From: Acetobacter estunensis
GTDB lineage: Bacteria; Pseudomonadota; Alphaproteobacteria; Acetobacterales; Acetobacteraceae
DNA length: 64,000 bases
Direction of reading: 5' to 3'
Assembly: GCF_011516945.1 (NCBI RefSeq)
Contig: NZ_WOTH01000004.1
Span: forward strand, 1 to 64,000
The position numbers and the translations under genes were made by a program. How positions within the stretch are numbered: the stretch's first letter is position 1; each line of letters starts with the position of its first letter. This document shows, piece by piece, positions 1 through 64,000 of the stretch. Under the pieces are notes generated by a model. It was not told the origin of the DNA, made no database searches, and saw only the letters and a list, made by a program, of their open reading frames with translations.

Positions 1-119
1 ATCTGCCTCCAGAGGCAAAATGCCGTTGTCATTCCAGATCAGACGCACAGGACACAGCTCTCAGAACAGAGAATAACACTCTTCAGACAAAATGTGAGAA
101 ATCCGCGTCGAAGATTCGT

Positions 120-148
120 TTGACAGCGTAACGGCGGAATGCAAGATC
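120..148 (+). promoter_or_regulatory. Putative sigma70 promoter of the gcv operon
   Basis: A perfect TTGACA (120-125) is followed after 17 bases by AAGATC, a poor -10 box. Transcription from here would start around 155, just before the first glycine aptamer, which is where a riboswitch leader should begin. The -35 box and its position are seen directly; promoter activity is inferred. Confidence 0.45.
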
Positions 149-157
149 AGCCTGTCG

Positions 158-312
158 CAGCGGGAGAGACTGGCCCTGTGCCAGCGCCGAAGGAGCAACC
201 GCCCTGGAATCTCTCAGGCAGAAGGACCCTGCGACGGAAATTTCTGGAGAGTGGTGCATCAGGCACCCGCCGACGGGATAGCGATCTCAGGCAAACGGAC
301 AGAAGGGGCGCG
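158..312 (+). promoter_or_regulatory. Tandem glycine riboswitch upstream of gcvT
   Basis: Two consecutive glycine-aptamer-like segments lie in the leader of the glycine cleavage operon. The first runs from about 158 to 236 (GGGAGAGAC at 162-170, later CTCTCAGGCAGAAGGACC). The second runs from about 240 to 312 (CTGGAGAGTG, then CCGACGGG, ATCTCAGGCAAACGGACAG, AGGGG). Conserved CTCAGGCA-A-GGAC blocks in both halves and the short linker match the tandem gcvT RNA family. In that family glycine binding usually switches the gcv operon on, so that excess glycine is degraded. No clear terminator hairpin was seen between the second aptamer and gcvT, so control may act at translation initiation. Confidence 0.92.
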
Positions 313-395
313 CAACTGAGCCGGATTATCCGGTAAGTGAGGAGCGTTCCCATGTCGTCGAATCTGTTCGTTTTCCGTTTTGCCGAGGTGTCCGC

Positions 396-1529
396 ATGAG
401 CGAGACACTTCACCATACTCCCCTCTTTTCCCTGCATGAGACGCTTGGTGCGCGCATGGTGCCGTTCGCGGGCTATGCCATGCCGCTGCAATATGCCGAC
501 GGCATCATGGCCGAGCATCTGCATACGCGGGCGCATGCCGGTCTGTTCGATGTCTCGCATATGGGGCAGGTGATTGTCCGCCCCAGAGACGGCGATATGG
601 CGAGTGCCGCGCGCGCACTGGAACGGATCGTTCCTGTGGATGTGCTCGGCCTGAAACGTGGCCGTCAGCGCTATGGTTTTCTTACGAATGCGCAGGGCGG
701 CATCCTCGACGATCTCATGATTGCCAATCTGGGCGACCGGTTCCTCGTGGTGGTGAATGCTGCCTGCAAGGCGCAGGACATCGCGCTGATGGAAAAGGCG
801 CTTGTGCCGGACTGCGCGGTTGACGTGCTGACGGATCGTGGCCTTCTGGCCCTTCAAGGACCGGAGGCGGAGAAGGTTCTCGCGCGGTTGCTGCCGGTGG
901 TGGCCACCATGAAGTTCATGGATGTGCGCAACGAAACACTGGAAGGCGTGGACGTGATCGTCGCGCGTTCGGGTTACACGGGAGAGGATGGTTTCGAGAT
1001 CAGCGTGCCGGCTCTGGCGGCCGATCACATCGCTCGACTTCTGTTGGCGGAGCCGGAAGTAAAGCCCGTGGGTTTGGGCGCGCGTGACAGTCTGCGGCTG
1101 GAAGCGGGCCTGTGTCTCTACGGCGCCGATCTGGACACGACCACCACGCCGGTCGAAGGCGCGTTGGAGTGGGCCATCCAGAAGGCTCGTCGGCATGGCG
1201 GTGCGCGGGAGGGCGGCTTTCCCGGTGCGGAAGTGGTGTTGAGACAGCTTGAGGAAGGCGCTGGACGCCGCCGCGTCGGCTTGCTGGCCGAAGGGCGTGC
1301 CCCCATCCGTCACGGTGCGGCATTGTTTGCCGCGGCCGAAGACGGAGAGCCGGTCGGTCTCGTTACGTCGGGTGCGTTCGGACCGTCTCTGAAGGCGCCG
1401 GTCGCGATGGGCTATGTGCCAACCGCCTTGGCCGCTCCCGGCACGCAACTGTTTGCTGAACTGCGTGGGCGACGGGTGCCGGTGAAGGTGGCGGCCATGC
1501 CGTTCGTGCCGGCGGGATTCAAGCGCTGA
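396..1529 (+). CDS. gcvT: Glycine cleavage system aminomethyltransferase (T protein)
   Basis: The 377-residue protein takes the aminomethyl group carried on lipoyl-GcvH and transfers its methylene to tetrahydrofolate, releasing ammonia. The N-terminus shows the family signature: a G-A-R-M-V-P-F-A-G-Y-MP segment and DVSHMGQ around residue 50. A GILDDLM segment carries the conserved Asp region, and the C-terminal beta-barrel ends in VPAGFKR. Length is normal for the family. The ATG is preceded by GAGGTG. It is first in gcvT-gcvH-gcvP and lies directly behind the glycine riboswitch, which presumably controls the whole operon. The assignment is firm. Confidence 0.96.
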   Translation: MSETLHHTPLFSLHETLGARMVPFAGYAMPLQYADGIMAEHLHTRAHAGLFDVSHMGQVIVRPRDGDMASAARALERIVPVDVLGLKRGRQRYGFLTNAQGGILDDLMIANLGDRFLVVVNAACKAQDIALMEKALVPDCAVDVLTDRGLLALQGPEAEKVLARLLPVVATMKFMDVRNETLEGVDVIVARSGYTGEDGFEISVPALAADHIARLLLAEPEVKPVGLGARDSLRLEAGLCLYGADLDTTTTPVEGALEWAIQKARRHGGAREGGFPGAEVVLRQLEEGAGRRRVGLLAEGRAPIRHGAALFAAAEDGEPVGLVTSGAFGPSLKAPVAMGYVPTALAAPGTQLFAELRGRRVPVKVAAMPFVPAGFKR

Positions 1530-1611
1530 AGCTATGTGGTTGGGAAACATCCTGACTCAATAATGATATTTCCAGCTCTGCTTATGGGGCTGTGGCAAGG
1601 GGAGGTGGGGA

Positions 1612-1977
1612 ATGACACTTTATTTCACCAAGGAACATGAATGGCTGCGCGTCGAAGGCGATGTGGCGATTGTGGGAATCACGAAGCACGCGGCGGAGGA
1701 GTTGGGTGAAATCGTGTTCTTTGAACTCAATGTTTCCGCAGAGGATGTGCAGCAGGGCGATTCCGTCGCCGTGGTGGAATCCGTGAAGGCCGCGTCGGAT
1801 GTCTACGCGCCGGTGGATGGGGTCATTGTCGAGGGCAATCCGGATCTTGCGAACAATCCTGAACTCATCAGCAGCGATCCGGAAGGAAATGGCTGGATGC
1901 TCAAGCTGCGCCTTACCAATGAGAGCCAGCTTGCCGGGTTGCTCGACGCGGATGCCTATGCGGCCCTGATCGGCTGA
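1612..1977 (+). CDS. gcvH: Glycine cleavage system H protein
   Basis: This 121-residue lipoyl carrier shuttles the aminomethyl intermediate between the P and T proteins. The lipoylation motif VESVKAASDVY is present, making Lys59 the predicted lipoyl lysine, and the N-terminal YFTKEHEWLRVEGD block is diagnostic. The start ATG has a strong AGGGGAGGTGGGG ribosome-binding site. It lies 82 bases after gcvT and 72 bases before gcvP in one operon. The L protein (dihydrolipoyl dehydrogenase) is not in the window and is normally shared with other complexes. Confidence 0.97.
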   Translation: MTLYFTKEHEWLRVEGDVAIVGITKHAAEELGEIVFFELNVSAEDVQQGDSVAVVESVKAASDVYAPVDGVIVEGNPDLANNPELISSDPEGNGWMLKLRLTNESQLAGLLDADAYAALIG

Positions 1978-2049
1978 CGGTTCTGGAACGCGGCAGATAC
2001 GCCGCGTTCCACCTGCATATAAAATACCCTGTCTCTGTGAGGATGAATC

Positions 2050-4914
2050 GTGACCGTCTGGACCAGCCTCAAGCCGTCTGCCGATGCTTTCGCTTCCCGT
2101 CATATCGGCCCGCGTGAGGCCGAGATCGTGGCCATGCTGTCCGCGCTTGATGTCGGCAGCGAGGCGGAACTGCTCGATCAGATCGTGCCCTCCACGATCC
2201 GTTCCGAGCGCCCGATGGGGATTGGTTCCGGCTGGTCGGAGGTCGAGGTTCTGGCACGGCTTCGCGAACTGGCCGGGCGCAACACGGTCATGACCTCGCT
2301 GATCGGGCAGGGCTATTACGGCACGGTCTTGCCGGGCGTGATCCAGCGCAACATCTTGGAAAATCCAGCGTGGTACACGGCCTACACGCCGTATCAGCCC
2401 GAGATCAGCCAGGGGCGTCTTGAGGCGCTTCTGAACTTCCAGACGCTAGTGTGCGAACTGACGGGGTTGGATATCGCCAACGCCTCCCTACTGGATGAGG
2501 CGACGGCGGCGGCCGAGGCCATGGCGCTGGCCAAGCGTGTGGCAAAGTCGAAGTCGGACGTGTTCTTTGTGGACGCCGATACGCATCCACAGACGCTCTC
2601 GGTTCTGAAAACCCGTGCCGAGCCATTCGGGTTCCGCATTGTCGTCGGTGATCCGGCGACGGATCTCGATCCATCCGCCGTGTTCGGCGGGCTGTTTTCC
2701 TATCCCGGTAGCTCCGGGGCAATCCGCGATCCGCGTGCGGCCATCAAGGCTCTGCACGCGGCGGGGGCGATTGCCGTGATGGCGGCAGACCCGCTGGCGC
2801 TGACGGTGCTTGCCGCGCCGGGCGATCTGGGCGCTGATATTGCTGTTGGCTCCATGCAGCGTTTTGGCGTGCCGATGGGTTTTGGCGGCCCACATGCGGC
2901 CTATATGGCCGTGCGCGATGCTTACAAGCGCAGCATGCCCGGGCGTCTGGTGGGCGTATCCATTGATGCGTCCGGGCAGCCCGCCTATCGGTTGGCCCTC
3001 CAGACCCGTGAGCAGCACATCCGCCGTGAAAAGGCGACATCGAATATCTGCACGGCACAGGTGCTTCTGGCCGTTATTGCCAGCATGTATGCGGTTTATC
3101 ACGGTCCTGAAGGGCTGGTGGCAATCGCAAAACGTGTGGCGGGATTGACGGCGGCTCTGAGCGCGGGCCTGCGTTCGCTTGGCGTGCATGTGGATACGGA
3201 ATGTGTGTTCGACACGTTCACGGTGCGTGTCGCGCCTGAGGAGGCGGAAACGATTCATGCTCGCGCCGTCGCGGCCGGGATGAACTTCCGTCGCGCGGGG
3301 ACGGGTGTGATCGGTCTGTCACTGGATGAGACGACGACGCCCGAAGTGGTGGAAGCCGTGTGGCGTTGCTTCGATCCGGAGTGTCCGGTGGGTGCGCTGG
3401 CCGCTGCCGCGAACGGATGTCCGGAACTCTCCGCTGCGGTTCCACCCGAACTGCGTCGTGAAAAGCCGTTCCTGTCTCAGGAGGTGTTCAACACGCACCG
3501 ATCTGAGACGGACATGCTGCGCTATCTCCGTCAGCTTTCCGACAAGGATCTGGCGCTGGATCGCTCCATGATCCCGCTCGGCTCCTGCACGATGAAACTG
3601 AATGCCACGGTGGAGATGATGCCCATCACATGGCCCGGTTTCTGCGATCTTCACCCCTTTGCGCCTGCCAGCCAGACGCAAGGATATGCCGAACTGTTCC
3701 GCGATCTGGAGGGCTGGCTCTGCGCGATCAGCGGTTATGACGCGGTTTCGCTCCAACCCAATTCCGGTGCGCAGGGCGAATATGCCGGCCTTCTGGCCAT
3801 TCGCGGCTGGCAGCGCGCACGTGGGCAGACGCAGCGCGATGTGTGCCTGATCCCGGCCTCCGCCCACGGCACCAACCCGGCTTCTGCCCAGATGGCGGGA
3901 ATGAAGGTGGTGGTCGTGCGGTGTGACGCCAGCGGCAATGTGGACATGGAGGATCTGAAGGCAAAGGTCGCGCAGCATGCGGACACGCTGGCGGCCATCA
4001 TGATCACCTATCCCTCCACGCACGGCGTGTTCGAGGAAAACGTGCGTGACATCTGCGCGCTGGTGCATGAGGCGGGAGGGCAGGTCTATCTCGACGGTGC
4101 GAACATGAACGCGCAGGTCGGACTGTCGCAGCCGGGCAAATATGGCGCGGATGTCAGCCATTTCAACCTGCACAAGACGTTCTGCATTCCTCACGGCGGC
4201 GGTGGTCCCGGCATGGGGCCGATTGGCGTGCGCGCGCATCTTTCTCCGTTTCTGCCGGGACGCCCGGAGGAAGGAGAGGCGCTGGCTGTGTCGGCTGCCC
4301 CCTTCGGTTCCGCGTCCATTCTGCCGATTTCATGGGCCTATATCCGCCTCATGGGCGATGCCGGACTGGCAAGGGCGACGACGCTTGCGCTTCTGAACGC
4401 CAATTACATCGCAACCCGTCTGTCGGGGGCGTATCCGATACTGTATCGGGGTGTGAACGGGCGTGTGGCGCATGAGTGCATCGTGGATCTGCGGCCCATA
4501 AAGGAGACATCGGGCGTCACGGTGGATGACATCGCCAAGCGCTTGGTGGATTTCGGGTTTCACGCGCCGACGGTGAGTTTCCCGGTGGCGGGGACTTTCA
4601 TGATCGAGCCCACCGAATCCGAAGGAAAACGCGAGTTGGACCGGTTCTGTGCTGCCATGCTCGCGATCCGTGAGGAAATCCGTCAGATCGAAGAAGGGCG
4701 TATCGCTGTGCAGGATGCGCCTCTGCGTCATGCGCCGCATACGGCCCGCGATCTGGCGTCCGAGTGGGAGCGGGTGTATTCACGCAGTGAAGGGTGCTTC
4801 CCGCCCGGAGTGGATCCTGCGACGAAATACTGGCCAGCGGTCGGGCGTATCGACAACGCGCATGGGGATCGCAATCTGATCTGTTCCTGTCCGGAACCTT
4901 CCTTTTACGAATGA
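2050..4914 (+). CDS. gcvP: Glycine dehydrogenase (decarboxylating), P protein
   Basis: The PLP-dependent P protein decarboxylates glycine and loads the aminomethyl group onto lipoyl-GcvH. At 954 residues it is the fused, homodimeric type, with the N-terminal half (about 1-440) and C-terminal half (about 455-954) matching the two subunits found separately in some bacteria. The PLP-binding motif FNLHKTF followed by a Gly-rich run places the Schiff-base lysine at Lys709. The start is GTG, preceded by GAGGA (2039-2043), and the N-terminus [10 protein letters not shown] is the usual P-protein opening. The stop codon overlaps a possible ATG of the next reading frame (ATGA at 4911). Confidence 0.97.
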
Positions 4915-4970
4915 GTTTGAAGTCGCAGGAAGCGCCGTCCAAACGGCGTAATCTTCGAACAGGACATGCA

Positions 4971-5354
4971 ATGGCACGAGCGCCGTCCGCTCTGAAGGCG
5001 GAGTTGGGGAGTCATGAAACGCTGGGACAGCGTATTCGCGCGCTGCGGCAATATGCGGGCATGACGCAGGCCAAACTGGCCACGGTGCTTGGGCTTTCAC
5101 GCAGTGCGATTGCGCATTGGGAGACGGACCGGGACGGGCGTGTGCGTCAGTATCTGCCGCGTCTGGCCGAACTTTTCGAAGTGCCGCTCGAGGTTTTTCT
5201 CAATGGCATGGCTACGCAGGAAGCCGTGGTCGAACTAACCATCGATGAGGTGGATCTTCTGCGTCTCTACCGCAGCCTCGATGTGGGGGAGCGGCTTTCC
5301 GTGCAGCGCTCGATCATGCGTCTTCTTCGGCGCAGGCAGAAGGCGGCCCCGTAG
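4971..5354 (+). CDS. Small XRE-family helix-turn-helix regulator
   Basis: The 127-residue protein has one Cro/C1-type HTH at about residues 18-72 (LGQRIRALRQYAGMTQAKLA, then GLSRSAIAHWE). A C-terminal helical segment may be for dimerisation. The chosen ATG has AGGA six bases upstream. An in-frame ATG at 4911 overlaps the gcvP stop as ATGA and would add 20 basic residues, so translational coupling is possible. It follows gcvP in the same direction without a terminator and is probably co-transcribed from the riboswitch leader. Its targets are unknown; a role in glycine or one-carbon control would be inference from position only. Confidence 0.85.
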   Translation: MARAPSALKAELGSHETLGQRIRALRQYAGMTQAKLATVLGLSRSAIAHWETDRDGRVRQYLPRLAELFEVPLEVFLNGMATQEAVVELTIDEVDLLRLYRSLDVGERLSVQRSIMRLLRRRQKAAP

Positions 5355-5362
5355 GCCGCCTT
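5340..5362 (+). terminator. Hairpin terminator between the gcv operon and a convergent gene
   Basis: An AAGGCGGCC stem (5340-5348) and its complement GGCCGCCTT (5354-5362) enclose a 5-base loop, with only a short T run. The hairpin overlaps the end of the XRE gene and lies 13 bases before the convergent dehydrogenase gene, so it may serve both directions. Confidence 0.5.
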
Positions 5363-5375
5363 TCCTGGACTGATG

Positions 5376-6266
5376 TCAGCCGTCATTGGCGACTGTGTGT
5401 TCCATCACGCGGATCAGACTGGAATAATCCTCATTGGGTGACAGGCGGCGCGTCAGTGAAAGCTGCTGTGTAGTGGCGGCGAGCGTTGGCACCGGCACGG
5501 CTTCGCGGGCCGCTGCGTCGAGCAGGAGGCGCATGTCTTTCTGCATCAGGCGTGCGGGGAACTGCGGCGCGAAGTCACCCTCCTTCGCTGCTTTGAGCTT
5601 GCGCTTGTGGTGAGGGGAAATCACTGCCACCTGATCGAGCGCGTCGAACAGCATGGACCGATCGAGACCTGCGGCCAGACCATAGCCCACGGCTTCAGCC
5701 AGAGCGGCGAGACCGGCTCCCATGATCCCGTTGATGACGAGCTTGAGTCGGGCGCCGCTGCCTGAAGGGCCGGTGTGAATCGTGATCTTTCCGATGGCGT
5801 CGAAGATGGGTGCTGCGTTCGTCACGTCTTCTTCGCTGCCACCCGCCAGCACGACCAGAGTGCCCGATTGCGCTTCCGGTGTGCTGCCGGAAACAGGCGC
5901 ATCGATGACGGTGACGCCGGCTTTCTTCCCGGCTTCAAGCAATTCCGAGGTGGCTTCGGGGGAGACGGACGAGGTGTTGATGAGCACGCTGCCGCGCTTC
6001 ATGCCTGCAAGCGTGCCATCCGCGCCATACATGGAGGCCGCTAGCGCCTCATCGTCCGGCACGCAGGCAATGACCACATCGGCCTGTTCTGCCAAAGCCT
6101 TTGGGGAGGGGAGCATGGCGACGGCAGGGTCCGGGCTTTTCCCCGAGGGTGTGTAGGCGGTGATCGTATATCCGGCGGTGCGCAGATGTGCGCCCATGCG
6201 GCTGGCCATGGCGCCAAAGCCGATGAAGCCGATCCGGGGCGTGTTGGCGGGCGAGAGTTGGGGCAT
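5376..6266 (-). CDS. NAD(P)-dependent beta-hydroxyacid dehydrogenase
   Basis: This 296-residue member of the 3-hydroxyisobutyrate dehydrogenase / tartronate semialdehyde reductase family reduces or oxidises small beta-hydroxyacids with NAD(P). The N-terminal Rossmann motif IGFIGFGAMASRMG spans residues 12-25. The substrate-loop signature DAPVSGS is at 132-138. The expected catalytic lysine is Lys175 in a KLVINGIMG segment (usually K-x-x-x-N). The C-terminal helical domain is complete. The gene stands alone, convergent with the gcv operon. The substrate cannot be told from sequence; glyoxylate-derived or hydroxyisobutyrate-like compounds are plausible. Confidence 0.88.
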   Translation of the reverse strand: MPQLSPANTPRIGFIGFGAMASRMGAHLRTAGYTITAYTPSGKSPDPAVAMLPSPKALAEQADVVIACVPDDEALAASMYGADGTLAGMKRGSVLINTSSVSPEATSELLEAGKKAGVTVIDAPVSGSTPEAQSGTLVVLAGGSEEDVTNAAPIFDAIGKITIHTGPSGSGARLKLVINGIMGAGLAALAEAVGYGLAAGLDRSMLFDALDQVAVISPHHKRKLKAAKEGDFAPQFPARLMQKDMRLLLDAAAREAVPVPTLAATTQQLSLTRRLSPNEDYSSLIRVMEHTVANDG

Positions 6267-6471
6267 GGGGGAGGTGTCCTCCGAAGAAGGGAAGCGGCAG
6301 GCGAGCCGGTTACGGATCCGTTCCTGTCCGTGATGAGGAAAGACTGAAAGCTGCGTAGGAAAGGGTCAAGGGAGAGAAGGCTTCTGAAAACGCAGGCGTG
6401 ATCGCGCTCTTGCCTGTTCCTACAAGCGTGAAAGACGATAGACAGGATATTCAGGACGGAGGACCGCCTTC

Positions 6472-7083
6472 ATGAAAGCCCGCAACCGTCGCCAGCGTTT
6501 CCTTTCGCGTCCTGTGGAAGAATGTCTGGTCTGGCTGCTTTTTCTGGTGCCGGCCGCGTCAGAGTGGTGGGCGGCCCGGACGGGGGAACTGGGCGCGCAT
6601 CCCGTGACGCAGGCTGAGAAAGATCTTGGCCTGTGGGCCTTTCGTTTCCTGTTGCTGACGCTGGCGATTACGCCTTTGCGCCGTTACGCTCGTATTGATC
6701 TTATGAAGTGGCGTCGTGTGGCAGGGCTACTGGCGTTTACCTATGCCGTGTTGCATGTGGGCGTGTATGCTGTGGGAGAGCGTCAGGGCGATCTGGCAAG
6801 AATTCTTCATGACCTTGCCAATAGGCTTTTTCTACCGTTCGGATTGGCGGCCTTCCTGATCCTTCTAGCCTTGGCGGTCACATCCCAACAGTTTTCCATG
6901 AAGCTACTGGGACGTCGCTGGCGGATCCTACACCGAGGCATTTACGCTGCGGCCATTCTGGTGACCGTACACGACCTTCTTGGACATAAGCACTGGCTTG
7001 GGGCGCCGCTGGTGTATGCTTTTATCGCCTGCGGACTGGTCGCCATGCGATCCGTTCGACGCCCGCCGGTCCGACTGCTCTGA
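6472..7083 (+). CDS. msrQ: Heme-binding membrane subunit MsrQ (YedZ) of methionine sulfoxide reductase
   Basis: The 203-residue integral membrane protein has about six hydrophobic helices. It belongs to the ferric-reductase-like family that passes electrons from the quinone pool or flavin to periplasmic MsrP for repair of oxidised methionines. Conserved features are LMKWRRVAGLLAFTYAVLHV with its heme-ligand histidine and the later LHRGIYAAAI and HDLLGHKHW segments. A GGAGGA sequence lies upstream. No msrP lies next to it on either side, although the two are usually adjacent. The partner must be elsewhere or absent. Confidence 0.85.
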   Translation: MKARNRRQRFLSRPVEECLVWLLFLVPAASEWWAARTGELGAHPVTQAEKDLGLWAFRFLLLTLAITPLRRYARIDLMKWRRVAGLLAFTYAVLHVGVYAVGERQGDLARILHDLANRLFLPFGLAAFLILLALAVTSQQFSMKLLGRRWRILHRGIYAAAILVTVHDLLGHKHWLGAPLVYAFIACGLVAMRSVRRPPVRLL

Positions 7084-7085
7084 AA

Positions 7086-7751
7086 TCAGAAGACGGCGCT
7101 GTGCGTGTCGATTTCCTGACGGATGTCGCCAATCAGCCGACGCAGCCCCTCGCGCGTGACCAGTCCTGTGGTGAGATTGCGGGCGGAGAGATGGTGCGTG
7201 TCCGCAATTCTGAGGCCATCGGGCATCGTTGTGAGCCGGTTATGGCGGAAACTTACGCGTGAAAGAGGGATGCCGCAGGCCGCCACGGTGGCGTTGTGGG
7301 CGAGCAGACCAAGCGCCAGAACGACCCGCAGATCGGCCATGGTCTGGAGTTCCGAGCGCAGGAACTGGTTGCATGTGGCAATTTCGGAGGGTTGGGGCAG
7401 CCCGGCTGGTGGGGCGCAGCGCATGGCTGAGACCATGCGGGCGGCGGTGGGTGTGAATCCCTGCGCGTTCCCACTCTGCGTTGCGCGCGTCCCGAACGCG
7501 AATTCTTCCAGAATCTCGTGCAGTAACTCTTCCGCCTGAAGATCGGGAAGCAGGGTGGTCGTGCCATCGGCGTGAGGAGCGGGTGCAAGTCCTACGATGA
7601 GGAGGGGAGCGTTTTGCGGTCCGCGTGGCGGCCGGGGGGCATGTCCCGGTGACAGAGCGCGGCTCTGAACGATCCGAGGGCAGAGTGGGCAGTCCGCCGC
7701 AGGCTCATGAGCGAGGGCGGTGTCGATGACGGGAGAGGGAAGGACGCTCAT
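7086..7751 (-). CDS. Divergent uracil-DNA glycosylase superfamily protein (type-5-like)
   Basis: The 221-residue protein resembles type 5 (UdgB-like) uracil-DNA glycosylases. It has an N-terminal CPLCPRIV cysteine pair, a GLAPAPHADG segment at the position of the first active-site motif, MVSAMRCAPP in the middle, VVLALGLLAHNA, and a C-terminal HHLSARNLTTG replacing the usual SYHPSxQNTxTG. Downstream of GLAPAPH the usual N-R-TG-R-FTGD stretch is missing, and the last motif has lost SYHPS. It keeps the family layout, including likely iron-sulfur cysteines, but may have altered specificity or be inactive. It overlaps nothing and ends 2 bases from convergent msrQ. Confidence 0.75.
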   Translation of the reverse strand: MSVLPSPVIDTALAHEPAADCPLCPRIVQSRALSPGHAPRPPRGPQNAPLLIVGLAPAPHADGTTTLLPDLQAEELLHEILEEFAFGTRATQSGNAQGFTPTAARMVSAMRCAPPAGLPQPSEIATCNQFLRSELQTMADLRVVLALGLLAHNATVAACGIPLSRVSFRHNRLTTMPDGLRIADTHHLSARNLTTGLVTREGLRRLIGDIRQEIDTHSAVF

Positions 7752-7833
7752 GATGAGATGGGGCTCCGGTGTCGGGAAGCGGTGCTCCCGCCTCGGCGAG
7801 CGTCAGTCGGGCCGAGGGCAGGGGCAGGCCGGA

Positions 7834-8427
7834 TCATTCCTCTTCGCTGGCCTGATCGGCCGGGTGGCGAATCGGCGCCTGTTTCGGGCGGGGCTCGGTC
7901 TGGCGGCGGGTGATGTCTTCGGCAATGTCGGCCAGTTCGATGAACTGATCGGCCTGACGGCGCAGGTCATCGCCGATCAGTGGCGGTGAGGAGCGCATGG
8001 AGGAAATGACCGACACGCGCACACCCTGCCGTTGCACGGCTTCCACCACACGGCGGAAATCGGAATCGCCCGTGATCAGGATGGCATGGTCGATGTGCGG
8101 GGCAGCCTCCATCATGTCCACCGCGATTTCGATGTCCATGTTGCCCTTCACGCGGCGGCGACCGCTCTGGTCGGTGTATTCCCGTGCCGTCTTCGTGACG
8201 AGGAAATAGCCGTTATAGGACAGCCAGTCCGTGAGCGGCTTGATGGGCGAATATTCATCGGTGTCGAGAATGGCGGCGTAATAATGGGCGCGAAGCAGAT
8301 GCGTGCGTTTGGTGAAGAAATCCAGCATCTTGCGGTAATCAACGTCGAATCCGAGGCCGCGGGATGCGGAATAAAGACTTGATCCGTCAATGAAGAGGCA
8401 GGTGCGTTCGGTATTGTGAATGATCAT
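7834..8427 (-). CDS. NYN-domain (LabA/DUF88-like) protein, putative RNase
   Basis: The 197-residue protein has a complete NYN fold of the PIN-like nuclease superfamily. It contains CLFIDGSSLY with the first acidic residue (about 13), KGNMDIEIAVDMM with the central acidic residues, and ILITGDSDFRRVVEA with the last acidic motif. These conserved aspartates are those that bind metal in PIN/NYN nucleases, so RNA cleavage is plausible. The C-terminus is a short, charged tail. It is divergently oriented to folK across about 120 bases. In many alphaproteobacteria a gene of this family lies next to folK, rpoZ and the Rsh gene, as here. Confidence 0.88.
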   Translation of the reverse strand: MIIHNTERTCLFIDGSSLYSASRGLGFDVDYRKMLDFFTKRTHLLRAHYYAAILDTDEYSPIKPLTDWLSYNGYFLVTKTAREYTDQSGRRRVKGNMDIEIAVDMMEAAPHIDHAILITGDSDFRRVVEAVQRQGVRVSVISSMRSSPPLIGDDLRRQADQFIELADIAEDITRRQTEPRPKQAPIRHPADQASEEE

Positions 8428-8547
8428 GCAGTTGTGTCTTCCTTGAATGCGCTGGAGTTTTTGATAAACAGGTTAAGTTTCCGTTATATCAGTCCACTAA
8501 TCGTTGTTTTTTGACGCGAGGACGGTGAGGAAGAAAGGGGGACTTCC

Positions 8548-9060
8548 GTGGAGGTTGTCATCGCCATCGGCGCCAACCTGGCTGGTCCAGACCCTCTGAC
8601 CGGTGCCCTTGTGTCGCCGTCCGCGACATGTGACGCAGCAGTGGAAGCCCTGCGCGCCACGCCCGGTCTGAAAATCGTTTCGGTTTCTCCATGGTACGAG
8701 AGTGAACCGATCCCTCCATCCGGCCAGCCTCCCTACATAAATGGGGTGGTGGTCGGCAAGACCTCTCTCTCTCCTCTTGTCCTCCTTGATACACTTCATC
8801 ACATTGAAGCGCAGTTCGGACGCCAGCGCAGTGTCGTTAACGCGGCGCGTACGCTCGATCTCGACCTTATCGATGCGGGTGGCCTGATTCGTACGGAGGG
8901 CCGTCCCCTGCTTCCCCATCCACGCGCGACCCAGCGCGCTTTCGTGTTGCTTCCCTTGCGCGATGTATGGCCGGATTGGCGCGATCCGCTCACAAAACGC
9001 ACGGTGGAGGATTTGGTTTCCGCTCTGCCGCCCCAGACAATCCGCCGTTTGATGCCATGA
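8548..9060 (+). CDS. folK: 2-amino-4-hydroxy-6-hydroxymethyldihydropteridine pyrophosphokinase
   Basis: FolK transfers pyrophosphate from ATP to 6-hydroxymethyl-dihydropterin in folate synthesis. The 170-residue sequence opens with VVIAIGANLAGP. It carries SPWYESEP and PPYINGVVVG, then ARTLDLDLIDAGG with the catalytic D-x-D, and finally LLPHPRATQRAFVLLPL. These are the standard HPPK motifs in order. The GTG start has AGGGGGA upstream. Folate links loosely to the glycine cleavage system at the left edge, but there is no operon connection. Confidence 0.95.
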   Translation: MEVVIAIGANLAGPDPLTGALVSPSATCDAAVEALRATPGLKIVSVSPWYESEPIPPSGQPPYINGVVVGKTSLSPLVLLDTLHHIEAQFGRQRSVVNAARTLDLDLIDAGGLIRTEGRPLLPHPRATQRAFVLLPLRDVWPDWRDPLTKRTVEDLVSALPPQTIRRLMP

Positions 9061-9126
9061 TCGCTTCCCTCGGGCGCTATGGGGTGCTATGAAAGGCCTC
9101 TTAATGGATTTCCTGGAGGCCACTTC

Positions 9127-9513
9127 ATGGCGCGCGTCACGGTCGAAGATTGCGTCGACAAGGTACCGAACCGCTTCGAACTGGTTCTTCTGGCCGCTCA
9201 GCGGGCGCGTAATCTCGCTCGCGGCGAGGAGTTGACGGTCGATCGCGACCACGACAAGAACCCCGTCGTCGCCCTGCGTGAAATTGCGGACCAGACCGTT
9301 CCGCTCGAGTCGCTGCGCAACGATCTTGTCCGCTCGCTCGCCCGTGCGCCAGAACCTGAGCCTGCCGATGAAGAGGTTCTTGACCTCATTCCCACCGAGC
9401 AGAACATCTTCGGACTGCAGGAAAGCTCGGCCGAAGAGGAAGTGACCGATCTTTCCCCTGAGGAAATGAAGGCCGCGTTCGAGGCCGAGATGTCAGGTCG
9501 CGGCAAGCGCTGA
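9127..9513 (+). CDS. rpoZ: RNA polymerase omega subunit
   Basis: The 128-residue omega subunit stabilises RNA polymerase. The N-terminal core [30 protein letters not shown] (written here only to show the family hallmark [14 protein letters not shown]) is nearly canonical. A longer acidic C-terminal tail, usual in alphaproteobacteria, follows. The ATG at 9127 is preceded by CTGGAGG. The downstream neighbour is the (p)ppGpp synthetase/hydrolase, a pairing conserved widely in proteobacteria. Confidence 0.96.
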
Positions 9514-9632
9514 CACTCTGAATTTGCCTCCGGGCTTTCGGGTTCGGAGCATGAATCTGGAGATGGCGTCATCCCCGTGAGCGTTCCCGTTCCGTCTCTC
9601 TTCCGCTTCTGTCTTTTGGATGGAGTGCGGTT

Positions 9633-11918
9633 GTGAGCGGCGATCAGGAACTCTTCCCGGGAGGGCGTGGCAGCCCCCTTCTTCCGCCGGTTCTGGCGCA
9701 GGATGAAGGGATGGATATTACGCCCGATCGTCTGATCCGGCGGATACAGCGATATAATCCCACTGCCGACGTGGCGCTCGTGGAACGTGCCTTTGCCGTG
9801 GCACGGGACGCGCATGAAGGTCAGCTGCGTGACGCAGGTGATCCCTACATCACGCATCCTCTGGCGGTCGCGATGATTCTGGCGCGTTTCCATATGGACG
9901 TGCCTTCCATTGCCACCGCTCTGCTCCACGACACGATCGAGGACACGGGCATTACGGTGGAGACGCTGCGCGAGCAGTTCGGTCCCACCATCGCGGAACT
10001 GGTGGACGGCGTCACCAAGCTCACCCGTCTCGAACTCCAGTCCGACCGGACGAAGCAGGCGGAAAACTTCCGCAAGCTCGTGCTGGCGATGTCGCGTGAC
10101 ATTCGCGTGCTCATCGTCAAGCTGGCGGACCGTCTGCACAACATGCGCACGCTGCATTTCGTGCAGCGCGAAGACCGTCGCCGCCGCATCGCGCGCGAGA
10201 CCATGGATATCTATGCGCCGCTGGCCGGGCGCATCGGTATGGATCGGGTCAAGACTGAGTTGCAGGGTCTTGCCTTTGCGCAACTGGAGCCGGAGGCCGA
10301 TGCCACCATCCGCGCCCGCCTGAACTATCTGCGTGGGCAGGGTGCGGACATCATTGAGGATGTCCGGCGTGAACTGATCCGTTTGTGCCATGAGGCGGAC
10401 ATCAAAGATGTCGAGGTGAAGGGGCGCGAAAAATCGCCCTATTCCATTTGGGAGAAGATGCAGCGCCGCAACGTGGCGTTCGAGCAGCTTTCCGACATCA
10501 TGGCGTTCCGCATCATCGTGGACACGCGCGAGGAGTGCTATGCCGCTCTCGGTGCGATCCATGGCGCGTTCCCCATGATCGCGGGACGGTTCAAGGATTA
10601 CATCTCCACACCAAAGGCCAACGGTTATCAGAGCCTGCACACGGGCGTGACGTTGCGCCACCCGCGCAACCAGAAGATTGAGGTGCAGATACGCACCCAC
10701 GAGATGAACGACATCGCGGAAAACGGTGTCGCGGCGCACTGGGCCTACAAGCAGATGCCCGCCGGGGATGCCGCCATCGAGGCCGCGCAGGGCATGAAAC
10801 GGCCCCGCTGGGTGCAGGATCTGCTCGAAATCCTTGAGGATTCGGCGGCGCCTGACGAGTTCCTCGAAAACACCAAGCTGGAACTTTATCAGGATCAGGT
10901 CTTCTGCTTCACGCCGAAGGGTCAACTCATTCCCCTGCCGCGTGGCGCCACGCCCATCGACTTTGCCTATGCCGTGCACAGTCAGGTCGGCGATGCCTGC
11001 GTAGGCGCGAAGGTGAACGGGCGGCTGGTGCCTCTGCGCCACGAACTCCAGAACGGCGACCAGGTCGAGATCATGACCGCGCGGGGCGGTGCGCCGTCGC
11101 CGTCATGGGAACGGTTCGTCGTCACCGGCAAGGCCCGCGCGCGCATCCGGCGCTATGTGGCGCAGCAGCAGCGGCAGGTCTCGCTCGATTCCGGCAAGGC
11201 GACGCTCGCCAAGGCTTTCCGGCAGGAAGGTGTGGACGGGTCCGAGAAAGTGCTGGAGACGCTGCTCAAGGATCTCAAGCAGGCATCGGTCGAAGACCTG
11301 TATGTGGCGGTGGGCACCGGCAATATCGGTCCGCGCGACGTCGTGCACGCGGCCTATCCAGAACTCAAGCGTACCACTCGCGGCCCGCGCATGATCCCGG
11401 GACTGGCGGCCCGTCCTCCTGTCGCCCGGCAGAAGGCGACAAGTGGCGGCAGCGCGCCACTTGTCGGGTTGGGATCGGGCATTGCAGTGCATTTCGCCGG
11501 GTGCTGCCATCCACTGCCGGGCGACAAGATCGTGGGTGTCGTAGCGACAGGTAAAGGCGTGACCATTCACGCGGCCAACTGTCAGACGCTGGAAGCCTTC
11601 GCCGCCACGCCCGAGCGGTTTCTGGATGTGGACTGGGATTATGCGGCGCTCGGCAAAGGGGGCGCATCGTCCGCTGGACCTTTCATCGGGCGGGTGACGG
11701 TGATCGCGGCCAACGAACCGTCCACGCTTGCCGCCATCACCAATGCTGTCTCCAAGCAGGACGGCTCGATCGTGAATCTCAAGATCGTACACCGGCAGCT
11801 CGATTTTATGGAAGTGCTGGTGGATGTGGAGGTGCGTGATCTCAAGCACTTGTCCAGCGTCATTGTGGGGCTGCGGTCGTCCGAGGGAATCTCGCAGGTC
11901 GAGCGGGCGCGGTCGTGA
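9633..11918 (+). CDS. spoT: Bifunctional (p)ppGpp synthetase/hydrolase (Rsh)
   Basis: The 761-residue RelA/SpoT homologue makes and degrades the stringent alarmone. Domains in order: an HD hydrolase ([12 protein letters not shown], then [11 protein letters not shown], about residues 65-110), a synthetase ([20 protein letters not shown], about 310-345), a TGS domain ([27 protein letters not shown], about 420-460), a zinc-finger-like stretch with a CCHPLPGD motif, and a C-terminal ACT domain. The intact HD residues and synthetase motif point to a single bifunctional enzyme, as in most alphaproteobacteria. The GTG start has GGAG seven bases upstream; an ATG at 9711 is an alternative. Confidence 0.95.
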
Positions 11919-11931
11919 GCCGGAGCGCGGC

Positions 11932-12342
11932 ATGATTATCGGCACCGGCATGGATCTGTGCGACATGCGTCGCATCGAGCGGGCCATCGAGCGCTTTGGG
12001 GAGCGGTTTCTCCTGCGCGTCTTTACGGAAACCGAGCGCGCGCGGGCCGAGCGGAGGCATGGCGCGGCCCGCATCGGGGCCTATGCCAAGCGCTGGGCGG
12101 CCAAGGAAGCCTGCGCCAAAGCGCTGGGCACCGGCTTTGCCGCAGGCGTGTTCCATAGCACGATCGGCGTGAGCAACCGGCCTTCCGGGCAACCCGATCT
12201 CACCCTGACCGGAGGGGCCGCCGCCCGACTGGCGGATATGGTGCCGCCCGGTCATGTGGTGCACCTGCATCTCAGCCTTACGGATGATACGCCCTATGCG
12301 CTGGCACAGGTCATCATCGAGGCCGTGCCGTCCGTGGGTTGA
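11932..12342 (+). CDS. acpS: Holo-[acyl-carrier-protein] synthase
   Basis: AcpS attaches 4'-phosphopantetheine from CoA to acyl carrier protein. The 136-residue sequence starts with [16 protein letters not shown], carrying the metal-binding Asp. It contains [11 protein letters not shown] and [17 protein letters not shown] with the second metal-binding Glu, both family signatures. The ATG has GGAG upstream and starts 13 bases after the Rsh gene. The stop overlaps a TTG that opens a longer lepB frame, but the better lepB start lies further on. Confidence 0.95.
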
Positions 12343-12422
12343 CAGCGGGGCAGGCGGGCGGCTTCATCCGCCATCCCCGATGGCACCTCTTGCTGGCATA
12401 CGCGCCGACGGAGCCTGATGGG

Positions 12423-13244
12423 ATGGCGGAGATAACGGACAGAATGACGCGGATGAACGACACCACTTCAACGGAAAAGCCGCAGCGGCAGGGCGAAAGC
12501 CTCTTCCAGATGGTCCGTTCTTTCGTGAGCGTGGTGCTGCTTGTGCTGGTGGTGCGGACGTTCCTCTACGAGCCGTTCAACATTCCTTCCGGTTCCATGA
12601 TACCCACGCTTCAGGTGGGGGATTATCTGTGGGTGTCCAAATACAGCTACGGGTATTCGCGCTATTCCTTTCCGCTTTCCCCGCATCTGTTCGACGGGCG
12701 CATCTGGGGTGCCGAACCGCACCGGGGCGACGTGGCGGTGTTCCGTTTCACCAAGGACACGTCCATCGATTACGTGAAGCGCATCATCGGCCTGCCCGGC
12801 GATCATGTGCAGGTGCGTGAGGGGCAGCTCTATCTCAATGGCGCGCCGGTGCCGTGCGTCCCGCAGGGCGGTTACACGGAGGTCGATGAAAACCATCTCC
12901 AGACCGAAGGGCGCGAATGCCGGGAGACGCTTCCGGGCAGCGCGGGTGCTCCGCCGGTCACGCACGGCGTACTGCGTTTCACCAATGAGGGTATGCAGAA
13001 CGACACGCCGGAATATGTCGTGCCGCCGGGTTATTTCTTCGCCATGGGCGACAACCGGGACCACAGCGCCGACAGCCGTTTCATGGGGGAAGGCAGCGAG
13101 GATCTGGGGTTCGTGCCCATGGAGAACCTCGTCGGTCGCGCGGGGATGATCTTCTTCTCGGTGGATTCGACGCATCCCTTCTGGCAGTTCTGGACGTGGC
13201 CCACGGAGATCAGGTGGGCGCGTCTTTTCCATGTCGTGCATTGA
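12423..13244 (+). CDS. lepB: Signal peptidase I
   Basis: LepB cleaves signal peptides on the periplasmic face of the inner membrane. With the ATG at 12423 (GGAG nine bases upstream) it has 273 residues. A single transmembrane helix at about 32-47 precedes the catalytic serine Ser58 in NIPSGSMIPTL. The catalytic lysine is Lys119 in DYVKRIIGLPGD. The GDNRDHSADSR box is present near the C-terminus. A periplasmic insert contains two cysteines (GAPVPCV and GRECRE) that could form a disulfide. Later ATG codons at 12444 and 12453 are possible starts. It is part of acpS-lepB-rnc-era. Confidence 0.94.
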   Translation: MAEITDRMTRMNDTTSTEKPQRQGESLFQMVRSFVSVVLLVLVVRTFLYEPFNIPSGSMIPTLQVGDYLWVSKYSYGYSRYSFPLSPHLFDGRIWGAEPHRGDVAVFRFTKDTSIDYVKRIIGLPGDHVQVREGQLYLNGAPVPCVPQGGYTEVDENHLQTEGRECRETLPGSAGAPPVTHGVLRFTNEGMQNDTPEYVVPPGYFFAMGDNRDHSADSRFMGEGSEDLGFVPMENLVGRAGMIFFSVDSTHPFWQFWTWPTEIRWARLFHVVH

Positions 13245-13263
13245 CCGGTCGGGAGACGGAAAC

Positions 13264-13998
13264 GTGGAAACCCCGGAACTGGGCGCGCTTGAACACCGCA
13301 TTGGGCATCGCTTTGCGAAGCCGGATCTGTTGCGTGAGGCTTTGACACACCGCTCGGCTGCGCATCAGCAGGCCACATCGCGGCGCGGACGCCGCAGCGG
13401 CACCAAGGGCGAAGGTTCCAACGAGCGTCTGGAGTTCATTGGGGATCGTGTGCTCGGGCTGCTGATGGCCGAATGGCTGCTGGAGCGTTATCCGGGCGAG
13501 CAGGAAGGCGCGCTCGGATCGCGGCACGCGCACCTCGTCTCGCGCACGGCTCTGGCGGAGATCGCGCAGCGCATGGGGCTGCCGGAAGCCCTGAACGTGG
13601 CGGCGCACGAAGAGCGTATCGGCATCCGCGAGACGGCGAATGTTCTGGCCGATGCGCTGGAGGCCATTCTGGGGGCTCTCTATCTGGACGCGGGACTGGC
13701 CCCCGCGCGGGCGCTCGTGCGGAGATGGTGGGCAGATTTTATTCAGGCGCAGGCGAAGCCACCCAAAGACCCCAAGACGGGCTTGCAGGAATGGGTGCTG
13801 GCGCGGGGCATGGGGTTGCCGGTCTATGAAACGATCAGCGCCGATGGCCCCTCCCATGCGCCGCACTTCGTCATGGCCGTGAAGGCGGCCGGACTGGTGG
13901 GCGAGGGGGAAGCAGGCAACAAGCGTGCAGCGGAAAGCGCAGCGGCGGCGGATCTGCTGGCGCGCCTGATGGCACAGCGGGGAACGGGATCGAAATGA
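13264..13998 (+). CDS. rnc: Ribonuclease III
   Basis: RNase III cuts double-stranded RNA, including rRNA precursors. Starting at the GTG at 13264, which has GGAG seven bases upstream, it has 244 residues and the usual spacing to the first helix. An upstream ATG at 13231 overlaps lepB and lacks a good site. The signature NERLEFIGDRVL is at about 53-64 and the dsRNA-binding domain at about 163-240. A basic loop rich in Arg, Gly and Lys of about 18 residues between THRSA and the signature is longer than in E. coli. Its stop overlaps the era start (ATGA). Confidence 0.95.
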   Translation: METPELGALEHRIGHRFAKPDLLREALTHRSAAHQQATSRRGRRSGTKGEGSNERLEFIGDRVLGLLMAEWLLERYPGEQEGALGSRHAHLVSRTALAEIAQRMGLPEALNVAAHEERIGIRETANVLADALEAILGALYLDAGLAPARALVRRWWADFIQAQAKPPKDPKTGLQEWVLARGMGLPVYETISADGPSHAPHFVMAVKAAGLVGEGEAGNKRAAESAAAADLLARLMAQRGTGSK

Positions 13999-14891
13999 CC
14001 GAGACACGATGCGGCTTCGCGGCGCTGGTGGGCGCACCGAACGCCGGAAAATCCACGCTGCTCAACCGGATGGCGGGCGCGAAACTCTCCATCGTCAGTC
14101 CCAAGGCGCAGACGACACGCTTTCGGGTGCTGGGGATTTTGATCCGCCATCACACGCAGATCCTGATCGTGGACACGCCGGGTATTTTCCGTCCGCGCCG
14201 CAAGCTCGACCGCGCCATGGTGGCTGCCGCGTGGACCGGCTCCGATGACGCGGATGTCACGGTTCTGCTGGTGGACGCGAAAGCCGGTCTGGATGAGGCT
14301 GCGACGGCGGTGATCGACCGTCTGGCGCAGTCGAAGCGGCGTGTGTGGCTGGCTCTCAACAAGACCGATCTGGTGACGCCGCAGGCGCTTCTGCCGCTCA
14401 CCGCCGCCATTGCGGAGAAACTGCCGGTCGAGCATGTGTTCATGATCAGCGCCCGCTCGGGCAGCGGTGTGGACGATCTTCTCGACAAACTGGCCGAGAG
14501 CCTGCCTGTCGGGCCGTTCCTCTACCCTGAAGACGACATGACAGACCTGCCCGACCGTCTTTTGGCGGCGGAACTGGTGCGTGAGCAGATCTTTCTTCAG
14601 ACGCATGAGGAAGTGCCCTACGGCGCCACGGTGGAGACTGAAAGTTTTGCCGAGCGGCCCGATGGTTCCGTACGCGTCGATGTGACGATCTATGTTGGTC
14701 GCGCGAGCCACAAGGCCATCCTGATCGGGGAGAAAGGCCGGCGCATCCGCGAGATCGGACAGAAGGCGCGGCTCCAGTTGGCCCGGCTTCTGGACCGTCC
14801 CTGTCACCTGTTTCTCAACGTGAAGGAGCGGGCCGGATGGGACGAGGAGCGGGCCCGTCTGCGCGCGCTCGGGTTGGACGACAACGCCTGA
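13995..14891 (+). CDS. era: GTPase Era
   Basis: Era is a ribosome-assembly GTPase that binds the 3' end of 16S rRNA. The 298-residue protein has a G1 loop GAPNAGKST (13-21), a switch region with TTRFRVLGI, G3 as DTPG, and G4 as NKTD. A C-terminal KH domain around EKGRRIREIGQKARLQLARLL follows. It overlaps rnc by 4 bases, the usual translational coupling. It is the last gene of the acpS-lepB-rnc-era group; pyrH follows after 151 bases with no clear terminator. Confidence 0.96.
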   Translation: MTETRCGFAALVGAPNAGKSTLLNRMAGAKLSIVSPKAQTTRFRVLGILIRHHTQILIVDTPGIFRPRRKLDRAMVAAAWTGSDDADVTVLLVDAKAGLDEAATAVIDRLAQSKRRVWLALNKTDLVTPQALLPLTAAIAEKLPVEHVFMISARSGSGVDDLLDKLAESLPVGPFLYPEDDMTDLPDRLLAAELVREQIFLQTHEEVPYGATVETESFAERPDGSVRVDVTIYVGRASHKAILIGEKGRRIREIGQKARLQLARLLDRPCHLFLNVKERAGWDEERARLRALGLDDNA

Positions 14892-15042
14892 CAATTTCGC
14901 CAGCGGGACGGGGAAAGACCTGTTCCGTTCTTGTGGGATGGGGCATCGGGCGATATGAGGGGGCCTCGGACCCTGTGGGTCACGGTCCGCTTGGAGCGTG
15001 GCGGATGCGGGGCATGTCCGATCGTCCGTGCATTGAGGCAAG

Positions 15043-15780
15043 ATGAATACCACCGCTCAAGGCTCCGCCGCACCGCGCCGCGTCCTCCTGAAACTCTCCG
15101 GTGAAGCGCTGATGGGTGGCGCCCAGTATGGCGTCGATGCCCAGACGGTGGACCGCATCGCCAGCGACGTGGCCGAAGTGTTCCGCAGCGGCGTGCAGAT
15201 CGGCATCGTGGTCGGCGGCGGTAACATTTTCCGTGGCCTCACCGCTGCCGCGCGCGGCATGGACCGCGCGCAGGGCGACGCCGCCGGGATGCTGGCGACT
15301 GTCATCAACGCGCTGATGGTGCAGAACGCGCTCGAACGTCAGGACGTGCCCACGCGGGTGCTTTCGGCCATCGAGATGTCGTCCATCGCCGAGCCTTACA
15401 TCCGTCGCCGCGCCGTGCGTCACATGGAAAAAGGCCGCGTCGTAATCTGCGCCGCCGGCACGGGCAATCCCTTCTTCACGACGGATACGGCGGCGGCGCT
15501 GCGTGCGGCTGAACTGGATTGCGATCTGCTGCTCAAGGGCACACAGGTGGATGGCGTGTACAGCGCCGATCCGCGCAAGGATCCCGATGCCGTGCGTCAT
15601 GACAGACTGACTTACATGGAAGTCCTTTCGCGCGACTTGAATGTCATGGATGCGGCCGCCATCAGTCTGGCACGTGAGAATCGCTTGCCCATCGTGGTCT
15701 TCAATCTTCACGAAGATGGATCTTTCCAGCGCGTGATGCGTGGCGAAGGCCCCTATACCCGTATCGAGGAAACCGATTGA
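15043..15780 (+). CDS. pyrH: UMP kinase
   Basis: PyrH phosphorylates UMP to UDP. The 245-residue amino-acid-kinase fold shows [23 protein letters not shown], and [18 protein letters not shown], all family hallmarks. GAGG precedes the ATG. It heads the long run pyrH-frr-uppS-cdsA-dxr-rseP-bamA-ompH-lpxD-fabZ-lpxA-lpxI, which is a classic proteobacterial gene order. Confidence 0.96.
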
Positions 15781-15858
15781 TTCAGCGCAAGGACGCGCGC
15801 TGAGCGTTGTGATTGAACCGGAGCACCGGTTGCTTCCGGTCTGTTTGGGAGAACCGTC

Positions 15859-16422
15859 GTGGCGGAACTGAATACGCTTATCGAGGATCTGACGCGCCGC
15901 ATGGATGGTGCGCTGGACAGCCTGCGCCGGGATTTCGCCGGACTGCGTTCGGGACGTGCGAATGCCGCCCTTCTGGAGCCTGTGCGGGTCGAGGCCTATG
16001 GCGGTGAGGTGCCTCTCTCGCAGGTGGCGACGATCGCCGTGCCCGAAGCCCGTATGCTGAGCGTGCAGGTGTGGGACCGCGCGCTGGCGGCCGCCGTGGA
16101 AAAGGCCATTCGGGATTCGGGGCTCGGCCTCAATCCGGCTGGTGAAGGCCAGACGATCCGCGTGCCTATTCCGCAGTTGACCGAAGAGCGGCGCAACGAA
16201 CTCGCGAAAGCGGCAGCCCGTTATTCCGAAGGCGCGAAAGTGGCGGTGCGCGGCGTGCGGCGCGACGGCATGGACAAGACGAAAAGCTTCGAGAAAAAGG
16301 GCGATATCAGCCAGGACGATGTGAAGGTCTGGTCGGACGCCATTCAGAAGTTGACGGACCGCTACGTGAAGAGCATCGACGAAATGCTCGCGGAGAAAGA
16401 ACGCGAAATCAAGCAGGTCTGA
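15859..16422 (+). CDS. frr: Ribosome recycling factor
   Basis: RRF splits post-termination ribosomes together with EF-G. The 187-residue sequence has the conserved LRSGRANAALLEPVRVEAYG, NLNPAGEGQTIRVPIPQLTEERR-like stretch (here LNPAGEGQTIRVPIPQLT) and the C-terminal helical hairpin ending SIDEMLAEKEREI. The GTG start is preceded by GGGAGA. It lies 78 bases after pyrH; a small hairpin in that gap (AACCGG, CCGGTT) is too weak to call a terminator. Confidence 0.96.
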   Translation: MAELNTLIEDLTRRMDGALDSLRRDFAGLRSGRANAALLEPVRVEAYGGEVPLSQVATIAVPEARMLSVQVWDRALAAAVEKAIRDSGLGLNPAGEGQTIRVPIPQLTEERRNELAKAAARYSEGAKVAVRGVRRDGMDKTKSFEKKGDISQDDVKVWSDAIQKLTDRYVKSIDEMLAEKEREIKQV

Positions 16423-16429
16423 TTCCACG

Positions 16430-17194
16430 ATGCCCCTTCCTCTGGGAGCCGTAGCACAGGGTGCGGTCCCGGCCGGAACATCCACGGATGGTTCGGTGCC
16501 CCAGCATGTCGCCATCATCATGGACGGAAACGGTCGCTGGGCCGCGTCGCGCGGACTGCCGCGCATCGCGGGGCATCGGGCAGGGGCGGAGGCGGTGACG
16601 CGTTGTCTGAGGGCGGCGCGCAGGCAGGGGGTGGAGTATCTGACGCTCTACGCCTTCTCTTCCGAGAACTGGCGACGCGGCCCTGATGAAGTTGCGGATC
16701 TCACGGGTCTGCTGCGGTTCTATGTGCGGCACAAGGTGGCGGAACTTCACCGCGAGCAGGTTCGTATCCTGTTTGTGGGAGAGGTGCACCGTTTCGGGTC
16801 GGATCTGTGCGATGAATTGGCGCGGGCCGAGCAACTGACGGCTCACAATACGGGCCTCACGCTGCTTCTGGCGCTGTCCTATGGCGGTCGCAACGACATC
16901 GTGCAGGCGACGAAAGCCATCGCGCGGGCCGTTCAGCGCGGCGAACTCGATCCCGATACGATCGATGAGAACATGATGTCGCGGCACCTGCTGACGGCAG
17001 GTATTCCCGATCCCGATCTGGTGGTGCGCACCAGCGGCGAACACCGCATTTCCAATTTTCTTCTGTGGCAGAGCGCTTACGCGGAGTTCGTGTTTCTCGA
17101 TTCGCTGTGGCCGGATTTTGATGAGACGACCTTCGCGCAGGTGCTGGAAATCTACGGTCGCCGGGAACGCCGCTTCGGCGCGCGTCCGGCGTGA
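16430..17194 (+). CDS. uppS: Undecaprenyl diphosphate synthase
   Basis: This cis-prenyltransferase makes the C55 lipid carrier for peptidoglycan and other glycans. The 254-residue protein has IIMDGNGRWA (catalytic Asp32), GLPRIAGHRAGAEAV, YAFSSENWRR, and the C-terminal RTSGEHRISNFLLWQ, the family's standard motifs. It begins 8 bases after frr and its stop overlaps the cdsA GTG start, indicating coupled translation. Confidence 0.95.
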   Translation: MPLPLGAVAQGAVPAGTSTDGSVPQHVAIIMDGNGRWAASRGLPRIAGHRAGAEAVTRCLRAARRQGVEYLTLYAFSSENWRRGPDEVADLTGLLRFYVRHKVAELHREQVRILFVGEVHRFGSDLCDELARAEQLTAHNTGLTLLLALSYGGRNDIVQATKAIARAVQRGELDPDTIDENMMSRHLLTAGIPDPDLVVRTSGEHRISNFLLWQSAYAEFVFLDSLWPDFDETTFAQVLEIYGRRERRFGARPA

Positions 17195-18066
17195 GTGAAG
17201 CGTCCCGCCTGCGTTCTTCTGGATCGAACTGGAAGGATCTGCGCCCCCGGCTGATTTCGGCTGTTGTGCTGATCCTTGTGGCCGGGGGCGCCATCTGGGC
17301 CGGTGGTCCGTTTTATGAAGTGCTCATTCTTCTGGCCATGTGTGGCCTCGCTTCCGAAATGGCGGCTCTGTTTGGCCTGTCGGTGCGTTCGTGGCGTGGC
17401 GTGCTGTATCTCGGATGGGCTGTCTGTGCGGGGCTAGCCGCCTGTGCTGGACGCTGGAGCGCCATCGCGGCCTTTCCCATGACCGCTTTCCTCTTCGGGA
17501 CACCGCTTTGGCTCGGTAACGCGGCCATCGTGGCGGCGGGTTCCGCGTTGCTGTGGCTCCGGCTGCACACTCTGCCGGGGGCATGGTCGGTGGTCTTCCC
17601 CATCGCTGTGGTGGTGGCCAGCGACAGTTCGGCCTATCTGGTCGGGCGGCTTGTGGGTGGACCGAAGCTGGCGCCGCGCATCTCTCCGGGCAAGACCCGC
17701 TCCGGGGCTGTGGGCGGTCTGTGCGGGGCGATTCTGGCGGGGATGCTGGTGGCGTCGCTGGCAGGAGTGGACGGCATGATGGAGCGGACATCCTTGCTTT
17801 TGCGAAGCGGTGTCTGGGCAGCCCTGTTGGGTGTGGTGGCGCAGGCAGGCGATCTGGCGGAAAGCGCGGTCAAACGTGCAAGAGGCGTGAAGGATTCCGG
17901 CACGCTGCTGCCGGGCCATGGCGGCCTGCTGGACCGCTTCGACGCGATGCTGGCCGTGATGCCGCTTGCGGCTGTGCTGTCACTGGCGGCGCAGCCGGGG
18001 TTTGGGTTCTGGACAGTTGGGCTGGCCGATCTTGTGGAAGCGATCAGTCACGTATTCGGACAATGA
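17191..18066 (+). CDS. cdsA: Phosphatidate cytidylyltransferase
   Basis: CdsA makes CDP-diacylglycerol, the branch point of phospholipid synthesis, in the inner membrane. The 291-residue protein has about seven to eight hydrophobic helices. It carries the signature region from VVASDSSAYLVGRLVGG through PRISPGKTRSG to LPGHGGLLDRFDAML near the C-terminus. The GTG start overlaps the uppS stop by four bases. Confidence 0.94.
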   Translation: MSEASRLRSSGSNWKDLRPRLISAVVLILVAGGAIWAGGPFYEVLILLAMCGLASEMAALFGLSVRSWRGVLYLGWAVCAGLAACAGRWSAIAAFPMTAFLFGTPLWLGNAAIVAAGSALLWLRLHTLPGAWSVVFPIAVVVASDSSAYLVGRLVGGPKLAPRISPGKTRSGAVGGLCGAILAGMLVASLAGVDGMMERTSLLLRSGVWAALLGVVAQAGDLAESAVKRARGVKDSGTLLPGHGGLLDRFDAMLAVMPLAAVLSLAAQPGFGFWTVGLADLVEAISHVFGQ

Positions 18067-18135
18067 GAATGGGGGCGCAGGGACGCCTGAGATGAAGGCG
18101 TGTGTGCGGATGTTGGCAGTCAGGATGAAACAGGC

Positions 18136-19293
18136 ATGAAGACGGTTACGGTTCTGGGCAGCACGGGCAGCATCGGCTGCTCGACAGTCGATCTTCTGCA
18201 TCAGGCAGGCGAAGACGTTGCGGTGAAAGTGCTTGTGGGCGGGCGCAACGCGAAGCTGCTGGCCGAACAGGCCCGTGCTCTGCGTGCCGAACAGGCCGTG
18301 ATTGCCGATGAAAGCCTTGTCGGGGAACTGAAGGCGCTTCTGGCGGACACGGATGTGAAGGTGAGCGGTGGCCGCTCTGCCGTGATCGAAGGGGCGGCTG
18401 TGCCGGCGGACTGGACCATGGCCGCCATCACGGGTGCAGCCGGTCTTGAGCCGACGCTTGCGGCCGTGCGCAATGGGGCGACCGTGGCGCTGGCCAACAA
18501 GGAAGCGCTGGTCTGTGCAGGTGACGTGATGCTGCGCGCCATCGCGGAGGCGAAGGCGACCCTGCTGCCAGTGGATTCCGAGCACAATGCGGTCTTTCAG
18601 GCGATGGCGGATCGTCAGGAAGCACAGGTCGAGAAGATCATCCTTACGGCATCGGGCGGTCCGTTCCGCACCGCTACGCTGGAGGCGATGGAGGCCGCAA
18701 CGCCTGCGCAGGCGCTCAAGCACCCGACATGGAGCATGGGGGCCAAGATCAGTATCGATTCCGCCTCCATGTTCAACAAGGGGCTGGAGGTGATCGAAGC
18801 GGCGCGTATTTTCGATCTGCCTGAGGAGTGCATTGATGTGCTCGTGCATCCGCAATCGGTCGTGCACGGCATGGTGCAATACACCGATGGCAGCCTGATC
18901 GCGCAGATGGGTTCGGCGGACATGCGCATTCCCATCGCGCACTGTCTGGCATGGCCCGAGCGGATGCCCACCACGTCGCCGCGTCTGGATCTGGCGCAGT
19001 TCGGCACGCTGGTGTTCGAAAAACCCGATCTCGCGCGGTTCCCGGCTCTCCGCCTCGCGCGGCAGGCGCTGCGGGAAGGCGGTGCTGCCTCCACTATTCT
19101 CTCGGCGGCCAACGAGATTGCGGTCGAGGCCTTTCTGAACAACCGGATCGGATTTCTGGATATTCCGCGCATCGTCGAGAACGCGATGGACACGCTGGGC
19201 GCGCCGGTCATTGAGGATCTGGCCGCCGTGCTGCATTGGGACGCGGAGGCGCGTCGTGTGGCGCGTGAAGGGATTGTCAGGAAGGCGGCCTGA
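18136..19293 (+). CDS. dxr: 1-deoxy-D-xylulose 5-phosphate reductoisomerase
   Basis: Dxr performs the second step of the MEP isoprenoid pathway, converting DXP to MEP with NADPH. The 385-residue protein starts with VTVLGSTGSIGCSTVDL (nucleotide-binding motif at 7-14). It has ALANKEALVCAGD, LPVDSEHNAVFQ with metal-binding residues, LTASGGPFR, and KHPTWSMGAKISIDSA. Its product feeds uppS just upstream. An in-frame GTG at 18100 would add 12 residues; the ATG fits the family N-terminus better. Confidence 0.95.
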   Translation: MKTVTVLGSTGSIGCSTVDLLHQAGEDVAVKVLVGGRNAKLLAEQARALRAEQAVIADESLVGELKALLADTDVKVSGGRSAVIEGAAVPADWTMAAITGAAGLEPTLAAVRNGATVALANKEALVCAGDVMLRAIAEAKATLLPVDSEHNAVFQAMADRQEAQVEKIILTASGGPFRTATLEAMEAATPAQALKHPTWSMGAKISIDSASMFNKGLEVIEAARIFDLPEECIDVLVHPQSVVHGMVQYTDGSLIAQMGSADMRIPIAHCLAWPERMPTTSPRLDLAQFGTLVFEKPDLARFPALRLARQALREGGAASTILSAANEIAVEAFLNNRIGFLDIPRIVENAMDTLGAPVIEDLAAVLHWDAEARRVAREGIVRKAA

Positions 19294-19351
19294 CGCCAAA
19301 GGCCTGACGTGTCTATATGTAAAGCGGGCGTGAAGTGAGGAGAACCCGGCC

Positions 19352-20458
19352 ATGCATGACCTGATTCGAACGATACTGGCCTTTTGCGTGGTGCTGGGTG
19401 TGCTCGTCTTCATCCACGAACTCGGTCATTACCTCGCCGCGCGGTGGCGCGGTGTGAAGGTGGACACGTTCTCCATCGGCTTCGGTCCGCCGCTGTGGCG
19501 CTGGACGGACAAGGTGGGGACGGAGTGGCGCATCGGCCCGATTCCTCTGGGCGGTTACGTCAAGCCGCACGGGTTCGAAGGGCCGGAAGACGCCACCGAG
19601 GAACAGAAGGCGGCGTGGGAGCCGGGGCGGACGTTCCATGACAAGCCCGTCGGTTCGCGCATGATCGTCATTGCCGCCGGGCCGGTGTTCAATTTCGTGC
19701 TCGCTTTCGTGCTGTTTTTCCTCCTTTTTGCCTTCTGCGGTCAGCCAAGTGTGCGCAACACCGTCGCTGCGGTGATGCCCAATGGGGCTGCGGCGACGGC
19801 GGGAGTGAAACCCGGCGATACAATTCTTGCTCTGGGGGAGCAGGCCACGCCTGACGCGCAGAGTGTGCAGAAGCTGGTGGCGGGTGAGCCGGGGCAGGCC
19901 ACGACCCTGCACGTCAAGCGTGACGGCAAGGATGTGACGCTGCCTGTCACGCTCGGACGTATCACGCCATCGGGGAATGCCGCGCCCATCGGGCAACTCG
20001 GGATCGAGTTTGCGACACAAGCCGGTAAGCCTCAGCCGCTTCCGCAGGCTGTCGTCAGCGGCGCGAAGGCCACGTGGAACACCATCACGCAGACGCTCGA
20101 CGGGCTGTGGCAGATGGTGACCGGACGCCATACGCCGCGCGATCTTGGCGGCCCGCTGCGGATTGCCCAGCTTTCCGGGCAGGTGGCGCAGTACGGTGTG
20201 GCCAGCATCCTGTCCTTCATGGCTCTTCTGTCGGTCAATCTTGGCCTGATCAACCTGTTCCCTATCCCGATCCTTGATGGCGGACGGCTGGTTTTTTATG
20301 TTCTGGAAGCGATTCGCGGACGTCCTGTGCCGAGGAAAATACAGGAGGTGGGTTTTCAGGCCGGATTCGCATTGATTGCGGGGCTTTTCCTGTTTTCCAC
20401 TTTCAACGATCTTTCCAGCTTCGGCCTGTTTCACTGGATGGCCGCACTCATGGGGTGA
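19352..20458 (+). CDS. rseP: Site-2 intramembrane metalloprotease RseP
   Basis: RseP cleaves membrane-embedded substrates such as anti-sigma factors and leftover signal peptides. The 368-residue protein has the zinc motif HELGH at residues 22-26 in the first transmembrane helix. A PDZ domain lies at about 130-215 (VMPNGAAATAGVKPGDTILALG). The second metal motif is NLFPIPILDGGRL near the C-terminus. There is one PDZ domain rather than two, common in alphaproteobacteria. AGGAG precedes the ATG. It sits in the usual place between dxr and bamA. Confidence 0.95.
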   Translation: MHDLIRTILAFCVVLGVLVFIHELGHYLAARWRGVKVDTFSIGFGPPLWRWTDKVGTEWRIGPIPLGGYVKPHGFEGPEDATEEQKAAWEPGRTFHDKPVGSRMIVIAAGPVFNFVLAFVLFFLLFAFCGQPSVRNTVAAVMPNGAAATAGVKPGDTILALGEQATPDAQSVQKLVAGEPGQATTLHVKRDGKDVTLPVTLGRITPSGNAAPIGQLGIEFATQAGKPQPLPQAVVSGAKATWNTITQTLDGLWQMVTGRHTPRDLGGPLRIAQLSGQVAQYGVASILSFMALLSVNLGLINLFPIPILDGGRLVFYVLEAIRGRPVPRKIQEVGFQAGFALIAGLFLFSTFNDLSSFGLFHWMAALMG

Positions 20459-20699
20459 GGCGTGGCGTCCCGGTGCCGGTTCTGGCGGCACGATCTGGAG
20501 GGAGGCACGAGGAAAACCCATGAGACGACTTGCAGAATGACCGGAAGTTCGGATAGTTCCCCTCTTGAGGCGGAGTGTGTGTCCGGGGTCGTGAACCGTA
20601 AATGGAATGTGTTCCGCGTTCTTTCCCGGCGGTGTGTTCTGTCCGCGCCGCGGGGCAGGTCTGGTCGTGCAATATGGTTCCTGGACGGAAAGGGTGCTG

Positions 20700-23138
20700 G
20701 TGTTGAAGAGTAAACGTTCGGCTCTGCTTGCGTCGGTCTTCGTACTGCCGACGCTCGTATCCCATGCAGCCGAAGCCCAGTTCGCTCCCCGTCACCAGAC
20801 TCCTGTGGCTGCCAGAGCAGCGCTTGCTGGCGAAGGTGTGGTGCGCGGCAGCCGTATCGAGGACATTCAGGTCCACGGCAACGACCGTATCGAAGAAAGC
20901 ACCATCCAGTCCTACATGGTCTCCCGTGTGGGAGACCCGTTCAGTCAGGACGATCTCGATCGTTCTCTGAAGACGCTCTATGCCACCGGCCTGTTCAAGG
21001 ACGTGACTATCAAGCGGTCCGGCACCACGCTGATCGTCAACGTGGTGGAGAATCCGGTCGTCAACCGCATCGTGTTCGAAGGTAATCATGCGGCCAAGGA
21101 TGAAGACCTGAACAAGGTTATTTCCCTGCGACCGCGTGCGGTGTTCTCGACGGACGAGGCATCGGCCGATCGGCAGAAGATTCTTGAGGTTTATGCGCAG
21201 AAGGCCCGTTATGGCGCGGATGTGACGCCCGAGATCGTCAAGCTCGCGCATAACCGCGTGGACGTCGTGTTCCGCATTTCCGAAGGGCCGCAGACGCTCG
21301 TCAAGCGCATCGCCTTCGTGGGTAACAAGTTCTACAGCGAAGCCCGTCTGGCCAGCGTTGTCTCCTCGAAGGAGACGGCGTGGTATCGCTTTTTCTCCTC
21401 GGCCGATCAGTACAATCCCGAGCGCCTGAAATACGATGGCGAACTTCTGCGTCGGTTCTATCTGGCAAACGGTTTTGTCGATTTCCAGATGGTCAACGCC
21501 ACGGGTGAAATGTCACCGGATCGCAAGTCCTTCTTCGTGACGTTCACGATCAAGGAAGGGCCGCGTTACCGGCTTGGCAAGATCGATATCCGCTCCAGCC
21601 TGCGTCATGCGCCAGCCGTGTCGCTGCGTAAGTATATCGAGCTGTTCCCCAATCAGTGGTACGACGGCAACGCGATCCAGCAGAACGCGACCAATATGGA
21701 GGAAAGCCTTCAGGCCGACGGCTATCCGTTCGCGGTCGTGCGTCCGTCCATTGCGCGCAATCCCGAGAAGCACATCGTCAACCTGCTCTTCGATGTGAGC
21801 GAAGGACCACGCATGTATGTCGAGCGTCTCGACATCAACGGCAACACCGTCACGCGGGACGACGTGATCCGTCGGCAGTTGCCGATGGCCGAGGGCGACC
21901 CGTACACGCCGGTTCTGCGTAAATACGCCAAGCAGTCGATGGAAGATCTGGGCTACTTCAAGTCCGTGAACATCTCCCAGTCGCAGGGTTCGGCGCCGGA
22001 CAAGGTCAATGTGTCCACGGGTGTCGTGGAAAAGCCTACGGGTGAATTCTCGCTCGGTGGCGGTTACTCCACGGACGTTGGCATCATCGGCAATATCGGC
22101 CTCAAGCAGCACAACCTGCTGGGGACGGGTGTCGATGCCGGTATCTCGGGCACGATGGCCTATTATGAGCGTCAGGCCGATATCTCGTTCACTGATCCGT
22201 ACTTCCTGAACCGCAATCTCGTGGTTGGCGCGGATATTTTCTACATCAATAACCGTTACCAGACGTATCAGAACTATTCGGAAGGCCGGTACGGCATCAC
22301 ACTCCGTATGGGCTATTCCTATACGAACCATCTGTCGCAGTCCTTCAACTACTCCCTGATGGAACGTCACGTTGGCGGTGTGTGGGATCACTCGTCCCAG
22401 TACGTGTTGGACAATCAGGGACATTCGCTGCTGTCGCAGCTCGGCACCACGATTCAGTATGACACGCGTGACCGTCGCATCATGCCGCACAAGGGATTCA
22501 TCCTGCGATTGGGTGGCGATTTCGCGGGTATCGGCGGTGACGCCAAATATGTCCGTGGCAAGTTCGATGCGGCCTATTATCTCCCCCTCGATGACCTGAT
22601 GGGCAATCATGACTGGACCGTCGAGTTCAAGGCCGGCACCGGCTACATGACCGACTGGGGCGGTGGCAAGCAGTGGATCATCGATAACTTCTATCTCGGT
22701 GGTAACAACCTGCGCGGCTTCCTCGACGGTGGCGCCGGTCCGCGTGCGATTGGTCAGACATGGCCGGAACTCGGGCCGAACGGGAAGGTCCGTGGCGGTG
22801 AAGATCTGCTTGGTGGCCGCTTTATTTATACAGGATCGGCCACGGTTCACTTTCCCATCCCCTATGCATCTTCCATGGGTCTGCGGGGGCGTGCATTTGT
22901 CGATACGGGTAGTCTTGCCGGATTGCGTGTGGCGCATCGTTGGACCAATAAAGCCAAGGACGGCGATTACTATCAGGGCGTGAGTGGTAACACGCTGACG
23001 CCGCGTGTGAGTGCCGGTGCCGGTATCTCATGGCAGAGTCCGTTCGGCCTTCTCAATATCGACGCAGGCTTCCCGATCATGCGCAGTCGCAATGACCGCA
23101 CGCAGGTTCTGCGCTTCGGCTTCGGCCAGCAATTCTGA
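20700..23138 (+). CDS. bamA: Outer membrane protein assembly factor BamA
   Basis: BamA inserts beta-barrel proteins into the outer membrane. With the GTG at 20700 (GGAAAGG upstream) the protein is 812 residues and begins with a clean signal peptide (LKSKRSALLASVFVLPTLVSHAAEA). Five POTRA repeats follow, recognisable by segments such as RIEDIQVHGNDRIEESTI, VVNRIVFEGNHAAKDEDL and MYVERLDINGNTVTRDDVIR. The C-terminal half is a 16-strand-type barrel ending in Phe (LRFGFGQQF), with GNNLRGF and the loop RGRAFVDTG. A longer frame to 20607 is open but would hide the signal peptide. Confidence 0.95.
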   Translation: MLKSKRSALLASVFVLPTLVSHAAEAQFAPRHQTPVAARAALAGEGVVRGSRIEDIQVHGNDRIEESTIQSYMVSRVGDPFSQDDLDRSLKTLYATGLFKDVTIKRSGTTLIVNVVENPVVNRIVFEGNHAAKDEDLNKVISLRPRAVFSTDEASADRQKILEVYAQKARYGADVTPEIVKLAHNRVDVVFRISEGPQTLVKRIAFVGNKFYSEARLASVVSSKETAWYRFFSSADQYNPERLKYDGELLRRFYLANGFVDFQMVNATGEMSPDRKSFFVTFTIKEGPRYRLGKIDIRSSLRHAPAVSLRKYIELFPNQWYDGNAIQQNATNMEESLQADGYPFAVVRPSIARNPEKHIVNLLFDVSEGPRMYVERLDINGNTVTRDDVIRRQLPMAEGDPYTPVLRKYAKQSMEDLGYFKSVNISQSQGSAPDKVNVSTGVVEKPTGEFSLGGGYSTDVGIIGNIGLKQHNLLGTGVDAGISGTMAYYERQADISFTDPYFLNRNLVVGADIFYINNRYQTYQNYSEGRYGITLRMGYSYTNHLSQSFNYSLMERHVGGVWDHSSQYVLDNQGHSLLSQLGTTIQYDTRDRRIMPHKGFILRLGGDFAGIGGDAKYVRGKFDAAYYLPLDDLMGNHDWTVEFKAGTGYMTDWGGGKQWIIDNFYLGGNNLRGFLDGGAGPRAIGQTWPELGPNGKVRGGEDLLGGRFIYTGSATVHFPIPYASSMGLRGRAFVDTGSLAGLRVAHRWTNKAKDGDYYQGVSGNTLTPRVSAGAGISWQSPFGLLNIDAGFPIMRSRNDRTQVLRFGFGQQF

Positions 23139-23145
23139 GGTGACC

Positions 23146-24027
23146 ATGTTTCGTTTCTCCCGGGCCACACTGCTGGCCTCCTCTCTGCTTCTCGCGGGCA
23201 GTTCACTGATATCCGGAGAGGCCTTCGCGCAGGCGGCGGGTGGTGGCAGCGGGTGGTTCGTGCCCAAGACGGCGCATCAGGTGCCGCCGCCGGTTCATGG
23301 GCCGTCCCATGCGACACGTCCCGCGCCTGCGCCGCAGCCTGATGCGGACGAGGGTGGCGATGAGGGTGGTGGTGATGAAGGTAACGGGCGTCCGCCTCCG
23401 GTCCTTCCGCAGCCGGCCATTCCGCCCGCTGCCGATGTGGCGAAAGAAGCGGCTCCTCCGACAGCCGTCATCGGCCTGATCAGCGTGGGTGACGTGATGC
23501 GTCAGTCCCTTGCGGGCCAGCAGGTCGAGCGCGAACTGGGTGGCCGCCGTGACGAACTGGCGCGTGATGCGCAGCACGCGCAGGCGGGTTGGCGTGAGGA
23601 GCAGCAGAAGCTGCAGGCCAATGCCAAGAGCATGACCGCCGATCAGATCCAGACGCAGGAGCGCAATCTCCAGTCCAAGGTAATGCACGCGCAGCGGCAG
23701 TTCCGTGATCGCAACCGCATCATTCAGGAAGCGGCTCAGGTTGCGCTGGGGCAGATCGAGCGTGAACTGGTGCAGGTCATCCAGAAGGTGGCCGGCGCCC
23801 ACGGCATGAATCTCGTGCTGCACAGCGAGCAGGTCGCTCTGCATGTGGATGGGCAGGACATCACCAACGAGGTGGCGTCGCAGCTCAACGCCGTGTTGCC
23901 GAAGGTCTATATCCCGGCGGCTGGCGAGGATCCTGAGGTTCTGGCGAAATCGGGAAAAATGCCCACCACGGCTTCCCCGCCGCCGGGCCCGCAGGCGACG
24001 ACCAGCCAGGCCGCGCCGCAGAAATGA
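23146..24027 (+). CDS. Periplasmic OmpH/Skp-family chaperone with Pro- and acid-rich linker
   Basis: This gene is the Skp-like chaperone that accompanies bamA. The 293-residue protein has a signal peptide cleaved after about Ala28 (AFAQA). A long low-complexity segment at about 45-110 is rich in Pro and in Asp, Glu and Gly. The OmpH domain runs from about 110 to 255, starting IGLISVGDVMRQSLAGQQVERELG and continuing as a long amphipathic coiled coil ending in MNLVLHSEQVALHVDGQDIT. A Pro-rich tail follows. The linker makes it much longer than E. coli Skp (about 160 residues). GAGG precedes the start, 7 bases after bamA. Confidence 0.88.
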   Translation: MFRFSRATLLASSLLLAGSSLISGEAFAQAAGGGSGWFVPKTAHQVPPPVHGPSHATRPAPAPQPDADEGGDEGGGDEGNGRPPPVLPQPAIPPAADVAKEAAPPTAVIGLISVGDVMRQSLAGQQVERELGGRRDELARDAQHAQAGWREEQQKLQANAKSMTADQIQTQERNLQSKVMHAQRQFRDRNRIIQEAAQVALGQIERELVQVIQKVAGAHGMNLVLHSEQVALHVDGQDITNEVASQLNAVLPKVYIPAAGEDPEVLAKSGKMPTTASPPPGPQATTSQAAPQK

Positions 24028-24044
24028 CGGGCGAGACGCGCTGA

Positions 24045-25154
24045 ATGGCCCGTCGTCGCGAAACTCCGGGTGAGCGCTCTGCGTCGGGCAAGGTCGCGGA
24101 TGCGCGTTTCTTCGGTCGTAGCGGGCCGTTCACGGGCGAGGCGTTGGCCGACGTCGCGGGCGGGGAGTATCTTCCGCCGCGTGACGGCGGGGATGTGAAC
24201 CGCTTGTATGGCGGGATCGGTCCGCTTCAGGCCGCGCAGGCCGATGAGGTCAGTTTCCTCGACAACCGGCGCTATGCGGCGCTTCTGGATGGAACACAGG
24301 CCGGACTCATCATTGTGGGACCGGCTTTTGCCAAGCGTGTGCCCGCTGGCAGTGCGGCCATTGTCTCTTCAACGCCCTATCTGGCGTGGTCGCGCGTGGC
24401 CCGGATGTTCCACCCGGCTCCTTCCGCGCGTCCGGGCATCCATCCTTCTGCCGTGATCGGGGATGGGGCGGTTATCGATCCGTCCTGCGAGATCGGTCCC
24501 TTCGCCGTGATTGGCGAGAGCGCTGAAATCGGCGCAGGCACGATCATTGGCCCTCATGCGGTCATCGGGGATGGCGTGGTGGTTGGCAGCCACTGCCGGT
24601 TGGGGGCGCATGTGAGCGTTTCCCACGCAACACTGGGCGACAGGGTGACGCTGTTTCCCGGAGCGCGGATCGGTCAGGACGGTTTCGGCTTCGCGGTCGG
24701 GCCTGAAGGTTTCGAGACGGTGCCGCAGCTTGGGCGTGTGGTGCTGGAACACGATGTCGAGGTGGGCGCCAATTCCACCATTGACCGTGGCTCGGTGCAG
24801 GATACGGTCATCGGCGCAGGGTCGCGGCTCGACAATCTGGTTCAGATTGGCCACAACACCCGGCTCGGTCGGTGCTGCATCGTGGTGTCGCAGGCAGGAA
24901 TCTCCGGTTCGACGGAACTGGGGGATTTTGTGACGGTCGCGGCGCAGGCAGGTCTGATCGGGCATATCCGCATCGGCTCCAAGGCGCGTATTGGCGCGCA
25001 ATGCGGCGTGATGTCGGATGTGGAGGCTGGGGCGGATGTGATCGGCAGTCCGGCCATGCCGTTTCGGGAGTTCTTCCGTAACGTGGCGACATTGCGCAAG
25101 CTGTCGAAGCGTCCGGGGAAGGATGACGAGACGTCCGGCTCGGGCGGAGAGTAG
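24045..25154 (+). CDS. lpxD: UDP-3-O-(3-hydroxyacyl)glucosamine N-acyltransferase
   Basis: LpxD adds the second acyl chain in lipid A synthesis. The 369-residue protein has an N-terminal substrate-binding domain (DEVSFLDNRRYAALL, about 65-80) and a left-handed beta helix of hexapeptide repeats from about 130 to 330, with IGQDGFGFA and LVQIGHNTRLG containing the expected catalytic histidine. The N-terminal 40 residues are basic and poorly conserved. It precedes fabZ and lpxA as usual. Confidence 0.95.
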   Translation: MARRRETPGERSASGKVADARFFGRSGPFTGEALADVAGGEYLPPRDGGDVNRLYGGIGPLQAAQADEVSFLDNRRYAALLDGTQAGLIIVGPAFAKRVPAGSAAIVSSTPYLAWSRVARMFHPAPSARPGIHPSAVIGDGAVIDPSCEIGPFAVIGESAEIGAGTIIGPHAVIGDGVVVGSHCRLGAHVSVSHATLGDRVTLFPGARIGQDGFGFAVGPEGFETVPQLGRVVLEHDVEVGANSTIDRGSVQDTVIGAGSRLDNLVQIGHNTRLGRCCIVVSQAGISGSTELGDFVTVAAQAGLIGHIRIGSKARIGAQCGVMSDVEAGADVIGSPAMPFREFFRNVATLRKLSKRPGKDDETSGSGGE

Positions 25155-25202
25155 AGTTGAAGCAGCGCCGTCCGGGCGCGTGGCAAGGGTGGTTTCAGGA
25201 AC

Positions 25203-25688
25203 GTGGATCAGAAACACGACATGCAGGAGCGCACGAGCGAAGCGACGCACATTGACGCCGTGGATATCATGCGCATCATGGAAGCGATTCCGCATCGCTA
25301 CCCATTTCTGCTTATTGACCGGATGGTTGACGTCGAACTTGGTGAGTCGGCTGTCGGTGTGAAGAATGTCTCGGTCAATGAGCCGTTCTTTCAGGGACAT
25401 TTTCCCGCACGCCCCGTCATGCCGGGTGTGCTGATTGTGGAGGCAATGGCCCAGACGGCGGCAACGCTCGTCGTTCTGACCCTTGGTAAGGCCTTCGAAG
25501 GCAAGCTCGTCTATTTCATGACGATCGAGAACGCCAAGTTCCGCCGGCCTGTCGGGCCGGGCGATCAGCTCCGTATTCATGTGGAGAAAGAGCGCCAGCG
25601 TGGGAATGTCTGGAAGTTCAAGGGTATGGCACATGTGGATGGGGTCTCGGTCGCGGAAGCGACTTTCGGCGCCATGATCATGGACTGA
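25203..25688 (+). CDS. fabZ: 3-hydroxyacyl-ACP dehydratase FabZ
   Basis: FabZ dehydrates beta-hydroxyacyl-ACP in fatty acid synthesis and competes with lipid A synthesis for the same substrate. The 161-residue hot-dog-fold protein has [11 protein letters not shown], the catalytic His66 in [14 protein letters not shown], and Glu80 in LIVEAMAQ. The GTG start has AGGAA close upstream; ATG at 25221 is an alternative. It lies between lpxD and lpxA, the standard arrangement. Confidence 0.96.
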
Positions 25689-25757
25689 GGCGGCGCATCT
25701 GGATTTTGCGCAACCAGAAGATGCCGCAGGGAGCAGCAAAAATGCCTACAGGCGGCA

Positions 25758-26657
25758 ATGGGGGCAGTTCTGGCTGAAGCGACGAAAGCAGGGGCATCGG
25801 CTCTTTCCATGAAAGATCAGGATGTCCCGACGGTGATCCATCCGACAGCCATCGTGGCGTCCGGCGCAAAGCTGGGTGCAGGCGTGAAGATCGGGCCATG
25901 GTGCATGATCGGTCCTCATGTCGAGGTGGGTGACGGCGTCGAGATGATCGCCAATGTCATCGTCGATGGTCGTACGCGACTCGGTGCGGGTTCGCGGTAT
26001 TTTCCTTTCACGACGATCGGGCTTGCGCCGCAGGATCTCAAATACGGCGGAGAACCGACGCGCTGTGAAATCGGAGCGCGGACGGTCGTGCGCGAGCATG
26101 TGACCATCCATCGTGGCACCGCCACGGGGACCGGGCTGACGCATGTGGGTGCGGACTGCCTCATTATGGCCAATGCCCATGTGGCTCATGACTGCACGTT
26201 GGGCGATCGCGTGATCATCGTGAACAACGTGGTCATGGGCGGTCATGTTTCTATCGATGACGATGCGCGGGTGATGGGAGCTGCGGCCATCCATCAGTTC
26301 GTGCGCATTGGGCGTGCGGCGCTTGTCGGGGGCGTGGCCGGTGTGGAAGCGGACGTCATTCCCTATGGCAGCGTGCTGGGCAATCGGGCGCGGCTTGTCG
26401 GGCTGCACTGGATCTGGCTGCGTCGCCACGGAGTGAAACTGGAAGAACGTCACCGGATGCGGCAGGCCTTCCGTCTGCTTTATCCGCGCGATGGAGAAGG
26501 CGGCGTCTTCACGCAGAGGCTGGGACTCGTGCGCGAACAATTCGGAGACGATCCGCGCGTGGCCGAAATCCTCGCCTTCATTGAAGGGGAAAGTCGCCGC
26601 GGGCTTGTGCGGATCGCGCAGGCGGGCTTCACCACGAGCGAGACCGAAGCGGGCTAG
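25758..26657 (+). CDS. lpxA: UDP-N-acetylglucosamine acyltransferase
   Basis: LpxA catalyses the first acylation of UDP-GlcNAc in lipid A synthesis. The hexapeptide left-handed beta helix runs from the IHPTAIVASGAKLG segment to about residue 200. It contains IGLAPQDLKY, VTIHRGT, and ANAHVAHDCTLGD with the catalytic histidine. A C-terminal helical domain follows. Counting from the ATG at 25758 it has 299 residues. An ATG at 25809 gives the more usual N-terminus (KDQDVPTVIHPTA) and may be the true start. Confidence 0.95.
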   Translation: MGAVLAEATKAGASALSMKDQDVPTVIHPTAIVASGAKLGAGVKIGPWCMIGPHVEVGDGVEMIANVIVDGRTRLGAGSRYFPFTTIGLAPQDLKYGGEPTRCEIGARTVVREHVTIHRGTATGTGLTHVGADCLIMANAHVAHDCTLGDRVIIVNNVVMGGHVSIDDDARVMGAAAIHQFVRIGRAALVGGVAGVEADVIPYGSVLGNRARLVGLHWIWLRRHGVKLEERHRMRQAFRLLYPRDGEGGVFTQRLGLVREQFGDDPRVAEILAFIEGESRRGLVRIAQAGFTTSETEAG

Positions 26658-26670
26658 GGATCGCGGGATC

Positions 26671-27513
26671 ATGACGCCCCGTGTGGAGCACGCCTCCGGG
26701 TGTGTCGGTATTCTCGCTGGAGGCGGCCCACTGCCGGGGCAGGTGGCGGCGGCCGTTGCTGCACAGGGGCGACCTGTGTTCATGATTGCCTTTCAGGATT
26801 TTGCTGAGCCTTCCGTTGTCGCGCCGTGGCCGCATGCCTGGGTGCGGTTGGCGGCGGCCGGTCAGATACTCTCCGAGCTGCGTGCGCACCGATGTGGAGA
26901 CATCGTTCTCATTGGCCCGGTGCGGCGGCCGTCTTTTCGCGATTTGAGACCCGATGCGGAAGGTGCGCGAATCCTCGCGCGACTCGGTCGCGCGCTTTTC
27001 GCGGGAGATGATGGGCTGCTCGGGGCGCTTGTGCGTGTGCTGGGTGAGGAAGGCTTCACCGTGCGGGGCGCGCATGAGTTTCTTTCCCGGTCTCTGGGAA
27101 AAGTCGGCGCGCTTGGACGTTACACACCCGATGAGGGAGCGCAGAGCGATATTGCGCGGGGTCTTGAGGTGGTGCGGGCGCTGGGGCGGCTGGACATCGG
27201 GCAGGGCTGCGTCGTGCAGAACGGCGTGGTGCTGGCGGTCGAGGCCATGGAGGGCACAGATGCGATGCTGGAGCGGGCGGCTGGCTGTCGTCAGCCCGGT
27301 ACTGGTGGCGTACTGGTCAAGCTGTGCAAGCCGGAACAGGAACGGCGAGCGGACATGCCCACGATCGGGCCAAAAACCATCGAGGGAGCCGCAAGAGCGA
27401 AACTGTCCGGCATCGCTTTCGAGGCGGGTGGCACGTTGTTGATCGACCCACAGGCGTGCGTCGCAGCAGCGGATGCGGCAGGACTGTTTCTGTGGGGACT
27501 CGCGGAAAGCTGA
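26671..27513 (+). CDS. lpxI: UDP-2,3-diacylglucosamine pyrophosphatase LpxI
   Basis: LpxI hydrolyses UDP-2,3-diacylglucosamine to lipid X; it replaces LpxH in alphaproteobacteria. The 280-residue protein shows the family opening [17 protein letters not shown]. It also has [64 protein letters not shown], and [19 protein letters not shown]. It follows lpxA by 13 bases. lpxB, which often comes next, is not here. Confidence 0.93.
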
Positions 27514-27572
27514 GTTCAAAGATGTTGAAGGATCGTCGGGTAGGTGACGGTCTCACTGAATCGGAGAGAAAA

Positions 27573-27971
27573 ATGGGCACGTTCCTGCACACGATGCTGC
27601 GCACGAAGAATCTCGACGCCAGCCTTGCGTTCTACAAGCTGCTCGGCATGCACGAACTTCGTCGTCGCGAGGTGCCGGATGGACGTTATACGTTGGTGTT
27701 CATCGGGTACGCCGACAATGCGCATGGGCAGGCGGAAGTCGAACTGACGTATAATTGGGGTGAAGACGACGGTTATGACGTTGGCACCGGATTCGGTCAT
27801 CTTGCCGTAGGTGTGCCGGATGTGAAGGCCGCTGTAGAAAAGGTTCGCGCGGGGGGCGGTAAGGTCACACGCGAGGCGGGACCGGTGAAGTTCGGCACGA
27901 CCGTGATCGCCTTCGTGGAAGATCCCGATGGTTACAAGATCGAGTTGATCGAGCGTCCTGAAGCGGCCTGA
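27573..27971 (+). CDS. gloA: Lactoylglutathione lyase (glyoxalase I)
   Basis: Glyoxalase I converts the methylglyoxal-glutathione adduct to S-lactoylglutathione. The 132-residue protein has metal ligands at His6, Glu57, His76 and Glu124, within one or two positions of those in E. coli GlxI (5, 56, 74 and 122). It also has [18 protein letters not shown] and [17 protein letters not shown] precedes the ATG. It follows lpxI in the same direction with a 59-base gap and no visible terminator, so it may be read from the lipid A operon. The next gene is convergent, 3 bases away. Confidence 0.95.
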
Positions 27972-27974
27972 GAC

Positions 27975-28352
27975 TCAGCTTTTTGAGGATTTGAGGCGTT
28001 CTGTCATCCGGTCGAGAGCGGCGAGAATCTGCTCGGCACGGGCGCGTGTGGTCTCATCCGGGCTGAGCGCGAGTTGATCGGCGGTCAGCATGGCCGGAGC
28101 GATGAGACCACGCAGATCGTGGCGCAGGCGCGGGGAAATCTCGGGGGCGACGGCGGAGGCGGGCGCGACCGTGCCGTGCGGGTCTGGCAGGGCTGGCGGC
28201 TGGGTCAGGCACATCAGCGCGCCCGTCGCAACGAAAGCTGACGCCGCGATGAGCAGCACGCGGCCGAAAAGCGGAAGTGGCACGAACAGCGCGACAAGCC
28301 CGCAACCGAGCACGAGGGTGAAGACCGTAAGGGCGGGCAGGACACGGGGCAC
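27975..28352 (-). CDS. Small membrane protein with a histidine-kinase DHp-like segment
   Basis: I do not recognise a named family. With the GTG start at 28352, which follows a strong GAGGAG, it has 125 residues. Two hydrophobic helices lie at about 4-25 and 28-45. A short Pro/Ala linker leads to a soluble helical segment, SPRLRHDLRGLIAPAMLTAD, then ARAEQILAALDRMTERLK. The RHDLRG motif with paired helices is what a histidine kinase dimerisation/phosphoacceptor hairpin looks like, yet no ATPase domain follows. It could be a phosphotransfer or regulatory fragment. An ATG at 28409 would add 19 residues, including four cysteines. It converges on gloA. Confidence 0.6.
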   Translation of the reverse strand: MPRVLPALTVFTLVLGCGLVALFVPLPLFGRVLLIAASAFVATGALMCLTQPPALPDPHGTVAPASAVAPEISPRLRHDLRGLIAPAMLTADQLALSPDETTRARAEQILAALDRMTERLKSSKS

Positions 28353-28500
28353 ATCGGTCTCCTCGGAGCGCGGGCATGTCCCGCAGACGTTGACGCAACA
28401 GGGCCACATGACTATAAGCCCGCGATCCAGGCAAGGTCGGGAACGAATCCGGATAGCCTGCTTTCGTAATTGATTTGAGAATCATCCGAGGAGTGTCGCC

Positions 28501-28635
28501 GTGAAGCGCACGTATCAACCGTCCAAGCTGGTCCGTAAGCGTCGCCACGGCTTCCGCACCCGTTCCGCCACCGTTGGTGGCCGCCGCGTTCTCGCGAACC
28601 GCCGCACGAAGGGCCGCAAGCGCCTTTCTGCCTGA
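28501..28635 (+). CDS. rpmH: 50S ribosomal protein L34
   Basis: The 44-residue protein opens with [18 protein letters not shown] and ends in GRKRLSA, which is unmistakable L34. The start is GTG with AGGAG seven bases upstream. It heads rpmH-rnpA-yidD-yidC-yihA, one of the most conserved bacterial gene orders, with rnpA 15 bases downstream. Confidence 0.97.
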
Positions 28636-28650
28636 GCCGCGGGCTTAGAC

Positions 28651-29031
28651 ATGACAGGACGGGTCGAAACGGATGTCAGCGACTCCGGGCACCAACGCTC
28701 GACCCGCCTGAAAAAACGCAGCCAGTTCCTTGCCCTTGCGTCCAAAGGGCGCAAGGCGCCTATGCCGGGGCTGGTTTTGCAGGCGCTCCGTCGCGATGAC
28801 GATGGAGTGGCCCGCGTTGGTTTCACCGTGACAAAAAAAGTCGGCAACTCCGTGGTGCGCAACCGCACGCGCCGTCGTCTGCGTGAGGCGATGCGGATGG
28901 TGGAGCGCGAAACCTCGTTGCAAGGCGTGGATCTTGTGCTGATCGGTCGTGACGGCACGCGGCGTCGTGTGTTCACCGATCTGGTGGACGATCTTCGTCG
29001 CGCCCTGCGCAAGACGGATGTGATTGCGTGA
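28651..29031 (+). CDS. rnpA: Ribonuclease P protein component
   Basis: RnpA is the protein cofactor of RNase P, which matures tRNA 5' ends. The 126-residue protein has [40 protein letters not shown] (the RNA-binding RNR motif), and [10 protein letters not shown] near the end. Its stop overlaps the yidD GTG start. Confidence 0.95.
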
Positions 29032-29291
29032 GCGGTTCGCTGTCGCGGCTGGTGTCCGGCGGTCTCGTTGGTTTTATGAAGATCTGGCAGGTGGTCTTCC
29101 GGCCAGTGGTCGGTCCGAACTGCCGTTATCACCCTTCTTGCAGTTGCTACGGCATCGAGGCTGTGCAGCGTCATGGTCCCTGGCGTGGTGGCTGGCTGAC
29201 GTTTCGCCGCATCCTGCGCTGCAATCCATGGGTAAAAGGCGGTTACGATCCGGTGCCGCCCGTTCGTGAGAAAGATCCCACACGCACATAG
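29028..29291 (+). CDS. yidD: Membrane protein insertion efficiency factor YidD
   Basis: YidD is a small membrane-associated protein that helps YidC-dependent insertion. The 87-residue protein has an amphipathic N-terminal helix. It is followed by the family signature [18 protein letters not shown] and [19 protein letters not shown]. The GTG start overlaps rnpA by four bases, and the gene precedes yidC. Confidence 0.94.
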
Positions 29292-29411
29292 TTTGCCCCG
29301 GCATCTGGCAATCGTGCGCAATTGAGGTATGAGAGAGCGCGATCATGCCGGACCCTTGCGTGGGGGCTGGCTCGGAGTGTCACGAGAAGCAGAGAAGGCC
29401 AGCCGCTCGGT

Positions 29412-31166
29412 ATGGATATCAGACGCGTAATACTGGCGACCATCCTGTCGGCGCTGGTGCTGATCGGTTTCGACTACTTCATGCCGGAGAACAAGACCCC
29501 GGCGGCCATTCAGGGGCAGACCGCCACCCAACAGGGTGCGCCAGCGTCGCCCACTGCGGTGACGGCGGCCACGCGCCAGCCGGAAGATGAAGCGAACGCG
29601 ACTCCGGCCCGTCTGCCAATCGATGCGGTGGATGTGAGTGGCTCGATCAATCTGCGTGGTGCGCGGCTCGATGATCTCGTGCTGCGCAACTATCATGAGA
29701 CGGTAAAGCCCCACAGTCCGCTCGTTCGCGTGCTTGAAGCGCATGGCGAGAAGGAGCCGACTTACGTCGAGTTCGGTTGGTATGCCTCTCCCGGCGCCAC
29801 CGTGCGCCTGCCGGACGCACATACGCTGTGGACGGCGACGGCCCCGAAGCTTGGCTCCGATGCTCCGGTTGCCCTGACCTGGGACAATGGCGCGGGCCTG
29901 ACGTTCGAGATCGATCTCGCGATCGACCGTGATTATATGTTCACCGTGACGCAGAAGGTTCGCAACGTGACCGGCAGCGCCGTGGCTCTGGTGCCGTATT
30001 CGCGCGTCGTGCGGGGATACACGCCGGAAGAGACAGGCGGGATGCTGGTCCATGAAGGCCCGATCTCGGTCATCGGCGGACGTCTGGGCGAAGAATCCTA
30101 CAAGTCGCTGCGTGATGGTTCCACGGCGCCGAACTATGTGTCGTGGACCAAGGCGGGCACTGGCGGCTGGGCCGGTATCACGGACAAATACTGGCTGGCG
30201 GCTGTTGTGCCCGATCAGACCAGCGAAGTGACCGGCACTTATGGTTTCGATACGCCGGATGGAGCGTATCAGGTCGGCTTTACGGCACGTAATCCGCTGG
30301 TGGCAGCACCCAATGCCGAGGCGCAGAGCGTCTCGCATGTGTTCGCGGGCGCCAAGGAAGTGCGGCTGCTGGAGCGCTATCAGCACGATCTGAACATTCC
30401 GGACTTCTGGAAGGCCGTGGATTTCGGCTGGTTCTCGTTCCTCACACGGCCCGTCTTCTTCGTGCTGGATACGCTGTATCAGTTCTTCGGCAATTTCGGT
30501 CTGGCGCTGCTGACCTTCACTCTGATCGTCAAGGCGGTGTTCTTCCCGCTTGCCTCCAAGGGCTTCCGTTCGGCGGCCGCGATGCGCGACGTCGCGCCGC
30601 GCATGAAGGAGATCCGCGAGCGGTATAAGGACGATCCGGTCCAGATGAACCAGCGCATCATGGCGCTGTACAAGGAAGAGGGCGTGAACCCGGCCAGCGG
30701 CTGTCTGCCGCTGCTGATTCAGGCGCCCGTATTCTGGTGTCTCTACAAGGTGCTCTACGTCACCATCGAGATGCGTCACGCGCCGTTCGTGGGATGGATT
30801 CACGATCTGTCCGCGCCGGACCCGACCAACCTGTTCAATCTGTTCGGACTGCTGCCGTTCGATCCCACGCATATCTCATCGTGGCTGTGGCTGGGCGTAT
30901 GGCCGATCCTCTACGGTCTGACCATCTGGCTGATGCAGCGGGTCAATCCGGCGACGATCGATCCGGCGCAGAAGACCGTGTTCATGATGATGCCGTTCGT
31001 CTTCACGTTCTTCATGGCGCGTCAGCCGGTCGGTCTGGTGATTTACTACTGCTGGAACAACCTTCTCACGGTGGTTCAGCAGTTCGTCATCAAGCGCGCG
31101 CATGACCGCAAGAAGGGGCAGCCCGAGATCATTCCACCGCCGAAGAAGACCGGAAGGAAAGGCTGA
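29412..31166 (+). CDS. yidC: Membrane protein insertase YidC
   Basis: YidC inserts and folds inner-membrane proteins, alone or with Sec. The 584-residue protein starts with a transmembrane anchor (VILATILSALVLIGFDYF). A large periplasmic beta-sandwich domain follows at about 60-335. The conserved C-terminal five-helix insertase region begins near FLTRPVFFVLDTLYQFFGNFG and includes RMKEIRERYKDDP, ASGCLPLLIQAPVFWCLYKVL and GLVIYYCWNNLLTVVQQ. The ATG at 29412 fits the anchor; an earlier in-frame ATG at 29322 does not. Confidence 0.95.
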   Translation: MDIRRVILATILSALVLIGFDYFMPENKTPAAIQGQTATQQGAPASPTAVTAATRQPEDEANATPARLPIDAVDVSGSINLRGARLDDLVLRNYHETVKPHSPLVRVLEAHGEKEPTYVEFGWYASPGATVRLPDAHTLWTATAPKLGSDAPVALTWDNGAGLTFEIDLAIDRDYMFTVTQKVRNVTGSAVALVPYSRVVRGYTPEETGGMLVHEGPISVIGGRLGEESYKSLRDGSTAPNYVSWTKAGTGGWAGITDKYWLAAVVPDQTSEVTGTYGFDTPDGAYQVGFTARNPLVAAPNAEAQSVSHVFAGAKEVRLLERYQHDLNIPDFWKAVDFGWFSFLTRPVFFVLDTLYQFFGNFGLALLTFTLIVKAVFFPLASKGFRSAAAMRDVAPRMKEIRERYKDDPVQMNQRIMALYKEEGVNPASGCLPLLIQAPVFWCLYKVLYVTIEMRHAPFVGWIHDLSAPDPTNLFNLFGLLPFDPTHISSWLWLGVWPILYGLTIWLMQRVNPATIDPAQKTVFMMMPFVFTFFMARQPVGLVIYYCWNNLLTVVQQFVIKRAHDRKKGQPEIIPPPKKTGRKG

Positions 31167-31168
31167 GC

Positions 31169-31846
31169 ATGGGAGAAGCCGACGGACGTGATTTCTCGGC
31201 CTCGCTGACGCTTTCGCCCGAGCAGATCGAGGCGGGACGTCTGCTGTTCGCGCGTCCGTGCGAGTTCTTTCACGGCGCGCAGAACATTTCCCAGTTGCCG
31301 GTGTCCGATGCGCCGGAGGTGGCGTTCGCGGGCCGCTCGAATGTGGGCAAGTCCAGTCTCATCAACGCGCTGACAGGACAGAAAAGCCTCGCGCGCGCGT
31401 CGTCCGAGCCGGGGCGTACGAAGCAGCTCAACTTCTTCGACCTGGGTGGTCGTCTCGTATTGGTGGACATGCCGGGTTATGGCTACGCCAAGGCCGCGAA
31501 ATCGGTGAAGGAAGACTGGCAGGGGATGATGTTCGATTATCTCCGTGGCCGACCGAACCTGCGGCGTGTTGTGCTGCTACTGGACGCGCGTGTCGAGACG
31601 AAAGCGTCCGACCGTGAGGTGATGGACCTGTTCGACAAGGCGGCCATCAACTTTCAGGTTGTGCTGACCAAATGCGACGATGTGAAACCGAAGGCTGAAG
31701 AAGCCCGGTATCGGGAGGTTGCGGCGGAAATGAGCCGCCATCCGGCGGCGCATCCGGTGGTCCTGCCGACAAGCAGTCAGACCGGACGCGGTATTCCCGA
31801 ACTGCGGGCGGAACTGGCGGCGTTTGCCGAGGAACCGGCGAACTGA
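31169..31846 (+). CDS. yihA: Ribosome-biogenesis GTPase YihA/YsxC (EngB)
   Basis: This TrmE-Era-type GTPase acts in assembly of the large ribosomal subunit. The 225-residue protein has G1 GRSNVGKSS, a switch with SEPGRTKQLNFF, G3 as DMPGYGYAKA, and G4 as TKCD. It starts 2 bases after yidC, as usual in this gene order. Confidence 0.95.
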   Translation: MGEADGRDFSASLTLSPEQIEAGRLLFARPCEFFHGAQNISQLPVSDAPEVAFAGRSNVGKSSLINALTGQKSLARASSEPGRTKQLNFFDLGGRLVLVDMPGYGYAKAAKSVKEDWQGMMFDYLRGRPNLRRVVLLLDARVETKASDREVMDLFDKAAINFQVVLTKCDDVKPKAEEARYREVAAEMSRHPAAHPVVLPTSSQTGRGIPELRAELAAFAEEPAN

Positions 31847-31899
31847 TTGTTTTCTCCGGGAGCACGGCTCTTCCCGGATCGAGGTGAAGGAAAGACAAC

Positions 31900-32820
31900 A
31901 TGACGCAGGAAGGTCTTCCGATGGCGGATGCCTTGCAACAGGCGACCACGCTGGCTGGAGCGTTGCCATTCCTGCGCCGCTATGCGGGCGACACGATTGT
32001 CGTGAAATATGGTGGTCATGCCATGGGCAATCCCGAACTGGCCGAGACATTCGGCAAGGACATAGCGCTGCTCAAGCTGGTGGGGATCAATCCCGTCGTC
32101 GTGCATGGTGGGGGCCCGCAGATCAATCAGATGCTGGAGCGGTTGCAGGTGAAGTCGTCCTTTGTGGACGGCCTGCGTGTGACGGACGCGTCCGCTATCG
32201 ACATCATCGAGATGGTGCTGTGCGGATCGGTCAACAAACAGGTGGCGACGCTCATCAATGAAGCGGGCGCGCTGGCTGTGGGTATTTCCGGCAAGGATGG
32301 TGGTCTTGTTCGCGCCAGCAAGCTGGAGCGGAAGGTGAAAAACCCTGCCACAGGCAAGTTCGAGACGGTGGATCTGGGGTTTGTGGGCGAACCGGACGAG
32401 ATCAACCCGCAGGTTCTGTATGCTCTTTCAGGTTCAGGTCTGATTCCTGTGATCGCGCCGGTTGCGGGTGGGCATCATGGCGAGACGTTCAACGTCAACG
32501 CCGATACGGTGGCGGGTGCGATTGCCGGTGCCGTCCATGCGTCCCGTTTGTTGATGCTCACCGATGTGCCGGGCGTGCTGGATGAGAAGGGCAAGCTCAT
32601 CCCCGAATTGACGGCGGAGGAAGCGCGTAAGGGCATCGAATCCGGTATGATCTCGGGCGGCATGATCCCCAAGGTGGAAACCTGTCTCAAGGCTGTGCAG
32701 GCAGGAGCCAGGGCGGCAGTGATCGTCAACGGCAAGGTGCCGCATGCGTGTCTGCTGGAACTGTTCACGCAATCTGGGTCTGGCACGTTGATCCGTAGCG
32801 AAAACGCTGGCCGACGCTGA
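31900..32820 (+). CDS. argB: Acetylglutamate kinase
   Basis: ArgB phosphorylates N-acetylglutamate, the second step of arginine synthesis. The 306-residue amino-acid-kinase protein has VVKYGGHAM, VVVHGGGPQI, NINADT-like FNVNADTVAGAIA, and TDVPGVLDEKGKLI. AAGGAAAG precedes the ATG; an internal ATG at 31921 is possible. It is the last gene before a strong terminator. Confidence 0.95.
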   Translation: MTQEGLPMADALQQATTLAGALPFLRRYAGDTIVVKYGGHAMGNPELAETFGKDIALLKLVGINPVVVHGGGPQINQMLERLQVKSSFVDGLRVTDASAIDIIEMVLCGSVNKQVATLINEAGALAVGISGKDGGLVRASKLERKVKNPATGKFETVDLGFVGEPDEINPQVLYALSGSGLIPVIAPVAGGHHGETFNVNADTVAGAIAGAVHASRLLMLTDVPGVLDEKGKLIPELTAEEARKGIESGMISGGMIPKVETCLKAVQAGARAAVIVNGKVPHACLLELFTQSGSGTLIRSENAGRR

Positions 32821-32846
32821 CAGCGGCAATCGATTTCATGAAAAAC

Positions 32847-32873
32847 GGCGCTCCTGAATGGGAGCGCCTTTTT
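32847..32873 (+). terminator. Rho-independent terminator after argB
   Basis: GGCGCTCC (32847-32854) and GGAGCGCC (32860-32867) form a perfect 8-bp stem with a 5-base loop, followed by a run of six T. It ends the rpmH-argB transcript. Confidence 0.9.
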
Positions 32874-32961
32874 TCATGGGGAGAGCGGATAGGGGGTATA
32901 GGGACGGCGTCCCTGTTTGCGGTGCCTCATGCCAGTCGCGAATGCATGGTGAAGCGGCCAT

Positions 32962-32990
32962 AAAAAAAGCCACGGGAACGGTCCCGTGGC
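32962..32990 (-). terminator. Rho-independent terminator after adhB
   Basis: GCCACGGGA (32969-32977) and TCCCGTGGC (32982-32990) form a perfect 9-bp stem with a 4-base loop. On the minus strand a run of seven T follows, so it ends the adhA-adhB transcript. A TTTT on the plus strand may let it work in both directions. Confidence 0.9.
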
Positions 32991-33038
32991 TTTTCCTTGT
33001 GGCTGCCGAGGAAACCGACAGCCGAGAGTTCGTAAAGC

Positions 33039-34469
33039 TTACTTCGCCTCGTCCACACCCGTATGGGTCTGGGGTGCGAAGCTCCAGCCGTTACCGTAAG
33101 GCTGCGGCGGGAACAGGCCCCAAGAGGAGTAATTGGTGGAGGAGGCCGTCCATCCACGCTGCGTGCCAAGCGGCTGATTCGACGTGCGCAGCTTGGTGAT
33201 GCCAGCAGCGGTCACGTTGGCTGGTGCCTTGTTGCCCCACGACGTGCGGATGAAGTTCACGACATCGGCCACCTGCTGATCGTTGAGCAGCTTGTGATAG
33301 GCCGGCATGGCGATGGCGGAGGGCGCCCAGTTGGTCGGCGGCAGCACGCCACCGGCGACGACGACATGAGCCAGCGACGTCGGGTCATCCGTTGCGACAA
33401 CTGGGTTCCCTGCCAGCGGCGGGAACATACGGGCGACACCACCACCGTCATTACGGTGACAGATGGCGCACTGTTCAATGTAGATGTCTGCGCCAGTCAT
33501 GCCAGCGGTCTTGCCGGAATCCAGAGCTTCAGCCGTGGAGGCGTCGTAGGTGTAGTCACCCTTGGCCTTCGGTACGGGTGGGAGACTCTTGAGGTAACGG
33601 GCCGTGGCGCGAAGATCGTCCTCGGTCCAGTACTGCGTGCTCCATGCCACCACATCGGCCATGCCGCCGAAGACGGCGGAGTGGTCGATACGGCCAGAGC
33701 GCAGGAACTGCACAAGGTCATCTTCTGTCCAGCGTCCCAGACCCACCACCGGATCGTCACGCAGGCTCGGTGCGATCCAGTTGTCGATCACGCCACCACC
33801 GGCGAGAAATTCTGCGCCACCAGCGCCGTCATAGGCCTTTTCCTGCATGGAGAAGCCGCGCGGCGTATGGCACGCACCGCAGTGACCCGGACCCGTGACG
33901 AGGTATTCACCACGCGCAACGACCGGATCAGACCCCGGAGCGGGTGTGAATGCCTTGGCGGCTGGCGCGAACATCTTGGCCCACAGGCCAAGCGGCCAGC
34001 GCATGGAGAGCGGCCAGGAGATATCCACCGGCTTGTCGGGCTGCTCGATGGCTGGCACGCCCTGCATGAAGTAAGCGTACAGCGCCTTGATGTCGTCGTC
34101 CGTCATGCGAGCAAAGGACGGATACGGCATTGCCGGATACAGATAGGATCCGTCCTTGCGGATACCACGGCGCACCGCGTTGTCGAAATCCTGCAGCGTG
34201 TAATTGCCGATGCCGTTTTGCTTGGACGGCGTGATGTTGGTCGAATAGATCGTGCCGACCGGGGTCTTGATTTCAAGACCACCGGCGAACGTCTGGCCGT
34301 GCAGGCCGGTATGACAGGCCACGCAGTCACCGAGGCGCGCGATATACGCACCCCGTGTGACAAGGTCACTGTCTGTGCTTTGAGCCGCAGCAGGAGAGGC
34401 ACCGAGAGCCGTTCCCGCCAGAAGCCCGAGGGTGGCTGCACCAAGTGCAGCCTTGAGTCCCTTGATCAT
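33039..34469 (-). CDS. adhB: PQQ-dependent alcohol dehydrogenase, triheme cytochrome c subunit II
   Basis: AdhB carries electrons from the quinohemoprotein AdhA to ubiquinone at the periplasmic face of the membrane. The 476-residue protein has a signal peptide cleaved near residue 29 (SPAAAQ). It has three c-type heme sites: CVACH (49-53), CGACH (197-201) and CAICH (334-338), each with downstream methionine-rich loops. The C-terminus WSFAPQTHTGVDEAK is typical of acetic acid bacteria. The ATG at 34469 is chosen because it directly opens the signal peptide; 34508 is open but would bury it. It follows adhA by 54 bases. The small subunit III gene is not in the window. Confidence 0.96.
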   Translation of the reverse strand: MIKGLKAALGAATLGLLAGTALGASPAAAQSTDSDLVTRGAYIARLGDCVACHTGLHGQTFAGGLEIKTPVGTIYSTNITPSKQNGIGNYTLQDFDNAVRRGIRKDGSYLYPAMPYPSFARMTDDDIKALYAYFMQGVPAIEQPDKPVDISWPLSMRWPLGLWAKMFAPAAKAFTPAPGSDPVVARGEYLVTGPGHCGACHTPRGFSMQEKAYDGAGGAEFLAGGGVIDNWIAPSLRDDPVVGLGRWTEDDLVQFLRSGRIDHSAVFGGMADVVAWSTQYWTEDDLRATARYLKSLPPVPKAKGDYTYDASTAEALDSGKTAGMTGADIYIEQCAICHRNDGGGVARMFPPLAGNPVVATDDPTSLAHVVVAGGVLPPTNWAPSAIAMPAYHKLLNDQQVADVVNFIRTSWGNKAPANVTAAGITKLRTSNQPLGTQRGWTASSTNYSSWGLFPPQPYGNGWSFAPQTHTGVDEAK

Positions 34470-34523
34470 GGTTTCACCACCGCGTCGCTTTTGTTCGGAT
34501 GAGGTCATTGCTGGAACGGCCGA

Positions 34524-36755
34524 TCACTGCGTGATGCCGAGCGTCGGATTGACGGGAATGTTCGCGTCATTTTTCCGGGCATCGACTTCGCGCTGATAGG
34601 TCTCGTTGGCGCGCTTGAGGAGATACTGGCGGATTGACTCGATCTCATCTGGCGTCATGGAGGTGTCGAAACGGTCCATGCCATAGGCCGTCAGAGCACC
34701 GCGGCCGACCACATTATAGAACGCGTCCTTGTGACGGATGGAGCCGGACCAGCGCAGATCGGGCAGCACACCGGCGCCTTCCGCGTTGTCGCCATGACAG
34801 GTCTGGCAATAGGTCTGATACTGGAAGTAGCCGTTATCGACCTGCTTGGTGTCGTAGTCTGCCGGCGGCTTCACGGGCAGGAAGCCCATGTTGTTCATCG
34901 GCGGCAGCTTGGCCGTTCCATCGAGCGAGAACACCGCGAGGTAGGAGTGGTTGACCGTCCAGCCGGAGGTACGGCCCACGCCACCCATCGAGATCGGGTA
35001 GATGCCGCCCCAGCCCACTTCGACCGCAACATACTGCTTGCCGTTCACGCTGTAGGTGACCGGAGGCGCGATGATGCCGCTCTGTGCGTTGAAGCTAAAC
35101 AGATCCTTGCCGTTCGTGGCGTCGTAGGCGTGGAACTCACCGTTGGCGAGACCCTGGAACAGAAGATCACCGCCCGTTGCAAGCAGACCACCGTTCCACG
35201 GACCCTTGTGGTCGATCTTCCAGACGGTTTCCAGCTTCACCGGATCCCAGGCCAGCACCCACCCGTGCAGATCCTTGATGTAGGCCGTGCGGGCTTCCGG
35301 CGTGTCGGGCAGACCGTTCTTGGTCATGTCCAGGCCGACGTTCCAGGAGTCCGGGTGGGCCTTGAAGCCACCGACCTGGTTCTTGTAGCCGAACGGAATC
35401 TGATGCGCCGGGATGTAGACCAGACCCGTCTTGGGGCTGTAGGCCAGCGACATGAAGTTATGGGCGCCCAGCGGGCCGGGAATGCCGTACCACCACTTGC
35501 CGTTGAGCGTGTAAAGCGCTTCGGGGTTGAAGATCGGGCGGCCGGTCTTGGGATCGAGGCCATAGGCCCAGTTCTCATAGACGTAGTTCTTGCCCTGAAT
35601 GAACTGGCCGGTCTTCGCATCGATCACATAGAAGAAGCCGTTCTTCGGAGCGTGAATGATGACGTGGCGCTTCTCGCCATTGATCGGCAGATCAAGCGTC
35701 ATGATCTGCTGGACCGAGGTGTAGTCCCACTGGTCCATCGGCGTGGCCTGGAAGTGCCAGACATACTCGCCGGTGTCCGGCTTCACGGCCACGATGCTGC
35801 CAAGGAACAGATCGTTGCCCCGGCCTTCGGAGCGGTATTTGTAGTTCCACGGTGAGCCGTTGCCGACCGCGATGTAGACCAGATCGGTCACAGGATCATA
35901 GACGAGCGAATCCCAGACGGTGCCGCCGCCGCCCTGCTGCGTCCAGTAGCCCTTCGGTCCCCACGTCTTGTAGGCCTTGCTCATCAGGATGCTGTCGGAG
36001 GCCGCATGGTCCGGCTCGTTCTTCGGGTTCGGGACCGTGAAGAAACGCCAGTCCAGCTTGCCGGTCTCGGCATCGAACGCGGAGATGAAGCCACGTGCGC
36101 CGAATTCCGCGCCGCCATTGCCGATCAGCACACGGCCCTTGGCGATACGCGGAGCGATATCGACCGTATAGGAACGCTGCTTGCCCAGCTGGGCTTCCTT
36201 GGGGATCGTGTTGACCTGCCACACGAGCTTGCCGGTCTTCGCGTCAAGCGCGATCAGACGGCCGTCGAAGGTGCCGACATAGATCTTGCCGTTCCAGTAG
36301 GCTGCGCCACGGTTGACGCTGTCACAGCAGCCCTTGTCGGCGATGTTGCCTGGTACTTTTGGGTCATAGGCCCACAGAAGTTCGCCGGTGTCGGCTTTCA
36401 AAGCCTTGACCTTGGACCAGTTGGTCGTGGCGTACATCACGCCGTCCACGATCAGGGGCGTGCCTTCCTGACCGCGGTTGCTGTCGAACTCATAGGTCCA
36501 GGCGAGCTTGAGGTTGCCCACGTTGTCGCGGTTGATCTGGTCGAGCGGGCTGTAGCGCTGCTCGGAATAGGTGCGACCGTAGGTCAGCCAGTTCTCGGGA
36601 TGATCGTCGGCATGGATGATGGCTTCACCGGTCGCGCCCTGAGGGTCGTCGGCGCGGGCCGGACCGGAAGGCTGGCCCATGGCTGCGGCAAGGAAGGTTC
36701 CTGCCGCGAGGAGGCCAAGGAGGGAGAACCTCTTGGCGGATGCGGGGCGGATCAT
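34524..36755 (-). CDS. adhA: PQQ-dependent alcohol dehydrogenase, quinohemoprotein subunit I
   Basis: AdhA oxidises ethanol to acetaldehyde in the periplasm, the first step of vinegar fermentation. The 743-residue protein has a signal peptide (cleavage near ARA-DD at 35). An eight-bladed PQQ propeller follows with tryptophan-docking motifs such as AFDAETGKLDWRF. The vicinal disulfide Cys143-Cys144 (KGCCDS) is characteristic of quinoprotein alcohol dehydrogenases. A C-terminal cytochrome c domain has CQTCH at 650-654. AGGA lies upstream of the ATG at 36755. It is first in the adhA-adhB operon, read leftward. Confidence 0.97.
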   Translation of the reverse strand: MIRPASAKRFSLLGLLAAGTFLAAAMGQPSGPARADDPQGATGEAIIHADDHPENWLTYGRTYSEQRYSPLDQINRDNVGNLKLAWTYEFDSNRGQEGTPLIVDGVMYATTNWSKVKALKADTGELLWAYDPKVPGNIADKGCCDSVNRGAAYWNGKIYVGTFDGRLIALDAKTGKLVWQVNTIPKEAQLGKQRSYTVDIAPRIAKGRVLIGNGGAEFGARGFISAFDAETGKLDWRFFTVPNPKNEPDHAASDSILMSKAYKTWGPKGYWTQQGGGGTVWDSLVYDPVTDLVYIAVGNGSPWNYKYRSEGRGNDLFLGSIVAVKPDTGEYVWHFQATPMDQWDYTSVQQIMTLDLPINGEKRHVIIHAPKNGFFYVIDAKTGQFIQGKNYVYENWAYGLDPKTGRPIFNPEALYTLNGKWWYGIPGPLGAHNFMSLAYSPKTGLVYIPAHQIPFGYKNQVGGFKAHPDSWNVGLDMTKNGLPDTPEARTAYIKDLHGWVLAWDPVKLETVWKIDHKGPWNGGLLATGGDLLFQGLANGEFHAYDATNGKDLFSFNAQSGIIAPPVTYSVNGKQYVAVEVGWGGIYPISMGGVGRTSGWTVNHSYLAVFSLDGTAKLPPMNNMGFLPVKPPADYDTKQVDNGYFQYQTYCQTCHGDNAEGAGVLPDLRWSGSIRHKDAFYNVVGRGALTAYGMDRFDTSMTPDEIESIRQYLLKRANETYQREVDARKNDANIPVNPTLGITQ

Positions 36756-37269
36756 ATCGTCTGTCCTCGACAAGTCACTGATTGCGGCTTCAGTCGGCAA
36801 ATCAATGCGGAATTACCGTTGTGAGCCAGACAGCCCGCATGACCCAATGATGTCAATCGTGTCATGTGGAAGCGCCCATGCATCAAATGAGGGGCGGAAA
36901 CCTGCGAATTATGCTGTTCCGGCGTTCCGAAGGGGTGTCGCAAAGATGAACCGACCCGTTTCATCCAAGGTGTATCGCGGATTCAGACGAAGCGGCGGGG
37001 AATGATGGCGTGGGTCAGTCGTCGGGCAGGGAAAAGGTCGTGGTCAGGGTTTTGGAAACGGATGTCACGAAAAGGTGATTGTATGTGAGCACTTAGGGAC
37101 CGGCTGTGAGGGTGTCGGATGAATGACTCCTCTTTAACTGGCGGTTGGGCCGTGGGCCGTGTATTGGAGTCTAAAATGATACGGATGGTTGAAGCCGTCG
37201 TGGTACGTTTCCATATGGTACCTACCAGACCGCAGTTGAGACCTCTGGTGATCTAGCAGGGAGCAATAC
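36756..37269. other. Gene-free region between adhA and a Bax-inhibitor-like gene
   Basis: This 514-base divergent spacer holds the regulatory regions of adhA (leftward) and the BI-1-like gene (rightward). On the minus strand a TTGACA (36851-36856) lies about 100 bases upstream of the adhA start, with only a poor -10 match (CTGTCT) 17 bases on. A TAAAAT (37172-37177) on the plus strand could be a -10 for the other gene, without a clear -35. I see no convincing gene or repeat here. Confidence 0.4.
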
Positions 37270-38028
37270 ATGTCATTCAGTCGCGACTTTCAGTCGTCGC
37301 CGTTTGCCACCGGAGCCCAGTCGTCGGCCATTGATGCAGGCATGCGTGCCTACATGCTCCGGGTCTACAACTGGATGGCGTCGGGGCTGCTGCTGACGGC
37401 GCTCGTAGCGTACCTCATCGTGAACACGTCGGTGCGGAACGCTTTCTTCCATGTGCAGGGCTATAACGTGGCACCGACCGGCCTCGGTTGGCTGGCGATG
37501 ATCGCGCCACTTGGCTTTGTCATGGTGATGTCCTTTGGTGTGAATCGCCTTTCCCGGCCTGCGGTGCAGGGCCTCTTCTGGGCGTTTTGCGGCGTGATGG
37601 GGGCCAGCCTGTCGAGTATCCTCCTGCTTTATACGGGTGTGTCCGTTGCGCGGGTGTTTCTGGTAACGGCCATCACATTCGGTGCCACCTCTCTCTGGGG
37701 CTACACAACCGGCGCGAATCTGATGCGGTTCCAGTCCTTTCTGATGATGGGCCTGTTCGGTTTGGTCATCGCGGGGTTGGTGAACATGTTCCTTGCCAGT
37801 CCGGCGGTGTATTTCATCTACAGCGTAGTGGGTGTGTTCCTGTTCATCGGGCTCACCGCTTTCGATACCCAGCGTATCAAGGCCACCTATCCGCAGTTCG
37901 CGATGTATGAAGGGCCGGAAGGCGCTGCCAAGCGTGCGGTTTACGATGCGCTGGGCCTGTACCTGAACTTCATCAACCTCTTTCAGTTCATGCTCCAGTT
38001 CATGGGTACACGTAACAACAATCAGTAA
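37270..38028 (+). CDS. Bax inhibitor-1 / YccA-YbhL family membrane protein
   Basis: The 252-residue protein has seven hydrophobic helices, the layout of the BI-1 (TMBIM) family. Members are thought to be pH-sensitive calcium leak channels or FtsH-associated proteins. Visible family features include RVYNWMASGLLLTALVAY, ATSLWGYTT, VFLFIGLTAFDTQRIK, and the C-terminal GALYLNFINLF-like segment (here LGLYLNFINLFQFML). GGGAG precedes the ATG. It is a single gene ended by its own terminator. Confidence 0.93.
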   Translation: MSFSRDFQSSPFATGAQSSAIDAGMRAYMLRVYNWMASGLLLTALVAYLIVNTSVRNAFFHVQGYNVAPTGLGWLAMIAPLGFVMVMSFGVNRLSRPAVQGLFWAFCGVMGASLSSILLLYTGVSVARVFLVTAITFGATSLWGYTTGANLMRFQSFLMMGLFGLVIAGLVNMFLASPAVYFIYSVVGVFLFIGLTAFDTQRIKATYPQFAMYEGPEGAAKRAVYDALGLYLNFINLFQFMLQFMGTRNNNQ

Positions 38029-38076
38029 GGCTTTGGTCTTGTACCGAAGGGCGGAAGCGCCATTCGGATGTCGGAA

Positions 38077-38108
38077 AACCCGTCTCTCTCACGAGAGGCG
38101 GGTTTTTT
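38077..38108 (+). terminator. Rho-independent terminator after the BI-1-like gene
   Basis: AACCCGTCTCTC (38077-38088) pairs with GAGAGGCGGGTT (38093-38104) through 12 bp with one G-T wobble and a 4-base loop, followed by a T run. Confidence 0.9.
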
Positions 38109-38524
38109 GTTTGAGGGAGTCGGATGCTTCGTAAAGGGGCAATGAACGTAAGATGGCACCGGACGCATGGCTGTGTCGAAAAATATGGGCATGAGGAACT
38201 GAGGGGTAGTGCGGTGTCGGAAGCGTGAGGTGAGGATTTTCGAAAAGCCGCATCCACGCGCCGAAATTGGAAAGACCTGTGAGTATTGAAATCAACTGAA
38301 ACATTACGTGAGGTGTGGTGGGGGCGGTTTTTGACGGTCTGATAGGGAAGATCGCCCATACCGAAGGTGTTTCGTGCATTGTGGTAACAGGCTTGTGGGA
38401 TTATTGATTTGTCGTAATGCAGCGTGGCCCGCAGACCGTCAGCGGTTGGTGGCTGTCATTGAGCTGTGAAGCGCGGGCCTAATGTCGAGGCTTGAACGAG
38501 TATGTCAGAATCGAGGGACGTACG
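38109..38524 (+). other. Gene-free leader region upstream of cyoA
   Basis: These 416 bases separate the BI-1 terminator from cyoA and should hold the cyo operon promoter and its regulation. The best promoter-like pair seen is TTGTGG (38393-38398), 16 bases, TAATGC (38415-38420), a modest match. No gene, long repeat or structured RNA was recognised. Confidence 0.3.
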
Positions 38525-39448
38525 ATGAGAAACAAGTACCTGAAGGGAACAGCCAGATTGGCTGGTCTTGCTTCGGTGCTTCCACTGGCAGGATGTGACT
38601 GGGACATCCTGAACCCTAAGGGGCCGGTGGGAGACCAGCTCAAATTCCTGATCGTCGAGTCGGTGATCGCCATGCTCATTGTGGTTGTCCCGACAATCAT
38701 CATGGTATGCGTCTTCGCTTGGAAGTATCGGGCCTCCAATACGTCGGCCGAGTATCTGCCGAAGTGGAGTCATTCCAACAAAGTCGAGGCGATGATCTGG
38801 GGTGTTCCCACGCTGATCGTCATTTTCCTGGCGATCATCACCTACCAGACCTGCCACTCGCTGGACCCGTATCGTCCGCTTGATGCAGAGGCGAACACCA
38901 AACCGCTGGATGTCGAGGTTGTGGCGCTCGACTGGAAGTGGCTGTTCATCTATCCGACCGAGGGTATCGCCACGGTCAACCAGCTTGCTATTCCGGTGAA
39001 CACGCCGGTCCATTTCGTGATCACGTCCGATGCGGTGATGAATTCTTTCTTCATTCCGCAGCTCGGTTCCATGATCTACGCAATGGCGGGCATGCAGACG
39101 CAGCTCCATCTGATGGCGACCGAAGCGGGCGACTATCTGGGTGAATCTGCGAACTACAGCGGTCGCGGCTTCTCTGACATGAAGTTCCGCACGCTGGCCA
39201 TGCCGCAGGATCAGTATGCTGCATGGGTCGAGAAGGTGCGGGCTTCGTCCGACCAGCTCGACAACCCGACTTACGCCAAGCTGGCCGCGCCGAGCGAAGC
39301 TGAGCCGGTTCGTTACTTCTCTCACGTCGAGCCGAACCTCTTCGACGAGATCGTGGCGAAGTACAATAACGGCATGGTCATGGACAAGAGCACGGGCAAG
39401 ATGATCCACATCCAGTCCGCGATGTCCGACATGAACATGAAGGAGTAG
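38525..39448 (+). CDS. cyoA: Cytochrome bo3 ubiquinol oxidase subunit II
   Basis: Subunit II of the ubiquinol oxidase is anchored by two helices and has a periplasmic cupredoxin domain. The 307-residue protein has a lipobox LPLAGC, so Cys24 is the predicted lipidated N-terminus. Helices lie at about 48-72 and 92-112. The cupredoxin domain contains [13 protein letters not shown] and [13 protein letters not shown]. The cysteines and histidines that bind CuA in cytochrome c oxidases are absent, marking it as quinol-type. GAGGGACG precedes the ATG at 38525. It heads cyoABCD. Confidence 0.95.
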
Positions 39449-39455
39449 GATCCAA

Positions 39456-41447
39456 ATGCTAGGGAGATTATCATTCGCGGATATCCCGCTGGATGTGCCG
39501 ATCCTAGTCGGCACGTTCATGGGTGTCGCGATCGTGGGCATCGCCGTTCTCGGCCTGATCACGTATTACGGAAAATGGGGCTATCTCTGGAAAGAGTGGT
39601 TTACCAGCGTTGACCACAAGCGGCTGGCGGTGATGTACATCGTGCTGGCGCTCGTGGCCCTGTTCCGCGGTTTCGCGGACGCCATCATGATGCGTTCCCA
39701 GCTTGCGCTGGCATACGCGGGGAATCCCGGCTATTTGCCGCCCCATCACTACGATCAGATCTTCTCCGCTCACGGAACGATCATGATCTTCTTCCTGGCC
39801 ATGGCGTTCATGACCGGACTGTTCAACTTCATCGTGCCGCTTCAGATCGGTGCGCGTGACGTGGCCTTCCCGTTCCTGAACAACCTGAGCTTCTGGATGA
39901 CGGCCGTTGCGTTCATTCTGGTGAACATTTCCCTGTTCATCGGTGAGTTCTCGCAGTGCGGCTGGCTGGCGTATCCGCCTCTGTCCGAGATGCAGTTCAG
40001 CCCCGGCGTCGGCGTCGATTACTATATCTGGGCCATCCAGATTTCAGGTGTCGGCACGCTGCTTACGGGTGTGAACTTCTTCGTCACCATCGTGAAGATG
40101 CGTGCGCCCGGCATGACCTGGATGAAGATGCCTGTGTTCACCTGGACGGCCCTGTGCTCGTCCGTGCTGATCATGGTCTCGTTCCCGGTCCTGACGGTGG
40201 CTGTCGCCCTGCTGGGTCTCGACCGCTATTTCGGCATGCACTTCTTCACCAATGATGGTGGCGGCAACCAGATGCTGTACCTCAACCTGATCTGGGCGTG
40301 GGGTCATCCGGAAGTCTACATTCTCATCATTCCGGCCTTCGGTGTGTTCTCGGAAGTGGTTCCCGCTTTCTCGGGCAAGCCGCTGTTCGGTTACGCGACG
40401 ATGGTCTATGCGACCTGCGCCATCATGGTGCTGTCGTTCGTCGTCTGGGTGCATCACTTCTTCACCATGGGTGCGGGTGCTGACGTCAATGCCTTCTTCG
40501 GCATCATGACGATGATCATCTCCATCCCGACGGGCGTTAAGCTCTTCAACTGGCTGTTCACGATGTACAAGGGCCGCGTGCAGTTTCACGCCACCATGTA
40601 CTGGGCCGTCGGCTTCATGATCACCTTCACGATCGGTGGTATGACCGGTGTGATGATGGCCATTCCGGCCGCCGACTTCGTTCTTCACAACAGTCTCTTC
40701 CTGATTGCTCACTTCCACAACGTCATCATCGGCGGTGTGTATTTCGGCTATATCTGTGGCATGAACTTCTGGTTCCCCAAGGTGTTCGGCTTCAAGCTGA
40801 ACGAAACATGGGGCAAGCGGGCGTTCTGGTTCTGGTTTGTCGGCTTCTACGTGGCCTTCATGCCGCTCTATGTTCTCGGCTTCGAGGGCATGACCCGTCG
40901 TCTGAACCACTACGACAATCCGGAATGGTATCCGTGGCTTCTGGTTGCCGAAGTCGGTGCGGTGCTGATCCTGTTCGGTATCGTTTGCCAGTTGACGCAG
41001 CTCTATGTCTCGGTTCGTGACCGTAATCTGGTCGAAAACCGTGATCTCACGGGTGATCCGTGGAACGGTCGTTCGCTCGAGTGGTCAACGTCCTCCCCGC
41101 CGCCGCCGTACAACTTCGCGATCGTGCCGCATGTGCATGAGCTCGATGCGTACTGGCACGACAAGGAGAACGGCATCGACACACGTCATGCGGGTGGGCC
41201 TTATCAGCCGATCCACATGCCGAAGAACACGGTTGGCGGTATTGCCGTTGGCGTGCTCAGCCTTGTGCTCGGTTTTGCAGCTGTCTGGTATATCTGGTGG
41301 CTTGCGGTCATCGCGCTTGTGGGCATCTTCGCAACGGTGATCGCACGCAGTGCGAACCAGGATGTGGATTACTACATCCCCGCCGAAGAGGTTGCCCGTA
41401 TCGAGAACGAGCACACCCGCAAACTCATGGCACAGGCGGCTGAGTAA
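39456..41447 (+). CDS. cyoB: Cytochrome bo3 ubiquinol oxidase subunit I
   Basis: This catalytic subunit houses heme b, heme o and CuB, reduces O2 to water and pumps protons. The 663-residue protein has about 15 membrane helices. It shows [13 protein letters not shown] with a heme-ligand histidine, [14 protein letters not shown] with the CuB His and cross-linked Tyr, VHHFFTMG with two CuB histidines, and [13 protein letters not shown] with the heme ligands. It lies 7 bases after cyoA and overlaps cyoC by one base. Confidence 0.97.
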
Positions 41448-42052
41448 TGGCGCAAGACACAACTCTTAACGACGCGCACGCGGAGCACGAACACCACGAA
41501 CTTCCGACGGTGTTCGGGTTCTGGGTCTACCTGATGACGGACTGCATCATCTTCGGATCGCTGTTCGCCGTCTTCGCAGTCCTCCATGACCAGTTCAATG
41601 GAGGACCCACGGGCAAGGAACTGTTCGAGATTTCGGGGCTGGCGCTGGAAACGGCGCTCCTCTTGATCTCGAGCATCACCTATGGTTTCGGTATGATCGC
41701 GGCCCATAAAGGTCAGATCAAATCGGTCCAGATGTGGCTGGGCCTCACGTTCCTGCTTGGCCTTGGGTTCGTGTTCCTCGAAGTCCGTGAATTCGCCGGT
41801 ATGATTGCAGAGGGAGCCGGTCCGGACCGGAGCGCGTTCCTCTCGGCATTCTTCACGCTGGTTTCGACCCATGGTCTGCACGTTTCGTGTGGTCTGGTGT
41901 GGATCATCACGCTGATCGTGCAGCTCTCGGGCGTTTCCGCGATTTCCGAGCGCATGATGAACAAGCTCACCATGTTGAGCCTGTTCTGGCACTTCCTCGA
42001 CATCGTGTGGATCTGCGTGTTCACCTATGTCTATCTGGCGAGCATGATCTGA
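41447..42052 (+). CDS. cyoC: Cytochrome bo3 ubiquinol oxidase subunit III
   Basis: This five-helix subunit III is typical of quinol oxidases. The 201-residue protein has VFGFWVYLMTDCIIFGSLFAVF at the start of helix 1, ISSITYGFGMIAAH, STHGLHVSCGLVWI, and the closing WHFLDIVWICVFTYVYL, all family landmarks. It overlaps both cyoB and cyoD by a base, as expected for a tightly coupled operon. Confidence 0.95.
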   Translation: MAQDTTLNDAHAEHEHHELPTVFGFWVYLMTDCIIFGSLFAVFAVLHDQFNGGPTGKELFEISGLALETALLLISSITYGFGMIAAHKGQIKSVQMWLGLTFLLGLGFVFLEVREFAGMIAEGAGPDRSAFLSAFFTLVSTHGLHVSCGLVWIITLIVQLSGVSAISERMMNKLTMLSLFWHFLDIVWICVFTYVYLASMI

Positions 42053-42384
42053 TGAGTACTGACCATTCCGCCCATGAGGGCTCAAGCCATGGCAGTGTGA
42101 GCTCGTACGTTATCGGGTTCATTCTTGCCGTTGTTCTGACTGTCGCGTCGTTCATGATCGTGATGGGCCACAGCATGTCGCCTTCCGGCACGCTGACGGC
42201 CATCTCGGTGCTGGCTGCAGTTCAGGTGGTTGTTCACCTGATCTTCTTCCTGCACATGAACACGTCATCCGAGAACAAGTGGAACAACAACGTGTTCCTC
42301 TTCACACTGATGTTCGTGGCGATCTTCTTTGTCGGCACGATCTTCATCATGACGAACACCGCCGAACACATGATGTCTCGCTGA
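42052..42384 (+). CDS. cyoD: Cytochrome bo3 ubiquinol oxidase subunit IV
   Basis: The 110-residue small membrane subunit has three helices (SYVIGFILAVVLTVASFMIV, VLAAVQVVVHLIFFLHM, and VFLFTLMFVAIFFVGTIFIM). The ATG overlaps the cyoC stop (TGATG). It is the last gene of the operon: no cyoE heme o synthase or SURF1-like gene follows before the terminator, so heme O farnesyltransferase must be encoded elsewhere. Confidence 0.94.
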   Translation: MSTDHSAHEGSSHGSVSSYVIGFILAVVLTVASFMIVMGHSMSPSGTLTAISVLAAVQVVVHLIFFLHMNTSSENKWNNNVFLFTLMFVAIFFVGTIFIMTNTAEHMMSR

Positions 42385-42439
42385 CATCCTGCGTGGGCTG
42401 AAGCTGCTCTGGTGGCTTCAGTCGGTGCGATGATTGCGG

Positions 42440-42473
42440 AAAGCCCCTTGCCGGAAACGGTAAGGGGCTTTTT
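42440..42473 (+). terminator. Rho-independent terminator after cyoD
   Basis: AAAGCCCCTTGCC (42440-42452) pairs with GGTAAGGGGCTTT (42459-42471) with one mismatch; a T run follows. It ends the cyoABCD transcript. Confidence 0.9.
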
Positions 42474-42576
42474 CGTTTGTGAGATGTGCGCCGTTAAGGA
42501 TGGGTGTCTCGTTTGGAGCGGGCAGCCGTCAGAAATGGCCAGCCAAGTCGGGCAATCGGCTCCATGACTCAGTAAC

Positions 42577-42622
42577 AAAAAAGACGGAAGACCGACTGTT
42601 GCCAGCGGTCATTCCGTCCTTT
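42577..42622 (-). terminator. Rho-independent terminator after fdxA
   Basis: On the minus strand AAAGGACGGAATGACCG pairs with CGGTCTTCCGTCTTTTT, a 16-17 bp stem with one mismatch and an 11-base loop, followed by a T run. It lies downstream of fdxA, which is read leftward. Confidence 0.8.
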
Positions 42623-42692
42623 GTGGTTCTGTCGGCCTCTATGCAGAGAGCCTACGGAAAGTGTCCGATCACAGGAACCGGACGCCGGAAAA

Positions 42693-43025
42693 TCAGTCTT
42701 TCTGAGGCTCGGGAGACAGCATTGCCGCTTTGCCCGGCTTGTCTTTCCATTCCTCGGCGTCCGCCGGGGGCGTTCCCTTGCGGGTAATGTTGGGCCACGA
42801 TGCCGCATATTTGGCATTGACCTCGGCCCAGGCCGTGGAACGGTCATCACTGTCCGGGAAGATCGCTTCTGCCGGGCATTCCGGCTCACACACACCGCAG
42901 TCGATGCACTCGTCAGGGCTGATGACGAGGAAATTCTCGCCAGCGTAGAAGCAGTCCACCGGGCAGACTTCCACGCAATCCATGAACTTGCAGCGAATGC
43001 AGTTTTCAGTGACCACGTAGGCCAT
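42693..43025 (-). CDS. fdxA: Seven-iron ferredoxin FdxA
   Basis: This electron carrier binds one [3Fe-4S] and one [4Fe-4S] cluster. The 110-residue protein has cysteines at 9, 12, 17, 21, 25, 40, 43, 46 and 50. This is the same pattern, shifted by one, as in Azotobacter ferredoxin I. The C-terminal half ([19 protein letters not shown]) is typical of the alphaproteobacterial FdxA family. The ATG at 43025 is preceded by GGAG; an upstream ATG at 43031 gives two extra residues. It follows the helicase gene on the same strand, and the partner enzyme is not known. Confidence 0.95.
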
Positions 43026-43206
43026 CGTCATCTCCGATACTGTGGGCTCGACATGATGCCAGAGCCGGGTGGGCGCAGGCTGTCTCCTTGGACTCTTCCT
43101 CACGCTTGATGTGGGGGCACGTATGGGGCGGTTTGCAGGCAGACGCAAGGCCATGTTGAGGACAGGAGAGTCGCAATCCTCAAATGCCGGTCCGTGTCGC
43201 GCGTTG

Positions 43207-45783
43207 TCAGGCGGATTGGCGCGCCAGAAGCGGGGCGAGAGCGGAGAACGGACTGTCTTTCAGGCGCGCTGGCACCACCGGATGGGGGCGGTGCCGGGAA
43301 CGGCGAGGACGAGCGCGGGCCAGCATCCACACCGGCAGCGGCCCCGCCATGTCTTTGGATAATGGTCGGGGTGTCGAGAGATGCAACCCCAGAGCCTTGA
43401 GAATGGGCGGCACATCAGCGGTGCGGACGCCAAGCCATGGCGCGAAATCGGCACGTAGCGCCACATCATGACGTTGGGCGCGTTGGGCAAGATCATGGGT
43501 CAGTCGGTCCGCCATGTCGATCCGCAGGCGCACACCACCGCATACCGGCCAGCCAAGACGTTCCAGCAACGGAGAAAGGAAATCCCGCGCGATCACGGAT
43601 ACGGCGGCGGTTGGAGGGAGTTCCGGGACGTTTTCGCCAGTCTGCACGGCCAGCAGCAGGGCGCGCAGACGCAGGGGGCGAGGTTTGAGCAGGGCTGGAA
43701 GGTAAAGCTGCCCAAGACAGGTGCGCACGCCCAGTCGGCAGAGCGGGTGTCGGCCCGTCACGGGGAAACGGGCGCTCGCCTGTCCGCCGCCCTCCATCAT
43801 TTCGTGCAGGGCGCCCCGCGCTTCGGGGATGTTCATCGCCGCTGCCTGTATGCGGAAAAGAGGAGCCAGTTCACGCGCGATGAGATGGGCCATGAAGCGC
43901 TCAAGCCGGGTGCGGATCGTGTCACGCTGACGTGGGCTCAGAAGATCGTCACCGCAGGGCGCAACGGTGGGGCGCAGCACCTCCTGTCCGGCGCGCAACC
44001 GACCGATCACCACATCGTCCCAACTGATGTCTCCGGTGCCCTCATTCAGTCTGAACGCCGTATCGGGAGCATCGTGACAGGCTTGTACGCGGCGCGGGAT
44101 CTCGGTGCGCAGGGCACGTCGCGCCGCCCGGGCGAGTGTGGTGCGATCGGAAGAAGGCAGACTCGGATCGAGATGGAGCAGAAAGCCTTCCATGCGGCCA
44201 ACGGGGTGGCCTTCCACGATCACCTCGCCATCCGTCTTTACCGCGGAGAGCAGGGGCGCGTGCGCTTCGTTTTCCAGCAGGCGAATCAGGTGAGCCGAAC
44301 GGCGGTCCACGAAGCGTGCGGTCAGACGCTCGTGCAGCGCATCCGAAACCTTGTCCTCCACGGCGCGTGTGCGGTCCTGCCACATCGGCGCGTTGGCGAT
44401 CCACTGATCCCGGTTGGCGATGTAGGACCAGATGCGGATGCCGGCGAGACGCTGCATCAGCGTGTCCACATCGCCATCCACGCGGTCGAGACGGTCGAGC
44501 TGTTCCTTGAGCCATGCTGGCGGCAGGCGGCGTTGCTCGACGAGGAGATGGAACACGCGCGCGCAGAGCTGGGCGTGGCTGCGCTCCCCGAGCTTGCGGA
44601 AATCGGGGATCTGGCACGTCTCCCACAGCAGCTTTGTGCGGGAACGGGTGGAAGCCGCAGCGAGCGTGTCGGGATCGAGCACCAAAGCCCCAAGAATGAG
44701 GGCGTCGCTGGTGGGTTCGCTCGCTTGAAGCCCGCGCAGGGGCGGCGGACGGGAAAGACTGGCAAGGAGGGCGTGGGGGGACGAGAAATCGAGTTCGTCA
44801 TTGCGCCAGATCAGGCGTTCGAGCGGATCGAACTGATGGGTCTCGACCGCTTCGATGATGGGCTCCTCGATGGGAGGACATCGTCCTGTGGTGCCGAAGG
44901 TGCCGTCACGCGCCCCGCGTCCGGCGCGTCCGGCAATCTGCCCGATCTCTGCTGCGGTGAGAGGGCGGCGACGCCGACCGTCGAACTTGGACAGGCCCGC
45001 GAAGGCGACATGGGCGATGTCCATGTTCAGGCCCATGCCGATGGCGTCCGTCGCCACGAGATAATCCACCTCGCGGTTTTGATAGAGCGCCACCTGTGCG
45101 TTGCGCGTGCGGGGCGACATTTGCCCCATGACCACCGCACAGCCGCCACGCCGGGTGCGGATCAGTTCGGCGATGGCGTAAAGCTCGGCGGCAGAGAATG
45201 CGACAATGGCCGAACGCGCGGGAAGTTTGTCCAGCCGCATCGTCCCTGTGCAGGTGAGGGCGGACAGACGCGGGCGTGTGTCAATGGTGATGCCCGGCAG
45301 GAGGCGGCGCAGCAGGGGCGCTATGGTCTCCGCGCCAAGGAACAGGGTCTCTTCGCGCCCCCGGGCGTGCAGCAGGCGCGTGGTGAAGATATGTCCACGC
45401 TCCGGGTCCGCGCAGAGCTGGATTTCGTCCACGGCGAGAAACGCGACGGAGCGATCCACGGGCATAGCCTCGACCGTGCAGGAAAACCATTGCGCGTCGG
45501 GCGGGACGATCTTTTCCTCGCCGGTGATGAGCGCCACGCGCGACGCCCCCTTGAGGGCGACCATGCGCTCGTAGTTTTCACGCGCAAGCAGACGCAGGGG
45601 AAAGCCGATGATGCCGGAGGGATGGGCCAGCATCCGTTCGAGCGCGAAATGCGTCTTGCCGGTGTTGGTGGGGCCGAGAATGGCGTGAAGATGATGGTCC
45701 GCGTCGTGCCGGGGCATGACGAAGGACACATCGGCGTCCGCGGGCAGGCGAGCCGGAGGCGGGCGGGCAGGGAACCCTGTCAT
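43207..45783 (-). CDS. SUV3-like ATP-dependent RNA helicase
   Basis: This DExH-box helicase is related to mitochondrial SUV3, which works in RNA degradation. With the ATG at 45783 it has 858 residues. The Walker A motif GPTNTGKT is at 37-44. A DEIQ box (VDEIQLCAD) starts at 118. Motif VI appears as [21 protein letters not shown]3-type C-terminal domain and a basic tail ([13 protein letters not shown]) follow. Longer frames upstream to 45918 exist but lack family similarity. Bacterial copies are usually annotated as helicase or, wrongly, as disulfide oxidoreductase. It is divergent from the aminopeptidase gene and upstream of fdxA. Confidence 0.92.
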
Positions 45784-45911
45784 GACAATGATGGTCGGAC
45801 GGTTCCATGCCAAATGCAAGGCCCTGTTGGCGTTGTCAGGGCATTGCATCCGTACGGGTTCGGACGCAGCCTTGTTTTTATACGACATGCTCACGCGCAG
45901 GAGAGACGCAC

Positions 45912-47327
45912 ATGGCACGCAAGGGACTGGACTGCATCGTCACGACGGGGCGCGTGAAGGGAACGGTTGGGGTGGTGTACGGCGTGCGTGCGACGGATGA
46001 CGCGACCCTCGTGGCGCTGATCGGCAAAGCCGGTGCGGCGTTCGCACGGCGCACCGGGTTCACGGCAAAGCCGGGTGAACTGGCGCTGGTGCCCGATGCG
46101 TCGGGTGCTGTGGTCGGGCTGCTCGGGCTGCCCGAAGCGAAGCGGGTCGATCCGTTCGTCTTCGGTGGACTGCCCCGTGCACTGCCGGCGGGGCTGTGGC
46201 GGCTGGAACTGCCCAAGGATGTGAAACGGACCGACGCGGTGCTCGGGTTTGCCTTGGGGGCTTACCGCTACACTCTTGGCAAGGCGCCGGCGGAACTGGC
46301 GCGTCTGCATGAACCCAAGGCGGATGCGGCCACGCTGGAACTGGCGCAGTCCATCTGGCTGGGGCGCGATCTCATCAATATGCCCGCCAATCTGCTCGGG
46401 CCGTCCGAACTGGCGCAGGCGGCGGTGAAGGCGCTCGATCCGTTCGGCGCGAAGATACGGGTCGTCAAGGGCAAGACGCTGGAGGCGGAATACCCTCTGG
46501 TGGCCACCGTCGGACGGGGATCGGATCGTGGACCGCGCGTGGTGGTGGCGTCATGGGCGGGTTCGAAAGCACCCACCAATGCACCGCTGCTGTCGCTTGT
46601 GGGTAAGGGCGTGTGCTTCGATTCCGGTGGCTACGACATCAAACCCGCTTCGGGCATGTTGCGGATGAAGAAGGACATGGGCGGGGCCGCGACCGCGCTG
46701 GCGTTGGCGCGGCAGATCATGGCTCAGGATCTGCCCGTGCGGCTGGAAGTGCGACTTGGCTGTGTGGAAAATGCAGTTTCGGGATGCGCCATGCGACCGC
46801 TGGACGTGGTGACGGCCCGCAACGGGTTGACCGTGGAAATCGGCAACACGGACGCAGAAGGCCGTCTGGTGCTGGCCGACCTTCTGACTGAAGCCAGCGA
46901 GGCAAAGCCTGCGCTCCTGCTGGATGTCGCCACCCTTACGGGCGCGGCCCGCGTGGCGCTGGGGCCGGATATTCCGGTGATCTTCAGTCGTGACGACGGG
47001 GTGGCGGAAACTCTTCTTGCGGCCGGAATGCAAGTCTCCGACCCCTTGTGGCGTCTGCCGTTGTGGGATGGATACCGGGAATGGCTGAAGAGTTCAGTGG
47101 CCGACATGAATAATGTGTCATCTAAACCGTTTGCAGGGGCAGTAACGGCGGCATTGTTTCTTGATCGTTTTGTTGAGCCTGACGTGCGTTGGGTGCATAT
47201 CGACAGCTACGCTTGGAACGATGCGACACGGTCCGGACGGCCGGAAGGCGGGGAAATCCTTGGCTTACGGGCCGTTCTCGCCTCTTTGGGGCGCCTCGTG
47301 GGCGTGAACAGTTTATTAAATTCGTGA
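45912..47327 (+). CDS. M17 leucyl aminopeptidase family protein
   Basis: This cytosolic metallo-aminopeptidase removes N-terminal residues from peptides. The 471-residue protein has a divergent N-terminal domain (1-170). A complete catalytic domain follows: VGKGVCFDSGGYDIKPASGM with the metal-binding and catalytic residues, MKKDMGGAAT, and the M17 signature NTDAEGRLVLADLL. C-terminal features are KPFAGAVTAALFL and WVHIDSYAW. The ATG at 45912 follows GAGAGACG. It resembles the PepA/PepB group, and I leave the gene symbol open. Confidence 0.93.
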   Translation: MARKGLDCIVTTGRVKGTVGVVYGVRATDDATLVALIGKAGAAFARRTGFTAKPGELALVPDASGAVVGLLGLPEAKRVDPFVFGGLPRALPAGLWRLELPKDVKRTDAVLGFALGAYRYTLGKAPAELARLHEPKADAATLELAQSIWLGRDLINMPANLLGPSELAQAAVKALDPFGAKIRVVKGKTLEAEYPLVATVGRGSDRGPRVVVASWAGSKAPTNAPLLSLVGKGVCFDSGGYDIKPASGMLRMKKDMGGAATALALARQIMAQDLPVRLEVRLGCVENAVSGCAMRPLDVVTARNGLTVEIGNTDAEGRLVLADLLTEASEAKPALLLDVATLTGAARVALGPDIPVIFSRDDGVAETLLAAGMQVSDPLWRLPLWDGYREWLKSSVADMNNVSSKPFAGAVTAALFLDRFVEPDVRWVHIDSYAWNDATRSGRPEGGEILGLRAVLASLGRLVGVNSLLNS

Positions 47328-47435
47328 GAATAACGATTCCTCACCGCAACTATTGGATTGTTTCGGGTTTAAATCGGCCAAGGACAGGTTATATGTCCCG
47401 GCAAGCGAAATTCGAAGAGCCGGCGTAATCCGGCG

Positions 47436-47458
47436 GCAGGGCACATTGCGTGCCCTGC
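47436..47458 (+). terminator. Hairpin after the aminopeptidase gene
   Basis: GCAGGGCAC (47436-47444) and GTGCCCTGC (47450-47458) form a perfect 9-bp stem with a 5-base loop, followed by only TTTA. It may end the aminopeptidase transcript or be part of the marR leader, since marR starts 27 bases further on. Confidence 0.45.
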
Positions 47459-47484
47459 TTTAGGGCAAGCGGGGAATCGCAACG

Positions 47485-47907
47485 ATGGCACAGACCAGAA
47501 CGCTCAAGGCCGCCAAGGCCTCGGCAGTGAAGAACACCGATGTAGCAGACCAGTTGGTCAATACGCTGCGTGAGACGATGGTGTCTCTCGTGCGGCGCGA
47601 TGGGCCGGATCTTTCCGCGCGTCAGCTTGCGGTGTTCCTGACCTGCTATTTGCAGGAAGAGGGGCACACCGTGCGTGGTCTGGCCTCGGAATTGAACGTG
47701 TCCAAGCCCGCCATCACCCGCGCGCTCGATCGTCTCGGTGAACTGGATCTGGCGCGCCGCAAGGTGGACCCGCTGGACCGTCGCTCGGTGCTGGTGCAGC
47801 GCACGCTGAAGGGTGCGGCCTATCTGCGTGAGATCCGTTCCATCATGGGTGAGAGCGGTGCGAAGAAAGCGTCTTCCGAGACCCGGGCAGCCCGTCGCGC
47901 CGCCTGA
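47485..47907 (+). CDS. MarR-family transcriptional regulator
   Basis: The 140-residue protein has a winged helix-turn-helix: LSARQLAVFLTCYLQEEGHTV, RGLASELNVSKPAITRALDRL (recognition helix at about 73-90), then a wing with RRKVDPLDRRSVLVQRT. N- and C-terminal stretches are basic and Ala-rich. No effector-binding residues can be assigned. It stands alone between two hairpins, with no obvious divergently transcribed target except that the aminopeptidase lies upstream in the same direction. Confidence 0.88.
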   Translation: MAQTRTLKAAKASAVKNTDVADQLVNTLRETMVSLVRRDGPDLSARQLAVFLTCYLQEEGHTVRGLASELNVSKPAITRALDRLGELDLARRKVDPLDRRSVLVQRTLKGAAYLREIRSIMGESGAKKASSETRAARRAA

Positions 47908-47931
47908 TTTTTCTTCAGGGCGTATTTTGAA

Positions 47932-47962
47932 AAAGCCGCGTTCCCTTGGGCGCGGCTTTTTT
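47932..47962 (+). terminator. Rho-independent terminator after marR
   Basis: AAGCCGCG-type arm (47932-47940) and CGCGGCTTT (47951-47959) with a 10-base loop are followed by a run of T. It ends the marR transcript. Confidence 0.88.
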
Positions 47963-48126
47963 GTGCCGGGATAGAGCGGCAGGTCATCCATGCGCGGATG
48001 AACGTAGTGAAGGACGTCATGTTGCCGCAATGTCGTGGGATGAACCGACAGGGTCATGCGACGTTAGAGACGTGACATGACACGACAAGGTGTCCGGTCC
48101 GTATTGATTAAAACGGGAGTTTCCAC

Positions 48127-48576
48127 ATGCGTTTTGCTCCGATTGCCGCTGTTGCTGCGCTGTCGTTCGCATCCTTTGCCGCAGTTCCGGCTGCCATGGC
48201 GGCCGATACAATGGGAAGGCCCAGCGGCACCGTCACCATTCGCACCAAGTCGGCGGATGTGGGCGTGGGCTATACGTGGGGTGAAGCCACTCTGCGTTTT
48301 GCAGGTCACACCTATCGCTACAAGGTAACGGGCGGCCAGATCGCGGCTGTCGGGTTTTCCGAGGTCGTGAGCAAGGGTGAGGTTTACAACCTGCATCGCG
48401 CCGCCGACATGGCGGGCACATTTGCTCAGGCTGCGGGCGAAGCCACGCTGGGCAGCGGTCTCGGTGGCGGCGTGTATGAGAACAAGAATGGCGTGCGCCT
48501 GAAGATCGAAAGCTCGGCCAAAGGCGCGCGTCTTTCGGCTGGAGCGGGTGGCCTGACGTTCGAACAGATCAAGTAA
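48127..48576 (+). CDS. Small secreted protein, DUF1134/EipA-like
   Basis: The 149-residue protein has a clear signal peptide (FAPIAAVAALSFASFAAVPAAMA, cleavage near residue 26). The mature part is rich in Gly and short beta segments: VGVGYTWGEATLRFAGHTYRYKV, then GEVYNLHRAADMAGTF, ATLGSG, ENKNGVRLKIESSAKG. This pattern resembles the alphaproteobacterial DUF1134/EipA periplasmic family of envelope-integrity proteins, but I cannot confirm it without a profile search. It has its own terminator and no operon partner. Confidence 0.7.
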   Translation: MRFAPIAAVAALSFASFAAVPAAMAADTMGRPSGTVTIRTKSADVGVGYTWGEATLRFAGHTYRYKVTGGQIAAVGFSEVVSKGEVYNLHRAADMAGTFAQAAGEATLGSGLGGGVYENKNGVRLKIESSAKGARLSAGAGGLTFEQIK

Positions 48577-48605
48577 TCGGTTCGAACAGTTCTGAAAAAC
48601 GGAAC

Positions 48606-48641
48606 AACGGGTCGGAGCCTAAGGCTTCCGGCCCGTTTTTT
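48606..48641 (+). terminator. Rho-independent terminator after the secreted protein gene
   Basis: AACGGGTCGGAGCC (48606-48619) pairs with GGCTTCCGGCCCGTT (48623-48637), with one wobble and one bulge, followed by six T. Confidence 0.88.
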
Positions 48642-48670
48642 GTTTGTGCGGGTATCAAATAAAAGAGTGC

Positions 48671-49708
48671 TTACCAGCGACCGACGGGATGGTGCCGCAC
48701 CCGGCGCACGACAAATGCCGTCCAGACAAACTGCGGCAACAACACGACCAGAATGAGTGGCAGCAGAGTGGGAAGCCTTCCCAGCAATGCGTAGGCACCC
48801 ACTCCCCATGCGACGAAGCCCCAATGGAGGAGCGTCACCATGGGCATCGGGAGGCCCGCACGGAAGGCGACCTGATAGAGATGCCCGCGATGCGCCTGCA
48901 GCAGTTTTTCGCCAGCGAATGAGCGCCGCATCAGTGTGACGGCCACGTCATAGAGCAGACCGGCGATCAGGCAGGGCACGAGCGCCGCTGCGTGCAGATT
49001 CGGCAGTTCCTGCGCAACCGGACCGCCTTGCGCCAGCATGAGTGCGGCTGTGGCGATCAGCAGGCCGCAGGGCTGGCTCCCCACATCGCCAAGGAAAATG
49101 CGGGCGTGGGGGAAATTAAGTGGCAGGAACGCCAGCAACCCGAACGCCAGAAGGGCGCTGTTGCCGCGCAATTCCACGCCATCCGCTGGCCAAAAAGGGA
49201 GGGCGAGGCACAGGAGGGACAGACACAGCACGCCGCCGACCAGCCCGTTGAGGCCGTCCATGAAATTCACGGCGTTGGTGACGAACACTGTCCACGTCAC
49301 GGCGCAGAGCATGGTGACCGCCAGCATGAACCCCGCGTCGCCCATCGGCAGGGTCGCAAGGGTGACGAGCACGGCGGCCACAACCTGCGCTGCCAATTTG
49401 ATGAGGGGCGGCCACTGATACACGTCGTCCAGCCATGACACCGTGCCCAGCAGCATCGCCGCACCCCATATCGCGATCCCTTCAGGCGCGAAGGTGTCCA
49501 GACCGCAGAGCATATGCAGGGGAAAGTACAGCAGCCCGAACGCTCCCATGACGCCCACGCCGCCGCCCTTGGGGGTCGGGCGCGTGTGCGAGCTGCGGTG
49601 GCCCGGCGTATCGAGCACCGCCACACGGATCATGCTGCGCGTCAGCAGGGCCGACAGCGCGTAAGCGCCCAGCAGCACAAGAAGGGAGGGAGAAAACACA
49701 TGGAACAT
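48671..49708 (-). CDS. WecA/WbpL-like polyprenyl-phosphate glycan-1-phosphate transferase
   Basis: The 345-residue membrane enzyme (about 10 helices) belongs to the MraY/WecA family. These load the first sugar-phosphate onto undecaprenyl phosphate to start a surface glycan. Motifs are RSSHTRPTPKGGG, SWLDDVYQWPP with the Asp-Asp pair, FVTNAVNFMDGLNG, and ARIFLGDVGSQPCG. The HRGHLYQ box lies near the C-terminus. The length and the HSS/RPTP opening suggest the WbpL-like group that often uses N-acetyl-quinovosamine or fucosamine. It is divergent from the PglF/WbpM-like dehydratase, which supports that idea. The ATG at 49708 is chosen; a TTG at 49732 is less likely. Confidence 0.88.
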   Translation of the reverse strand: MFHVFSPSLLVLLGAYALSALLTRSMIRVAVLDTPGHRSSHTRPTPKGGGVGVMGAFGLLYFPLHMLCGLDTFAPEGIAIWGAAMLLGTVSWLDDVYQWPPLIKLAAQVVAAVLVTLATLPMGDAGFMLAVTMLCAVTWTVFVTNAVNFMDGLNGLVGGVLCLSLLCLALPFWPADGVELRGNSALLAFGLLAFLPLNFPHARIFLGDVGSQPCGLLIATAALMLAQGGPVAQELPNLHAAALVPCLIAGLLYDVAVTLMRRSFAGEKLLQAHRGHLYQVAFRAGLPMPMVTLLHWGFVAWGVGAYALLGRLPTLLPLILVVLLPQFVWTAFVVRRVRHHPVGRW

Positions 49709-49812
49709 GGGCAACGGCAGCGGTGATCCCAAGGCGGAAGGGGAACGGAAGGAAAGAAACCTCGGCTTCGTTTCTTCTAGCCGACGCGCAGGTGGGCTAT
49801 AGGGCGAGCGTG

Positions 49813-51855
49813 ATGGTCCCGCAACGCCCGGATGTCGCGCCGAGAAGCACCCGGCTGCGGCCGTTCAATCGGATTCTGGTCAACGTCCTGCTCGATGGCA
49901 GCGTGGCCGCTCTGGCGGCGCCTGTCGCCCGCTGGCTGGCTGCACCGCGTGACGGGTTGATTCATCCCTTGTGGTTTCTGGCCAGTGGCGCGATCACGCT
50001 GCTGGTCAGCGGTCTGCCGTTCCGAATGCCGCAGCAATACTGGCGCTTTTCCGGCACGTCCGATCTACTGGGGATTGTGGGCGCGTCGGTCGCCAGCGCC
50101 ATTTTGTTCACGCTCGGGCTGAAAGCCACCGGTTTCCCGCTGCCCAGCCCGACATTCCCCCTCATTTACGCCATGACACTGGTGGCCATGCTCGGTGGCC
50201 TGCGCCTGTCCTATCGTCTGAGCAACACGCTCGCCCGGCGGCGCGCCCTGTTGCGTCCCATCGTGCTGGTGGGCGCCGATCAGGTGGCGGATCTTTATCT
50301 CCGCGCCATCGACCGTAACCCGGAGGCGGGTGTGCGTGTGACGGGCCTGATCGGCCAAGGCACGCATCAGGCCGGACGGCGTATTCACAATGTGCCGATC
50401 CTCGGTCATGTGACCGATATTGCCGCTCTGCTCGATGGGATGGCGGAGCGCAACGCCCTGCCTGAGAGCCTCGTCGTGACGGATTCGAACTTCCGGGGCG
50501 AAGCCTTGGGGCGCGTGCTGGCGGCGGCCGAGGCTCATGGAATCGAGGTCATGCGTGCGCCGGTGCTGACCGCGCTGACGCCCGCCTCGCGCATCGAACT
50601 TCGGCCCGTCATGATCGAGGATCTGCTCAACCGGCCGCAGGTGCCGTTGGACCGGGCGGGCATGGACCGGATGATCCGCGATCAGGTTGTGCTCGTCACG
50701 GGCGCGGGGGGCACCATCGGCTCCGAACTCGCCCGGCAGATCGCGGGATTCGGGCCGCGCCGACTGGTGTTGCTCGATCATGGCGAGTTCGCGCTGTGGC
50801 AGATCGACGTGGAACTGGGCGAGCTTGCGCCAAAGGTGCCCCGCAGCGTCGTGGTGGCGGATGTGCGTGACGTTGGGCGCATCGACGAGGTGTTCGCGGA
50901 GTGTCGTCCGGCGCTCGTGTTCCATGCCGCAGCCCTCAAGCATGTGCCCATTGTAGAAGCCAATGCCTGTGAGGGGCTACTGACCAATGTGGTCGGCACG
51001 CGCATTGTGGCGGACGCTGCAAGACAGCACGGCGCCCGCGCGCTGGTGATGATTTCCACCGACAAGGCGGTCAATCCCTCCAGTCTGATGGGAGCGAGCA
51101 AGCGCGCGGCGGAGATGTACTGTCAGGCGCTCGACATCGCCGCCCGCACGTCCGGCGATCCCGCCGCCCTGCGCTGCGTGACGGTGCGGTTCGGCAATGT
51201 GCTGGGATCGACCGGCTCCGTGGTGCCGCTTTTCCGTCGCCAGCTTGAGCGCGGCGGCCCGCTGACGGTGACGCATCCTGACATGCAGCGCTATTTCATG
51301 ACTGTGCCGGAGGCCGTGGGGCTTGTGCTTCAGGCCAGCGTGCGCGGGACGGACGGGCGTGGTTTCGATGCGGACATGATGCCCGTTCTTGAACCGGCGC
51401 GGGTGGCGGGCACCGACCGCCTGCTGCGCGATGGTGGGATTTTTGTGCTCGATATGGGCGAGCCGGTGAAGATCGTGGATCTTGCCCGTCAGATGATCCG
51501 GCTTGCGGGCCTGCGCCCCGACGAGGATGTGGCCATTCGTTTCACGGGGCTGCGGCCGGGTGAGAAGCTGTTCGAGGAGTTGTTTCACGGGCGTGAGGCA
51601 CCTGTGCCGACGGACGCGCCCGGCCTGCTGATGGCCGCCCCCCGTGTGGTGGAACTGGCCGGAATGGAGCGGGCTGTGGACCGCATTGCGGCACTGGCGC
51701 ATGCCGGAGATGCGACGGCGGCGATTGCGGTGCTCAAGACACTCGTGCCCGAATTCGATCACAATGCGACCGGCGAGATGGACCTATGCGTGCGGGCGGG
51801 GCCGGGGCGCGCTACAACCGCCGCCATCGGTGAGGGAGAGGAACGGACGTCATGA
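49813..51855 (+). CDS. Membrane-bound UDP-GlcNAc 4,6-dehydratase (PglF/WbpM/CapD-like)
   Basis: The 680-residue enzyme makes a UDP-4-keto-6-deoxy-HexNAc intermediate for unusual amino sugars. It has about four N-terminal helices (20-140), a CoA-binding-like domain (about 145-260), and an SDR dehydratase domain. The NAD motif TGAGGTIG is at 296-303 and STDKAVNP at 415-422. A Ser-Met-Lys active site has Met426 and Lys430 (LMGASKRAAEMY), with Met replacing the usual Tyr, as in PglF and WbpM. It overlaps the aminotransferase gene by four bases. The sequence ends in a variable tail. Confidence 0.92.
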   Translation: MVPQRPDVAPRSTRLRPFNRILVNVLLDGSVAALAAPVARWLAAPRDGLIHPLWFLASGAITLLVSGLPFRMPQQYWRFSGTSDLLGIVGASVASAILFTLGLKATGFPLPSPTFPLIYAMTLVAMLGGLRLSYRLSNTLARRRALLRPIVLVGADQVADLYLRAIDRNPEAGVRVTGLIGQGTHQAGRRIHNVPILGHVTDIAALLDGMAERNALPESLVVTDSNFRGEALGRVLAAAEAHGIEVMRAPVLTALTPASRIELRPVMIEDLLNRPQVPLDRAGMDRMIRDQVVLVTGAGGTIGSELARQIAGFGPRRLVLLDHGEFALWQIDVELGELAPKVPRSVVVADVRDVGRIDEVFAECRPALVFHAAALKHVPIVEANACEGLLTNVVGTRIVADAARQHGARALVMISTDKAVNPSSLMGASKRAAEMYCQALDIAARTSGDPAALRCVTVRFGNVLGSTGSVVPLFRRQLERGGPLTVTHPDMQRYFMTVPEAVGLVLQASVRGTDGRGFDADMMPVLEPARVAGTDRLLRDGGIFVLDMGEPVKIVDLARQMIRLAGLRPDEDVAIRFTGLRPGEKLFEELFHGREAPVPTDAPGLLMAAPRVVELAGMERAVDRIAALAHAGDATAAIAVLKTLVPEFDHNATGEMDLCVRAGPGRATTAAIGEGEERTS

Positions 51856-52991
51856 GTGCGACATCAGGGGAAAAGCCCATCGCGTTTCTCGATCTGCCCG
51901 CTCAGCAGAAGCGACTTGGACCGGCCCTGAAAAAGCGGATCGACACGGTGCTGGAGCATTGCCGTTTCGTGCTTGGTCCCGAGGTGACGGAGCTTGAGGA
52001 GCGACTGGCCGCGTGGTCCGGCGTGGGGCATTGCGTGGGCGTCTCGTCCGGCACGGACGCGCTTCAGATCGTCATGATGGCCGAGAATATCGGACCGGGA
52101 GACGCGGTGTTCCTGCCCGCTTTCACGTACACCGCCACGGCGGAAGTGCCGCTGGTGCTGGGAGCGACACCCGTTTTCGTGGATGTGGATCCGCAGACGT
52201 TTCAGATTGATCCCGCCAGTCTGCGCGCGCGGATCGCCGCTGTGAAAGCGGCTGGCAAGCTGACGCCACGCGCCATCGTCGGTGTGGATCTGTTCGGCCA
52301 GCCTGCGCCGTGGGAAGAGTTGCGGGCGATTGCCGCGGAAGAGAGGCTGTTTCTTCTGGACGACTGCGCGCAGGCTTTCGGTGGTGTGTATCGGGGACGG
52401 CCTCTGGGTGGGGAGGCCGTCGCCACGACGCTGTCCTTCTTTCCGTCCAAACCGCTGGGTGGTTACGGCGACGGCGGAGCGATCCTGACGGACGACGCGG
52501 AGCGTGCCGAGCTTTACCGCTCTCTGCGCACGCATGGCGAAGGCAAGACCCGCTATGAGGTGCTGCGCACCGGCATGAACGGGCGTCTGGACACGTTGCA
52601 GGCGGCGGTGCTGCTGGCCAAGCTGGATGGTTTTCGTGAAGAACTGGCACGGCGTGAAGCCATTGCTTGCGCTTATGACGCTGGTCTTGCAGGTGTGGCG
52701 CAGGTGCCGGTCCGCGTGCCGGAGAGCGCCAGCGCATGGGCGATCTATTCCATTCTGCTGAAGGACGAGGCACAACGCGCGGCGACGCAGGCCCGCATGA
52801 GGGACGCTGGCGTGCCTTCGGCCATCTATTACCCGTTGCCGCTGCATCATCAGCCGGCCTATCGGGATCACCATGACGGGGTGGCGCTGCCGGTATCGGA
52901 GGCGCTGTCGAAGCGCATCCTCGCGCTGCCCATCCACCCGGAATTGACGGATGCGGAGGTCGCGCGCGTGATCTCCGCTGTCCGAGGCTGA
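51852..52991 (+). CDS. DegT/DnrJ/EryC1/StrS-family sugar aminotransferase
   Basis: This PLP-dependent enzyme transaminates the 4-keto (or 3-keto) sugar made by the upstream dehydratase. The 379-residue protein shows FLDLPAQQK and GVSSGTDALQIVM. It has FLPAFTYTATAEVPL, DDCAQAFGG, and SFFPSKPLGGYGDGGAI with the PLP lysine at Lys200, plus GMNGRLDTLQAAVLLAKL. It overlaps the dehydratase gene (ATGA), which supports a joint function such as making UDP-4-amino-4,6-dideoxy-GlcNAc. The acetyltransferase expected for a bacillosamine pathway is not next to it. Confidence 0.92.
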   Translation: MSATSGEKPIAFLDLPAQQKRLGPALKKRIDTVLEHCRFVLGPEVTELEERLAAWSGVGHCVGVSSGTDALQIVMMAENIGPGDAVFLPAFTYTATAEVPLVLGATPVFVDVDPQTFQIDPASLRARIAAVKAAGKLTPRAIVGVDLFGQPAPWEELRAIAAEERLFLLDDCAQAFGGVYRGRPLGGEAVATTLSFFPSKPLGGYGDGGAILTDDAERAELYRSLRTHGEGKTRYEVLRTGMNGRLDTLQAAVLLAKLDGFREELARREAIACAYDAGLAGVAQVPVRVPESASAWAIYSILLKDEAQRAATQARMRDAGVPSAIYYPLPLHHQPAYRDHHDGVALPVSEALSKRILALPIHPELTDAEVARVISAVRG

Positions 52992-53006
52992 AGGACTGAC
53001 AAGACG

Positions 53007-53477
53007 ATGAGGAAGGAAACGGTGTTCATCATCACCTTTCTGGTGTTCACGATGGGCACGGCGCTGGTGATCTGGCTGTTCGCGCTGCCGAATTTCGTGT
53101 CGATGACTTTTCCGCAGGTGACGGCGGGCAAGGTGGTATCCGGTCCAATGCGCAACACACGCGATCTGACGCAGGCGGAAGTGGCGACACTCAACGACTG
53201 GCTCCAGCATCACACCAGCGGCTGGGGACCGCTGAGCCAGACACCACCGTCCAGCGGTGACGCCCGGCTGGAGCTTCAGGCCACGCGCGACGGCAAGCCC
53301 GATCCGATTGTGCTGACCTTGTGGACCGGTATCAGCGCTGCCGACTGGAACAACACGGTGTTCGTGGAAACGCCCGACGGCTCGAAGGTCCGCACCGAGA
53401 GCTTCAAGGACAAGGACTTTCAGCCTCTGCGCAAAATGGGGGATGGCGCGGCGTTTCCGCGTTCGGCTTTCCCCTGA
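53007..53477 (+). CDS. Single-pass membrane protein of unknown function in the nucleotide-sugar operon
   Basis: I do not recognise this 156-residue protein. One N-terminal transmembrane helix (VFIITFLVFTMGTALVIWLF) is followed by a periplasmic domain of about 130 residues. It contains GKVVSGPMRNTRDLTQAEVATLNDW, a Ser/Pro stretch, LVLTLWTG-like IVLTLWTGISAADWNNTVFVETP, and a polar tail. It lies 15 bases after the aminotransferase and its stop overlaps the HAD gene, so it is almost certainly co-transcribed and coupled. A role in envelope glycan assembly would be inference from context. Confidence 0.75.
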   Translation: MRKETVFIITFLVFTMGTALVIWLFALPNFVSMTFPQVTAGKVVSGPMRNTRDLTQAEVATLNDWLQHHTSGWGPLSQTPPSSGDARLELQATRDGKPDPIVLTLWTGISAADWNNTVFVETPDGSKVRTESFKDKDFQPLRKMGDGAAFPRSAFP

Positions 53478-54076
53478 TGGGAGAGCTTCCCGCTGGGACG
53501 CAGGCTCTGATCTTCGATTGTGACGGCACGCTGGTGGACAGTCTGCCGCTCTATCTCGAAGCGTGGCTGGACGCATTGAAGACGAAAGGTGGGATCGAGG
53601 TCGCGCCTGAGTGGTTTTTCAGCCGCCGTGGCTATTCGGAAGAAATGGTGCTGGCGGCACTGGAGAAAGAGCGCGGGGTGGCTCTCGACCATGCGGCGAT
53701 CAAGGCCGCGACTCGTGCGGGCGTTCTGGCGCGTCTGCCGCAGGTGAAGGCGAATGTGCCGGTCGTGGAGATCGTGCGGGAATGGGCAGGGAGGTTGCCC
53801 ATGGCTGTAGCCTCAAGCGGTTCCCGCGCGGTGGTGGAGGCTTCCCTCGTCGCGGTCGGGATTCGCGATGTGTTCGAGGCGGTCGTTACGATTGACGATG
53901 TGGAACGACCCAAGCCCGCTCCGGACCTCTATCTTCTGGCGGCCCAGCGGCTGGGCGTGGAACCGGCCCATTGCGTGGTGTTCGAGGACAGCGCGGAGGG
54001 GCTGGACGCCGCGCTTGCGGCTGGGATGAACGCGCGGGACGTGCGCCCGTGGTCGATGTTCCGGCATCTCTCATGA
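53477..54076 (+). CDS. HAD-superfamily phosphatase / phosphoglucomutase-like
   Basis: The 199-residue HAD hydrolase of subfamily IA has motif I FDCDGTLVDS (Asp14 nucleophile and Asp16), motif II VASSGSR, motif III KPAPD, and motif IV VFEDSAEGLDAALAAGM. A cap domain lies at about 30-85. Substrate is unknown; beta-phosphoglucomutase-like or glycolate phosphatase-like activity is possible. It overlaps the membrane-protein gene upstream and the CWC gene downstream (ATGA), so it belongs to the same operon. Confidence 0.88.
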   Translation: MGELPAGTQALIFDCDGTLVDSLPLYLEAWLDALKTKGGIEVAPEWFFSRRGYSEEMVLAALEKERGVALDHAAIKAATRAGVLARLPQVKANVPVVEIVREWAGRLPMAVASSGSRAVVEASLVAVGIRDVFEAVVTIDDVERPKPAPDLYLLAAQRLGVEPAHCVVFEDSAEGLDAALAAGMNARDVRPWSMFRHLS

Positions 54077-54258
54077 AGACGGTGACGCGGTGCGCACAGT
54101 GCGGCGCGTCACTGGAATGTCTGGCTTCCGAGTCCTGCTGGTGCATGAAACAGCCTGCCGTATTGCCGGTGCCGGCTGAGGGCGAGACCGTGGGATGCCT
54201 GTGCCCTACCTGTCTGGCCGCTGCTGCGAAGGGTGATCTCAGTTCTTCCGGATCGTGA
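54073..54258 (+). CDS. Cysteine-rich CWC-family protein
   Basis: This 61-residue protein carries cysteines at 7, 10, 16, 22, 24, 42, 44 and 47. The segments CAQCGASLEC, CWC and CLCPTC match the small cysteine-rich CWC family, probably a metal-binding knuckle of unknown role. The ATG overlaps the HAD stop. Its 3' end overlaps the end of the convergent TusA-like gene by about 20 bases. Confidence 0.82.
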   Translation: MKTVTRCAQCGASLECLASESCWCMKQPAVLPVPAEGETVGCLCPTCLAAAAKGDLSSSGS

Positions 54259-54502
54259 GAGTGTGTCGATTGTCCGGACCGTTTTCGGTAGCAAGCACGG
54301 TATGACCGAGCGCCTGCGTCGAGCGGGTGACGTTGCGCAGAGGTTCCTCGCCTTTGAGTGTGACATGCAACAGATGTCCTTTTGCCAGCGCGTCGAGTGC
54401 GAGACGGGTTCGCACGAACGTCATGGGACAGGTCTCGTTGGTGATGTCGAGGGCTGTGGCTTCGGTCGAATCGGGCATGGTCACAAGGTGGAGCCGGGAC
54501 AT
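54239..54502 (-). CDS. TusA-like sulfur carrier (SirA/YedF family)
   Basis: TusA-family proteins carry persulfide sulfur or act in redox regulation. The 87-residue protein has DITNETCPMTFVRTRLALDAL with the conserved Cys25. The motif is CPM rather than the CPxP of true TusA, so function in tRNA thiolation is less sure. A typical beta-alpha-beta layout follows. The ATG at 54502 or 54478 may be the start. It is convergent with the CWC gene. Confidence 0.85.
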   Translation of the reverse strand: MSRLHLVTMPDSTEATALDITNETCPMTFVRTRLALDALAKGHLLHVTLKGEEPLRNVTRSTQALGHTVLATENGPDNRHTLTIRKN

Positions 54503-54642
54503 CCGTTCTTCAAGAGACGGCGATCAGTGTGCATTTTCGTCACTCTCTGACGTGACATCCCGGTAACGAGTGGACAAGATGCGTGAGAATCAGCTAGGCG
54601 ATGGCGTATGGTGGTGAACATGCAGCCTGCAGGAAACAATCC

Positions 54643-55167
54643 GTGAGTCCGGTGCGGACCTCCTCTCCCCCCCGTTCCGCGTCGGCGGCGAAGTCGGCCG
54701 ACCTCTCCGATTCCCGAATCGCGCGGATGTGCATCGACCGTGGTCTGAAAATGACCGGTCAGCGTCGCGTGATCGCGCGTGTCCTTTCGGACGCGGAAGA
54801 TCATCCCGATGTGGAAGAGTTGTATCGGCGGGCGTCCGCGCTCGATCCCAAGATTTCCGTGGCGACGGTCTATCGAACCGTCCGTCTGCTGGAAGAGAAG
54901 GGCATTCTCGAACGACGGGACTTCGGTGGTGGGCGCGCCCGTTACGAAGCGACCGAGCATGGCCGGCATTATCATCTGATCGATGTGGACAGCGGCAAGG
55001 TCATTGAGTTTGAGGATGAGGAGCACGAGGCGCTGATGCATCGCCTGGCCAAGCGCCTTGGCTTTGAACTGGTTTCGCTCCGACTGGAACTGTTTGGACG
55101 GCGTCTGCCGGAGGTGGGGACGCCTGCCAAAAAAGGTAAAACCGCGCGCAAGGATGAGACGCCATGA
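54643..55167 (+). CDS. Fur-family metal-responsive regulator
   Basis: The 174-residue regulator starts at a GTG with AGGAAA upstream. The winged-helix DNA-binding domain (MTGQRRVIARVL, HPDVEELYRRASALDPKISVATVYRTVRLLEEKGIL) is followed by the metal and dimerisation region HGRHYHLIDVDSGKVIEFEDEE. The CxxC structural zinc pair of E. coli Fur is absent: DVDSG stands where CLDCG would be. This is common in alphaproteobacterial Fur/Mur proteins that sense manganese or iron. It overlaps the acyltransferase gene by four bases. Confidence 0.92.
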   Translation: MSPVRTSSPPRSASAAKSADLSDSRIARMCIDRGLKMTGQRRVIARVLSDAEDHPDVEELYRRASALDPKISVATVYRTVRLLEEKGILERRDFGGGRARYEATEHGRHYHLIDVDSGKVIEFEDEEHEALMHRLAKRLGFELVSLRLELFGRRLPEVGTPAKKGKTARKDETP

Positions 55168-56012
55168 GCGTCGAGACACAGCGAAACGGAGGCCTGTCCA
55201 CACTTGAACTCGAACGCAACGGGTTCAGGGAACTGCGCGGCGGCAATCTCGGCGTACGGATTGCCTCTACACCCGAAGAGATCGATGCCGCGCAGGCGCT
55301 TCGCTATCGCGTGTTCGTCGAGGAAATGGGGGCGCAGCCGAGCGAAGAAGCGTTTCGTCTCAAACGGGACGTGGATGAGTTCGACGCCTATGCCGATCAT
55401 CTGCTGGTGATTGACCATGCCATTTCATCCGGGCCGGAAGGCGTGGTGGGCACATATCGTCTGATGCAGGACGACGCCGCTGCGCGTCTGGGTCGGTTTT
55501 ACAGCGAGAGTGAGTTCGATCTCGCTCTGCTGCACAAGTTTTCCGGCAAGCTGCTTGAGGTCGGCCGTTCCTGCGTGGACGCACGTTACCGTGGACGTGC
55601 GGCCATGCAGTTGTTGTGGCGTGGCATCGCGTCCTACATCTTCCTGCACCGTATCGATGTGCTGTTTGGCTGCGCCAGTCTGGCCGGGACCAATCCGGAC
55701 GAACTGTCGGAAGAACTGACCTATCTCTATCATAACCATCTCGCGCCTCCGGCCCTGCGGGTAAAGGCTCTGCCGGAGCGGCGTGTGGAGATGCTGCGCT
55801 GCGATCCGCTGACGATCGACCGACGTCGTGCGCTCGCGCGTCTGCCTCCCCTCGTCAAGGGCTATCTGCGACTTGGCGGTTATGTCGGTGACGGGGCTGT
55901 GGTGGATCATCAGTTCAACACCACGGATGTGGCGGTTCTGGTGAAGAGCGAACTTATGGCCGACAAATATTACAGGCATTACGAGCGCCGCCTGCGCGAC
56001 GCGCTCGACTGA
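55164..56012 (+). CDS. olsB: GNAT-fold ornithine-acyl-ACP N-acyltransferase (OlsB-like)
   Basis: OlsB attaches a 3-hydroxyacyl chain to ornithine to make lyso-ornithine lipid, a phosphate-free membrane lipid. The 282-residue protein shows the hemolysin/OlsB signature ALRYRVFVEEMGA, VGTYRLMQ, GKLLEVGRSCVDARYRG, and IDVLFGCASLAGTNP. The ATG overlaps the Fur stop, so the two are translated together. Only the first enzyme of the pathway is here; an OlsA acyltransferase would be needed elsewhere. Some members of this family act on other substrates. Confidence 0.85.
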   Translation: MSVETQRNGGLSTLELERNGFRELRGGNLGVRIASTPEEIDAAQALRYRVFVEEMGAQPSEEAFRLKRDVDEFDAYADHLLVIDHAISSGPEGVVGTYRLMQDDAAARLGRFYSESEFDLALLHKFSGKLLEVGRSCVDARYRGRAAMQLLWRGIASYIFLHRIDVLFGCASLAGTNPDELSEELTYLYHNHLAPPALRVKALPERRVEMLRCDPLTIDRRRALARLPPLVKGYLRLGGYVGDGAVVDHQFNTTDVAVLVKSELMADKYYRHYERRLRDALD

Positions 56013-56016
56013 GAGC

Positions 56017-57540
56017 GTGTTTCGGGGAGATGAGGCCCTTTTGGGCGGCGCATCGGGTGGTGGCGCTCCGCCCCGCATGGGCGTGCTGCGTCGGACCGCG
56101 CGTGGTTTGCGCCGGTTGCTCCGACCTTTGATGGCCGGAGGAGTGGCGGCATTCGCTTTTCCACCGCTGCATCTGGTGTTTCTGCTCCCCTTTGCGTTCG
56201 CTGTGCTCATGCGCGGCATCGACCGTGCGTCCGATTGGCGTCGTGCGGCGGCGCAAGGTTTCGCCTTCGGTTTCGGGCTGCATGCGGTCGGGCTGTACTG
56301 GCTGATTAACGCCATTCTGATTCGCGCGAGCGACTTCTGGTGGTTCGTGCCATTTCCCTCCCTCGGCTGTGCTTTCATTCTTGCGCCGTTTGCTGCCGTG
56401 CCCGCGGGTGTGTGTCGTCTGGCTCCCGCAGGCTGGCGGCGCGGCGTACTGTTCGCGGTTCTGTGGACCGTCTGCGATATGGGACGGCTGTTTCTTTTCA
56501 GCGGCTTCACATGGAATCCAATCGGCAGCGATTGGGCGTTCCACGGTTTGGCGGGAGATGTGATGATTCAGCCCGCCGCGTGGATCGGTGTGGACGGATT
56601 GACGCTGTTGACCGTACTTCTGGCCGTTCTGATGCCGCTTGGACGACGGTTCATCGTTGCTGGCGGGATGGTCCTGCTCGTATGGGCCGGGTTGGGGGCG
56701 TGGCGGTTTTACGCCTTGGCCGAGGCGGCGGCTCCTACGGCGTCTTCACCGGTTGTGGTGCTGGTGCAGGGGAATGTGCCGGAACAGGAGAAAATCACTC
56801 GCTCCGATGTTCGGGCTATTTTCGAGCGTTATCTCCGGTTGACGCGTGAAGGCGTGGCACAGGGGCTGAAAATGGCTGGGCAGCCACAGGGAGCGGCGCG
56901 GCCGGTGGTTTATGTCTGGCCCGAGACGGCGTTTCCGGGCGTGCTGGAAGAGGATGATGTTGCGCGGTCGATGATTGCACGGGCCGCTGAAGGGGCGACG
57001 GCGGGTGTTATCGGAACCCTGCGGGTCGGACCTGATGAGCACTGGCGCAATTCCATCGTGGCTCTCAATGAAGCGGGACGTGTGGAAGGCGTGTACGATA
57101 AGGCGCGTCTGGTACCGTTCGGTGAGTATCAGCCACGTTTTATTCCGCTGCAGGTTGTGCCGGGCGGTGGAATGACGCCGGGACCGGGACCGCTAAGTTG
57201 GCATCTTCCCGATCTTCCGCCTGTGGGTCCATTGGTTTGCTACGAGGTGATCTTCTCGGGGCATGTGGTGGATCGGCATGATCGTCCGCAGTGGTTGGTA
57301 AACGTCACTAACGACGCTTGGTATGGTAACAGCGCTGGGCCACGCCAGCATCTGGCTGCGGTGCGGCTGCGTGCTGTGGAAGAAGGGTTGCCTGTGGTGC
57401 GGGCTGCCAATACCGGCGTGTCGATTGTCTATGACGCACGCGGGCACGATATGGGGCGATTGGAGTGGGGTAAGGAAAGCGTGCTGGTGCGGGCGCTGCC
57501 GTCGGCGCTGCCGCCGACGGTGTTTGCATGGTGGAGATAA
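56017..57540 (+). CDS. lnt: Apolipoprotein N-acyltransferase
   Basis: Lnt adds the third acyl chain to the N-terminal cysteine of lipoproteins. The 507-residue protein has about seven N-terminal helices. A nitrilase-like periplasmic domain follows with the catalytic triad Glu303 (VWPETAFPG), Lys362 (DKARLVPFGEYQ) and Cys408 (PLVCYEVIF). The motif VRAANTGVSIVYDARG follows. The GTG start at 56017 comes 4 bases after olsB; ATG at 56077 is an alternative. It ends 15 bases from the AT-rich island. Confidence 0.94.
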   Translation: MFRGDEALLGGASGGGAPPRMGVLRRTARGLRRLLRPLMAGGVAAFAFPPLHLVFLLPFAFAVLMRGIDRASDWRRAAAQGFAFGFGLHAVGLYWLINAILIRASDFWWFVPFPSLGCAFILAPFAAVPAGVCRLAPAGWRRGVLFAVLWTVCDMGRLFLFSGFTWNPIGSDWAFHGLAGDVMIQPAAWIGVDGLTLLTVLLAVLMPLGRRFIVAGGMVLLVWAGLGAWRFYALAEAAAPTASSPVVVLVQGNVPEQEKITRSDVRAIFERYLRLTREGVAQGLKMAGQPQGAARPVVYVWPETAFPGVLEEDDVARSMIARAAEGATAGVIGTLRVGPDEHWRNSIVALNEAGRVEGVYDKARLVPFGEYQPRFIPLQVVPGGGMTPGPGPLSWHLPDLPPVGPLVCYEVIFSGHVVDRHDRPQWLVNVTNDAWYGNSAGPRQHLAAVRLRAVEEGLPVVRAANTGVSIVYDARGHDMGRLEWGKESVLVRALPSALPPTVFAWWR

Positions 57541-57555
57541 TAGGTTCCAGGGTAA

Positions 57556-58347
57556 TTATATACTTAACATTGGAACATATGTAACTTTTATTAGAGAATT
57601 TTCCATTTTCTTTTGGAATACATAATAAGAAAACAATTTTTCTGAATAATATCCTAATTCTCGAGGGTAAACATTAAGAGATTTTTGTAAGTTTTTCATT
57701 ACTTCATGCCAAAAATGCATGTATTCATCAAATAAATCTTTTTTCATAATAAATGAACACCTATAATTTGTAGTTGTATGATTGAAATCAATCAACATTG
57801 GTTTATTGTGGAAATATGAGCATGACACAATGCAGTGTTCGAGTAAAGTATCATCACAAAACTCACTTTTTGTGCTTATATTTTGTGATCTGATGCAAAT
57901 TATATCATAAGATGATACTTTTTCTTTTAGTGGTTCAATTATGTGGAAATTCTTTTCTTTTCGAATCTCTAGTGCGTTATTAAATGAAATTTTATCATGA
58001 AATATTTCTTGTTGTTGGTTCTTTTCAATCAGTTTTCGTAAAAATAGAAGGCGTGGATATTTATTCATAATAAATTTTAACGGGAAAGGATCTAAATATA
58101 GTATTCTTCTATAATGCTCAAATCCGATATAATCATAGTCAGACATAAGATTTTTCCATACGTAATAATGTGCTCTCATTTCGGAGTGTGTTTCTTGATT
58201 TGATATATTATCTTCACAATCTAAATCGCCAATAAAGGAATTTTCTTTGGATTTTTTTCCTATTATAAAATCAGAAAATACATCATTTGATATGTAATCT
58301 GTATTTTCGTCAAAAAAATGCGAAATTCGAAAAATTTTCATTTTCAC
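57556..58347 (-). CDS. DUF4422 domain glycosyltransferase-like protein
   Basis: The 263-residue protein shows the DUF4422 pattern: FIGDLDCEDNISNQETHSEMRAHYYVWKN (not quoted in full), YIGFEHYRR, and NYPRELGYYSEKLFSYYVF near the C-terminus. Members sit in capsule, LPS and glycan loci and are thought to be glycosyltransferases. The GTG start has GGAG seven bases upstream; the ATG two codons later is the alternative. It is convergent with lnt and divergent from the next gene across 213 AT-rich bases. Codon use is AT-biased, unlike all flanking genes. Confidence 0.8.
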   Translation of the reverse strand: MKMKIFRISHFFDENTDYISNDVFSDFIIGKKSKENSFIGDLDCEDNISNQETHSEMRAHYYVWKNLMSDYDYIGFEHYRRILYLDPFPLKFIMNKYPRLLFLRKLIEKNQQQEIFHDKISFNNALEIRKEKNFHIIEPLKEKVSSYDIICIRSQNISTKSEFCDDTLLEHCIVSCSYFHNKPMLIDFNHTTTNYRCSFIMKKDLFDEYMHFWHEVMKNLQKSLNVYPRELGYYSEKLFSYYVFQKKMENSLIKVTYVPMLSI

Positions 58348-58560
58348 TTTTTATCTCCATTTGGTTATTGTTGGTGTGAAGGTTTTTCTAAAGTATTTCT
58401 AAAATCAGTTTGTTATAATAAAGTTAATTTTATATATATAATTATTATTTTTTCATTGTCTTATATTTTGGATAATATGGATGTTTTTTATTCTTGGTGT
58501 GAGATTTTTTTGGCGCTATAATGAAAAGCCTTTTTATAATACACACATAGAGTATGTTAA
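58348..58560. promoter_or_regulatory. Divergent AT-rich promoter region inside the island
   Basis: The 213-base spacer between two divergent island genes is nearly all A and T. On the plus strand two TATAAT boxes occur at 58517-58522 and 58535-58540, upstream of the 58561 gene, without convincing -35 boxes. AT-rich promoters of this kind are often silenced by H-NS/MucR-type proteins; that is inference. Confidence 0.4.
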
Positions 58561-60513
58561 ATGAAAAATGTTTTTGTATGTATTCCATTCGCTGTTGGAG
58601 AGAATCATTTTCAGTATTTATTTGATGTGTTTAGTGGATTTTTCAATATAAAAAATATTTTTGTGGAGATTGTTGTTGTTGCAAAAGGTGTTGATGAAAA
58701 ATTTAATTGTGAATTTAATAGGTGTTTTGGGAAATTTTGCAATGAAAGAATGAAAGTTACATTAAATTCAGTATCGGAGGAAAATTTTTCATGGTGCCAT
58801 ATCGAATTAATGAAAGAGAAGTTTTCTTATTCTGAAATATTATATACTCATTTTGTTTATATTGAGAGCGATATTTTCTTTAGTTCTGTTAATTTTGAAT
58901 ATTTTTTGGAATATCGGGCCTATCTTTCAAATTTTGGCTTGATTCCGGGTTTTTTGCGCATCGAGTTTAATAGACGCCAAAATGATGTTTTTGTATGTGA
59001 TCAGGCTGGGCAGTTTGATCAAGCAGGTAAATTTTTTGTCCATGTGAATGGAATGGATTTTGTCGAAGTGGGGTCTTGTGCTGTTGGATTGTTTGTTCTC
59101 GATAGAGAGGGTTTTTCTGAATATATAAATACTCGATCTTCCGATGAGATTGAAAGTAATAATGTTGTGCAATGGGGTGTTGCACAAAGAGCTGGAATGG
59201 GTTTGATGTGGGAAAATATCCCGCCAGGTTTTCAGGCGCGGATGGTTGTTCCTTTGTGTGCAGATAAAAGTGGTCCTGATCCGATGTGTTGGGTGCGGCA
59301 TGTATCGGATAGTTTTACAAACGATTACAATGATACTCCAAATTTCATACTTGGAAAAACTAGACTAGATCAAATGTTTAAAGAAAAATTTTATGGCGGA
59401 AAAAATATAATCTTATCATCGGCTAGAAGTTTTAACACAAAAAAACACAATGGAATAAAGTTTTTAACTGAAGTTTTTGAATGTTGTTGTTATGATAGAA
59501 GTAAACTTATTGCATTTGGTGATAAGTCTTTTTTAGATAACTTAAGTTTTTACAATTTTCCATTGGAGAATTCTCCTGCCGTAATGCAAAATGTGATTTT
59601 AGTAAAATTTGATGATATTTACGTGGTTGGAGGTATAATATACCCATTTTTAGATAAAGAAATAACTGTTTTATACGAAATATTTCGCCCAAATGACCGA
59701 CCTGCGCTTCCTGTACCGGATGTGAATTTTTCTCGTGGTATAGAATACAATTATCAGAATGATAATGTGAATTTTATTTGTACATCAGCAGGATCAGCAT
59801 CTAATTATGGGCACTGGCTTGTGGATGATCTTCCAAGATTCAAGGCTTTAGATGGATTTAAAGGTAAAAAAATAAATATTATACTGCAGTCTGGATCAGA
59901 ATTATTGAATTATGTGAGGCAAGAGTCGATTTGTATGGCTTTTCCGGAGTATGAATTTGAGTTCATTTTCTATGATGGACGTTATCCAATACGATTAAAA
60001 GATGCTTATTATGTGACCCCGACGACATATCATCCGATTGTAAAATCATCCCCAGCATTAAAGTACCTTTCTTGTTTGGGGCAAAAAATGAGACGAAGTA
60101 ATAGTTCTAAGCGTATTTTCCTTCTGCGTCGTCCACCCGAACGGCGGGCGCTTGTAAATTACAATGAAGTAATGGCATCTCTTTCGAAATATAATTTTGA
60201 TCTCATAGATATTTCTGGATGGAGTGTTAAACGGCAAGCAGAGATTTTTTCTGGGGCTGAAATTGTTGCTGGTTGTATGGGGGCTGCAATGACTAATGTT
60301 GTCTTTTCTGCGCTGGGATTGGAGACTATTCTGTTCGCGCCAGAGGGTTGGGTGGAACCTTTTTATTGGGATTTAGCAATGGCACGAGGCGACTCGTATG
60401 TTGTTTTTTATGGAAAAACTTTAAATACTGACGTTGCGCCTAATGATAGTGATTACGAAATTGATATTTCTTCATTGGAGTTGTATTTAGAAAGACGATT
60501 TGGTTATCGTTAG
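58561..60513 (+). CDS. Two-domain glycosyltransferase: GT-A-like plus GT61 (DUF563)
   Basis: The 650-residue protein appears to be a fusion. The N-terminal part (about 1-260) has KNVFVCIPFAVGENHF and an ESD motif at 102-104 in FVYIESDIFFSS, like the metal-binding D-x-D of GT-A enzymes. The middle (about 280-370) is unassigned. The C-terminal part (about 380-645) is GT61-like: SASNYGHWLVDDLPRF (His418), RIFLLRRPPERRALVN, and GCMGAAMTNVVFSALG near residue 571. GT61 enzymes transfer xylose, GlcNAc or similar sugars. There is no clear Shine-Dalgarno site. Base use is AT-rich throughout. The donor and acceptor are unknown. Confidence 0.75.
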   Translation: MKNVFVCIPFAVGENHFQYLFDVFSGFFNIKNIFVEIVVVAKGVDEKFNCEFNRCFGKFCNERMKVTLNSVSEENFSWCHIELMKEKFSYSEILYTHFVYIESDIFFSSVNFEYFLEYRAYLSNFGLIPGFLRIEFNRRQNDVFVCDQAGQFDQAGKFFVHVNGMDFVEVGSCAVGLFVLDREGFSEYINTRSSDEIESNNVVQWGVAQRAGMGLMWENIPPGFQARMVVPLCADKSGPDPMCWVRHVSDSFTNDYNDTPNFILGKTRLDQMFKEKFYGGKNIILSSARSFNTKKHNGIKFLTEVFECCCYDRSKLIAFGDKSFLDNLSFYNFPLENSPAVMQNVILVKFDDIYVVGGIIYPFLDKEITVLYEIFRPNDRPALPVPDVNFSRGIEYNYQNDNVNFICTSAGSASNYGHWLVDDLPRFKALDGFKGKKINIILQSGSELLNYVRQESICMAFPEYEFEFIFYDGRYPIRLKDAYYVTPTTYHPIVKSSPALKYLSCLGQKMRRSNSSKRIFLLRRPPERRALVNYNEVMASLSKYNFDLIDISGWSVKRQAEIFSGAEIVAGCMGAAMTNVVFSALGLETILFAPEGWVEPFYWDLAMARGDSYVVFYGKTLNTDVAPNDSDYEIDISSLELYLERRFGYR

Positions 60514-60519
60514 AGTTTA

Positions 60520-61761
60520 TTATATTTTGTAATTTGGTATTGCATACTTCAAAAAGAAAAAAGTTTCCCATTCTGATAAGTTTTCTCGAGTAACATTTAT
60601 TTTTTCTTCATTAGTAATGTCATAGCATAAAAATTTTCTATCGAGATGAAGTCCAAATCCGGATTTTTTTGTATATGAAATGGAGAATATAGTTGCTTTT
60701 TGTGGATTTTTGGTGTGAAGGATAACCTCATTTTTTTTAAATATTAGGAAATGTTTTGAATGGTCAATTTTTACAGTAAGTGTCATTCCCTCTTCAAGTA
60801 TTTGTAATTGTACCTCGGTCATATCTGGATAAATTCTTTTTCCGCGTAAGGTTTGATATTCAGGGGAATAGTATATTTTTTCCCCGTTGAAAGTGGAAAT
60901 TTCCCATTCTAATTGTTGGGGGGGAGGTGGCTGCGTAGAACGAGTTTGTTCTTGTATACAAAACATTTCATAACGTAAAAAGGCGGCTTCTTCGTCCCCT
61001 CGCCATGCATGGCGATAGATTTCTTCTTTTGCTAATTTTTTGTAAATTGGCGAGTTGAAAGAAATGCCTTCATAATCAGGGCCTTTATCAAGACCGCGTA
61101 CTTCTAAATTTGAATGAATCAAATAAGGAAGAAGTCTCTCTTCGCCTTCTTTTTCTTGTATCCCACCGTATCCAGCTCGAATGAAACGATTTGTATGATC
61201 AACATGCTCAAAACCATAACGCCGAAAACGTGTATCCATAAATCCGACATCGGCTAAAGCCCGCCGACTAAAAGCAGAGCATTGACCAGTTAAATATATT
61301 GAAATAAATGGATTATCTACAGTTCCTTCGCCTTGCAGGTATTCATTTGGCCAATGCAAAGGAGCTAAGTTTACGTGTCCATATTTCTGGACGGCGTCTA
61401 TCCAGACTTTTTCCCATCCCATAGTAGTAGGTCGCGTATCATCTTCTAAAAGAATAATAATGTCACATTCGCGGTATTTTAATAGATAATATAGTACTCG
61501 ATTTTTGTTCCAAGCAATTCCCCGATTAGAAACTGATAGATAATCAACATTGAACGTTTTTATTATGTCTAAAGTATCGTCACTAGAGCCATCATCAGAA
61601 ACAAAAATATAACTCTCTGTTTCTGTAAATTTTTTTATCGCTTCAATAGTTTCTTTTAATATAGAAGATCTGTTGAATGTGGTTATGCCAATTCCAATTT
61701 TTAGGTCAGTCGCTTTCTGTGGAAAGTTCTTTGATAGATTTAGTGGCATTTTTATACTCAT
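60520..61761 (-). CDS. GT2 family glycosyltransferase with C-terminal beta-rich domain
   Basis: The 413-residue protein has a GT2-type catalytic domain (about 20-270): IGITTFNRSSIL, VSDDGSSDDT (DDGSS at 56-60), and ILLEDDTRP with the E-D-D at 106-108. It also has GFMDTRFRRYGFEHVDHTNRF with the likely catalytic acidic residue. A Pro-rich linker (QPPPPQQ, about 280) leads to a C-terminal region of about 120 residues made of short beta segments. Examples are ITVKIDHSKHFLIFKKNEV-like and WETFFFLK, reminiscent of a beta-trefoil or fascin-like lectin fold. It converges on the GT61 fusion gene with only 6 bases between stops. AT-rich. Confidence 0.8.
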   Translation of the reverse strand: MSIKMPLNLSKNFPQKATDLKIGIGITTFNRSSILKETIEAIKKFTETESYIFVSDDGSSDDTLDIIKTFNVDYLSVSNRGIAWNKNRVLYYLLKYRECDIIILLEDDTRPTTMGWEKVWIDAVQKYGHVNLAPLHWPNEYLQGEGTVDNPFISIYLTGQCSAFSRRALADVGFMDTRFRRYGFEHVDHTNRFIRAGYGGIQEKEGEERLLPYLIHSNLEVRGLDKGPDYEGISFNSPIYKKLAKEEIYRHAWRGDEEAAFLRYEMFCIQEQTRSTQPPPPQQLEWEISTFNGEKIYYSPEYQTLRGKRIYPDMTEVQLQILEEGMTLTVKIDHSKHFLIFKKNEVILHTKNPQKATIFSISYTKKSGFGLHLDRKFLCYDITNEEKINVTRENLSEWETFFFLKYAIPNYKI

Positions 61762-61804
61762 TTGGTGTGAATTTTATTATTATATCACATAACAAAATAA
61801 TTTC

Positions 61805-61838
61805 TTCTGCGTTAATTATGGTAACAATTAACGTAGAA
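61805..61838. repeat. Imperfect palindrome at the right edge of the AT-rich island
   Basis: TTCTGCGTTAATT (61805-61817) and AATTAACGTAGAA (61826-61838) are inverted repeats with one wobble and an 8-base spacer. It lies between the GT2 gene start and the end of the LysR gene. It may be an operator for the GT2 gene or a terminator-like hairpin for the LysR gene, without a good T run. Confidence 0.5.
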
Positions 61839-61880
61839 AAGCCGTGATGAGTTCTCTATAAATGAATAACTTGCAGGATT

Positions 61881-62801
61881 TTATCCCCGTAGCCCCAACT
61901 CACTCGTTAGGAAATCCCGGAACACCGCGACCCGCTTGGAACTCCGGAGTTCTTCCGGATATACGAAGAACGCCTCAACCTGAGGCGCTGGCACGTCCGC
62001 CAGAACCCGCACCAGCGTCGGATACTCCGTCACGGCATAACCCGGCACGGAACCGATCCCCAGACCGGAAGAAATGGCGTCAGCCATCGCCACCATGCTG
62101 TTGACTTCCAGACGGGCAGGACGACGCTGACCTTCCGGCATTCCGGCTTCCAGCAGCCAGTTCACATGCGGGACGGGAGGATGATAACCCCCGAAGGCAA
62201 CGAGCTGATGCGTGGCCAGATCGTCCAGAGAGGCGGGTTGTCCGAACTGCTCCAGATAACGCGGGGACGCGTACACATGCAGGGGAAAATCTGCCAGGTG
62301 ACGCTGGATCAGATCCGGTTGGCGGGGAGCGTGCATGCGCACGGCAACATCGGCCTCCCGCATCCCAAGATCGAGATCGTTGTCTTCAAGGATAAGGGAA
62401 ATGGAGATGTCCGGGTTCTGCTCCATGAACTTGTGCAGACGCGGCATCAGCCAGCAGCTTCCGAAACCTGTCGTCGTGGTGACACGAAGACGACCGGCAG
62501 CCTTTTCCTTGCTCTCGGTCAGGAGTGTCTGGGTCATCTCGAGTTTGGAGAAGACCTCGCGCACCGTCTGATTGAGCGTCTCACCCTGCTCGGTCAGGAT
62601 GAGGCCTCGGGCATGGCGATGGAAGAGTGGAACCTGAAGAACATCCTCCAGGGCAGAAATCTGACGTGAAACCGCAGACTGGCTCAGATTCAGCACGTCA
62701 CCTGCGTGCGTGAAGGAACCGGCTTCGGCAACAGCGTGGAAGATTCTGAGTTTGTCCCAGTCCACACCACTCTCCCTTACATAACTTTGAGCATGCGCCA
62801 T
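61881..62801 (-). CDS. LysR-family transcriptional regulator
   Basis: The 306-residue protein has an N-terminal HTH (WDKLRIFHAVAEAGSFTHAGDVLNLSQSAVSRQISALE, about 14-52). A substrate-binding domain follows (RLRVTTTTGFGSCWLMPRL, VAVRMHAPRQPDLIQRHL, SGLGIGSVPGYAV). It is read in the same direction as trxB and starts 69 bases after it, so it may be co-transcribed. The effector is unknown. A GcvA-like role is possible but not supported by position near gcv genes. Confidence 0.9.
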   Translation of the reverse strand: MAHAQSYVRESGVDWDKLRIFHAVAEAGSFTHAGDVLNLSQSAVSRQISALEDVLQVPLFHRHARGLILTEQGETLNQTVREVFSKLEMTQTLLTESKEKAAGRLRVTTTTGFGSCWLMPRLHKFMEQNPDISISLILEDNDLDLGMREADVAVRMHAPRQPDLIQRHLADFPLHVYASPRYLEQFGQPASLDDLATHQLVAFGGYHPPVPHVNWLLEAGMPEGQRRPARLEVNSMVAMADAISSGLGIGSVPGYAVTEYPTLVRVLADVPAPQVEAFFVYPEELRSSKRVAVFRDFLTSELGLRG

Positions 62802-62870
62802 CCGGGCTGCGGCGCATCCAATGGGTTTTCGTGACGGAAATATGAGGTCAGGTCAAGTATTCTGCCTCAT

Positions 62871-63821
62871 TCAGGCAACAATTCCGGCAAGGTGACGTTC
62901 CGCGTCGAGGGCCGCCATGCAGCCTGTGCCGGCTGCCGTCACAGCCTGTCGATAAATCTTGTCCTGAACGTCCCCTGCGGCAAAGACGCCGGGCACGGAT
63001 GTGCGGGTGGTGCCGCGTTCAGTGACGATATAGCCCTCTGTGTCGAGCATGAGCTGGTCATGGAAAAGGCCGGTATTGGGGGAGTGCCCGATGGCGATGA
63101 ACACCCCATCGACCGGCAATGTGCTCATCGTCTCGTTGAGTACATTGAGCAGTTTTACACCCGTGACGGTCGGCGGTGTGCCCGAAGCAAGAATGTCAGC
63201 CACGACCGAGTTCCACACGACCGAGACTTTGGGATTGGCCAGTAGCCGGTCCTGAAGGATCTTTTCGGCACGCAGGGAATCGCGACGGTGGATCAGGGTC
63301 ACATGGTCGGCATGATGGGTCAGATAAAGAGCTTCTTCGACCGCTGTGTTGCCGCCACCCACGACCGCGACCCTCTTGCCCCGGAAGAAGAAGCCATCGC
63401 AGGTGGCGCAGGCCGACACGCCAGCCCCCTGAAGGGCTTTTTCATTGGGAAGGCCGAGCCATTTCGCCTGTGCGCCCGTGGCGATGATAACGCTGCGCGC
63501 CAGATAGACATCCCCACCATCGAGTGTCACGCGAAATGGCGAACCGTTACGAAAGTCCACCTTCGTGACAAGATCATGAACGATCCGGGTGCCGACATGC
63601 TCGGCCTGCGCAGCCATCTGCTCCATCAGCCACGGCCCCTGAATGGCGGTGGCGAAACCGGGATAATTTTCCACATCCGTGGTGATCATCAACTGGCCGC
63701 CCGGCTGCATGCCCGCCACCAGAACAGGCGCCAGATTGGCGCGCGCGGCGTAGATCGCGGCGGTGTAGCCAGCCGGGCCCGCGCCGATGATGAGAAGGTC
63801 GGTGGAGGTCGTCGTACTCAT
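62871..63821 (-). CDS. trxB: Thioredoxin-disulfide reductase
   Basis: TrxB uses NADPH and FAD to reduce thioredoxin. The 316-residue protein has an FAD motif IIGAGPAGYTAAIYA (11-25), the redox-active CATC at 138-141, a second Rossmann motif VAVVGGGNTAVEEALYL, and GVFAAGDVQDKIYRQAVTAAGTG near the end. Length and motif order are canonical. It is first in trxB-LysR, read leftward; the promoter must lie to its right, at 63822-64000. Confidence 0.96.
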   Translation of the reverse strand: MSTTTSTDLLIIGAGPAGYTAAIYAARANLAPVLVAGMQPGGQLMITTDVENYPGFATAIQGPWLMEQMAAQAEHVGTRIVHDLVTKVDFRNGSPFRVTLDGGDVYLARSVIIATGAQAKWLGLPNEKALQGAGVSACATCDGFFFRGKRVAVVGGGNTAVEEALYLTHHADHVTLIHRRDSLRAEKILQDRLLANPKVSVVWNSVVADILASGTPPTVTGVKLLNVLNETMSTLPVDGVFIAIGHSPNTGLFHDQLMLDTEGYIVTERGTTRTSVPGVFAAGDVQDKIYRQAVTAAGTGCMAALDAERHLAGIVA

Positions 63822-64000
63822 GGCGTCCTTCGCTCTGTCCGTGACGGTAATGCGAAATCCAAAGTGCTGCGGATATGAGCCTGCGGACGCTCAAGGGCAA
63901 CCCGCGGCTTGTGTTTTCCGTTACGCAGGGGCTTTGGACAGGGGCTGGTACCTCCTGTATGCAGCGCGCAGAAGGGTGTGGAGAGACAAAGGCGTGACGG

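Follow-up and report, generated by a model that had tools for sequence, protein, structure and literature searches.

AT-rich glycosyltransferase islands are usually taken as recent imports. In Acetobacter estunensis, one such island of three genes lies between lnt and a gene for a LysR-type regulator (lysR), within a window of 64,000 nucleotides (C4:1-64000, the whole stretch of DNA that we analysed, from a genome of 3.45 Mb in 120 contigs). This raises the questions of how the genes reached this site, whether their low GC content reflects recent arrival, and what they might build. The reading that we favour, at slightly better than an even chance, is a lineage-specific three-gene glycosyltransferase cassette that entered the scar of a displaced XRE-to-manC block, some 25 kb long, by a non-allelic event and serves one surface glycan. 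The features on which the argument draws are as follows.

48671-52991: native-GC module with PF00953 (WecA-like), PF02719 and DegT genes
56017..57540, + strand: lnt, left flank (TIGR00546 over cut-off)
57541..61880, no strand: AT-rich island, GC 0.325, bounded by the stop codons of lnt and lysR
57556..58347, - strand: DUF4422 gene, GT111-like putative galactofuranosyltransferase (PF14393; WbbM, 6u4b)
58371..58387, + strand: repeat TTGGTGTGA, upstream of the DUF4422 gene
58494..58510, + strand: repeat TTGGTGTGA, upstream of the GT61 fusion
58561..60513, + strand: 650-aa fusion of an unclassified, predicted GT-A-like domain and GT61
58561..59430, + strand: N-terminal domain of the fusion, predicted GT-A-like, residues 1-290 (no Pfam family; partial AlphaFold2 model)
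59806..60312, + strand: GT61 domain (PF04577)
60520..61761, - strand: GT2 with C-terminal extension (PF00535)
60523..60900, - strand: CBM92-like C-terminal module with a single WExF motif (profile match to 7zoh)
61762..61778, + strand: repeat TTGGTGTGA, immediately before the GT2 start
61881..62801, - strand: LysR-type regulator, right flank (PF03466, PF00126)
62871..63821, - strand: trxB (TIGR01292 over cut-off)

Composition and edges of the island

GC content is 0.325 over 57541-61880 and about 0.6 outside. When 500-base segments (step 50) straddling an island edge are excluded, the two populations do not overlap: all 77 segments wholly inside lie at or below 0.414 (range 0.238-0.414), and all 1174 wholly outside lie at or above 0.516. 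Judged by eye, the shift and the flanking stop codons, at 57538-57540 for lnt and 61881-61883 for lysR, are no more than about 15-30 bases apart. The three island genes have GC contents of 0.264, 0.348, and 0.349, GC3 of 0.21-0.26, and codon scores of -0.66, -0.56, and -0.62. These values place them far outside the 23 of 42 background ORFs that pass a coding-pattern filter (GC3 > GC1 > GC2, which is biased towards high GC3), all of which have GC3 of at least 0.66 and codon scores of at least 0.03. The abrupt change of composition at both edges described in the original prediction is thus borne out by the comparisons of GC and codon use that it had proposed.

The prediction had also remarked on a lack of mobility genes, and there is indeed no integrase or transposase among the ORFs of at least 90 aa; the other ORFs of this size in the island region (57323-57625 and 58927-59301) overlap or oppose the island genes. 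The 64-kb window holds no tRNA gene, positions 50000-64000 give no Rfam match at gathering score, and no direct repeat spans both island edges among the 20 repeat families listed of 26, so that none of the marks of an integrative mobile element (integrase or transposase, tRNA target, edge repeats) turned up in these searches. The description of the island as isolated in a housekeeping context is accurate only in part, since PF00953, PF02719, and DegT genes at native GC form a module 4.5-9 kb upstream that could initiate a glycan.

The 9-base repeat TTGGTGTGA occurs five times in the window, with four of the copies in the island: one before each of the three genes and one inside the GT2 gene. 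Shuffled windows contain it 0.51 times on average (none of 100 shuffles has five copies), and 300 Markov-resampled islands contain it 0.03 times on average, with no 9-mer of at least four G/C exceeding three copies in any of them. An extended pattern, built from its own three matches, has just these three exact matches genome-wide, all in the island and two of them within one intergenic region; one further match with one mismatch is about what chance would give, by our own estimate. The repeat at the three gene starts suggests common origin or common control, and no more.

The three gene products

All three gene identities originally proposed (DUF4422, a GT61 fusion, and a GT2 with an extra domain) held up, with PF14393, PF04577, and PF00535 all scoring over their Pfam cut-offs. 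The DUF4422 gene starts at a GTG at 58347, with an ATG at 58341 as a possible alternative. Its product scores 63.3 bits against PF14393 (cut-off 25) and matches WbbM (PDB 6u4b) at E 1.2e-11; this homology to the WbbM N-domain, together with the family score, places it in GT111/DUF4422 by sequence. The WbbM N-domain is described, in the part of the source available, as a UDP-Galf transferase of GT111 (PMC12269835). UDP-Galf is likely to be available in the cell because the genome encodes one UDP-galactopyranose mutase (PF03275, E 6.6e-78, contig C17). The mutase gene is consistent with Galf transfer by the DUF4422 protein; such a gene is also present in 4 of 14 control genomes, and, lying on a separate contig, it may serve another pathway. 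A second DUF4422 gene of this genome, with GC 0.46, lies on C2.

The GT61 membership of the fusion rests on PF04577 across residues 416-584 (68.3 bits, cut-off 27). Its N-terminal domain (residues 1-290) has no Pfam match, and three of six relatives of this domain show weak, sub-cut-off matches to GNT-I or Stealth_CR2. An AlphaFold2 model of the domain has a mean pLDDT of 58 (69-93 over the first 120 residues), and the best structural matches to this partial model are mostly GT-A enzymes, with nucleotidyltransferases among them. These best matches have Z 10.0-12.0 at rmsd 3.5-5.0 over 162-197 aligned residues, and an E-x-D motif is invariant in eight aligned sequences. The domain may have a GT-A-like fold, and the island fusion is probably a bifunctional enzyme.

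Fused relatives occur in at least two other genomes: in G085, at 35% identity across the whole length, and in G337, as one open frame running off its contig. In G246 (L107), the N-domain and GT61 are encoded by separate neighbouring genes, and in the Acetobacteraceae genus Acidiphilium (L270-L272) the N-domain is a stand-alone gene. Across a draw of 349 genomes from the phylum, the fusion finds matches in this genome, in one other of the family, and in three from outside it, each with a match confined to one part of the protein. A scan of GTDB contigs with two short patterns for the N-domain returned three Acidiphilium records and one Algoriphagus record; the scan with the fusion as query gave no match.

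The third protein belongs to GT2 by its PF00535 score (43.5 bits, cut-off 23.3) and by an acidic motif, E106-D107-D108, that is invariant in seven aligned sequences. Its C-terminal module of about 125 residues is related to the CBM92 structures through a profile of seven such modules (7zoh at E 6.6e-6 and 7zoi at E 1.1e-5, both whole-sequence values, with no single stretch significant alone at E 0.001). A W and an E are invariant in the seven sequences, and WE occurs once in each (7/7). We call the module CBM92-like, and do not file it as CBM92, because each of the three subdomains of CBM92 has a WExF site (PMC11039641, in the part available), and the module has one in all. Searched alone, the module has no match better than E 1, and its model has a pLDDT below 50. 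In the literature searched (main texts outside subscription journals), neither this island nor a GT2-CBM92 fusion appears.

Low GC and the relatives of the island genes

Genes related to those of the island recur in the family, often next to each other. At E 1e-6, 21 of the 396 other genomes in the family sample have a DUF4422 match. Of the 15 strong DUF4422 sites beyond the window (E at or below 1e-25), eight have a GT61 neighbour, one has a GT2 neighbour, and six have neither, one of the six being on a 4.5-kb contig. After orthologous sites are pooled (four in genus g78, two in Acidiphilium, two in g92), DUF4422 adjoins GT61 or GT2 at 5 of 10. All three families were found together at no relative locus compared. 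The glycan-building content first proposed for the island is thus supported by three glycosyltransferase families, by the pairing of DUF4422 with GT61 or GT2 at 9 of the 15 strong sites, and by the one mutase.

These relatives bear directly on how the AT bias should be read. In four species of another genus, g78, a DUF4422-GT61 pair is kept at one site with the DUF4422 gene at GC 0.43-0.44 against 0.54-0.55. Since this milder bias has been kept at one site in four species, AT-richness is no proof of recent transfer. Among 56 related genes in the compared loci, the GC drop against neighbouring genes has a median of 0.07, reaching 0.05 or more in 37 of them and not in the other 19, in a count that includes orthologous sites repeatedly, takes spurious ORFs into its background, has no control gene class, and misses genes running off a contig, including the fused gene of G337. 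The fused GT61 relatives are native or near-native in composition (0.58 against a background of 0.61 in G085, and 0.71-0.74 in G337), which, together with the 19 of 56 genes that show no drop, means that the bias is not general. The drop of the island genes (0.28-0.36) is reached by only one of the 56 (L117, 0.30), with L155 (0.26) also near the extreme end. This genome has two further AT-rich glycosyltransferase genes, a GT61 gene of GC 0.37 at the end of C12 and the DUF4422 gene on C2 (0.46). The case for reading AT bias as evidence of recent transfer is weakened by the biased relatives and the preserved g78 site, while 19 of the 56 show no such bias. These data are compatible both with a cassette that was AT-rich when it arrived and with selection that favours low GC.

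Recent import from a distant low-GC bacterium would account for gene GC contents of 0.26-0.35 and GC3 of 0.21-0.26, but we consider it unlikely, as the best relatives found (35-46% identity) are in Acetobacteraceae (for DUF4422, in a search within the family only). GT2 relatives at E 1e-10 are found in 71 of 396 other family genomes. At E 1e-20, relatives of the island GT2 occur in 5 of the 349 genomes of the phylum draw, four of them of the family (this genome and three others) and one outside it (G594, 46% over the GT2 domain only). The island GT2 groups in a tree with L125 (support 80/86, on long branches that leave the exact sister unsure), a relative whose gene has a GC content of 0.66. 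Mobile replicons do not suggest themselves as a source. In phage records, GT61 has no match, DUF4422 has one unannotated match at 26%, and the ten listed of 557 GT2 records are all below 30%; the plasmid matches listed are all below 40%. Viral contigs yielded no relative to GT2 alone or to the N-domain, and 67 to the GT2 alignment (best L203 at 42% and L204 at 32%); no viral match extends beyond GT2 query residue 292, and so none covers most of the C-terminal module.

Less likely still is a long-resident gene set that selection or local mutation bias keeps AT-rich, for example, through silencing by an AT-binding protein. It would agree with the lasting bias at the g78 site and with the drop of 0.05 or more in 37 of the 56 related genes, but the drop here lies beyond that of every related gene except L117, the composition of the fused GT61 relatives is native or near-native, and none of the three island genes gives a tblastn match (E 1e-4) in the lnt loci of 20 same-genus relatives. 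The original prediction would have taken the presence of these three genes at this place, with the same bias, in all relatives as the mark of an old locus, and the lnt-lysR site does not present that picture. Ranking just below the resident set, and likewise doubtful, is a reading in which an Acetobacteraceae pool of cassettes (GT111, unclassified GT-A, GT61, and GT2-CBM92-like) enters intergenic sites or scars without mobility genes, and in which low GC is a regulatory trait, the glycan being switched on and off by a silencer protein that binds AT-rich DNA and by an operator carried on the cassette, TTGGTGTGA.

The lnt-lysR junction and a possible surface glycan

The gene order around the island differs from that of its relatives. 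An lnt match is present in 60 of 61 same-genus genomes (this one included), and in all 20 relatives whose lnt loci we compared, an XRE-type gene follows lnt directly. In G014 and G010, lnt lies 21-25 kb from lysR-trxB in the order lnt-XRE-ssb...manC...lysR-trxB, with an RND transporter gene also in between. In this genome, contig C34 carries XRE and ssb, and C3 carries the RND gene and manC, in an order that would agree with one moved block, although no contig showed C34 joined to C3. The neighbour of lysR varies among ten relatives, being manC in L067, L072, and L076 and other genes in L068-L071 and L073-L075. Among the species compared, lnt and lysR are joined only here. The suggested comparison of the lnt-trxB interval thus supports the prediction in that no island gene lies in the relatives' lnt loci, and fails it in that lnt and trxB are not close neighbours there.

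The island site looks like a rearrangement scar and not an allelic locus, which counts against the swap by homologous recombination in conserved flanks that had been envisaged. The least probable reading is thus an O-antigen-like allelic cassette exchanged between strains by recombination in lnt and lysR/trxB: the sharp edges at the flanking stop codons and the absence of a mobility gene among ORFs of at least 90 aa would suit it, but XRE after lnt in 20/20 relatives, the varied neighbours of lysR in ten (manC, the RND gene, or others), the lack of an lnt-lysR locus in any other species seen, and the location elsewhere in this genome of the genes found between lnt and lysR in two relatives all speak against conserved flanks.

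For the cassette in a scar, which we prefer, the following course may be envisaged. A block of about 25 kb, from XRE to manC, would have been separated from lnt and lysR, leaving the scar; a cassette assembled from an Acetobacteraceae pool of often AT-biased glycosyltransferase genes would have entered by an illegitimate or rearrangement-linked event, before or after the move of the block. The three enzymes, acting in turn or as side-chain enzymes, would then extend or decorate one cell-surface glycan: the GT111-like protein may add Galf from UDP-Galf, supplied by the mutase encoded elsewhere in the genome, the fusion may act as a bifunctional enzyme that attaches another two residues, and the GT2 may attach a single further residue, its CBM92-like module keeping hold of the acceptor. 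Host functions would be required, since none of the three is a polymerase, flippase, transporter, or nucleotide-sugar gene.

The island is an AT-biased glycosyltransferase island of a kind already known, with two unusual domain combinations. Because relatives of its genes, AT-rich in some cases and not in others, can be traced across several sites within a single family, import could be told apart from ageing and from selection for low GC. For enzymology, the two fusions (GT-A-like with GT61, and GT2 with a CBM92-like module of one site) are well-defined targets. Low-GC O-antigen and capsule gene clusters share the AT-biased glycosyltransferases and differ from the three genes here, among which the polymerase, flippase, transporter, and nucleotide-sugar genes are absent. 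The g78 pair (L186-L189) is similar in having two of the three families, an AT-biased DUF4422 gene, and conserved genes around it, but it is present in all four genomes, is more mildly biased, and has neither GT2 nor fusion. The pamA-pamB-pamC locus of Kingella kingae, as described in the part of the source available, likewise encodes a DUF4422 protein together with a GT2, but includes the mutase, which here is on another contig, and the island adds the GT61 fusion. WbbM (Klebsiella pneumoniae O2a, 6u4b) has a DUF4422-type domain with the vwkn and hyrr blocks in common; according to the available part of PMC12269835 it carries a GT8 domain in addition, whereas the island protein is a single domain. 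CBM92, a bacterial fascin-like beta-trefoil (7zoh), shares the WExF block and the profile match at E 6.6e-6 with the GT2 module, but has three WExF motifs where the module has one and is fused to a glycosyltransferase; the word 'glycosyltransferase' is absent from the available part of the main text of PMC11039641. Some eukaryotic transferases carry a trefoil lectin domain, and the fusion of GT2 with the CBM92-like module resembles them in its plan.

Repeat and glycan genes of the island and its surroundings

The nine-base repeat of the AT-rich island occurs four times there, and three of the four copies stand ahead of the three gene starts (the DUF4422 gene, the GT61 fusion and the GT2 gene).

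Window 58371, 58494, 60710, 61762: copies of TTGGTGTGA

Near the island, at 48671-52991, the window also carries genes for a WecA-like transferase (PF00953), a dehydratase-type protein (PF02719) and a DegT aminotransferase, all of native GC content.

Other loci in the same genome

A second GT61 gene, likewise AT-rich (0.37), lies close to the end of contig C12 (L054:8065-9570), and the genes alongside it have native GC content. Contig C34 has an AT-rich patch (L283, about 10.75-12.5 kb; GC 0.26-0.48) in which all ORFs are short; the block that probably moved has its XRE end at a distance of about 4 kb. Contig C17 encodes, in a single ORF (C17:48367-51900; L288:5368-8901), a protein of 1177 aa in which a match to an AIDA-type stalk is combined with a Hint domain and a group 1 glycosyltransferase domain, and the genome's sole UDP-galactopyranose mutase gene adjoins it; none of the papers searched contained three of the four terms used for this ORF.

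Relatives in other genomes

The GC drop of a GT61 gene in genome G244 (L117:6775-9108; 0.39 in the gene versus 0.68 around it) is almost as extreme as that in the window. A second case of the fusion between GT61 and the unclassified GT-A-like N-domain, in an ORF that runs off its contig (G337 C38; L120:1-2340), has a GC content of about 0.71-0.74. Tandem DUF4422 genes, adjoined by more AT-rich genes, occupy one site in two genomes of genus g92 (L194:2170-3944 and L196:7886-9660). A DUF4422-GT2 pair, apparently the same as in genome G404, lies on a contig called viral (L203, IMGVR_UViG_2910421449_000001), which is possibly a false provirus call; alternatively, the pair may be a mobile copy. An N-domain relative stands alone in an Algoriphagus MAG, which belongs to another phylum (L273:695-1516; GC 0.26 versus about 0.36-0.44 in its surroundings).
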